Virus record (IMG/VR): IMGVR_UViG_3300042691_016611
Location: 1-35,467 of that record
Length of the DNA: 35,467 nt
Origin: a virus
Reading direction: 5' to 3' (one strand)
The position numbers and the translations under genes are program-made. This document shows positions 1 to 35,467 of the stretch, in pieces. The notes beneath the pieces are model-generated. The model did no database searches and was not told the DNA's origin. It saw only the letters and a list, made by a program, of their open reading frames with translations. Within the stretch, counting starts at the first letter, position 1. Each line of letters begins with the position of its first letter.

Positions 1-57
1 GTGACTCGTAAGCTTCCTCCTGTTCCAGCCCCTCCAGCTCCAAAGGTGCGAGAATGA
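1..57 (+). CDS. C-terminal end of an upstream gene (partial)
   Basis: Frame 1 is open from the first base and ends at a TGA at 55-57, leaving 18 residues rich in proline and alanine (PPVPAPPAPKV). The stop overlaps the start of the next gene in an ATGA arrangement, which is the commonest junction in this window and suggests a genuine upstream gene in the same operon. The fragment is too short to assign a function. A proline-rich tail is common in secreted or envelope-spanning proteins, but this is only a hint. Confidence 0.55.
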   Translation: MTRKLPPVPAPPAPKVRE

Positions 58-404
58 AACATGTTCTGTTTATTGTCGGTATGCTTCTGCTCTTCATCCC
101 GACAAGCAATGACACACCAACACCAATTCCTGATCCTGATGTACCTCCCGCTCCTGTAGTGGTTGACAAAGACCTGTGGGACGTTGCTTCAGACAACTAC
201 AGAGTGTTAACAGCTGAAGTATTTGAAGAACTCGCTACAAAGACTTTTAACAGCGACGAAGAGAAGCTCAAACACATTCTTGACCACACTACAGCTGCTC
301 GCATGGGAGCATTCACAGAGGTCAACAAGCGTATCCAATCTGCTGCGAAGGATAATACCTTCGCTGATCTGGCCAAAGCCCTTAAAGAACGAGGATTGAA
401 GTAA
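54..404 (+). CDS. Small secreted or membrane-anchored protein, unknown function
   Basis: This 116-residue protein starts with a hydrophobic stretch at residues 3-16 after one lysine, typical of a signal peptide or N-terminal anchor. A proline-rich spacer follows (about 20-37), then a charged helical domain (about 40-116). No lipobox cysteine follows the hydrophobic stretch, so it is not an obvious lipoprotein. The ATG overlaps the preceding TGA and the TAA overlaps the next ATG by one base, so translation is probably coupled. Position next to a cysteine peptidase and small membrane proteins suggests a lysis or envelope role, possibly spanin-like. That is inference from context; no family is recognised. 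Confidence 0.6.
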   Translation: MKHVLFIVGMLLLFIPTSNDTPTPIPDPDVPPAPVVVDKDLWDVASDNYRVLTAEVFEELATKTFNSDEEKLKHILDHTTAARMGAFTEVNKRIQSAAKDNTFADLAKALKERGLK

Positions 405-1270
405 TGGTAACGAAGTTGCCCACACCAAACGGTCAAGCCTACGTTCCTGATGAGTGGTTCTCTGGATATGATCCAACAATTGAACCCAGAGAACTCCTGT
501 TCGCTGAATGTATTGACTTTGATGTTAATGACCTGCTGGTTCAGGGAGACCTCCCCGACACTCGTGGTATTAAAAACATCATGCGTCGAGATGATCAGGG
601 ACGCATCAACTCATGTTCTGGATTTGGTATGACAGGATCAGGAGAGGTAAGCTACTTCCTGCAGTCATCCAAATGGCGACAGTTCAACCCTATGTGGTCT
701 TACCGTCGTGGTCAGGAAGTTAACAACATCCGTACCGACTCTGGTGCTACAATCCAAGGTGTTGTGAAGGCTGCTAAGGAAGTAGGATTTCTTCCCGAAG
801 ATATGGACGGTGATGGTAATGTTGATATTCCATATCGCGAAGACTACGGTATGCGTTTCCCAAGCAATGCAACTGAGGTAGCTTCAAAATGGAAAGTCGG
901 CTACTCCATCAACCTGAGAGGTTATGATGAAATTCTCAAATATCTTCAAGCCAATCAAGGTGCGGTTATTGTTGGCGGAAGTTGGGGCAATTGGCGTCCC
1001 AATGCAAGAGGTATTGCTAATAATTTTTCTAGTGGTGGTGGCGGACACGCTCGCTGCTATGTTGACTGGATTACCATTGACGGAGTGGTATATCTCGTTG
1101 AATGCAACAGCCACTATACCAGTTATGGAGACAACGGATTTGCCTACCACAGCAAACAGTTTGTAGACCAGCAGGCTGCTGATCGCTTCACTGTAACAAT
1201 TGGTGTATCCGACCTCTCAAGCCCTGAACCACGATTCATCGATTGGAGCAAACAATGGTTGCTTGGATAG
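404..1270 (+). CDS. Papain-like (C1 family) cysteine peptidase, candidate lysis enzyme
   Basis: A 288-residue protein with the catalytic set of clan CA, family C1 peptidases: Gln65 as oxyanion residue, Cys71 in NSCSGFG, His215 in GGHARCYVDW and Asn235 in the CNSHYTSYGDNGF segment, which corresponds to the NSWG..WG..G motif of papain. Between them lie the usual Tyr-Arg helix region (about 100-125) and a Gly/Ser-rich loop before the histidine. There is no N-terminal signal peptide and no long propeptide; only about 60 residues precede the nucleophile region. In a phage operon beside membrane proteins, the likely role is cutting peptide bonds in the host envelope during lysis, or processing virion proteins. 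Fold assignment is fairly secure; substrate is inference. Confidence 0.75.
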   Translation: MVTKLPTPNGQAYVPDEWFSGYDPTIEPRELLFAECIDFDVNDLLVQGDLPDTRGIKNIMRRDDQGRINSCSGFGMTGSGEVSYFLQSSKWRQFNPMWSYRRGQEVNNIRTDSGATIQGVVKAAKEVGFLPEDMDGDGNVDIPYREDYGMRFPSNATEVASKWKVGYSINLRGYDEILKYLQANQGAVIVGGSWGNWRPNARGIANNFSSGGGGHARCYVDWITIDGVVYLVECNSHYTSYGDNGFAYHSKQFVDQQAADRFTVTIGVSDLSSPEPRFIDWSKQWLLG

Positions 1271-2022
1271 TGATGTTGCTGGTAATGTTTGAGGGTGTGG
1301 ATGACCAGAACTTTCAATACTCTTATGACATCGAGAAAGCTCGTGAAGCTTATAAAGCTCAACTTGTTCAGCTCGAACTGCAGAAGGCTGTTGTTGAAGA
1401 AAAGAAGCAGGTAGAGGTGTCGCTTAAATGGGATACCGTCGTATCACAAGCCCCACAACAGCATTATCTGGTTACAGGTCCAAACTGTATCTACTGCGAA
1501 CCTCGTAAGCGATACCTGAAATCTCAGGGAATTGCCTTTACTGAAATATCTGTAGAACAAGCCAGATCCGCACCATATAACAGGATTGTTACAACCATTC
1601 CTGCTGAATTTGATATGGCTCTCACGACAACCACAGCTGTGTGTGAAGCTTCCTGCGAACCAACTACACACGCAGCTCTCTCTATCCTCGCCAACCATTT
1701 GCTTGCTCAACAGTCTAAGGATGCAATGGGAAGCCTGCTGGAGTTTGATATAGATACACCAGATGCTCTACCTTCCATTATCACTCAATTGATGACTAAG
1801 CAGAAATGGACTAATGGTGTTGTCTCAGTAGACTGGTCCGGCAACAGATCAATCTCTGTCCAGCCAGAAAAAATCATCTTCACACCCCCTCCATCTGTTC
1901 GAGCTGTGAAGGGTGTCTTCTCTTACAGCACTTCTCTGAAACAGATTAGTGTTCGTAATCAAGGCAAACAACTTGAGATTGAGTTAACAACCTGTCCAAA
2001 CCTCATCATCAACTTTAAGTGA
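1255..2022 (+). CDS. Membrane-anchored protein with glutaredoxin-like CxxC segment
   Basis: The ATG at 1255 is preferred because GGAG sits six bases upstream; an in-frame TTG at 1243 is an alternative start. The product has 255 residues. A very hydrophobic N-terminus (residues 1-12) looks like a signal or anchor, followed by an acidic, Gln-rich helix (about 25-55). Residues about 70-110 carry TGPNCIYCEPRKRYLKSQGI, which resembles the CxxC active-site strand and helix of glutaredoxins, followed by an FTEISVE strand. The rest is not recognised and includes a CEASC pair at about 129-133. It overlaps the peptidase gene by 16 bases. A thiol-disulfide role outside the cytoplasm, perhaps acting on the neighbouring peptidase, is speculative. 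Confidence 0.6.
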   Translation: MVAWIVMLLVMFEGVDDQNFQYSYDIEKAREAYKAQLVQLELQKAVVEEKKQVEVSLKWDTVVSQAPQQHYLVTGPNCIYCEPRKRYLKSQGIAFTEISVEQARSAPYNRIVTTIPAEFDMALTTTTAVCEASCEPTTHAALSILANHLLAQQSKDAMGSLLEFDIDTPDALPSIITQLMTKQKWTNGVVSVDWSGNRSISVQPEKIIFTPPPSVRAVKGVFSYSTSLKQISVRNQGKQLEIELTTCPNLIINFK

Positions 2023-2029
2023 GGCTGTT

Positions 2030-2368
2030 ATGCTTCTGACACTCAGAGAACAGAACAGCCTCATTTCTTCGATGAAAGCTGCTTTTGGATGCTCTCCAGC
2101 AAACATCAAGTTTTATGGAACAGTTGATAACGCTGTCAATCGTAAGAAGCTGAAGGAAGCTAAAAAATGGGATGCTGCCTGCGATAAAGTAGGCAGAGCT
2201 TTCTTCGAAGTTTGTAGTACGAAGCGAGTCGTTACATTTGACCAGCTTCAATCCTCGGTAGCGTTATACTTTGGATGGTTTGCATGGATTTTCATTAAGT
2301 GGGCAGCTCCTCGCATTTTAGCGTTCTTATGGGAACGCACACATGACGTTCGCATGGATAATATTTGA
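2030..2368 (+). CDS. Small protein with C-terminal membrane segment
   Basis: 112 residues. The N-terminal two thirds are charged and helical; a single strongly hydrophobic, aromatic segment lies at about 76-100 (VALYFGWFAWIFIKWAAP), ending with a short charged tail. The start follows the previous stop by seven bases, with GAGG just upstream. Small size, one membrane segment and location in a probable lysis cassette make it a candidate holin, antiholin or membrane-associated lysis protein, but no family is recognised. The function is inferred only from topology and neighbours. Confidence 0.5.
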   Translation: MLLTLREQNSLISSMKAAFGCSPANIKFYGTVDNAVNRKKLKEAKKWDAACDKVGRAFFEVCSTKRVVTFDQLQSSVALYFGWFAWIFIKWAAPRILAFLWERTHDVRMDNI

Positions 2369-2413
2369 CATTTAACAACTTGCCTTTACACTTCACCAAA
2401 AGGAATCCACAAC

Positions 2414-2746
2414 ATGTTCTTGTTTGCTCAAGCCGAAGTCGCTATAGACCATCTTGCTCCTTGGGGACAAATGACAGCTACTGCTGTTATGCTGGCTATG
2501 TTCGTTTGGATGATAACGAAGTGGTTTCCTCAGCTACTGGACAGGCATGACTCGACACAACTGCAGACACGAGAACATTTTGAGAAAATCCTCGATAAAA
2601 TTGAAGCAAACAGAGAGAAAGAGAATGCACAGAGGTTTATAACTGCTAAAGACGGACACGAAGCAGCTGTAGCCCTGTCTCATGCAATTGAGAATAACAC
2701 GTCTGCAATCAATTCCCTCAGTAATAGTGTGAAGGCCCATGTATGA
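2414..2746 (+). CDS. Small membrane protein with coiled coil, holin or spanin candidate
   Basis: 110 residues with one transmembrane helix at about 18-37 (MTATAVMLAMFVWMITKWF) followed by a long hydrophilic helix (about 45-105) rich in Glu, Lys, Gln and Asn with heptad-like spacing. An AAGGAA site lies seven bases before the ATG. One N-terminal helix plus a cytoplasmic or periplasmic coiled coil is seen in several phage holin-like and inner-membrane spanin proteins. It shares an ATGA overlap with the next gene. An in-frame-shifted ORF at 2365-2550 is a shadow of this gene. Function is inferred from topology. Confidence 0.55.
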   Translation: MFLFAQAEVAIDHLAPWGQMTATAVMLAMFVWMITKWFPQLLDRHDSTQLQTREHFEKILDKIEANREKENAQRFITAKDGHEAAVALSHAIENNTSAINSLSNSVKAHV

Positions 2747-3345
2747 ACGCTTATGAAAAAGCTCAACAATTGGGCATGACAGGTAATGATGCCTCTATCA
2801 CCACTCAGTTGCAAGCTACAGGTTTGACGCAATCAAAGATTGATCTAGGCAGTTTACTTTTCGTAATGAACGAAAGAAATATGCTCACTCGTTTGGTGCG
2901 TCCAGCAGACACAGGCGAGAAGTGGTCTGGTACAGTTGTTAACATGATTTTGTTTGTTAACGCAAATGGAACAGACGATCAGAAGTACGCAATCAACAAA
3001 TGGTTCTCACACATCACTGGTGACCGCAACTCGTACTTCGATACGACTGATGTTTCTGTATCCGCTCCATTCTGGACAATGCGTAATATGTTCGGTGGAC
3101 AACAGACAATGCCTTCTGTTGCAGATTTTGATACTGTAGCTGCATTAGGTGGTGGATGGTTGTACGCAACGCTCACAGAACCACAATACGCAGCACAGAA
3201 AGCTGCAGCAGAAAAAGAAGCCGCAGTTGCAGCTGTAGTCGTCAAATGCAACGCATCCCGTGAAGCAGCAGAGGCAGAAGCACGGCTGGCAGAATCGACG
3301 CCAACAACAATTGCAGCCGCCGCAGAAACAGCGTGGGGAGCGTAA
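2743..3345 (+). CDS. Unrecognised 200-residue protein with Ala-rich helical C-terminus
   Basis: The first 145 residues form a mixed alpha/beta domain with aromatic and Asn-rich segments (NKWFSHITGDRNSYF, FWTMRNMFGG). The last 50 residues are strongly Ala/Glu-rich (AAEKEAAVAAVVVKCNA onward) and likely helical. There is no signal peptide or membrane segment. The ATG overlaps the preceding stop (ATGA), and a GTG-started fibre-like gene follows three bases after the stop. Because it precedes two fibre-like genes, it may belong to the adsorption apparatus, for example as an adaptor, but no motif supports this. Coding status is well supported by the tight operon packing. Confidence 0.6.
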   Translation: MNAYEKAQQLGMTGNDASITTQLQATGLTQSKIDLGSLLFVMNERNMLTRLVRPADTGEKWSGTVVNMILFVNANGTDDQKYAINKWFSHITGDRNSYFDTTDVSVSAPFWTMRNMFGGQQTMPSVADFDTVAALGGGWLYATLTEPQYAAQKAAAEKEAAVAAVVVKCNASREAAEAEARLAESTPTTIAAAAETAWGA

Positions 3346-3348
3346 CTA

Positions 3349-4518
3349 GTGCCTACGACTTCACCACTACGTCCAAATGCGACACTCAATTCTGGGTGGG
3401 GTGGATCAAATCCATTCACCTTAATTGATGACGCTACGACGCAGCCTACAGCTGGTGGTACGAGTGATTACGCCTACTATTCAGGTGACTCATCTGCCGC
3501 TCAGCAGTATGGTTGTGCCTCTCCGACAAATACAGGTCTAATCACTAGTGCAAAACTGTGGGTGTACCTCAAATTTGATAGCAACAGCGACGGCGACATT
3601 AGTGCGGTACGTATCAGGCTCAACGGTGTATGGCGATCAGGAACGCTGACAGGTAAGCCATCGTCAGGTGCATGGGGATGGGCATCATGCACAGTGACTG
3701 GTGAGTACGGAGGCTTAAGTAGCTCGACACCAGCGTTTGAATTAACATATAGTGGTGCGTCGATAGATGGTGAAGTATACGTTGACGTAGCGTACTTAGA
3801 AATCACTTATGTCGACATGCCAACCTTAAGTGGAGCACCTGTAGTTGAAGGTGTAGCTGTTACGCACTTCTCAGCGAATCAAACAACGCACACGGTTAAC
3901 CTACCATCTGGAATAGCATCAGGTGACTTGCTGCTGTTATGGTTCAGTAAAGATGGTACATCAGGCACCATCACAACACCATCGGGCTGGTCTATTGCTA
4001 TCTCCACAATCACTGCAACCGATCAGAGTATTTTGTTTTCAAAGACAGCCTCAGGAAGTGAAGACACCACGGTTTCAGTAACAACATCGATTAGTGAATC
4101 TAGTACATGCATTGCTTACAGGATCTCGGGATGGACTGAAGTTGTTTACGCAAACACCACCGTAAGCACCACAATGCCATATTTCCCACCATCAACGATT
4201 GCAACAGAGACAGCAGGAACAATCGCGATTGCGATGTACTCCGGCACTGGTGCAGTCGCTGAACCTGCTGAATTAAGCAATGGGCCAATCGCATGGACTG
4301 TCGCACTCGGGAATTCAGCCGATAGCGGCAACACCGTAGCAGCTTATTCACAGGCGGCAATTGTAAATGCGGTGGAAGGCGTAGAGGTGTATAGTTTCCC
4401 ATGGCGGTACGGATCAAACACATCTGGTAGGTTGATTTCAGTCGCAGTACACGGAACTGCAGCAAGTGGCGGTAGTGGCGGATTGTATAACACTTTGTCG
4501 ACAGGGCTGGTGCGTTAA
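3349..4518 (+). CDS. Beta-rich fibre or adhesin-like virion protein
   Basis: 389 residues starting at GTG (3349), with GGGGAG about nine bases upstream. The composition is Thr/Ser/Gly/Ala-rich with few charged residues, typical of beta-sandwich phage fibre proteins. Residues about 69-157 form a module with the signature FDSNSDGDISAVRIRLNG, GTLTGKPSSGAWGW and IDGEVYVDVAYLE that recurs twice in the fibre at 20629-23739. A second beta domain (about 170-370) follows, then a Gly-rich linker (SGGSGGLYNTLSTGLVR) at the C-terminus. The shared module argues that both proteins belong to the same adsorption structure or bind related ligands. No enzymatic motif is seen. The stop overlaps the next ATG by one base. 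Confidence 0.7.
   Translation: MPTTSPLRPNATLNSGWGGSNPFTLIDDATTQPTAGGTSDYAYYSGDSSAAQQYGCASPTNTGLITSAKLWVYLKFDSNSDGDISAVRIRLNGVWRSGTLTGKPSSGAWGWASCTVTGEYGGLSSSTPAFELTYSGASIDGEVYVDVAYLEITYVDMPTLSGAPVVEGVAVTHFSANQTTHTVNLPSGIASGDLLLLWFSKDGTSGTITTPSGWSIAISTITATDQSILFSKTASGSEDTTVSVTTSISESSTCIAYRISGWTEVVYANTTVSTTMPYFPPSTIATETAGTIAIAMYSGTGAVAEPAELSNGPIAWTVALGNSADSGNTVAAYSQAAIVNAVEGVEVYSFPWRYGSNTSGRLISVAVHGTAASGGSGGLYNTLSTGLVR
3553..3820 (+). repeat. Copy 1 of a beta-sandwich module shared by two fibre genes
   Basis: This segment encodes about 89 residues with the pattern W.YLKFDSNSD..I..VR.RLNG, then SG.WGW and IDG...VDVAYLE. The same pattern occurs at about 21801-22064 and, more diverged, at 22131-22395 in the large fibre gene. 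The similarity is visible at protein level, not as a long DNA identity, so the copies are old duplications or independent acquisitions of one domain family. Confidence 0.65.
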
Positions 4519-6314
4519 TGTTTCGTAACCTCACAGAAGACGCAACCATTGAAATCTACTTTGAAACGTTCGCGTCAACGGGAGCACCAGTTGCACCATC
4601 GTCAGCGTTTACAACGTCAGATTTTGCTATCTATAAGAACGGATCTGCAACAGCCAAGGCTACTACCAACGGGCTAACTGTAACGAGTCCGTTCAACTCG
4701 GAAGCCGGTTGTCACCTACTTGTGATTGATACCAGTAACGACACTGGTGATACTGGATTCTGGACAACAGGAGCACGGTATCAAGTAAAATTTAACACAG
4801 CAAAAACTGTAGGCAGCCAGTCGATTGATGGTGCGTCAGTGCCTCGTGGATCATTCGGTATTCAATCTGAATATGAGGGTGCGAATGTTGTGTCGTGGAG
4901 AGGTAGTACACCAAACGCACTAACAAGCGGACGAGTCGATGGAATTGTTGGTGCTTACGCTTCAGGACAGGCACCATTACAACCAACTACAGCAGGTAGA
5001 ACGCTCGACGTTACTGCTACTGGTGCTGCTGGTATCGACTGGGCGAACATCGAAAACCCAACATCTTTAAACCAATTCAGCGGTAGTTACATAGCCCTAC
5101 AGAACAACCAAAACGTGAACCTTAATGATGGTGCAATCACTGCTTCAAAGTTTGCTGCAAACGCAATCACCGCTTCTGCCTTAGCAGCTGATGCTGCAAC
5201 AGAGATTGGAGCAGCAACTCTAACAGCACTCGGCACGGGTACGTGGGCTACAGCCATTCCATGGAATGCTGCATGGGATGCTGAAGTACAGTCTGAATGT
5301 GCAGATGCGATCACAGCTGCTGGTGTCATGACAGGAACATATACAGCTCCTGATAATGCGACGATAACGCTGATCAATGCGAAAACAACAAACCTGCCAT
5401 CAGATCCAGCAGACGCATCAGATATATCTGCGGCATTCGGTACAGTGAACACTACTCTCAGCACAATAGCTGGGTACATTGATACCGAAATCGCATCAAT
5501 CAAAACCAAAACGGATAATCTTCCAACAGACCCCGCAGATCAATCACTGATTGTTGCTGCAACAGATGCAATCATATCTCGACTTGGCTCTCCAGTAGGT
5601 GCGTCTATGTCGGCTGATATAGCTTCTGTAAAAACTGATACAGGCAACCTCGTCACTCGCATTCCTGCCGCTCTATTCTCAGGCATTACATCTCTTGCTG
5701 ATTGGATTCGTCGTATCAGTCGTAAAGATGCTGGCACAGCTGGTATGATTGCTGCTGAAGCTGAAATTGATACAGGAGGTACTTCAACCTTCACAGGAAC
5801 CACAGATAGCCTCGAAGCTATTGCTGATGCCTCTGGTGGAGGTGCTGGCGATGCCTCACAAACCACTCTGCTCGCTGTGAAAGCTAAGACAGATCTAATC
5901 GGTACGGCTCAAGGCATTACTTCTCTAGAAGCGGCAGCTGTTCTTGACGCAGGTACAATCTCTGGGTTCCCAACAGAACTGATTGTTGGAGATAGCTACG
6001 ACTCTGACAGCGGTGAAATTGACGTTACCATCGTCGGTGCTGAAGGTGATCCTATCACAAGTATGGGGAGTCTCAACTTCTCAGCAGCAACAATTGAGTT
6101 CACGGCCTACCGCACAGGCGATCCATCATCCATGCACCTGTCTGGTACGTGTACTTACGCCAACAGTATTGTTAGTATCACTCTTCCTTCTTCAGTAACA
6201 GCTCTAGGCAAACCAGAATTCACCTACGAAGGTAGATTGAAATTCATTTGGACTGCTGCTGATGCTCAGAAGACATTCAAGACCACTCAATTTAAGTTTG
6301 TAGAAAATCCATGA
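4518..6314 (+). CDS. Tail fibre or baseplate-associated protein with BppU-like N-terminus
   Basis: 598 residues. The first 120 (FRNLTEDATIEIYFETFASTG, IYKNGSATAK, GFWTTGARYQVKFNTAKTVG) resemble the N-terminal attachment domain of baseplate upper or fibre proteins: a beta domain describing input range and kind. The middle (about 160-430) is Ala/Thr/Asp-rich with the recurrent motif KT(D)NLP(S/T)DPADxS at about 292 and 334, typical of trimeric fibre shafts. The C-terminus (about 490-598) is a beta domain ending in a Lys/Phe-rich strand. The gene shares an ATGA junction with TerL. Placement of a fibre immediately upstream of the terminase is unusual. The structural class is fairly clear; its exact location on the virion is not. 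Confidence 0.7.
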   Translation: MFRNLTEDATIEIYFETFASTGAPVAPSSAFTTSDFAIYKNGSATAKATTNGLTVTSPFNSEAGCHLLVIDTSNDTGDTGFWTTGARYQVKFNTAKTVGSQSIDGASVPRGSFGIQSEYEGANVVSWRGSTPNALTSGRVDGIVGAYASGQAPLQPTTAGRTLDVTATGAAGIDWANIENPTSLNQFSGSYIALQNNQNVNLNDGAITASKFAANAITASALAADAATEIGAATLTALGTGTWATAIPWNAAWDAEVQSECADAITAAGVMTGTYTAPDNATITLINAKTTNLPSDPADASDISAAFGTVNTTLSTIAGYIDTEIASIKTKTDNLPTDPADQSLIVAATDAIISRLGSPVGASMSADIASVKTDTGNLVTRIPAALFSGITSLADWIRRISRKDAGTAGMIAAEAEIDTGGTSTFTGTTDSLEAIADASGGGAGDASQTTLLAVKAKTDLIGTAQGITSLEAAAVLDAGTISGFPTELIVGDSYDSDSGEIDVTIVGAEGDPITSMGSLNFSAATIEFTAYRTGDPSSMHLSGTCTYANSIVSITLPSSVTALGKPEFTYEGRLKFIWTAADAQKTFKTTQFKFVENP

Positions 6315-8248
6315 CAACTTCTGCCCCAAGCAAAGCTGTTAGGTACGACAGATTTCTGAGAGGTGGTAATAAGAAAATCTCTCAGGACATTCCTGTTCCA
6401 ATCAGAAAAAATCACAGACTTGTAGGGTACGAATACAAGTCTGTCAGGCTTTCCGAACTGTTGCGAATGATTCCGATGTATGACGTTTTCCGTGAAGCGG
6501 AAGACTACTACTTCGACTTAGATGAAATGCACCAGTTTATAGAGTTTGTTATCAATGAATGTGTATATCCTGAAGGCGAGTTGACAGGTCTGCCATTCAT
6601 CCCAGAACTCTGGCAATGGGCAATCTACTTCAATATCTTCTGTTGGAAACATAAAGAGACAGGCTACAGACGATTCAAAGAAGCTTTTATATACACGCCC
6701 AGAAAATCAGGTAAAACAACAGCGTTCGGATCAATTCCAACACTCTACATGTTTTTTGTAGATAAAGAACCACGATCACAAAACTTTTGCTGTGCTGCTG
6801 ACATTGAACAAGCATCAATTAACTTTCGTCATACAGCGTACATGATTGAGCAGAATCCAAACTTGCTCAATCGTCTGCGTCAACATAAAGTTAATAGATC
6901 AACCCGCAGCTTTGAACATGCCAAAGACGGCAGCATGTTCAAAGTGTTGTCTGCTATTGCTGAAACCAAACACGGACTGTCTCCTAACTTTGCTTACGTA
7001 GATGAGGTACACGCACACAAGAGTAGTGAACTTATTGACGTAATGCTGACAGGTACGGCAGCTCGTAGACAATCTCTCACAATTTATACAACCACAGCAG
7101 ATTATGACAGACCGTCAACGTGTAACGAGATGTATGAGCGAGCTAAGCGGATAGCTATTGGCGATTCATCAGACCCAGCATTCTTACCTGTGATCTACGA
7201 AGCACAAATAGACGATGACTTTGAAGATGAACGAATTTGGAGAAAAGCTAATCCAAATTATGGCGTATCCATTTACGCTGAATATTTTGAACGAAACATT
7301 CGTCAGTGTAAATCAAATCCAGTTCTGCTAAATAGATTTCTTCGTCTTCATTTAAATGTTAAAACTAAGACGGAAACAGTATGGATTCCGACGTGGGTAT
7401 GGGCTAATGGCAACCACACTGAGAACCATTTATTATCAATTGACGAAATCAAAACTCTGCTTTATAATCATCGTCTGTGGCATAACTTCGCAGCAGACAA
7501 TGAATGGTTTAATAACAGTCAGATAGACCTCTATCTCACTGAGTTCCAAGGCTACTTCACATGGTACTTTAGAAAGCTTGAAGAACTGCAGGATGTTGAA
7601 TGTTATGGAGGTTATGATAATTCCTCAGTTAATGACATTGCTTCCTTCAGTTTATACTTCCCCAGCGAAGGGGTAGTAATGCCGTGGTTCTGGGTTCCAG
7701 CAGAGTCTATCTACAAACGAAGTGTTGAGGAACGTCTTCCTTACGACAGATGGTTTAAGTCAGGCTTAATCAATAATACTCCCCTCGCATCCATATCTGA
7801 ACGAGATATAGCCAAAACTCTGACAGGTGACGGTAACCAAAAAGGTATATGCACCTATTTCAGAAACCTTCAACTCGTCTGTTTCGATGCTTGGGGTTCA
7901 AACTTCATTTATGAAACTCTCTACAACGCAGGGCTACAAGCAAAGAAATACCCACAGTCCTATGTAGGGATGAATGGTCCTTGTCGGAAGCTCCAAGCTG
8001 ATATAGAGAACAGAGAATTGTTTCACGGTTCCAATCCTGTCCTTAGATGGATGATGGGAAACGTGACAATGACAACAAACAACAATGATCAGATGAGACC
8101 GAACAAACAGAAGTCCACAGATAAGATTGACGGTGTTGTTGCATCGTTAATGGCTATCGGAGGACACATGTATTCTGGTCAGCAAATGATTACAAGCATA
8201 TCAGGATTGAGAGAAGCAAATGAGCTGGAATCCCTTCCGACGACGTGA
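6311..8248 (+). CDS. terL: Terminase large subunit
   Basis: The packaging motor ATPase and nuclease that translocates DNA into the prohead and cuts concatemers. 645 residues. The ATPase domain shows a Walker A-like motif TPRKSGKTT (129-137), an adenine-motif region before it, Walker B FAYVDEVH with Asp231-Glu232, and a coupling TTTAD motif (about 260-264). The C-terminal nuclease half begins at about 430 with GGYD (Asp436), and ends with the NKQKSTDKIDGVVASLMAIGG segment typical of terminase_1-type large subunits. It overlaps the portal gene by 29 bases. No small-subunit gene is recognisable next to it. Confidence 0.95.
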   Translation: MTTSAPSKAVRYDRFLRGGNKKISQDIPVPIRKNHRLVGYEYKSVRLSELLRMIPMYDVFREAEDYYFDLDEMHQFIEFVINECVYPEGELTGLPFIPELWQWAIYFNIFCWKHKETGYRRFKEAFIYTPRKSGKTTAFGSIPTLYMFFVDKEPRSQNFCCAADIEQASINFRHTAYMIEQNPNLLNRLRQHKVNRSTRSFEHAKDGSMFKVLSAIAETKHGLSPNFAYVDEVHAHKSSELIDVMLTGTAARRQSLTIYTTTADYDRPSTCNEMYERAKRIAIGDSSDPAFLPVIYEAQIDDDFEDERIWRKANPNYGVSIYAEYFERNIRQCKSNPVLLNRFLRLHLNVKTKTETVWIPTWVWANGNHTENHLLSIDEIKTLLYNHRLWHNFAADNEWFNNSQIDLYLTEFQGYFTWYFRKLEELQDVECYGGYDNSSVNDIASFSLYFPSEGVVMPWFWVPAESIYKRSVEERLPYDRWFKSGLINNTPLASISERDIAKTLTGDGNQKGICTYFRNLQLVCFDAWGSNFIYETLYNAGLQAKKYPQSYVGMNGPCRKLQADIENRELFHGSNPVLRWMMGNVTMTTNNNDQMRPNKQKSTDKIDGVVASLMAIGGHMYSGQQMITSISGLREANELESLPTT

Positions 8249-10037
8249 CAACTCTATCGGCCTGTTAAATCAGGTTTTGAATGCTGCTACGTCTGCTCTA
8301 TCAGGAAGAGACCTGTTCAGCTTCATGTGGCGTAGTCGTCAGCACACATCAGACAGCAGCCTAAAGCTCTCCGCTGTGTTTTGTGCTGTCAACCTCTACA
8401 CAGGTTCAATTGGTAGCCTTCCTCGTACTGTCATTCGTATTAGTCCTTCAGGAAAGCCTGACAGGCAGCTCAATACAGCCGATCATCCTGCTGTTAAAAT
8501 CTTTCTTCATTACGCAAACCCTGATTACTCAGCTGATGCGATGTTGGGAGACATGATCTATGACCGACTCCTTGATGGCAACTATTACGCTATACGTGAG
8601 TTCGACAGTCAGGGACGCACATTTCGTATTTACCACGTCCACCCTTCACGTGTACCTCGTGGTAACATCTACTATGCCGATGGTACGGAGCAGTTGGCTA
8701 CAGGTGCAGTAGCTCGCAAAGGTACGCTCATCTACCGCATCGAGACGGGCAACACTAAAGAGGATGCCAATCCTCAATACATGTTGCTTCCTCGGGAGTA
8801 CATGGTTCACATCAAGTCTGACATTCCTGATAAGCCAAACCACAGAGGTTTTGGTATCATCGAGAATGCAGGCCGATCATTCAACATGTACGAAAACTCT
8901 GAAGAGTATGGCGTACACTTCTACAAGAACGGCCACAAGAATCAAACATATCTAACCACAGAAAACAGGTTAGCTCCTGATGTTCTGAAACGTGTTGAAA
9001 GCTTCTTCGAGTCTCATCCTAATGCAGCAATGGAAGATGCGTTCAAGACACGTATTCTCGAACAAGGTCTGAAGCCTGTAAATGTTGCTATTCCTATGCA
9101 GCAGTTGCAGTTTATCGAAACCAGAGCATTCTCTGTTGAAGACGTATCACGATGGTTCAATGTTCCTCCCGAACTACTCCACTCTCACATGGGCAGCAAC
9201 GGTAGCAGCAGCGACGTAGGTAAGCTCATCCACCTGTTCATTCAAACTGGCTTACATCCATTCATCAGTAGCTTAGGGAGACAGATTCGCAATGAATTGT
9301 TACCTCTCTCAAGTCAACTCCAATATTCCTTCGAATTCAACCTCATTTACTTATTCCGTACCATCATCAATGAATTCTCGCAAGCCCTGCGAAACTTCTT
9401 TGAAATTGGAGTTATGGACAGAACAGAAATCTGTAACCTACTCGGAATGCAGATAGATCCTACAGATGCTAACAACGCTCTGCGTTACGTACCTGCCAAC
9501 CTCATGACAGTAGACCACAGCATTGCTCTGCGTGACAAAGCTCTGCTGGCTAACGACATGATGGACCAGCAGATTCGTAAGCTCACCCTGGACAACGACA
9601 ACTACATGTCGCCTAAAGAGTCTATGGAGATGCAGCAAACTAAGAAAGAAGAAGAAGAAGTAAAACCACCTTCAGACTCTCTCGATAAGAGTCCTGATGA
9701 TCAGAACCTCGATAAGAAGCTGCGTGTAGCTAAGAACGCTTTCATAGCTGTGGTGAATGGTCTGCAGGCTTACGAACGTAAGGTGTTCGACCAGAAACAA
9801 TCAAAATACTCAAACGTAGAAGAGTTCAAAGCTTCTATGTCTGAGTTCTACACAGACAAGTTCACACACAACCTGACCAGCACATTCAACGAATGGGCAG
9901 ACATTCTTCCAGATGTATCTCCATTCGCCACGGTAGACGAATTGATTGATTCATGGCTCTACTCTCCTGTCAATAACATCCTGTCAAGTGAAGACGGGCA
10001 TACTCGCTTCCTTCAACAAATCGGATCAGCACAATGA
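8220..10037 (+). CDS. Portal protein
   Basis: Forms the dodecameric ring at the packaging vertex. 605 residues. Recognisable signatures of the HK97-type portal family are the N-terminal LKLSAVFCAVNLYTGSIGSLP segment (about 48-68), the DGNYYA..(EF)D motif (about 120), and SVEDVSRWFNVPPELL (about 303-318), followed by the FNxxYLFRT clip and stem region. The last 150 residues form a charged extension (KKEEEEVKPP onward) and a helical domain unusual in minimal portals. It begins inside the end of terL and ends in an ATGA overlap with the protease gene. Confidence 0.92.
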   Translation: MSWNPFRRRDNSIGLLNQVLNAATSALSGRDLFSFMWRSRQHTSDSSLKLSAVFCAVNLYTGSIGSLPRTVIRISPSGKPDRQLNTADHPAVKIFLHYANPDYSADAMLGDMIYDRLLDGNYYAIREFDSQGRTFRIYHVHPSRVPRGNIYYADGTEQLATGAVARKGTLIYRIETGNTKEDANPQYMLLPREYMVHIKSDIPDKPNHRGFGIIENAGRSFNMYENSEEYGVHFYKNGHKNQTYLTTENRLAPDVLKRVESFFESHPNAAMEDAFKTRILEQGLKPVNVAIPMQQLQFIETRAFSVEDVSRWFNVPPELLHSHMGSNGSSSDVGKLIHLFIQTGLHPFISSLGRQIRNELLPLSSQLQYSFEFNLIYLFRTIINEFSQALRNFFEIGVMDRTEICNLLGMQIDPTDANNALRYVPANLMTVDHSIALRDKALLANDMMDQQIRKLTLDNDNYMSPKESMEMQQTKKEEEEVKPPSDSLDKSPDDQNLDKKLRVAKNAFIAVVNGLQAYERKVFDQKQSKYSNVEEFKASMSEFYTDKFTHNLTSTFNEWADILPDVSPFATVDELIDSWLYSPVNNILSSEDGHTRFLQQIGSAQ

Positions 10038-10723
10038 AATTTGTACTCAATAGAGACGTAAGTAACAAAGTCGAAACTGTTGTTAACGTAAACGGCAACA
10101 CCATCGAGTTGTACGACTACATCCTCGCTGAACGATGGTATGAGGATCAGGCTGGTGTCACAGCTAACGAGTTCATCGACGCTCTCAACACGATGAAGGG
10201 TGACATCACTGTCCGCATTAACTCTCGTGGTGGAGAAGTGGGCAACGCTCTCACAATCTACCAGCGACTACTTGAGCACGAAGGTGAAGTGCATTGCATC
10301 GTCGATGGCTACGCCTACTCATGTGCTTCATGGATTCTGCTGGCAGGAGATAAGCGTACTATCAACATGGGCGGTATGGTGATGGTTCATAACCCTCAGA
10401 TGTTCGCTCCTATCAGTCGAGAAGAAGATTTCGATGTAGTCCGCAACCAATGGACAGCTCATCGTGATGCCATTCGTTCAATCATCACCAACAGAACAGG
10501 TCTGAAAGATGAAGACGTAAAAGATATGATGGATAAGGAAACCTTCATGACAGCTAATCAGGCTATTGAGAAAGGTTTCTGCTCTGGTATTCAGGAAACT
10601 ATCAAACCGTTCTCTTCGTCAGTACGGAATGCGATGCCTGTAGAAGTTATGAACATCTTCCCGGAAGACTGCTCAGACATCTATACCAGAGCACTACAAG
10701 CTCGTGCCAAAGCTCTCAAATAA
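10034..10723 (+). CDS. ClpP-like (S14) prohead maturation protease
   Basis: Serine protease expected to remove the scaffolding part of the capsid protein during head maturation. 229 residues with the ClpP/crotonase-type fold: the strand and turn ITVRINSRGGEVG (58-70), nucleophile Ser96 in DGYAYSCAS, and catalytic His119 in VMVHNP. A likely catalytic Asp lies in the helical region around 150-165. The order TerL-portal-protease-capsid is standard for HK97-like phages. No separate scaffold gene lies between this gene and the capsid gene, consistent with an N-terminal scaffold segment in the capsid protein. The start overlaps the portal stop (ATGA). Confidence 0.9.
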   Translation: MKFVLNRDVSNKVETVVNVNGNTIELYDYILAERWYEDQAGVTANEFIDALNTMKGDITVRINSRGGEVGNALTIYQRLLEHEGEVHCIVDGYAYSCASWILLAGDKRTINMGGMVMVHNPQMFAPISREEDFDVVRNQWTAHRDAIRSIITNRTGLKDEDVKDMMDKETFMTANQAIEKGFCSGIQETIKPFSSSVRNAMPVEVMNIFPEDCSDIYTRALQARAKALK

Positions 10724-10727
10724 TTAT

Positions 10728-10755
10728 TTGACAGATTAGGCTTCTCTGTTAACCT
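10728..10755 (+). promoter_or_regulatory. Possible sigma70-type promoter upstream of the capsid gene
   Basis: A perfect TTGACA at 10728-10733 is followed, after 16 bases, by an extended -10 (TGT TAACCT, 10747-10755). The -10 hexamer itself is weak. It lies in one of the few non-coding gaps of the morphogenesis operon, where extra capsid transcription would make sense. Confidence 0.4.
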
Positions 10756-10814
10756 ACGCTCTACAGGCTAAAAGCAAAGCACATAATGCCTGACAACCAA
10801 TCAATAACAAACTC

Positions 10815-10833
10815 TCCATAAAGGAATTGTCAT
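10815..10833 (+). promoter_or_regulatory. Translation initiation leader shared by two capsid genes
   Basis: The sequence TCCATAAAGGAATTGTCAT surrounds the capsid start and differs at one base from the block at 12340-12358 before the next gene. It contains a good Shine-Dalgarno (AAGGA) six bases before the ATG. The rest of the two intergenic regions is not similar. Confidence 0.7.
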
Positions 10834-12268
10834 GGGTAAGCGAACCAAAGAAGACTTCGCTAAGATGTCTTTCAATGAGCTGAAAGATGCTCGCACTGTC
10901 CTCACTCCTGTTGTCAATGGTTACTCTCTTCGTGTTGAAGAAGGTCAGGCACTGAAAGCTGAAGAACGAGAAATCTTCAACACAGCAGTGACTGAACTCG
11001 AATTCATCAACGAAGTGATCAACGCCAGTGACGGTGGTATGGTCGAACGTGCTCACATTGCAACGATGCCTTCAAACGTCGCCAATGTTGCTAACGTATT
11101 CCACAACCTCACAGGAAACGTCAACGTCAAACCAAATCATGAAAATGATCCTCGGTTTGGTTACGCTCCTGATGAGCAGGGTGGTGGTCGTGAATTCCTG
11201 TATGACGTTGCTAACGCATACAAGAACGATTGCAATCCAGAAAAAATCAATCCTCGTCTGCGGTCCATCGTTTGTAACGCAGTGGGCGATGACGAGTATG
11301 CTCGCGGTAACTGGGGTTCTGCTGGTGTTCTGATTCCTGATGCGATGATCAATCGTATTCTGTCTCTGACACCAGAAGCTGACTTCCTGACGCCACGGAT
11401 GACTCAGATTCCTATGGCTGTTCCTTCTGTCAGTATTCCTGCACGAGTGGATAAAAACCACTCAACCAGCGTTACTGGCGGTACACGAGTCTATCGCACA
11501 AGCGAAACTCGTACAGCTGATAAGACAAAAGACGTATTCGAGCTGATTAAGCTTGAAGCAACTGAAATCGTTGGTGAGGCTGCTGCAACAGCTGCTATCA
11601 TGCGTTTCAGTCCTATCAGTATCCCAGCTCTCATCGAGTCTTCGATGCGATTGGCAGCTGTTGACAAGCGACTGGACGAACTGATCAACGGTCAAGGTAA
11701 CGGAACTCCTCTGGGCTTCCTGAACGCTGCTAACCTTGCTCTGCTTTCAGTTGACCGAACTGCAGGTCAAGCCGACACAGTGATTGTTAGCGGTCGGGAC
11801 ATCGTTCGTATGACTCAGCGTGTTTGGGGCTACGACAATGCCATCTGGATTGCTAACCACGACATGTACGAGATCCTGTCTCTTGTTTGTCATGAATCGC
11901 CAAACAACGCAGGTATCGTCAAGATGTTCAGTCCTATGACTGATGGTATTGGTGCTACTCTGTGGGGTCGTCCAATCTTCTTCACAGAATACGCTCCAGG
12001 CATCACTTCTGGTCAGGACGGCAATCAGATCAGCGAATGGTCTTCTGGTATGTTGAGCTGTGTGAACATGTCTCAGTATCTGTACGGCGAACTCTACACT
12101 GAGTTCAATCGTTCGGTACATGTTCGCTTCTCTGAGCGTGAAGAAGTGTTCCAGTTTGTTACGAGTAATGATGCTCGTCCGTGGTGGAAGACGACTCTCA
12201 CACCGAAGAAGGGTGTTACGACTCGCAGTCCGTTCGTTACTCTGACCAACACAGACGTATCCGGCTAA
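10832..12268 (+). CDS. Major capsid protein, HK97 fold
   Basis: 478 residues. The N-terminal 90 residues are charged and helical (KEDFAKMSFNELKDARTVL to about 75), matching a delta/scaffold domain to be removed by the upstream protease. The mature part then shows HK97-fold signatures: GSAGVLIPDAMINRIL (about 162-177), an E-loop region rich in Thr/Arg (about 205-225), the long spine helix (EIVGEAAATAAIMRFSPISI), the conserved NGQGNGTPLGFLN turn (about 284-297), and the IWANHDMYE-like P-domain strand near 334. Near the C-terminus, GELYTEFNRSVHVRFSEREE matches the last P-domain strands. It has its own leader, spacing and candidate promoter, consistent with high expression. Confidence 0.93.
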   Translation: MGKRTKEDFAKMSFNELKDARTVLTPVVNGYSLRVEEGQALKAEEREIFNTAVTELEFINEVINASDGGMVERAHIATMPSNVANVANVFHNLTGNVNVKPNHENDPRFGYAPDEQGGGREFLYDVANAYKNDCNPEKINPRLRSIVCNAVGDDEYARGNWGSAGVLIPDAMINRILSLTPEADFLTPRMTQIPMAVPSVSIPARVDKNHSTSVTGGTRVYRTSETRTADKTKDVFELIKLEATEIVGEAAATAAIMRFSPISIPALIESSMRLAAVDKRLDELINGQGNGTPLGFLNAANLALLSVDRTAGQADTVIVSGRDIVRMTQRVWGYDNAIWIANHDMYEILSLVCHESPNNAGIVKMFSPMTDGIGATLWGRPIFFTEYAPGITSGQDGNQISEWSSGMLSCVNMSQYLYGELYTEFNRSVHVRFSEREEVFQFVTSNDARPWWKTTLTPKKGVTTRSPFVTLTNTDVSG

Positions 12269-12297
12269 TAGTTAGTTAGCCTGCTTCCCCGGAGTTT

Positions 12298-12323
12298 ATA
12301 CGTTCTCCTATAACAAAACGTAT
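12298..12323 (+). other. Hairpin between capsid and candidate decoration genes
   Basis: ATACGTT (12298-12304) and AACGTAT (12317-12323) form a perfect 7-bp stem with a 12-base loop, followed by a pyrimidine-rich run (CCTTCTTTTC). The low GC of the stem and the interrupted T-tract make it a weak terminator at best. It could instead protect or process the capsid mRNA. Confidence 0.35.
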
Positions 12324-12339
12324 CCTTCTTTTCAAATCT

Positions 12340-12358
12340 TCCATAAAGGAATCGTCAT
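12340..12358 (+). promoter_or_regulatory. Second copy of the capsid-type translation leader
   Basis: TCCATAAAGGAATCGTCAT matches the block at 10815-10833 except for one T-to-C change. The AAGGA is eight bases from the ATG at 12359, compared with six in the first copy. Confidence 0.7.
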
Positions 12359-12811
12359 ATGACTCTTCGTTACAACCATCTCGGCAGTATGCTGTACATC
12401 GAACCGCTCGGTGACATCACCATGACTGCTGGTCCAGATACGCTCAAACGTATCAACCTGATCACCTTCGGTCAGATCAAACGTGCAACACTGGTAATCA
12501 ATGCAGCTACCCTCACAGCAGCTGCGACAGTGATTGCTTACATCGGTACTACCGGCACAGGCGGTACAGACACAGCAATCGCCACCATCACTTGTCCTAT
12601 CGTTGCTTCATCTGCAGGTGACTACACTCTCGAAATTCCTGCTGAGCTTATTGCTCACTACGAAGATCGAAACGGTGGTCCGGGCACTGCTAAGTCTCTG
12701 GCATTCAAAATCGACGGTGCCAACACTGACACGATTCAGGCTGCTATCGTCATTGAACGTCTGCACGCTTACGCTGACCAGACTCCTGCTGACGTAACCG
12801 CCACTACCTAA
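12359..12811 (+). CDS. Candidate head decoration or stabilisation protein
   Basis: 150 residues, rich in Thr, Ala, Ile and Gly with few charged residues and alternating hydrophobic patterns, so probably a beta-sandwich. There is no signal peptide or membrane segment. It lies directly after the capsid gene, shares the capsid gene's translation leader, and is flanked by intergenic hairpins, all pointing to a protein made in amounts close to the capsid. Small beta-rich proteins in this position often trim the capsid surface or bind between hexamers. No family is identified by sequence alone; a minor head protein is the alternative. Confidence 0.6.
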   Translation: MTLRYNHLGSMLYIEPLGDITMTAGPDTLKRINLITFGQIKRATLVINAATLTAAATVIAYIGTTGTGGTDTAIATITCPIVASSAGDYTLEIPAELIAHYEDRNGGPGTAKSLAFKIDGANTDTIQAAIVIERLHAYADQTPADVTATT

Positions 12812-12835
12812 TCTGTCAGGGCTTGCCTTGACAAC

Positions 12836-12870
12836 ACCTGTGTCTGATTCTTGGGGCGTCAGGCACAGGT
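12836..12870 (+). other. Strong intergenic hairpin, possible partial terminator or mRNA processing site
   Basis: ACCTGTG (12836-12842) pairs with CACAGGT (12864-12870). After one T-G juxtaposition, which can wobble in RNA, CTGA (12844-12847) pairs with TCAG (12859-12862), leaving an 11-base loop. Twelve paired positions in total are followed by TATTTCTTC, not a clean T-run. It sits between the high-level head genes and the connector genes, where partial termination or 3-prime end protection would lower downstream expression. Confidence 0.5.
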
Positions 12871-12891
12871 TATTTCTTCAGGAGAATTTCA

Positions 12892-13569
12892 ATGCCGATG
12901 GTGATTGACAGAAGCACTGAGTCAGCAATATCAACTCTGTTTGATGCTGACTTCATGAAACGCTTAAAGCAATACCTCGGCTTTGATCCTGACACTCCTA
13001 AAGACGATCTGCCTCTTGATGTTGATGATCTGCTTCGTCAGGCAGTTGGGACGTGTGAAACCGAACAATGGAGGTTCATTCTCCCTAAACAGGTTACGCT
13101 CTATCTGCCTTACGAAGCTTTCTGTGATTGGGACAAAATGGTATTCCTGCCATTCGGCCCTATTGTCCTGCCTCAGTCTGGTAATGCACTACGAACATTC
13201 ACATTCATCGATAACAACGATGCGACACAGACAGTAACACAAACATCTATCCGTCGTTACAACGGAGAACCAATTCGTTTGTGGTGTGATGATTGGGATG
13301 CAATTCTCCCAAACATCAAACAGAATGATCCATACCCCGTAACCATCACCTACTATGCCGGGTACACCAGCTATGCTCAGGTGCCTTACTCAACAATCAA
13401 TGCTCTGAAGATATTGTGTTACCACTTCAACACCTTCAGGGAAGCAATCGACGGTACAAAAACTGGACTACCAGAAGCGTACAAACACAACAGAGATCAC
13501 AACCTGCTCAATGACTACAGAGCTATTCGTTACATAGCTGACGATTGGAAGAAAGTTAGCAGCAGATGA
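12892..13569 (+). CDS. Head-tail connector protein (gp6-like)
   Basis: 225 residues. The pattern is that of phage head-tail adaptors of the HK97 gp6/SPP1 gp15 group: an N-terminal helical part with DVDDLLRQAVGTCETEQWRF (about 43-62), a beta strand portion with LPFGPIVLPQSG, and VTITYYAGYTSYAQVPYSTINALKILCYHFNTFREA (about 144-180), a helix arrangement typical of these proteins. AGGAG lies before the ATG. It follows the decoration gene and overlaps the next connector gene in an ATGA junction. The assignment rests on pattern plus position. Confidence 0.75.
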   Translation: MPMVIDRSTESAISTLFDADFMKRLKQYLGFDPDTPKDDLPLDVDDLLRQAVGTCETEQWRFILPKQVTLYLPYEAFCDWDKMVFLPFGPIVLPQSGNALRTFTFIDNNDATQTVTQTSIRRYNGEPIRLWCDDWDAILPNIKQNDPYPVTITYYAGYTSYAQVPYSTINALKILCYHFNTFREAIDGTKTGLPEAYKHNRDHNLLNDYRAIRYIADDWKKVSSR

Positions 13570-13973
13570 CACGCAAAGAACGTCCCAACATAAACCGTAG
13601 ATGTCGATTCTACAAATACGGTGTGGTTCTAAAAGACAGCGAACCTGTCACAAACGAATACGGTGAATTAAAACAAGAGTTCTCTCTCACAGCAATCGGA
13701 CTGTTTGCAAAAGAGAAGCCTTTTAAAGCTCAGGAAGCTGAAGAAGGCGACAGAACAATCAACGAACAACGTCACATGTTGACAGGACGTTACACTACTT
13801 CTCTCAGTAAAGTTACAGGGGATCAATACTGTTACATTCTCTCTGAAAGAAAGTTGTACGCTGTCATAGGTAATGCAACAGATCCTTACGGTAACATGCA
13901 GGACATTCAGATTCAGATTGTTGACAACGTAACACAGGACATAGCCTCGAAGTTCCCCGGAGCACCAGTGTGA
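13566..13973 (+). CDS. Head closure / head-tail joining protein
   Basis: 135 residues, beta-rich, with the hallmarks of the phage head-tail joining family: an N-terminal strand (CRFYKYGVVLKDSEPVTNEYGELKQEF, where a description of argument order is followed by a glycine turn), then an AKEKPFKAQEAEEGDRTINEQRHMLTGRYT segment, and a final DIQIQIVDN strand. It is encoded after the gp6-like adaptor and before a gp10-like protein, the usual position. The stop overlaps the next start as GTGTGA. Confidence 0.75.
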   Translation: MTRKERPNINRRCRFYKYGVVLKDSEPVTNEYGELKQEFSLTAIGLFAKEKPFKAQEAEEGDRTINEQRHMLTGRYTTSLSKVTGDQYCYILSERKLYAVIGNATDPYGNMQDIQIQIVDNVTQDIASKFPGAPV

Positions 13974-14662
13974 CCAATGGCTTAATAAAACTCACGATTC
14001 CACCTAGTCTTCGACCAGTAATCGAAGCTCTTGGACGTGAGGCTACAACAGCCATTCGAGCATCAATGCGAGCTGCTATGAGTCCTGCCAGAGCACACAT
14101 GAAAGCTCTGATCAACACAGACACGATGCAGAGTAAACAAAGTACAGGAGCAACCTACAGAGCTGTAGTAAGTAAGCATGGGCAGAGTAAGAAAAACAGA
14201 AACGTCTTCTATGCAATGGTGGGTGTTTCTCGTCGTGTTTCAGAAGAGCACTACCTTCCTTCTCATCCAGCTTCTCAAGGTCAGTCAACAAAGAAGAAAC
14301 AAGGCAAGGCAACAGGCAGAGGTTTGTATGCTTTGCAGGCTAAGTTCAAGAAGAACAAACGCCATCCAAGTAAGAATGTAATCAAGACCAAACAGGTGTT
14401 CTCTCGGATCAAACAACTTTCTCTCAGTAGTGCTTCAAAGAAACGTGGATTCATCCGAAGAACACCTAATAAGTATTTCCATCTGCTTGAAAGAGGATTT
14501 GTCCACAGAACAGGTGTGATGGCCAGAGCTTACAGATGGAGAGAACGAACAGCCAACGCAACCAAAGATGAAGTGATCAGTGTGTTCAAGGAACGTCTAA
14601 AAGTTGCAATCACAGTAGCAATACTCAAACACATGCACAGGGCAAGTCGTGACGCCTCATAA
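13970..14662 (+). CDS. HK97 gp10-like head-tail or tail completion protein
   Basis: 230 residues, starting at GTG (13970) inside the preceding stop. The N-terminus has a helix with a central Ala/Arg-rich stretch (REATTAIRASMRAAMSPARAHMKALI, about 24-48), then a strongly basic middle with many Lys/Arg (KKKQGKATGRG, KKNKRHPSKN), and a C-terminal helix after AYRWRERTANAT. This layout matches the gp10-like family encoded between head closure and tail terminator in HK97-like phages. The middle part is longer and more basic than usual, so an insertion is likely there. It overlaps the next gene by 14 bases. Confidence 0.65.
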   Translation: MTNGLIKLTIPPSLRPVIEALGREATTAIRASMRAAMSPARAHMKALINTDTMQSKQSTGATYRAVVSKHGQSKKNRNVFYAMVGVSRRVSEEHYLPSHPASQGQSTKKKQGKATGRGLYALQAKFKKNKRHPSKNVIKTKQVFSRIKQLSLSSASKKRGFIRRTPNKYFHLLERGFVHRTGVMARAYRWRERTANATKDEVISVFKERLKVAITVAILKHMHRASRDAS

Positions 14663-15134
14663 TCTACGTAAATGCCTGAAATCATTCTTCGACACAATCA
14701 CAGCTGTCAAGAATTATTACATCGATGAATGTCCTCCATTCGATGCAGCTCCTAACAAAGAAGGGTTCTTTGTATGGGACACCGAAGAACACATATTTCA
14801 GGAATGTTCTGAAGGACTCGGATACTCTGGTGTTGTAGGTTCAACGAACACGAACAACTACATCACCATCATGTTTCAGTTGGAAGTTACGTGTTACTCG
14901 AATAGATTTGCTATCCGAGCTGATATAGCAAATCTTGTTTTTGATCTTCTGTACCCAATCGTCTCAGGTGTCCGAACCCCACTGAGAGGATTAACTGTTA
15001 CTAACGGGTTCATCAACCACGTTAAGCACGTCTCTACATCGGAGTTCGATGTTCAGAAGACAGGCCAATCAACTCCAGAAATGTCAGCAGCTGTGCTGAC
15101 TTTCGATTGTTCATTCTCAGTAAAGGAACTTTAG
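14649..15134 (+). CDS. Tail terminator protein
   Basis: 161 residues starting at GTG (14649), overlapping the previous gene. The first half carries a helix followed by DECPPFDAAPNKEGFFVWD. The beta strands ITIMFQLEVTCYSNR, with IRADIANLVFDLLYPIV as the following helix, and the C-terminal VKHVSTSEFDVQKTGQSTPEMSAAVLTFDCSFSV strand pair match tail terminators of the lambda gpU/SPP1 gp17 type. Position immediately before the tail tube gene supports it. It should cap the tail tube and stop its polymerisation. Confidence 0.7.
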   Translation: MTPHNLRKCLKSFFDTITAVKNYYIDECPPFDAAPNKEGFFVWDTEEHIFQECSEGLGYSGVVGSTNTNNYITIMFQLEVTCYSNRFAIRADIANLVFDLLYPIVSGVRTPLRGLTVTNGFINHVKHVSTSEFDVQKTGQSTPEMSAAVLTFDCSFSVKEL

Positions 15135-15135
15135 T

Positions 15136-15633
15136 ATGCCTAGAGACGCTAGTAGACTGCGTGTTCAACTTCCTCTCATCGACGACACAGGGGATGGTAC
15201 ACCGACAACCTCTACAGACACTTACGTGTGTGTCACAGGTAATTTATCATGGACTGGTTTCAGTCGTGATGCTGTTCGTTCTGATTGCTCAGAAACTACT
15301 CTCGATGCTTTCGGCAACCTCTTCAAAGCCTACATTGGCGGTAAAGAGATTGAAGGTGGAGAAATCAGCTTTGATGCTGACTTCATGCCGGATGCTCTTA
15401 CTACAGCTAGTGGTCGTCTGCTTGCTGCTTTCTACTCTGGGCTTGTTGGTAACTACAAGTTCAAGTACCCAGCAGCTGTTGGCGAAACTGCCGGACCTAT
15501 CATCACTGTTCCAGCCTGTGTAACAAAATTTACTCCAATGACAGGCATAATGACGACAGGTGATGAATCTCGTTCTCGTTGTAGCATTACGCTTAAAGTA
15601 GCTGGTGCTCCAACAATTACTGCCGCTACATAA
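15136..15633 (+). CDS. Major tail tube protein
   Basis: 165 residues with predicted strands throughout. The pattern near the start (GNLSWTGFSRDAVRSDCSETT), a GGKEIEGGEISFDADFMPD segment (about 72-90), and a terminal SRCSITLKVAGAPTIT strand are typical of siphovirus tail tube proteins (lambda gpV N-domain type). Its small size means no extra surface domain. Position after the terminator and before the chaperone pair fits. AAAGGAA lies about ten bases before the ATG. Confidence 0.82.
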   Translation: MPRDASRLRVQLPLIDDTGDGTPTTSTDTYVCVTGNLSWTGFSRDAVRSDCSETTLDAFGNLFKAYIGGKEIEGGEISFDADFMPDALTTASGRLLAAFYSGLVGNYKFKYPAAVGETAGPIITVPACVTKFTPMTGIMTTGDESRSRCSITLKVAGAPTITAAT

Positions 15634-15659
15634 CCATTTTTGTTCTAAGGATAGCCCCA

Positions 15660-16088
15660 ATGTCTTTCGATCTGTTCAAAGGTATGTTCAACGTACATCC
15701 TCTCGGGAAGTATTGTTTGAAGGAACCATCAACTCAGTTGTTCGTTCAAGCAGGACGTAAAGTAAAGCTCATCACAGATGCAGAAGGTACATACCCTGTA
15801 AATCTGTGGAGAACAATTTACGTCCTTGCTTCGATTCACATGTATGACGAAGAGACAGCACAATGTGGCGATTCAATCGCTGCAGTGTTCTACAAGTCTC
15901 TTCATCCAGAATCGATTCTCAACACAGCAGACCTGATCTTCGACGTTATTCCTGATGATGAATTCGTGAAGTTCTTGGAAGCTGTTGCTGAAGCTATTCC
16001 TATCAGTAAAATGTTGGAATGGTCAGGCATCATCAATGACAAACTCATCATCACTCCAGAGCGTAAGGAAGCAGTAAAAAACTCCTGA
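15660..16088 (+). CDS. Tail assembly chaperone, short form (gpG-like)
   Basis: 142 residues in the zero frame. The N-terminal part (DLFKGMFNVHPLGKYCLKEPS) is followed by helices ending in a C-terminal KEAVKNS. In lambda-type phages the short chaperone and a frameshifted long form together coat the tape measure protein and recruit tail tube subunits. Here the final codons GTA AAA AAC TCC TGA contain the slippery heptamer A_AAA_AAC in the correct register, and ribosomes slipping back one base continue into the 16082-16411 frame. Position between tail tube and tape measure is diagnostic. Confidence 0.85.
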   Translation: MSFDLFKGMFNVHPLGKYCLKEPSTQLFVQAGRKVKLITDAEGTYPVNLWRTIYVLASIHMYDEETAQCGDSIAAVFYKSLHPESILNTADLIFDVIPDDEFVKFLEAVAEAIPISKMLEWSGIINDKLIITPERKEAVKNS

Positions 16089-16138
16089 CCCCCAACAATG
16101 ACGAGTGGTTTATAATGCACTTGTCAACCCGTTGGGGG
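16076..16138 (+). promoter_or_regulatory. Programmed -1 ribosomal frameshift signal
   Basis: Slippery heptamer A_AAA_AAC at 16076-16082, in register with the zero frame (GTA AAA AAC). A six-base spacer is followed by a hairpin: CCCCCAAC (16089-16096) pairs with GTTGGGGG (16131-16138), and inside it TGACGAGTG (16099-16107) pairs with CACTTGTCA (16118-16126), including one G-U wobble, closing a ten-base loop. The slip enters the -1 frame, which is open to 16411. All parts were read directly in the sequence; frameshift efficiency is unknown. Confidence 0.9.
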
Positions 16139-16411
16139 GTTCCGAGCTGGGTGATACGTAACCTGCCTGCTCAAGAATTCATTCGTCAGAAACTCTTTTG
16201 GGAAGCTCACTCATGGGGAATGCAGGATGATCTTGCTGCCATGACAGCTTCCCAAATTCATTCTCAGCGAGTAGGTAAGGTTCCAATCGACACAAGAGAA
16301 CTGAAGTCGATTGCTACGAATGATTGTAAATATGTTCCTTACATAGTCGAAGATCCGATGACGTTAAGGAAGCAGATGTTCGGTGCTCTTGAAATGATGG
16401 GAATGATCTGA
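16082..16411 (+). CDS. Tail assembly chaperone, frameshifted T-domain (gpGT-like fusion part)
   Basis: After the -1 slip the reading continues LLTPNNDEWFIMHLSTRWGV, adding 109 residues to the first 141 to give a fusion of about 250. The T part has conserved aromatic motifs: RWGVPSWVI.NLPAQEFIRQK.FW...SWG, typical of the second halves of tail chaperones. An ATG at 16115 could start a 98-residue protein, but it lies in the loop of the frameshift hairpin with no convincing Shine-Dalgarno and would lose the conserved residues before it. Expression as a fusion is therefore preferred. The stop overlaps the tape-measure ATG by one base. Confidence 0.85.
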   Translation, partial: LLTPNNDEWFIMHLSTRWGVPSWVIRNLPAQEFIRQKLFWEAHSWGMQDDLAAMTASQIHSQRVGKVPIDTRELKSIATNDCKYVPYIVEDPMTLRKQMFGALEMMGMI

Positions 16412-19215
16412 TGGCTGAAAGCATCCATGATTGGGCAGTGAAGTTGGGGATGGTTGTTGACAACGCATCCATCTCAGCTGCTGAAAAGCTGATGGACAAC
16501 TTCGCTGCCTCCACCGTCAAGAGCAATGAACGTATCAAAGCATCTAACGAAGAACGTGCTAGAGCTGAACAACAAGCTCAGAAGATGCGTGAGGGAGAAA
16601 AAATCAGACAGGCTAACCTGTCTATGGAAGACTCCACAGAAGAACGTAAGGTAAAGCTGGGCGGATTATTTGCAGCTGGTGCTGTCAGTGCTCAGTTGTT
16701 CGTTACCGAACTGAAGAACATCAACGCTGAATATCGACAGATGGCCTCTGTTGATACATCAGCTGTTGCTAAGTTCGGAGCAGGTGTGCAAGCTCCGTCA
16801 TTTGAAGCTGAAGCAGCTAGAGCTTCTGAGCTTGCCAACCTCAAAGCCGACATCATTGCTCGCAGTCGAATTGCTGCACAACAGGCGGCAGATGAGCAGG
16901 TAGCAGCAGACAACGCAGCTCTGCTCTCCTTCCAAGCAAACGCTATGCGTCGTCTTCAGGACGAACAGCAATCAGCTCAACAGCTGAGAGAGATGCGTGA
17001 CTACTACAGAGCACAAGAAGTTGAAGCTGCTCGTACAGCTGCAGATCAGATTGCTGCTGCTGAAAGTGCTGCTGCAGATCGGCAGGCTGCTCGTATTGCT
17101 GCGTACAACAGAGAAGTACGTAGAGAGAATAATGATCGATGGAAAGAGTCTGTCAACGCAGCTGCTACAGCATCTGACAGAGAACGTCAGATTGAAGAAG
17201 CGAACGCCGCTGCTTCTCGACAGCAAGCAACTCGGACAGTTGCTTTTGATAGAGAACAGCGTAGAGCAGCTAACGATAGATGGAAAGAGTCTATTGATGC
17301 TGCAGGTAGAGCTTCTGCAGCGGATCGTGAAGCAGCTACACAACGTGAAAATCTTGATCGTCAGCAGGCTACCAGAACAGCAGCGTACAACAGGGAACAA
17401 CGCAGAGCTGCTAATGATACGTGGAAGTGGCAACAGGATCAGATTGGTTCTAGAGCTGCCAATGCTCGTGCTGCTGCTGCTGAAGCTGCTCAGGTAGCAC
17501 GAGTTAATAATCTGCTTCAGCAGTACGGTAATCATGCCGAGAACGTAGCAGCAGACATTGCTTTCCTTAACGCTGCTCATCAGCGGGGTGCAATCTCTAC
17601 TCAGCAGCATGGTGTGGCTATTGCAGAAGCAACACGTCGCATGAATGCTATGCGTGGTGGTGCGGGCAACATGGGCTACGCTATTGGCGAACTTGCTCGT
17701 GGTGCTGAAGACTTCATCACAGTAATGTCAATCACAGGCTTCAAAGCTGAGTCTGTTGGTATGGCTATGCGTGGAGCAGGCAACAACATCAGTCAGGCTA
17801 CCAACCTGATTGCCGGTCCTCTTGCTGGTGCTGCTGTAGGTGTTGCTGCTATTCTCGGTGGGCAGTTAGTGTCCTCTTTGATGAAATCAGAAGAAAAGTT
17901 TAACACCAATGAACTCGCTTTACGCAAACTGATCGACACGTACACAGCGTATAACAAAATTGTTGCAGAATCTTTACAGCAGCAAAGTTCTCTCGGTGCG
18001 TTCAATGATAAAGGTTTTGATATCAAAGCTCTCGAATCAAAAATCAAAGAATCAAAGAACGAACTGCCTAAACTCAAGAATGAGTTAGATACACGCGAGA
18101 AAGAACTGAAGGCATGGCAGACTCAAACATTCGACAGCCTCACAGGCAACAGTAATATTGAAGCTGCTCTGGCTCTTATTCAGAATGATCTGGATGAAAA
18201 TGGCAACAAAACCAACAAAGACATAGTCGATGCTCTGCGTAAGTCCAAACAAGACGCCGAAGTAAGGCTGAATGAAAGGCTGGCAGACGGATCATTAAGT
18301 CTACCTGCGGCACTGGAAGAGTACGCAAAAGACATGCGTGAAGTAGAGAGGGCTATAAACAGCCGCAGTACTCTACAGACACCAGAAGGTGAAATAGGTG
18401 TTAGATACACTTCCGAAGAACTCATAGCTGCCGAAAACCTTCTAAGAGATAAAGAAAAACTCTCAGAGTTTGAAGGTAAACGACTAGACTACTTGGAAAA
18501 GATAGTAGGAGCAGAAAAAGATATAGAGAAAATAAATGCCGAGTTAGTCAGACTTGCAGAACTTCGTTTCGCCAAACAATCTGGATTCTCAGTAGATGCT
18601 CTGGAACCAATTTATGAAAAGTTAGAACTTGCCCACGCAACAAACGAAGCTGAAGAGACAGCCATTGCTCACAAGCATCGACTGAATGAGCTTCAGAAAG
18701 AGTATGGTGCTTTAGGTGCGTTTGGTCTGGATCTGGCCAATAAACAACTTGCTGTCGAGATTGAACTTGAAGAAGCTCTCAAACAGAAAAACTCACTGAA
18801 AGAGCAAGAGACAGAGAATGAAAACAAACTCAAGTCTTTGAAGAAAGACCTGATGGATGTTGATGAGTTGCGAATGCTCGAACGCATGACAGCCGAAGAG
18901 CGTAAAGCTTACGAATGGGCTAAGAAGCGTGCTGAGATAATGATCACAGGTGCTGCCAGTCCGGGTGAGCTTGAGAATATATTTGCTCAGCAAGCTAACT
19001 TCCGAATGGCAGAGATTGATCAGGAGTTTAAGAAATCTGCTCCAGCATACCAGACAGCAGGGAGTAATTTGGCTCAGACAACAGCCTCTATGAACTCAGA
19101 AATTCTCAGAGGCATGGGACAGACAAAAGACAAAGATATGATTAGTGAGTTGAAAGCAATCAAAGAAGCTCTCACTAATCCTCGTGGTGGTATTAAGTTA
19201 GTAGAGGTGGACTAA
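16411..19215 (+). CDS. Tail tape measure protein
   Basis: 934 residues, almost entirely helical. An Ala/Gln/Glu/Arg-rich N-terminal coiled coil (about 20-400) includes three tandem repeats of 46-47 residues. A hydrophobic segment at about 461-495 (ATNLIAGPLAGAAVGVAAILGG) fits the membrane-interacting region usual in tape measures. A second long coiled-coil part (about 500-880) is rich in Glu/Lys/Leu. It sets tail length and enters the tail lumen with chaperone help; using about 1.5 angstroms per residue the tail would be roughly 140 nm, an estimate only. No peptidase or lysozyme motif is seen. It lies directly after the chaperone pair. Confidence 0.92.
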   Translation: MAESIHDWAVKLGMVVDNASISAAEKLMDNFAASTVKSNERIKASNEERARAEQQAQKMREGEKIRQANLSMEDSTEERKVKLGGLFAAGAVSAQLFVTELKNINAEYRQMASVDTSAVAKFGAGVQAPSFEAEAARASELANLKADIIARSRIAAQQAADEQVAADNAALLSFQANAMRRLQDEQQSAQQLREMRDYYRAQEVEAARTAADQIAAAESAAADRQAARIAAYNREVRRENNDRWKESVNAAATASDRERQIEEANAAASRQQATRTVAFDREQRRAANDRWKESIDAAGRASAADREAATQRENLDRQQATRTAAYNREQRRAANDTWKWQQDQIGSRAANARAAAAEAAQVARVNNLLQQYGNHAENVAADIAFLNAAHQRGAISTQQHGVAIAEATRRMNAMRGGAGNMGYAIGELARGAEDFITVMSITGFKAESVGMAMRGAGNNISQATNLIAGPLAGAAVGVAAILGGQLVSSLMKSEEKFNTNELALRKLIDTYTAYNKIVAESLQQQSSLGAFNDKGFDIKALESKIKESKNELPKLKNELDTREKELKAWQTQTFDSLTGNSNIEAALALIQNDLDENGNKTNKDIVDALRKSKQDAEVRLNERLADGSLSLPAALEEYAKDMREVERAINSRSTLQTPEGEIGVRYTSEELIAAENLLRDKEKLSEFEGKRLDYLEKIVGAEKDIEKINAELVRLAELRFAKQSGFSVDALEPIYEKLELAHATNEAEETAIAHKHRLNELQKEYGALGAFGLDLANKQLAVEIELEEALKQKNSLKEQETENENKLKSLKKDLMDVDELRMLERMTAEERKAYEWAKKRAEIMITGAASPGELENIFAQQANFRMAEIDQEFKKSAPAYQTAGSNLAQTTASMNSEILRGMGQTKDKDMISELKAIKEALTNPRGGIKLVEVD
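17080..17497 (+). repeat. Three tandem 46-47-residue repeats in the tape measure gene
   Basis: Repeat units begin at about 17080, 17218 and 17359 (periods 138 and 141 bases). Each starts RQ(A/Q)A(T/R)R and contains AYNRE-RR-NDRWK or a close variant. The DNA is diverged, so this is an old duplication. Whole-unit gain or loss would change tail length by about 7 nm per unit. Confidence 0.8.
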
Positions 19216-20258
19216 TGGCTGCAGGCATTAAGAAGATTCATGGCTTCCTTCAGGAAGAACAGGATATTCGTCCTTTCTTCAATCGCACTGAGATCAAAGA
19301 AGTAGTCCGTGTTGAGATGAACACGACTAGCTTTGGTCTGCAGGACAATGCGATTGATATGATTGAGTTCCTGCCTTCCTTCGCCTCTGGTCCGGGCGAT
19401 CCAAGTATCAATCCTCTCGGTATAACGTTCACGCTGTACCAATCGCCTCACCCAAAAGCTGCAAGCTTAGTGCTGCTTGAATGTTCCGGTATCAAGCGTG
19501 TCTCTGGTAGTGGTACGTTCTATGACGTAACATTAAACTATGGCAACTTCATTCCCGGTGAAATCACCACCGTAGAGAACTCCAACAGCCCGAATCCCGG
19601 CACACCAATTGTTAGTCCTCTACAACAACCCCCTGTATGGTCTTCAAGCAGTAACATTGTCCAGAAGCAGACAATGACTAAACCGAATGGAGATCCTATC
19701 ATACATGAGAACGGATTAGCTCTTACTTCACCTATCACTTACGAAGAATCTCATACAGTCCATACATGGAGCTTTAATGTCAACTACACCAGTATTAACT
19801 ACAGCAGTGACATTGCCTCTTACGTTGGTTTTGTAGGTAAAAAAACAAACACATTATTTGGTATTAGAGCTTCCTATTGGAAATTCACCGCAGCTTCGGC
19901 TCAAGAAATGCGTGAAAGTTATGGAACAGGTAAACAGAGAGTTAAATTCCACTACTTAAAATGCCAAGTAAGTTTTGAATACAATCCAAGTGACTGGGTA
20001 AATGATGCAAAACTCTACTCTCGCAGCACATGTCAAAGAGTCAATGGTGAGCTCATCCCAATTAAAATCAATGACTTAGGAGACAGAGCACAAGAACCGT
20101 GGATACTACAGATCAAAGAACCTGATGGCGACTGTTTTGCTGTACCTTATAACGTAAACCCCCCCGATACGAGTCTGTACGCTGAACTTAAAACAGGCTA
20201 CCCACAGACAGCAAACATCGGTATTGTTCCTTCAACTTATGGATTGAGCATACCATGA
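19215..20258 (+). CDS. Tail tip-region protein of unknown family
   Basis: 347 residues following the tape measure gene with a one-base overlap (TAATG), where distal tail or baseplate hub proteins are encoded in siphoviruses. It is mostly beta-predicted, with aromatic strands (HTWSFNVNYTSINYSSD, SYWKFTAAS, KFHYLKCQVSFEYNPSDW) and a Ser/Pro-rich linker around 130-150. No enzyme motif, signal peptide or coiled coil is seen. I cannot align it with a known distal tail protein from memory, so the role rests on synteny. Confidence 0.6.
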   Translation: MAAGIKKIHGFLQEEQDIRPFFNRTEIKEVVRVEMNTTSFGLQDNAIDMIEFLPSFASGPGDPSINPLGITFTLYQSPHPKAASLVLLECSGIKRVSGSGTFYDVTLNYGNFIPGEITTVENSNSPNPGTPIVSPLQQPPVWSSSSNIVQKQTMTKPNGDPIIHENGLALTSPITYEESHTVHTWSFNVNYTSINYSSDIASYVGFVGKKTNTLFGIRASYWKFTAASAQEMRESYGTGKQRVKFHYLKCQVSFEYNPSDWVNDAKLYSRSTCQRVNGELIPIKINDLGDRAQEPWILQIKEPDGDCFAVPYNVNPPDTSLYAELKTGYPQTANIGIVPSTYGLSIP

Positions 20259-20620
20259 CACAAGAATTTGGTGTATATGATCCGGCTACGGCAAAAGAGA
20301 TCAAACGTCGTGTAATGGGGGACTCTCGTAGTACAAAGCTCGGGTATGACTCTGAATCCGGACCATTACAGTCAGAGTACTATGGTGTACTAACTGAAAA
20401 TCTAGCAGCAGCTACGAACCCTTACGCTGGTTGGACAAAAGCAAAAGTCAGAATCCTTATGTATTCTGATTATAGTGCTCGTAATATGGTGCCTGCAAGC
20501 GGAGATGAAGCGTTGATTGAAGCTATAAACAGGTCTACAAGTTTGAGTGCGTCTTCTGGTAAATTCGTTATAATCAAACAGATTATGAATGAATGGGCTT
20601 TTATTTGGGTAGATTGCTGA
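20255..20620 (+). CDS. Small tail-module protein, unknown function
   Basis: 121 residues, starting inside the previous stop (ATGA). An N-terminal helix (YDPATAKEIKRRVMGDSR) is followed by a loop and strands, ending AFIWVDC. Location between the tail-tip gene and the large fibre suggests a linker or chaperone for fibre attachment. The C-terminal cysteine is followed by a fibre beginning with a Cys-rich segment, which may be coincidence. No family is recognised. Confidence 0.55.
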   Translation: MTQEFGVYDPATAKEIKRRVMGDSRSTKLGYDSESGPLQSEYYGVLTENLAAATNPYAGWTKAKVRILMYSDYSARNMVPASGDEALIEAINRSTSLSASSGKFVIIKQIMNEWAFIWVDC

Positions 20621-20628
20621 GGTGTATT

Positions 20629-23600
20629 GTGGGCAGACCTCCTGCGTGTCATTGTATCTGTGGTAGTGAAGGTTGTACAGGTTGTACGCTAAACTCTAGC
20701 TTAAATATAGTAGAACTTACTTTTGATGGAGCATTCTCGTGGGGAGTAACAGATGCCGAAGAAACAGGGATCGTAATGGAGTACGATCCGGACCCAATCA
20801 CCTTAGACCCTGTAATTGTAACTGTCGATATAGTCCAATACGCCAGTGATTTGACCAATCTGAGCGGAACTTTAACGCTATTAAAACGACCCAATAATAC
20901 AGCTGTAAGTCTGGCTTCATCTCTTCACTCCCCCAGAAATGCTTGTGAGTGGTATGTAGACTTTCCGAGAGTATTTCAATACTTATACGGAATAGCTTGC
21001 TTTGATGACGAAAGTCCTTTCGATGAGTACAACTTTCCATTAGTAGCTGAGATGCTGCAGGAATACGTACCCGTCAACTCCGATAATGAAGAGTCTTCAT
21101 GGGATAGAGAACTAATACTCACCATAGACGCAACAGGAGAGACACAAACAGTTGAATTCACAGAGTCTACGTTATGGACTATCCCAGAAGACGTACAGAC
21201 AATTGATGCTGAACTGTGGGGTGGAGGTGCTTGCGGTGGTGTTCCTGAAACTGAAAGATCATTTCTTCCTTCAGTAGACGTTACAAACATTGGTTTGTGG
21301 GTAGCAGAAGGTGCCTCTCCATTATGGCAGTGTATCAATGAAGTGCCTGTATCTGACACCGACTACATCTATTCCCCCGCAAGTGCTGTTTGCACTTACG
21401 AGACAAAGTTATCGACAAATAGTTTGTTTCCTTCTCCAGCAGAGAACACACTTACACTACATTACAGAATGTGTAAAAGTGATGCTGATGGTGTCCATTC
21501 AATTTCTGCTCAAGTAGAAACTGCCCGTCCATCAAACAATGTCAACACTGAGTGGGATGTGTTTGCCCATACTAATATCGATGAAACAGTAGAATCCCCC
21601 TCTGCTGGTGACGGAAACGTTTGTTCAACATCCCCACCAGCTGCCTTCATTGTCCGTGCAGCAGACTCCGAACTCGACGAAATAGTTACGCAACCATCAG
21701 CCGGAGATGGAACTTATCTAAGTTTCTCAGACCCACTAGCTCCCAACACCAACGTCTATACATTTGAGTTACAGTCAACAGCAGAAACTTCAATCCCAAC
21801 TAACATTACAGCTTGGATGTTGCTTCGCTATGACTCAAACAGTGACGCAGAAATCACACAAGTACGTTTACGCTCTGCTGGAACATTTTACACAGGAACA
21901 ATTAGTGGATTGCCTGATTCTGGACTATGGGCATGGGTAAGAGTTGATTTTTCAGGCACATTCACTAATCCGTCAGTAGCAGACTACGCGATTGAGATAA
22001 CCACACACTACTACACCATCGATGGTCGTCTAGATGTGGACGCAGTTTACATTGAATGTGACGGTGGAGAACCTCCATTTACAAGAGTACAACGATGGGG
22101 AATGTCTACAATAAATGTTCTTGCAGTTGTTGATCAATATGACCTATACATTCGCTGGAGGGTAGATGCTGCAAATCTCAGCAGTGTAACATTAGTTCGT
22201 GTTCAAATTAACGGTAGTTGGTTTACATTCACGATGGACAACATGCCCACCGATAATACTTGGGTATGGGCACGTGGTGTGCGTACTGGTAATTTTGCAG
22301 CAGCATCGACAGCAGCATATGTCTTAGAAGTAACAGCTGTACACAGCAGCACAGTCGGTATAGTTGAAATTGATGCAGCTTATCTTAAAGCAACAATAAC
22401 TGGTTCACGTATCAGTACCACAGTGAGTTTGCGAGCAGGAAGTAGTGTTATTCTAAGTAATACTCATGCTCTACCTACGCATCCAACAGACTACGCTATC
22501 ACACTCACTGATCCTCAAAAAGCCCTATTAACTTCTTATAACGATTTGAGAGTAAGGTTTGTTACAACTGACTCTGGAGGAGAAACAGGATTTGAACGAG
22601 GATGTTCTGTATTTGGGACAAGGCTAGCTGCCACAACACCCTACGTTGGCACGGGTGGAGGTGGTGGTGGTATGTACGGTAGAAGAGAACGCCTAGGTGT
22701 AGGTTTTGGCGGATCAACACTAACCATCGTTGTTGGACAGGGGGGAACACCGGAATCTCCAGATGGAGGAACGTCGTACATCAGTGCGATAAATAGTGCT
22801 CATGCTGCTGGCGGTAAAACAGCAAATGCTTTAGTTGGAGGTCTTGGTGGGACACCTATAACAACAGGCAACACTGTAGTGTTCTCTGGTGGAGATGGCG
22901 GCACCGCTAGTCTAACAGGAGGAGGTGGTGGTAGCTCCGCAGGACCAACCATTAGAGGTAATGATGGAGGGGATGGAGATGGTTTCGGTGTAACAGGTGG
23001 TGGAGGGGGTGCTGCTGTTACTGAAGGTGGAGCTGGTGGGAGAGGTGGTTCCGGTACGCTTGCTGCTACAAATGGTACATTCCCCGGTGGAGGTGGTGGC
23101 GGATGTGGTACATACAATAACATTCCGGGGAATGGTGCTCCGGGAAAAATCAGAATTACGTACACTCCGGGAGGTAGGTGTGGAAAATGTGTTATGCACA
23201 TACCAGATTTATGTGAACTTCCACCGGGATCTGGACCGTCCAACGATTTAGCAACCTACCATTGTAGAAATGGAATATTAAATACCGCAGCAATGCTGTA
23301 TTTAGACTATGGGTATCTTCCCAATTCACAGGGACTCTATTTTGTACCGATACCAAACGTAGTTGTTGGTCAGCCAGTAAGAAAATTATATTGGGTATTG
23401 GATGTTGAATTCAATATACACAGGGCGATAAAAGCCGACCAATCAGGGTACTCTTGTAATAGTTATGTACCGGGTGGTATTTCTAATAAGCAACCAGGAT
23501 TACGTCCGATAAACTTAGGAGGTTTCTGGAATGTCAGATACACAGATGTGTACGAACCATTTGGGCGAGAAAGCGAACCAAAACTAATAGCGAGGTTTGC

Positions 23601-23739
23601 AAAAATAGTAGATTGTGAAACAGATTTACCAAACACAGATATCGTTCTTCAATACAACGGCTTAGCTCGTTCAACAGAATGTATAGCTGGCATCTCTGGT
23701 TTATCCATTCCTTCTTCAGCGACAATCAAAATACTATGA
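20629..23739 (+). CDS. Large tail fibre / receptor-binding protein with glycine-rich domain
   Basis: 1036 residues from GTG (20629), chosen because GAGG lies six bases upstream and follows the previous stop; an ATG at 20593 would add 12 residues and overlap the preceding gene. The N-terminus is Cys-rich (CHCICGSEGCTGCTL). At about 170-204 a strand ending in DAELWGGGACGG resembles the opening of a glycine-rich domain, and the matching glycine-rich continuation comes only at about 670-850 (VGTGGGGGGMYG to GAPGKIRITY). The intervening about 465 residues contain beta modules, including two copies of the module in the 3349-4518 gene. The last 185 residues contain a CGKC motif. Polyglycine-type adhesins bind receptors in other phages; receptor binding here is inference. 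Confidence 0.75.
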   Translation: MGRPPACHCICGSEGCTGCTLNSSLNIVELTFDGAFSWGVTDAEETGIVMEYDPDPITLDPVIVTVDIVQYASDLTNLSGTLTLLKRPNNTAVSLASSLHSPRNACEWYVDFPRVFQYLYGIACFDDESPFDEYNFPLVAEMLQEYVPVNSDNEESSWDRELILTIDATGETQTVEFTESTLWTIPEDVQTIDAELWGGGACGGVPETERSFLPSVDVTNIGLWVAEGASPLWQCINEVPVSDTDYIYSPASAVCTYETKLSTNSLFPSPAENTLTLHYRMCKSDADGVHSISAQVETARPSNNVNTEWDVFAHTNIDETVESPSAGDGNVCSTSPPAAFIVRAADSELDEIVTQPSAGDGTYLSFSDPLAPNTNVYTFELQSTAETSIPTNITAWMLLRYDSNSDAEITQVRLRSAGTFYTGTISGLPDSGLWAWVRVDFSGTFTNPSVADYAIEITTHYYTIDGRLDVDAVYIECDGGEPPFTRVQRWGMSTINVLAVVDQYDLYIRWRVDAANLSSVTLVRVQINGSWFTFTMDNMPTDNTWVWARGVRTGNFAAASTAAYVLEVTAVHSSTVGIVEIDAAYLKATITGSRISTTVSLRAGSSVILSNTHALPTHPTDYAITLTDPQKALLTSYNDLRVRFVTTDSGGETGFERGCSVFGTRLAATTPYVGTGGGGGGMYGRRERLGVGFGGSTLTIVVGQGGTPESPDGGTSYISAINSAHAAGGKTANALVGGLGGTPITTGNTVVFSGGDGGTASLTGGGGGSSAGPTIRGNDGGDGDGFGVTGGGGGAAVTEGGAGGRGGSGTLAATNGTFPGGGGGGCGTYNNIPGNGAPGKIRITYTPGGRCGKCVMHIPDLCELPPGSGPSNDLATYHCRNGILNTAAMLYLDYGYLPNSQGLYFVPIPNVVVGQPVRKLYWVLDVEFNIHRAIKADQSGYSCNSYVPGGISNKQPGLRPINLGGFWNVRYTDVYEPFGRESEPKLIARFAKIVDCETDLPNTDIVLQYNGLARSTECIAGISGLSIPSSATIKIL
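21801..22395 (+). repeat. Copies 2 and 3 of the shared beta-sandwich module
   Basis: Copy 2 (about 21801-22064) reads RYDSNSDAEITQVRLRSAG then SGLWAWV and IDGRLDVDAVYIE; copy 3 (about 22131-22395) reads RWRVDAANLSSVTLVRVQING then NTWVWAR and VEIDAAYL. Copy 2 is clearly close to the module at 3553-3820; copy 3 is more diverged but keeps the order and spacing. Confidence 0.65.
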
Positions 23740-24059
23740 CATGCGATTACAACAAGCACGGTATCTGCACTCACCCAGATAAAATTGGGGATAGGAACAT
23801 CACAGATGATGACTGCGATATCTGTAAGCTAGTCGATCTGCATAAAAAAACTTCTTGCAGACACAAAGGATCTGCAAGAAGTTGTTGTGTAGATTTGCAT
23901 ATATGTCGTAAATTAAAAAAGGATTGTGTTGAGTCCTTAATCAAATTTACGCAATACAAATCTGAAACTGATCACCCAGAACTATTTCAAGAACGAATAG
24001 TTTGTTGTGAGACATGCGAGTATAACACTATATTTCAACTTCCTTCTCAGGAATCCTAA
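23736..24059 (+). CDS. Small cysteine-rich protein, possible metal binder
   Basis: 107 residues from the ATG at 23736, which overlaps the fibre stop as ATGA; an upstream in-frame start (23679) would run through fibre coding sequence and is less likely. There are 14 cysteines, including CDIC, CC, CRKLKKDC and CCETC pairs, plus several His, so zinc or iron-sulfur binding is plausible. A longer cysteine-rich fold with disulfides is the alternative. The last 32 bases overlap the 3-prime end of the convergent helicase gene, and the middle carries that gene's predicted terminator. The function is unknown. Confidence 0.6.
   Translation: MTCDYNKHGICTHPDKIGDRNITDDDCDICKLVDLHKKTSCRHKGSARSCCVDLHICRKLKKDCVESLIKFTQYKSETDHPELFQERIVCCETCEYNTIFQLPSQES
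23844..23883 (-). terminator. Intrinsic terminator of the leftward helicase gene
   Basis: A perfect 13-bp inverted repeat (23849-23861 and 23871-23883) with a nine-base loop. Read on the minus strand the stem is followed immediately by seven T in total (23850-23844). It lies about 145 bases past the helicase stop, inside the coding region of the opposing cysteine-rich gene. On the plus strand the stem is followed by TTGTTGTG, so termination there would be weaker. Confidence 0.85.
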
Positions 24060-26484
24060 CGTATACTAATTTATGAATAGCTCTTGTAATAGCTACAAAC
24101 TTCAGATTCCATTCCTGCTTCTTAGCCTCAGCTGTCTTAGCTAGGACATGCGGTACGTTCTTAGGATTAAAGAAGTACACATTATCAGCTTCCAATCCTT
24201 TAGCTCGATGAATGCTGCTCAGTCGAATTGACTTCACATCACTATCATTGAAGATTTGCTGAATAAAACTCACAACTTCAGTGCTTGTCTTACAGTTGGT
24301 TGCAACAGTGGCGATACAGTCAGCCTGATCACCGATAGCAATCTGCCGACTCTCAGTGTCGTACTTCTTCGTCTGCAGCAACTTAATCTGCTGGTCTCTC
24401 CAATCTTCCAGCAGCTGACACAGCGTCACAGAATCAACTTCCTGCTTGTCTGTCAGTTTGTTAATGAGCTTAACCAACCCTGCTCCGATGCTGCGTCCTA
24501 CCACTTGGCAAGGCTTCCCAGCTTTGACCAACTTCCATGCCAGTGACATGAGTGGAGCATTCACTCTACTCACCAACATGTCCCCTTGCTGCAGGTCCAT
24601 ATCGGCTTCATCCAGATAGACAATCTCCCCTTCTGGATTTGTGCTGCCAGCATTGATTGCGTCACCTACAATCTTCTGAGCTTCAGCCACAATAGCCTTA
24701 CCGCAACGGTATGTGTAGCTGAGAGGCAGCACTTCCACTTCATCCATTGCTTCAGCAATCTTACTGAAGCTGTCTGTCTGTGCTCCTGCAAAAGCAAAGA
24801 TAGCCTGATTCGGATCACCAACAAATACGAATGAAGTGCAATCCTGATTTGCAATGAGTTGAAGCTTACCAGCTGATAGGTCTTGGCAGTTATGCACCAA
24901 CACCCCATTAGCGTAGAAGTTATGACAATCTTCTACAGTTATGTCGTACACATAGTTCTCGCTGATGTACGTACTATCAACCGATATAACTGTAGCAGGC
25001 ATAGGACAATTCTTACCGTCAGGACATATATCCTGCAATACTCCAGCAAAGTCTCGTGCAATATCTCGATTTTTAAACCGCAATACTTTCCATCCTTGCG
25101 ACTCCAAGAATTGATCCTTTTTGTCATCTATCTCTTTTGCCCCAGCATGAGACGCCCCGTCTATCTCAACTGCGATTCTATACTTAGGGTTAGCTAAATC
25201 AATTTTGTAGTGAGTAGGTTTATTACCTCTACCATGATTCGGAGCGTCACCAGTTTTGATGACATACTCCATGTACCATCCATCACCTAAAGCATCAAAC
25301 AGCAACTTCTGCGGTTCCGTTGGACCTCTACCATTACCGCCCTTAATTGCGTTAAAGGCTTCTCGGTCTCCACCAACATTACCGATACCTTTCGTATTAC
25401 CTTGATGTATCTGCGAAAGTTTATCTCTACCTGCAGCAGAAATCTTTCCTTTCTGTGTTGTTTCCGCCGCAGTCTCTACGATAACGGTTTCGCCTACCTT
25501 CAAATCTCCCGCATAAACCCATCCGTTATTGACGGTCCAGATTTTATGATCGACAGTACACACAACAAAATTATAAGCGTAATTACCATCAGTTCTGTGG
25601 TTGTGCTGCACCTTAACCTTAACTAGAGGTTTCCGATTAGGAATCTTCTGAGTAGCAGTAACTTTACAGTTCTTTGCTCTTCCCGTCGTGACATCGAAGC
25701 TTCTAACCACATCTCCAATCTTGATGTCTTGAATGGATTTAGACCCTCCAGCCCCTAACATAACAGGAGTCCACCCCGGAAGACACTCATCTACTACAAT
25801 ACAGTCTGCCTTAATCTTCCAACCATATCGAGCAGGCAAGTAAATCATATCGTCGAAATCAATCTCCATACCCTTCGCAGGTTTGGCTTTACCAAATGCC
25901 GAAGTCCTTCGTTCTTCTCGAACAGGTAGTGTGCTTCCTTCTTCCAGCACATACTTAACAGGCAGCTCACACGCAGAAGCTGATGAGCTGAATGTATACT
26001 CATTATCGATAGCCAATCCTGCCAGTGATGATTCCGTAATGTCATCCTCGGTCAGTACGGCATCTTTACAATACTTCACCAGTTCTCTCACATCATCAAG
26101 AATCGCTCTCTGAGCTTTCGACAACTCTTTGACACTCTTCACCTGACAAAACTGCTGATACAAATTTGCTGTCTTCCATGTGTCGGGTCTGCCGATGCGA
26201 ATTCCATTCTCTCTCATGATGCGGCAACCCAGAGAATGAATCGTTGTCGCTGTTCCGAATGTCAGACGTTCTTTCAGTTCTGTTGCGATTGCATTCGAGA
26301 ACGCACACACAACAACTTCGTCTTCAGAAGTCAACTCAGCCTTCAACCAATTCCAGATAGCCAGCTGCTCTTCTGATGGTTTGTACTTCAGTTGTTTCTT
26401 TCCTGCTACCATTGACAGTCCGTCAACGATGGTGGTGGTCTTTCCTGATCCAGCTGTAGCATTTACAATCAACGCACGTTTCAT
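24028..26484 (-). CDS. UvrD-like superfamily 1 helicase interrupted by an intein
   Basis: 818 residues including a 299-residue intein; the spliced helicase would have 519. SF1 motifs are Walker A NATAGSGKTTT (8-18), motif Ia VVCAFSNAIA (about 58-67), TIHSLG (81-86), Walker B IVVDE (229-233) continuing as CQDL after the intein, motif III VFVGDPNQAIFAFAGA, motif IV YTYRCGK, SIHRAKGLE and the C-terminal motif VI FVAITRAIHKLVYV. It should unwind DNA during replication or recombination. It is the only leftward gene in the window, with its own promoter region and a terminator at 23844-23883; an AAGGAAAG site precedes the ATG. The helicase is inactive until splicing restores the DECQDL box. Confidence 0.92.
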   Translation of the reverse strand: MKRALIVNATAGSGKTTTIVDGLSMVAGKKQLKYKPSEEQLAIWNWLKAELTSEDEVVVCAFSNAIATELKERLTFGTATTIHSLGCRIMRENGIRIGRPDTWKTANLYQQFCQVKSVKELSKAQRAILDDVRELVKYCKDAVLTEDDITESSLAGLAIDNEYTFSSSASACELPVKYVLEEGSTLPVREERRTSAFGKAKPAKGMEIDFDDMIYLPARYGWKIKADCIVVDECLPGWTPVMLGAGGSKSIQDIKIGDVVRSFDVTTGRAKNCKVTATQKIPNRKPLVKVKVQHNHRTDGNYAYNFVVCTVDHKIWTVNNGWVYAGDLKVGETVIVETAAETTQKGKISAAGRDKLSQIHQGNTKGIGNVGGDREAFNAIKGGNGRGPTEPQKLLFDALGDGWYMEYVIKTGDAPNHGRGNKPTHYKIDLANPKYRIAVEIDGASHAGAKEIDDKKDQFLESQGWKVLRFKNRDIARDFAGVLQDICPDGKNCPMPATVISVDSTYISENYVYDITVEDCHNFYANGVLVHNCQDLSAGKLQLIANQDCTSFVFVGDPNQAIFAFAGAQTDSFSKIAEAMDEVEVLPLSYTYRCGKAIVAEAQKIVGDAINAGSTNPEGEIVYLDEADMDLQQGDMLVSRVNAPLMSLAWKLVKAGKPCQVVGRSIGAGLVKLINKLTDKQEVDSVTLCQLLEDWRDQQIKLLQTKKYDTESRQIAIGDQADCIATVATNCKTSTEVVSFIQQIFNDSDVKSIRLSSIHRAKGLEADNVYFFNPKNVPHVLAKTAEAKKQEWNLKFVAITRAIHKLVYVRIPEKEVEI
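24889..25785 (-). mobile_element. Intein with Vsr/DUF559-like homing endonuclease domain
   Basis: Residues 234-532 of the helicase ORF. The first residue is Cys (CLPGWTPVMLG, block A); block B is CTVDHKIWT (about 309-317); block F and G read YVYDITVEDCHNFYANGVLV ending His-Asn (531-532), and the +1 extein residue is Cys533. All residues needed for standard splicing are present. The middle holds an endonuclease-like domain: TEPQKLLFDAL (Glu390), then AVEIDGASH (Glu440, Asp442, His446) and GWKVLRFKN, the layout of the Vsr-like EDxHD and DUF559 nucleases, not LAGLIDADG. The segment at about 356-388, rich in Gly/Asn, may bind DNA. Confidence 0.93.
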
Positions 26485-26539
26485 GATTCTTTCCTTCAGT
26501 GAATAGATGAATGCAGCTCATTGCTGCGTCACGCTTTCA

Positions 26540-26568
26540 ATTATACACATTCACTTCTTCAGTGATAG
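26540..26568 (-). promoter_or_regulatory. Promoter for the leftward helicase gene
   Basis: On the minus strand a perfect TATAAT occupies 26545-26540, with a weak -35 (CTATCA, 26568-26563) 17 bases upstream. Transcription would begin near 26533, giving a leader of about 50 bases with a small GCAGC/GCTGC hairpin (26513-26526) before the ribosome site. A TTCAC...GTGAA dyad (26550-26574) overlaps the promoter and could be an operator; that part is uncertain. Confidence 0.5.
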
Positions 26569-26581
26569 TGTGAAACAATCA

Positions 26582-26632
26582 GAAAAAATATTTTAAAATA
26601 ATCATTGACTCTGCTGGACAGTTTGCTAAACT
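26582..26632 (+). promoter_or_regulatory. Strong rightward promoter with A/T-rich upstream element
   Basis: An A/T run (about 26582-26602) resembles an UP element. It is followed by TTGACT (26605-26610), a 16-base spacer, and TAAACT (26627-26632) preceded by TGC, an extended -10. Transcription should begin near 26639, only a few bases before the structured region at 26643. This would drive the whole early operon. Confidence 0.65.
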
Positions 26633-26642
26633 CCACCTGTCC

Positions 26643-26837
26643 GCTGGCAAATGTGTTGCGTCAAGGAAAGAAAGTGCTCCTAGTTAATTCTGTCTACGCT
26701 TGTCGAAGAGATTTGACAGAACAAATACAGGGTGTTGTTTTTGGTCATTTTCGTCAACACTAACTGATATTTCTGAACTGTTGCACATAATACCTCCAAA
26801 ATCACTGCAACAGTTCTGACGCAACATATTTGCCAGC
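26643..26837 (+). ncRNA. Candidate structured RNA: long closing stem with three internal hairpins
   Basis: No convincing gene lies here. GCTGGCAAA... (26643-26663) pairs with ...TTTGCCAGC (26817-26837) over 21 positions; the only non-Watson-Crick position is a G-T that pairs as G-U in RNA. Inside are TTCTGTC/GACAGAA (26688-26694/26715-26721), GTGTTG/CAACAC (26732-26737/26755-26760, extendable by CAG/CTG across a two-base bulge) and GAACTGTTGCA/TGCAACAGTTC (26775-26785/26806-26816). The last abuts the closing stem and could stack on it. The predicted promoter starts transcription about four bases before. It may be a leader RNA, a processed small RNA or, as DNA, an origin or protein-binding dyad. 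Function unknown. Confidence 0.65.
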
Positions 26838-26872
26838 TGCTATTCAAATCAGTCCCAAACAAAAGGTGCCCC

Positions 26873-28189
26873 ATGAAACTTATCACAGCTCTAAACAAGA
26901 ACAAAGTTGCCGACAGCAACATCAAGTCCGTCACATGTGAGATTGACTCTGAAGCTGCTCTGGAGATCCTCAGCACATTCAACACGAACAACCGGCCTGT
27001 TAGCAAATCAAAAGTTAATCTCTACGCAAATGAAATGCTGCGTAACAAGTTTGCTCTGAACGGCGAGCCTCTCATCTTTGGTGAAGATGAAGAAGGCAAC
27101 GAATGTCTCATCAGTGGTCAGCATCGTCTGCTCGCTCTGGCTCGTGCTCAGGCACTGTACAATACTGATGCCGATAAGTACCCTGATGCCATCAGTCCTC
27201 TAACTCTGCACACCGTTGTAATCTATGGTGTTGCTTCTGACACAGCTGACACTGTGGACCAGCTCAATCCTCGTTCTCATGGTGACGTACTGTTTCGTGA
27301 TGATTGGATTAACGAACAGATTGCACCAGAATGGAAGACCAACGGTTCAAAGCGAGCTATGTGGTGTAAAGCTCTCGGTGGTGCTGCTCGTCTGGTATGG
27401 TTGCGTGCTGGTGGTGCTACGGTGAGTAGTGCTCCAAAGTTCCTGACCAGTGAGATGCTCGACTTCATCAAGAACAGTCACCCCGATCTGTGCAAATTCG
27501 TCAGTGAAGTGCTGACAGCTGCTGATGGTAAAGAGAACACTGGTCTGCGAATGTCTCTCCCTTACATCGCAGCTCTGTCTTACATCGCCTGTCTCGAATT
27601 CGATGAGAATGATGAGCAGGTAGTCAATGAAGACAAACATGAAAAGATCAGTCTGTTCATTTCTCAGGTAGCGAGCGGTACAGGTTTTGCAGCAGGCAGC
27701 CCTGCCCATGCTATTACGCAGTATTGGAACAAGCTGACAGCTGAAGCAGGCAGTAAGGATCGTGACCTTGAATGGGTAGCTCCATTCGTTAAGTGCCTCA
27801 CAGCTCTGGTCACAGGAGCTTCCTGCAAGCCTTCAGACCTGAAGCTGACAAAGAAGGAAGCTGATAACTACCGCAATGTTCCATGCCTCATGCCGGGATG
27901 GGATACAGCGATGTTTGAGTACGCTGCCTCAGTGTCGGCTATGTCGGCTGAAGAGAAAGTGAAAGAAGCTGAACGGAAGGAAGCTGAGAAAGCAGCAAAA
28001 GCTGAAGCCCGAGAAGCTGCTAAGGTAGCTAAGGCTGAAGCAGCAGAAAAAGCTAAGGCTGAAAAGGCCGAAGCTAAAGCAGCAGAGAAGGAAGCTGACA
28101 AACCTACTCCACCTGTAAAAGCCCCAACAGTTGTCGGTAAGTTTGTAAAGCGTAAGCCAGCTCCTGCTGCATCTACAAAAGCGTCATAA
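26873..28189 (+). CDS. ParB-like domain protein with Lys/Ala/Glu-rich tail
   Basis: 438 residues. The N-terminal domain carries the ParB/Srx-type signature SGQHRLLALARAQ (81-93) preceded by PLIFGEDEEGNECLI, a pattern common in phage replication-region proteins annotated as ParB-like nuclease. Helical regions follow (about 130-340). From about 359 the sequence is a highly charged Ala/Lys/Glu repeat (AEAREAAKVAKAEAAEKAKA and on), likely a long helix, followed by a Pro/Lys tail. AAGGTG precedes the ATG. As first gene after the structured leader and promoter it is likely expressed early. Whether it binds, cuts or modifies DNA cannot be told. Confidence 0.7.
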   Translation: MKLITALNKNKVADSNIKSVTCEIDSEAALEILSTFNTNNRPVSKSKVNLYANEMLRNKFALNGEPLIFGEDEEGNECLISGQHRLLALARAQALYNTDADKYPDAISPLTLHTVVIYGVASDTADTVDQLNPRSHGDVLFRDDWINEQIAPEWKTNGSKRAMWCKALGGAARLVWLRAGGATVSSAPKFLTSEMLDFIKNSHPDLCKFVSEVLTAADGKENTGLRMSLPYIAALSYIACLEFDENDEQVVNEDKHEKISLFISQVASGTGFAAGSPAHAITQYWNKLTAEAGSKDRDLEWVAPFVKCLTALVTGASCKPSDLKLTKKEADNYRNVPCLMPGWDTAMFEYAASVSAMSAEEKVKEAERKEAEKAAKAEAREAAKVAKAEAAEKAKAEKAEAKAAEKEADKPTPPVKAPTVVGKFVKRKPAPAASTKAS

Positions 28190-28205
28190 TCTGCCTCTCG
28201 ACTGG

Positions 28206-28275
28206 CTACCGATCCTTTCCTCGGTAGGGAACAAGGAAGACGCACCTTACACAGTTCCGGACTCCCGTAACCGGA
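28206..28275 (+). other. Two hairpins in the leader of the gene at 28290
   Basis: CTACCGA/TCGGTAG (28206-28212/28221-28227) forms a perfect 7-bp stem with an eight-base loop. TCCGG/CCGGA (28256-28260/28271-28275) forms a 5-bp stem just before the AAGGA ribosome site (about 28278-28282). There is no T-run, so they are not intrinsic terminators; effects on mRNA stability or translation are possible. The rest of the 100-base gap shows no other feature. Confidence 0.4.
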
Positions 28276-28289
28276 TTAAGGATAGAAAC

Positions 28290-28553
28290 ATGTTCTGTGA
28301 GGCATGGCAGACCTATAGACCGCATGAAGGACATGTAGGGGAAGAGGAATGTGACCATACAATGCCTCCACCTTCAGCAGAAGCTGGAGAGTATTGTATA
28401 GCTGATTCTTCAGGAATACGTACACTCTGCAACAACTTAGTGTACCGACTTCTCCCTTACATGAAAGAAGTTAAACCACCAGAGAAAGTGTGTAGACAGT
28501 GTAAACGTAATGGCAAAGCGTGGTGGATTTTGCGGAACAAGAATAAGAAATGA
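28290..28553 (+). CDS. Small Cys/His-containing protein, unknown
   Basis: 87 residues. Scattered Cys and His (C3, H12, H15, C21, H23, then CRQC near 70) could bind zinc, with a basic C-terminus (RNKNKK). AAGGA lies seven bases before the ATG, and the stop overlaps the next gene as ATGA. It may partner the HNH nuclease encoded next, but nothing in the sequence shows this. Confidence 0.6.
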   Translation: MFCEAWQTYRPHEGHVGEEECDHTMPPPSAEAGEYCIADSSGIRTLCNNLVYRLLPYMKEVKPPEKVCRQCKRNGKAWWILRNKNKK

Positions 28554-28912
28554 GACGCCCCAAGACTAACAGAGTGGAAAGGACTAGAGCTTCAGGACAA
28601 TGGACTGAAGCAGCGTTCTTCGGATTCCTTCGTTCAGGATTACGACAGTTATCCTTACGTTGGCCTCCAATCCACTCTGTTCTTCTTCGTGTACGAGTTC
28701 CCTACGTCGGACCTAACAAGCGTCAGAAGTGGTCCTACAAATGTGAGTGGTGCAACAGTTTATTCTCCAGAAAGGAAGTACACGTAGACCACATGGAAGA
28801 GTGTGGTAGTTTGCGTTCAATGAAAGACATAGCCCCATTCGTTACAGCCTTGTTTTGCGAAGAGGATAAGCTCCAAGTCCTCTGCCACAAGTGCCACAAT
28901 TGGAAACATTAA
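28550..28912 (+). CDS. HNH endonuclease
   Basis: 120 residues. The C-terminal half has the HNH signature with zinc ligands: CEWC (65-68), VDHMEECG (His81) and LQVLCHKCHNWKH (Cys112, Cys115, His116, Asn117). The N-terminal half is basic and aromatic, probably contacting DNA. Small HNH proteins in phage replication clusters act as free-standing homing endonucleases or help recombination or packaging. It starts in the preceding stop (ATGA) and is followed directly by a PD-(D/E)XK nuclease gene. Not next to a terminase, so a packaging role is less likely. Confidence 0.85.
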   Translation: MRRPKTNRVERTRASGQWTEAAFFGFLRSGLRQLSLRWPPIHSVLLRVRVPYVGPNKRQKWSYKCEWCNSLFSRKEVHVDHMEECGSLRSMKDIAPFVTALFCEEDKLQVLCHKCHNWKH

Positions 28913-29875
28913 ATGGCAAGAGAAGTGATCAATCCGTTACACAACGGACTCAGCCTGTCAGCTCTGGAACTCTGGTTAAACAATCGTGTTGCTTTCGAAC
29001 TCAGTTATTTCCGTGACCTAGAAGCTGTTGAAGAATGGAATAAGAACACAGCTTACGGTAGTTTATTTCAGGCAGGCATTGAAGGATTCATCAAGACCAA
29101 AGAACTACGAGGTCACAGCAAGTTCATCCAGAATGAGTTTGAGCGTCAAATCAAATCTCATGGAGAAGCCATTGATGAAATACTGTGGTGGTCAGCGTTA
29201 GCAGAGAAGCAAGGTAGAATATTCCTTCAGTATTACGCTGAAGACCTTGCTAAATGGAGCTTCACTAAATCCGAAGCTCGCCACTCTGCAACCATCACTC
29301 TACCATCTGGCAGATCAATAAAACTTATAGGTTACATAGATGGTGAGAATGACACTTGCATTATGGAAAACAAGTGCCGTGCTGATTGGAACCCGGAAAG
29401 GATTGCCAATGAAATCGACCTTAACCTGCAGTTCAATTACTATTGCCTGATGTGGTACGCCAATCACGATGTGCTACCTGATAAAGTGTGGTATCAGAAC
29501 ATCCGTCGTCCAGGCGGATTCGCTTACGCAGGTCCGATGAAGAAGAAGACAGAGTCAAAGGAAGACTACCAGACACGATTGGTTAAGTACATCTCTGAAA
29601 ATCCTGAGACACACTTCTACCAATTCGTTGCTCGGCCTCATATGAACAGGTTCACTCGTTTCCTCCACATGTGTCTCTACCCAATGCTGGAAGCGTTCCT
29701 CGATTGGTACGAGTACATGACACACCCAAAAAGAAAGGATTTAGTTAACAAGTATCATTGGATGACTCCCTACGGACTCTACAATCCGTACATGGAAGGA
29801 ACAGATGAGCGTTTCCGTAACTACGCTCTTACAGGAAGTACATTAGGTTTGCGTCCCAAACAAAAGAGGTACTAA
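28913..29875 (+). CDS. PD-(D/E)XK exonuclease (RecB/Cas4-like)
   Basis: 320 residues. The nuclease core shows AYGSLFQAGIEGF (about 47-59, motif I helix), GYIDG (Asp143), and IMENKC with Glu152 and Lys154, then helix NLQFNYYCLMWYA (motif with Gln/Tyr, about 170-182), matching the RecB/Cas4-like branch of PD-(D/E)XK nucleases. It lacks the cysteines of Cas4 iron-sulfur clusters, as far as can be seen. With the downstream RecA-like ATPase and SSB-like protein it forms a plausible recombination set that resects DNA ends. Coordinates follow from the stop at 28912 and the TAATG junction at 29875. Confidence 0.85.
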   Translation: MAREVINPLHNGLSLSALELWLNNRVAFELSYFRDLEAVEEWNKNTAYGSLFQAGIEGFIKTKELRGHSKFIQNEFERQIKSHGEAIDEILWWSALAEKQGRIFLQYYAEDLAKWSFTKSEARHSATITLPSGRSIKLIGYIDGENDTCIMENKCRADWNPERIANEIDLNLQFNYYCLMWYANHDVLPDKVWYQNIRRPGGFAYAGPMKKKTESKEDYQTRLVKYISENPETHFYQFVARPHMNRFTRFLHMCLYPMLEAFLDWYEYMTHPKRKDLVNKYHWMTPYGLYNPYMEGTDERFRNYALTGSTLGLRPKQKRY

Positions 29876-30186
29876 TGGATATTCTATCGCGTCAACGAAA
29901 AAGCAAAGTAGGCATTTCTCCGCAGTTCAAGTTTGCTGTTCAATTCCGTGAGTATGATGAAGTACGAACAGTTGAAGTGCTGGCTCGAACAAAGAAGAAA
30001 GCTCTTAACTACTTCAGGAAACATTACCCCGGATACGATGTTACAGTGATGAGAGTGTACTCCCCAAAAGAAAGAAAGCGTCATGCCCCCGAACTTCAAA
30101 AGACCTTCGCTACCGACGAAGCCAAACGTATCACCGACGAAATCTTCAGCTCCAACAACGAAAGCTCTGCCCAATCCGTTCAGTGA
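29875..30186 (+). CDS. Small basic protein overlapping the ATPase gene
   Basis: 103 residues, rich in Lys/Arg at the beginning (RQRKSKVG) and in the middle (RTKKKALNYFRKHYPGYDV). The fold pattern VQFREYDEVRTVEVLARTKKKALNYFRKHYPGYDVTVMRVYS looks like beta-beta-alpha-beta. It starts in the stop of the nuclease gene. Its last 34 codons overlap the first codons of the ATPase gene in another frame, an unusually long overlap for this phage. The function is unknown; nucleic acid binding is possible given charge. Confidence 0.55.
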   Translation: MDILSRQRKSKVGISPQFKFAVQFREYDEVRTVEVLARTKKKALNYFRKHYPGYDVTVMRVYSPKERKRHAPELQKTFATDEAKRITDEIFSSNNESSAQSVQ

Positions 30187-31009
30187 CAGTAGTACGGAGA
30201 TCAAGAAAGAAGGCAAGTTCATTCTCATCTACTCCCCTCCCGGAGAAGGTAAGACAACTCTTGCTGCTCAGTTTCCTGATCCTCTATTCATCATCACTCA
30301 TGGCGAGACAGGTATTCATTCAGCAAAGCGTAAAGGTGTCGCTGCTAAATCCATTCCAGTGATTGAACTCGAACCTCTTTACTCTCAAACTGAAATACCT
30401 ATTGGTAAGGGGCATGTAGGTTGGGACAAGTGCATCTCTAACGTCGAACAATTTGCTAAAGGCAAGCATGACAGAAGAACCCTTGTCATCGACACAACCA
30501 GCGGACTCGAAAGCCTATGCTTTCAGCATTGTGCTTCTCTTCAGTTTGATGGTGACATGCAGAGTCGTGCTCAGGATTGTTGGAACCATTATGCTGCTGG
30601 ACCTCGTAAAGCAGCTGAATCGTATTGGAATGGAGAACTCCTAACCCACTGCATCAACGCTGTAGGTAATGGTCTGAACGTCGTTATGCTCGGTCATAGT
30701 GCTCTACGTCTTCAGGCTAATCCTAACGGTCCAGATTATAATGTGTTCAGTCCTGAGTTGCAGAAACAAGTGTTCTTGTATACAAACAAAGTGCTACACC
30801 ATCTGTGGTTCATGGGACGTTATCAGGAATTTACAACAGAAAAAGGAACTCGCAAAAGAACAGTAACAAGCAGTGAACGATTTATTGGTGTCCAAACTGA
30901 GACGTGGTACACGGCTAAGAATTGGGACAACATTCAAGAACCTATCATTTGTGGTGATAGTGCTGCGAAGACGTTTGCAGCAATCAACTCAGTAATTCCA
31001 ATCGATTGA
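30083..31009 (+). CDS. RecA-like P-loop ATPase, Sak4-type recombinase
   Basis: 308 residues. Walker A is SPPGEGKTTL (51-60), and LVIDTTSGLE is the Walker B-like strand (about 134-143); the DPLFIITHGETG segment (about 66-77) is typical of the AAA_24/Sak4-like phage ATPases. This family anneals single strands or helps recombination with SSB. It lies between an exonuclease and an SSB-like protein, the usual setting. The first 45 residues are proline-rich and probably disordered; no in-frame ATG, GTG or TTG lies between the ATG at 30083 and the P-loop, so the overlap with the previous gene is real. The upstream ribosome site is weak (AAAGAAAG). Confidence 0.82.
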   Translation: MPPNFKRPSLPTKPNVSPTKSSAPTTKALPNPFSDSSTEIKKEGKFILIYSPPGEGKTTLAAQFPDPLFIITHGETGIHSAKRKGVAAKSIPVIELEPLYSQTEIPIGKGHVGWDKCISNVEQFAKGKHDRRTLVIDTTSGLESLCFQHCASLQFDGDMQSRAQDCWNHYAAGPRKAAESYWNGELLTHCINAVGNGLNVVMLGHSALRLQANPNGPDYNVFSPELQKQVFLYTNKVLHHLWFMGRYQEFTTEKGTRKRTVTSSERFIGVQTETWYTAKNWDNIQEPIICGDSAAKTFAAINSVIPID

Positions 31010-31019
31010 AAGTAATACA

Positions 31020-31802
31020 ATGGCTGAACAGAAGAGTGGTGGTTTATTTGCAGCGATGAACAAGAACGCTCGTCTGCGTAAGAACATGCAGAAAGCAAAG
31101 ACAGTACAGGCGAGCAGAGAGTTTTCTGGTCCTGATGGTGATTATCCTTGCGTCTTCAAACGGTTCTCTACCTATGACAAGGACGGTGTTACTAACGTAG
31201 TATTTGAGTTTCGTACCACAGAAGACACAGGTGAGTACGCTAACGAGAAGATTACGTTCTTCATTGCTCTGAAGGATGGTCCTATCAGATCAGCTGAAGA
31301 AGAGCAGGCACACATGTTCGAGATGATCCAGCTCATGGGAGTGGATACAACTCTTGATGATGCTCAGATTGAAGCAGCTTTGAACGATCTGATTGCTTCT
31401 GAAACCATCATCACTGTCAGGATGAAAACCTCAAAGCCAAACAAGGATAAGAGAGTATTCAAGAACCCCAGCATTGTTGGTGTAGCTGCTGAAGGTCAGA
31501 AAGACCCTGACTACGCTCCTGCTGGTGCTCCTGATGATGCCCCAACTGAAGATGAATGGCCTGAAGCTGATGAGTCTCCTATCGCTGCAGAAGAAACAGC
31601 AGAAGACGAATGGGGAGACGAAGAAGCAGCTGAAGAATTCAAACCTTCAGATGCTATTGGTCAGGAATGTCTGTTCAAGGGTAAGAAGTGCATTCTGGTG
31701 AATGCTAACAACGAAACAGGCAAGTGTATCATCGAAGATCCTAAGACAAAGAAACGTCTCACATCAATTGATTGGGACAAGCTTGAATGGCCTGAAGCAT
31801 AG
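31020..31802 (+). CDS. SSB-like protein with acidic C-terminal region
   Basis: 260 residues. The first 150 form a probable OB-type domain with the strands PCVFKRFSTYDKDGVTNVVF and a KTSKPNKDKRVFKNP turn, and the N-terminal helix (FAAMNKNARLRKNMQKAK) is typical of phage proteins found after Sak4-like ATPases (DUF669-like). A strongly acidic stretch follows at about 175-210 (TEDEWPEADESP, AEDEWGDEEAAEE), as in tails of single-strand binding proteins that recruit partners. A final small beta domain (about 215-260) has ECLFKGKKCILVNANNETG. No single motif proves the assignment; it rests on layout and neighbours. A terminator follows. Confidence 0.65.
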   Translation: MAEQKSGGLFAAMNKNARLRKNMQKAKTVQASREFSGPDGDYPCVFKRFSTYDKDGVTNVVFEFRTTEDTGEYANEKITFFIALKDGPIRSAEEEQAHMFEMIQLMGVDTTLDDAQIEAALNDLIASETIITVRMKTSKPNKDKRVFKNPSIVGVAAEGQKDPDYAPAGAPDDAPTEDEWPEADESPIAAEETAEDEWGDEEAAEEFKPSDAIGQECLFKGKKCILVNANNETGKCIIEDPKTKKRLTSIDWDKLEWPEA

Positions 31803-31831
31803 CACCACAACTTCAATTTGATAGCCCCTAT

Positions 31832-31860
31832 CCCTCCTGTAGAAATGCAGGAGGGTTTTT
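31832..31860 (+). terminator. Intrinsic terminator after the SSB-like gene
   Basis: CCCTCCTG (31832-31839) pairs with CAGGAGGG (31848-31855), a perfect 8-bp GC-rich stem with an eight-base loop, followed by five T (31856-31860). It lies 30 bases after the SSB-like stop and 20 bases before the polymerase start at 31880. Confidence 0.9.
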
Positions 31861-31879
31861 CATCCAATGAGGAATGTTT

Positions 31880-33895
31880 ATGATCAGCATAGACACCGAA
31901 ACAACAGGACTCTGGTTCAAACATGGTTGCGAAACATTCGCTGTAGGCATGTACGATGGATCTGAATTCAAGAGTGCCGACGTACCAATCAATCCTCTCA
32001 CACGAACACGCAAGACACCATTCAGACAAGGTGTGATACAGCTCCTTAGGAAGCGTATCACCGATGCTGATTTGGTGTGTATGCACAACAGTAATTTCGA
32101 TCTGAAAGCTCTCTGCAACATAGGCGTCATCAATGAGCAAGAACCATCAACACCAGACTTCTGGGAACGTATCGTTGACACAACCATTCTATCACATCTC
32201 CACCACAACACAGATGATCGTTCTCTTAAAGACCTATCTAAACAATACCTCGGTGTAGACTACGCTTCTGAGAAGAAGCTGGACAGCCTAATATCTAAGT
32301 GTCGTTCATTCGTTCGTTCCCGTGCTCCTGAATGGTGGATAGCAGACAAGGTTCGTAGGCATCCATCTCTCATCCCAGCAAGCAAGTCATCACGTTGGGG
32401 TAAGATGGATATGTGGTTGCCTGAAGCTGTACGATCTTCTTTCTCAGTAAAGGAATTGGAAGCCTACTTCTGCTACGATAAGAAGATTCGTAATGACTTC
32501 AACATCGATACACTTCGCACAGCAATCATTGATTACCTCCGAGAAGACTGTGTCTACACTTACGAACTTGCTCAAGGTATGTTCGCCTCATTAGTTGAGC
32601 AGCATGGAGCAGACGTGGAGCAGCTCATCGAGATCAACAATCAGGTGCGGCATGTCGTCTGGAAGATGGAGACAACAGGACTCACACTGCACAACTCAGA
32701 ATGGTCTGATGCTGTCGATGTATGCCGTGCCAACATTTCTCATCTCAGTAAACTTTGTACAGACTCCAGCGGTTTAACAGAGTTCACTCCTAACAATCTG
32801 AAGTGGCTTCTCTACGATCAGTGGGGCATTCCTTGTCCGAAGCAAACTAAGACAGGCGGAGACAGTACAGATGCTGACACGCTAATAAAACTCAAACAAG
32901 AATGTGATGACAATGACTTCGAACCGGGAAGCGTATTCCTTCGTTATTTGTTGGCTCAGAAAAAGTATGTAAAGAAACTAGAGTTTCTTGAGTCGTACAG
33001 GCGAGCTTCTGTATCTGGTAAAATATACCCATCAATGAATATTGTGGGCACTAAAACAACAAGATTCAGCAGCAGTGATCCTAATGAGCAGAACATCAGT
33101 AAAGTACAAAACCCATTCGAAGACAGCTTTGAAGATGTTTCTGTGCTTCTGGAAGACAGTCCACATTTACGTGGTGTGTTTGGTCCAGCCAATGGTTACT
33201 GGTGGCTCAGCAATGACTACAACCAGTTACAGTTGAGAATAGCTGCTGTTGTAATGCAAGATGAAGAGATGATTGATAAGCTCAACAATGGCTACGATGC
33301 CCATGATATTACAGCTCGACGTATTTTTGAACTATCCGATAAAGCTGCTACATCAAAAGCACAAAGACGTATTGCTAAGAATGTAAACTTTGGTGTACTG
33401 TTTGGAGAGTCACCAAAGAACATCGAGAAGAAAACAGGTATGCCGGGTCTGTGGAATCGCGTTATTGAAATGATGCCAAAAGTACACAATTACATCGAGC
33501 AGATTAAACAGGAGATCAAAGACAATCCATGTGTGTACACGCTAGGTGGTTACCCTCTAGACGTACCATTGAAAATAAACAAATGGAAAGGTACAATGGA
33601 AAAGGCAGCTCACGCAGCTGTGTGCTACATCATCCAAGGAAGTGAAGGCGTCATTGTCAAACGTGCTATGTGTTTATGCGATGACTATCTCACTCAGTAT
33701 TATCCTGAAGGCCGAATAGCGATGCAGGTACACGACGAAATCAACTTCGAGATGCCTGCAAGGTTTCCGCGTAAACACGCTGTAAGGCTTAAAGAACTCA
33801 TGGAACAGGCAGCTTTAGAATACAACGTATCAGCTCCTGTAAATACAGAACTAGTTACTCATTCATGGTCTAAAGGAAAGGAACTTGTGCTTTAG
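31880..33895 (+). CDS. DNA polymerase, family A, with 3-5 exonuclease domain
   Basis: 671 residues from the ATG at 31880, preferred over 31874 because TGAGGA lies six bases upstream of it. The proofreading domain shows SIDTETTG (Asp5, Glu7), an Exo II Asp in MHNSNFDLKAL, and an Exo III Asp in YLREDCVYTYEL. The polymerase domain shows motif A DYNQLQLRI (Asp446), motif B RRIAKNVNFGVLFG (Lys500, Phe504, Phe508) and motif C QVHDEI (Asp619). In motif A the Glu that acts as steric gate in E. coli Pol I is Gln451, and the Tyr after the O-helix Phe is Phe508. It replicates the phage genome with the primase encoded next. Confidence 0.95.
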   Translation: MISIDTETTGLWFKHGCETFAVGMYDGSEFKSADVPINPLTRTRKTPFRQGVIQLLRKRITDADLVCMHNSNFDLKALCNIGVINEQEPSTPDFWERIVDTTILSHLHHNTDDRSLKDLSKQYLGVDYASEKKLDSLISKCRSFVRSRAPEWWIADKVRRHPSLIPASKSSRWGKMDMWLPEAVRSSFSVKELEAYFCYDKKIRNDFNIDTLRTAIIDYLREDCVYTYELAQGMFASLVEQHGADVEQLIEINNQVRHVVWKMETTGLTLHNSEWSDAVDVCRANISHLSKLCTDSSGLTEFTPNNLKWLLYDQWGIPCPKQTKTGGDSTDADTLIKLKQECDDNDFEPGSVFLRYLLAQKKYVKKLEFLESYRRASVSGKIYPSMNIVGTKTTRFSSSDPNEQNISKVQNPFEDSFEDVSVLLEDSPHLRGVFGPANGYWWLSNDYNQLQLRIAAVVMQDEEMIDKLNNGYDAHDITARRIFELSDKAATSKAQRRIAKNVNFGVLFGESPKNIEKKTGMPGLWNRVIEMMPKVHNYIEQIKQEIKDNPCVYTLGGYPLDVPLKINKWKGTMEKAAHAAVCYIIQGSEGVIVKRAMCLCDDYLTQYYPEGRIAMQVHDEINFEMPARFPRKHAVRLKELMEQAALEYNVSAPVNTELVTHSWSKGKELVL

Positions 33896-34642
33896 ATGCA
33901 ATTACTAAATCACCTTAACATCCAATACTCCCCCCATAACAAAGACATCAAATGTGAATGTCTCTGGTGTGGTAAAGACTCCTTATCAATCGAAGAGGAA
34001 GCTCCACATGTCTTTCAATGCTTCTCATGTAAAGCGTCAGGTAATGCTTTCACCTTCATCAGAAAGTGGTATGAAAACCTACCAGCCCTCACAAAACAAC
34101 AAGCCCTCAATCTCTGCAATATTAAGCAAGGGATCAAGCCAGTTGTACTACGAACACTTGGAGTACGATGTTATGGATCTGTCTACATCATCCCAATATA
34201 CAATCACAAGAACGACTTAGTAGCTGTTCACAAATTCGTACCAGACACAAACATAGTTTACAACGGTCCAAAGCCTGTAAGCTATAGTGTCCTCGGTATG
34301 CAGAATATTTCTAACAACGATACAGTGTATATTGCTGAAGGTCATTGGGACTACTTCACGCTCTATCCACTCATTCAGCAAGATGACTACGATTTATTGG
34401 GCAGTTGTGGCAGCTACTTCCCTACAAACCTTCTTCCTCATTTGAAAGACAAGCATGTCATCATGCTCTTTGACAACGATGAAGCTGGTAAGAATGGTGT
34501 GGACTACGTAGCCAAACACATCAAGACAACAGGCTTAGTAGTCCGCAGCATCTCATACCTCGACTGGTCAAAAGTAACTATTCCTTCCGGTGCAATACCT
34601 GACAAATTTGATGTGAGAGACCTGCACAATGTCTTTGCTTAA
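33896..34642 (+). CDS. DNA primase with zinc ribbon and Toprim domain
   Basis: 248 residues. A zinc-binding domain has Cys22-x2-Cys25 and Cys42-x2-Cys45 (CLWCG, CFSC). The Toprim domain has YIAEGHWD (Glu148, Asp152) and MLFDNDEAGKNG (Asp193, Asp195), the acidic residues that bind metal. It is shorter than bacterial DnaG and resembles the primase part of phage primase-helicases; the helicase function may lie in the next ORF. The start follows the polymerase stop directly, and its end overlaps the next gene by 14 bases. It lays primers for the family A polymerase. Confidence 0.88.
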   Translation: MQLLNHLNIQYSPHNKDIKCECLWCGKDSLSIEEEAPHVFQCFSCKASGNAFTFIRKWYENLPALTKQQALNLCNIKQGIKPVVLRTLGVRCYGSVYIIPIYNHKNDLVAVHKFVPDTNIVYNGPKPVSYSVLGMQNISNNDTVYIAEGHWDYFTLYPLIQQDDYDLLGSCGSYFPTNLLPHLKDKHVIMLFDNDEAGKNGVDYVAKHIKTTGLVVRSISYLDWSKVTIPSGAIPDKFDVRDLHNVFA

Positions 34643-35467
34643 CATTATCAACAATGCTCTCACTCGCATTGATCTTGATACAGTGGTAACAGTGAAGGCT
34701 AAAGCCTGTCACAGATTTGAAGAACTCATTTCCGTCTACAAAGAAAACCTTGTCATCACAGACAGCTTTGTAGATTGTCTCGCCATCTGCTGTGCCGTAC
34801 ACATTGCTGTACGCCTAGAAAGTGATCCATTATGGATTTATCTAGTTGGTCCCCCCAGCTCGGGCAAGTCTACAATATGCGATTTGTTATCAAGCGACGA
34901 ACACCACACACGGGCATTAAGCAAGTTCACAGGCTTAGTGTCTGGAAGTCGACAAGGACAACATTTAATACCTCTACTACAAAACAAGTGCGTCATAGTC
35001 AAAGACGGAACGCTTCTATTGGAGTCTACTCCACAGCAACTGGCGAACGTCTACGGAGAATTACGAGATATCTTTGACGGCAGTTTGGAAGCTCGCTATC
35101 GAAACGGTGTATCTGCTTCCTTCAGTAATATCTCGTTCGGCATGATTATAGGCATCACCGAAAGAATCTACGGTATGAACATGTCTGCTCTCGGTGAACG
35201 CTTCCTGCATTGCCGACTTGAGACAGACAGAAACAATGAAATCCTGCGTAACAACTCAGCTATCACTTCGCTTCTTCAAGGAATAAAACTCAATGTTGCT
35301 GAAGGTAATGATGACGGGGACGCTAGAAGTTTCCCTAAGCAGCGAGCTGTCACTGCCGGATTCCTTAATCATCTCCATAGCAGACTCAGCAACGAATCAA
35401 TACTCCTGCCGAAGTATAAACCTGAAGACATTACGCTCATTCAAGCCCTCGCCGATGTCATTGCTTG
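34629..35467 (+). CDS. P-loop ATPase, probable replicative helicase (partial at window edge)
   Basis: Open from the ATG at 34629 to the last base, at least 279 residues, with no stop, so it continues beyond the window. Walker A is VGPPSSGKST (73-82). The Walker B-like strand reads CVIVKDGTLLLES (about 121-133), with Lys-Asp in place of Asp-Glu. A conserved-looking GERFLHCRLET segment (about 190-200) could hold an arginine finger. The N-terminal helical part precedes the ATPase core. Following a zinc-ribbon/Toprim primase by a 14-base overlap, it is probably the helicase partner. A general AAA-type ATPase is the alternative. Confidence 0.75.
   Translation, partial: MSLLNIINNALTRIDLDTVVTVKAKACHRFEELISVYKENLVITDSFVDCLAICCAVHIAVRLESDPLWIYLVGPPSSGKSTICDLLSSDEHHTRALSKFTGLVSGSRQGQHLIPLLQNKCVIVKDGTLLLESTPQQLANVYGELRDIFDGSLEARYRNGVSASFSNISFGMIIGITERIYGMNMSALGERFLHCRLETDRNNEILRNNSAITSLLQGIKLNVAEGNDDGDARSFPKQRAVTAGFLNHLHSRLSNESILLPKYKPEDITLIQALADVIA

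Follow-up and report, generated by a model that had tools for sequence, protein, structure and literature searches.

A gene for a papain-type cysteine peptidase and a directly adjoining gene for an apparently exported, glutaredoxin-like CxxC protein form a tight and conserved pair in a group of related phage contigs, and the best reading of this arrangement, put forward here tentatively, is that of an envelope-attacking lysis-module protease accompanied by a thiol-redox helper. The pair was analyzed in the whole of IMG/VR record IMGVR_UViG_3300042691_016611 (35,467 bases), hereafter the window, and in related contigs. In the proposed mechanism, the region would constitute a late host-envelope (lysis) module, in which the peptidase, lacking a signal peptide, would be synthesized in the cytoplasm, presumably late in infection, and would probably be released via a small holin-like membrane protein encoded just upstream. 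The glutaredoxin-like protein, predicted to be exported and tethered to the membrane, would be co-produced with the peptidase. At the end of infection the peptidase would cleave protein or peptide linkages within the host envelope, and its partner may keep the peptidase thiol active, reduce disulfides in the same target, or both; from these steps we infer cell lysis by the pair.

Phage lysis is usually described as the combined action of a holin and a peptidoglycan hydrolase. Speaking for a lysis role of the pair are the papain fold with its catalytic set, the adjacency of the two genes, the upstream holin-sized ORF, the position of the pair upstream of the terminase gene on its strand, the exchange of the peptidase body among related phages, the existence of other cysteine lysins that depend on a reductant and the absence of a recognizable endolysin from the ORFs scanned. 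Speaking against it are integrase-like ORFs near the cassette, which would also suit a lysogenic gene, the typical use of C1 peptidases for cutting proteins, and a family match of the CxxC protein that lies below the Pfam cut-off. The sequence-only reading had proposed a redox-controlled peptidase as an unusual lysis strategy; the lysis component of that proposal gains from the conserved, tight pair among small membrane ORFs and from the lack of a visible endolysin, while a redox switch built into the peptidase is disfavored.

Layout of the cassette

Both ORFs on which the sequence-only reading was built, the peptidase ORF at 404-1270 and the one that overlaps it and ends at 2022, are present as claimed. 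The cassette comprises the following features:

54-404, plus strand: 116-aa ORF with an N-terminal hydrophobic segment and a Pro-rich linker, upstream operon partner of the peptidase
404-1270, plus strand: papain-fold (C1-type) cysteine peptidase of 288 aa, assigned by Pfam, alignment, profile and model
596-598, plus strand: codon of Q65, invariant in 13/13
614-616, plus strand: codon of the catalytic C71, invariant in 13/13
1046-1048, plus strand: codon of the catalytic H215, invariant in 13/13
1106-1108, plus strand: codon of the catalytic N235, invariant in 13/13
1255-2022, plus strand: 255-aa protein with a hydrophobic N-terminus, a glutaredoxin-like CIYC domain and a family-less C-terminal domain
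1486-1497, plus strand: CIYC motif (C78 and C81, numbered from the ATG at 1255), both Cys present in 11/11 relatives
2030-2368, plus strand: 112-aa ORF whose C-terminal segment is moderately hydrophobic, with homologues in both G001 and G007
2414-2746, plus strand: 110-aa ORF with one clear hydrophobic segment, homologues in G001 and G007

The ORF at 54-404 overlaps the start of the peptidase gene by one base, and its homologues lie immediately 5' of the peptidase in the gene maps of G001 and G007. For the CxxC gene, the ATG at 1255, preceded by GGAG a few bases 5', is a likelier start than the mechanically assigned TTG at 1243, and with this start the gene overlaps that of the peptidase by 16 bases. 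Comparison of the window with G001 yields dN/dS values of 0.08 for the peptidase and 0.09 for the CxxC gene, and both ORFs are, judged by these low ratios, more than chance reading frames. On the 3' side of the small ORFs lie long ORFs (3349-6314) without a Pfam family, fibre-like by eye, followed by the gene for the terminase large subunit (TerL), which begins at 6311, and, further on, by a ClpP-like gene (10034-10723; PF00574 E=1e-23).

Two further features of these genomes involve inteins. A UvrD-like helicase encoded on the minus strand of the window (24028-26484) contains an intein that harbors a DUF559-type nuclease domain, and its 519-aa copy in G001 seems to be without the intein. Inserts that look intein-like by eye also occur in TerL genes, at L018 2064-5108 (1014 aa) and L012 12370-14748 (792 aa), the TerL of the window having 645 aa.

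The papain-type peptidase

Fold, family profile and active-site residues agree in identifying the product of 404-1270 as a papain-type peptidase with a full catalytic set, as had been proposed. Q65, which we take to be the oxyanion-hole Gln of papains, is followed in order by C71, H215 and N235, and the four residues are invariant in all 13 aligned relatives, distant huge-phage copies included; the residue after Asn-Ser is His in the window lineage (NSH) and mostly Trp in the other aligned rows (NSW). Taken alone, the window peptidase scores 12 bits against PF00112, below the cut-off of 20.7, and the L015 peptidase, encoded at the corresponding position of another phage, attains 36.5 bits (E=7.3e-9). 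In a six-frame search PF00112 was found above cut-off in 6/8 related records, the two that missed, G001 and G007, being those most closely related to the window. In a scan that included the L058 and L060 peptidases, a single entry reached PF00112, and hence one of these two fails the E 0.001 threshold alone. A profile built from 13 sequences retrieved xylellain (3ois) from the PDB with E=1.5e-49 and cathepsin K with about 2e-17. Confidence in the structural model of the peptidase is modest (mean pLDDT 56.8); submitted to Foldseek, the model returned 273 matches at E<=0.001, the best 50 of the 273 being papain-family enzymes, and it aligns with xylellain over 223 residues (Z 19.4, 3.1 A) as a papain fold. 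The L015 peptidase additionally matches C1-labelled plasmid proteins (17 records).

Neither a signal peptide nor a transmembrane segment was found in the peptidase, which has no hydrophobic segment at the threshold used. Among its Cys columns, the catalytic one is occupied in 12/12 sequences and the next best in 7/12; control through an internal disulfide is unlikely because only the catalytic Cys is conserved, and an internal disulfide switch was accordingly set aside. C1 peptidases are common and typically act as protein endopeptidases, and we know of none that cuts peptidoglycan.

The glutaredoxin-like partner

The description of the second ORF as encoding a membrane-anchored glutaredoxin-like segment is right, with the caveat that its match to PF00462 (E=9e-4, 19.8 bits) lies below the cut-off of 22.9; the protein is therefore called glutaredoxin-like and is not filed as a member of the family. 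It matches the PHROG thioredoxin-domain family phrog_22 (6.8e-5), and a PDB profile search gave eight matches up to E=1, all of them redoxins, the best at 0.042. Besides the two retained cysteines of the CxxC motif, an Ile-Pro pair, presumably the redoxin feature found at the cis-proline place, is invariant there in 6/6 sequences. Homologues of the L015 group have a lipoprotein-like start with an LTGC lipobox, recognized by eye. The model of the CxxC protein is weak (pLDDT 58.1): it yielded no Foldseek match reaching E 0.001, and in a second structural comparison Grx/NrdH chains came out on top, the best with Z 4.6 (50 residues, 2.4 A). Searches of the phage sequence collection returned no match for the CxxC protein of the window, and searches of the phage and plasmid sequence collections returned none for that of L015.

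Conservation of the pair and its neighbors

In all eight mapped contigs (the window and seven related ones) the peptidase and CxxC genes lie next to each other on one strand, and once L007, L008, L058, L059 and L060 are added the same holds for 13/13 small-phage contigs, of which L007 and L008 are not independent because their cassettes are near copies of that of L006. Since most contigs were found via the peptidase, a scan run in reverse, from the CxxC protein only, provides a fairer test; it located 11 loci, each with a peptidase ORF directly upstream (11/11). The peptidase and the CxxC gene are the only clusters occurring in all eight maps, the presence of the peptidase reflecting, in most of them, how the contigs were chosen, and the genes overlap or nearly touch in three lineages. 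At least two packaging lineages are represented among the contigs, one with Phage_portal and Phage_capsid and another with Phage_portal_2, GpA_nuclease and Phage_capsid_4. Compared across the window lineage and the L015 group, peptidases are 28-31% identical and CxxC proteins 22-25%. TerL is in view in 5/8 maps, and in all five the cassette lies upstream of it on the same strand. Lambda has the same order. Downstream of the cassette in L015, at 5877-6581, lies a gene for a PAS-domain protein (PF13426 E=7.8e-5) with a hydrophobic segment, homologues of which are found in G003 and G006.

In the huge phages L005, L009 and L011, a distant C1 peptidase has other neighbors and is not accompanied by this CxxC protein, an arrangement that counts against the generality of the pair. 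The peptidase is located there between a signal-peptide protein and CxxCH heme-like ORFs with weak PF13442 matches (L005 5045-9679; L009 7075-11925; L011 5228-10249), and each of the three phages has a second C1 peptidase elsewhere. A thioredoxin fold had been suspected by eye in the signal-peptide protein and was not borne out, its best PDB profile hits (E>=0.049) not being redoxins.

The genes on the 3' side of the pair raise an alternative, which we consider unlikely, in which the peptidase belongs to the virion or serves in maturation, cleaving the fibre or tail proteins encoded downstream, or is carried in at entry, and the CxxC protein helps to fold these proteins. The pair stands directly before the fibre-like ORFs, and most mapped contigs have these fibre-like clusters next to it as well (c0 in 7/8, c3 in 6/8). 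The prohead-protease slot, however, is taken by the ClpP-like gene, the presence of which led to a prohead-protease role of the peptidase being set aside, and the CxxC protein, with its hydrophobic N-terminus and the LTGC of the L015 group, looks exported, unlike a virion chaperone.

Exchange of the peptidase body

The DNA of L058, L059 and L060 is 82-88% identical to that of L015 on both flanks of the peptidase body, on the left up to L015 positions 3633-3634 and on the right from 4382-4388 through the CxxC gene, whereas the body itself has no DNA match to L015 in L058 and L059 and a single 44-base patch in L060. At the protein level, the bodies of the three peptidases are 42-52% identical to that of L015, with 62-72% identity over the last 32 residues, and the CxxC proteins are 92-93% identical. 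The dS of the CxxC gene is 0.44 (L015-L058) and 0.56 (L015-L060), and that of the peptidase is saturated. Matching flanks, a diverged body and concordant dS values hence show that the body was exchanged as a block next to a constant partner. A CxxC protein with 90-96% identity is found beside three different peptidase bodies and a body-specific regulator or inhibitor is therefore disfavored; the role of peptidase-specific inhibitor was set aside for the CxxC protein on these grounds. For mycobacteriophage Lysin A, lysis modules are likewise described as diverging and being exchanged more than their surroundings (PMC3314691). HNH-like ORFs, identified by eye, are situated at the left swap boundary (L058 4711-5190; L059 4570-5190), and it is possible that they drove the peptidase exchange.

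An arms race could also account for the swapping of the peptidase body as a block. Under this alternative the pair would be a moron, its peptidase being a host-takeover, superinfection-exclusion or lysogen-benefit protease that is directed at proteins of the host or of competitors and takes no part in lysis. The integrase-like ORFs seen by eye near the cassette in G003, G005 and L058 and the stand-alone C1 peptidases of huge phages point the same way. Yet the cassette shares the strand of TerL in 5/5 cases where both are in view, and its presence in 8/8 mapped contigs (chosen via the peptidase or TerL), drawn from two or more packaging lineages, would be surprising if it were dispensable; the moron explanation is given little credence.

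Search for an endolysin

The region to the left of the window was read in G001 (IMGVR 3300020044_008444), which reaches 6.1 kb beyond the window, with window base 1 at its base 6087, and which is 79-97% identical to the window over blastn segments, mostly 90-94%. Encoded in this region are a 125-aa ORF bearing a single hydrophobic segment, a phosphoesterase-like protein and a 97-aa HECLH protein with sub-threshold metallopeptidase-like matches, and the layout in G007 is similar. Upstream ORFs of 63-66 aa in G001 and G007, with two hydrophobic segments each, are of holin size; the 66-aa ORF of G001 matches DUF7940 with E=0.004, below cut-off, and is holin-like by size and hydrophobicity only, having no match in the phage collection and no significant holin family. 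Two other observations concern the left part of G001: a CsrA gene lies left of the cassette (L002 1786-1959, PF02599 E=1.7e-15), and at the left end pieces of the holin-like-ORF region recur (L012 2-235 and 1004-1273 vs 5332-5532), as a duplication or an assembly artefact.

No standard endolysin is recognizable in the 6.1 kb of G001 or in the corresponding region of G007, both contigs being possibly incomplete, so that the refuting case named by the sequence-only reading did not turn up there, and the statement that the window itself has no muramidase, amidase or L-Ala-D-Glu peptidase agrees with Pfam scans of its main ORFs. More broadly, no endolysin or peptidoglycan hydrolase family was detected among the scanned ORFs of the window, of G001-G007 and of some of L058-L060, in which capsid, portal, terminase, polymerase, helicase, ClpP, RusA and similar families were found. 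The scans drew on 371 ORFs represented by 208 cluster representatives, part of which were scanned, those left out being mostly short or antisense. An hmmscan of 46 entries from the window, G001 and G007 gave 25 families, none of them an endolysin, and one of 64 entries from G002-G006 gave 33 families, 25 of them listed. A full list of 17 families was then obtained for 47/64 of the G002-G006 entries, and a further re-scan of 13 of the other 17, four large ones being left out, together with nine L058-L060 entries, gave 13 families. An endolysin may nonetheless be absent from view because the contigs may be incomplete or its family unrecognized.

Lysis by an enzyme of an unrecognized family or one encoded on missing contig ends, with the pair as independent neighbors or accessory spanin-like helpers, would draw on the many ORFs without a family, the possible incompleteness of the contigs and the partial scan of the 208 representatives, but it is quite improbable given that the pair forms the only clusters common to 8/8 mapped contigs and that its adjacency has been kept despite divergence to 22-25% (CxxC protein) and 28-31% (peptidase).

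The host wall

A more specific and rather doubtful form of the lysis reading has the protease and the exported disulfide reductase replacing the peptidoglycan hydrolase altogether, the redoxin opening cross-links and the peptidase serving as an exchangeable blade that cuts host-specific wall proteins. The reason for the replacement would be a host wall built as a protein layer with disulfide links, like that reported for planctomycetes. Excerpts of the wall literature describe planctomycete envelopes with protein layers rich in cysteine and disulfides and report that peptidoglycan genes are absent from most Planctomycetales (PMC3035269, PMC8567305). Such an envelope would be a fitting target for a protease combined with a disulfide reductase. 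Peptidoglycan, according to an excerpt of a further source, has been detected in members of the planctomycete phylum (PMC10632474), and the premise of a planctomycete wall is weakened by this detection. The idea of a planctomycete host comes from this literature and not from sequence evidence. Two scans of genome contigs for the host gave 74 and 31 candidate stretches and no confirmed relatives, an absence that carries little weight because the scans were pattern-based; a literature search on planctomycete phages found no papers.

Comparison with known systems

The peptidase shares its fold and catalytic residues with xylellain of Xylella fastidiosa (PDB 3ois) and with bacterial C1 family peptidases, none of which, to our knowledge, occurs in a phage cassette or beside a redoxin. 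The CxxC protein resembles glutaredoxin and NrdH in its CxxC motif, in the Ile-Pro at the cis-proline place and in its top PDB profile hits, and differs from them in scoring below the Pfam cut-off and in the addition of a hydrophobic or lipoprotein-like N-terminus and a C-terminal domain.

A literature search that covered part of the matching papers found no phage in which a papain-type protease is described next to an exported redoxin. The methanogen-phage enzymes PeiW and PeiP are, in the excerpts available, cysteine enzymes that open a non-murein wall, need reducing conditions and are inactive in air without a reductant, and those excerpts mention no phage-encoded reductase partner (PMC4592898). 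Unlike the peptidase of the window, they are pseudomurein endoisopeptidases of another family: the Pfam list of the window peptidase up to E=1 holds EGF_alliinase and Peptidase_C1 only, with no C71-type domain. Cysteine-protease domains that act as exchangeable modules of lysis cassettes are described for mycobacteriophage Lysin A N4/N5 and for gp29 of Gordonia phage BetterKatz; these domains are RipA-like and C39-like, however, their hosts have peptidoglycan, and the excerpts mention no exported redoxin (PMC3314691, PMC4982276). BetterKatz differs further in having a glycoside hydrolase lysin as well (PMC4982276). The cysteine-amidase endolysins Skl and Pal have, as excerpted, a papain-like topology and lyse more strongly with DTT, in part owing to effects for which the authors suggest the envelope as a possible site, but they belong to the CHAP and Amidase_5 families and are peptidoglycan amidases, and the excerpt mentions no phage-encoded reductase partner (PMC8586454). 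Cysteine-protease-like lysins and phage cysteine enzymes that act on a non-murein wall, PeiW and PeiP, are already known; the reading of the pair as a lysis-module protease with a thiol-redox helper, if true, would point to lysis of envelopes in which peptidoglycan is not the main support, and the purified proteins would be tools for testing the share of cysteine-rich wall proteins in envelope strength.
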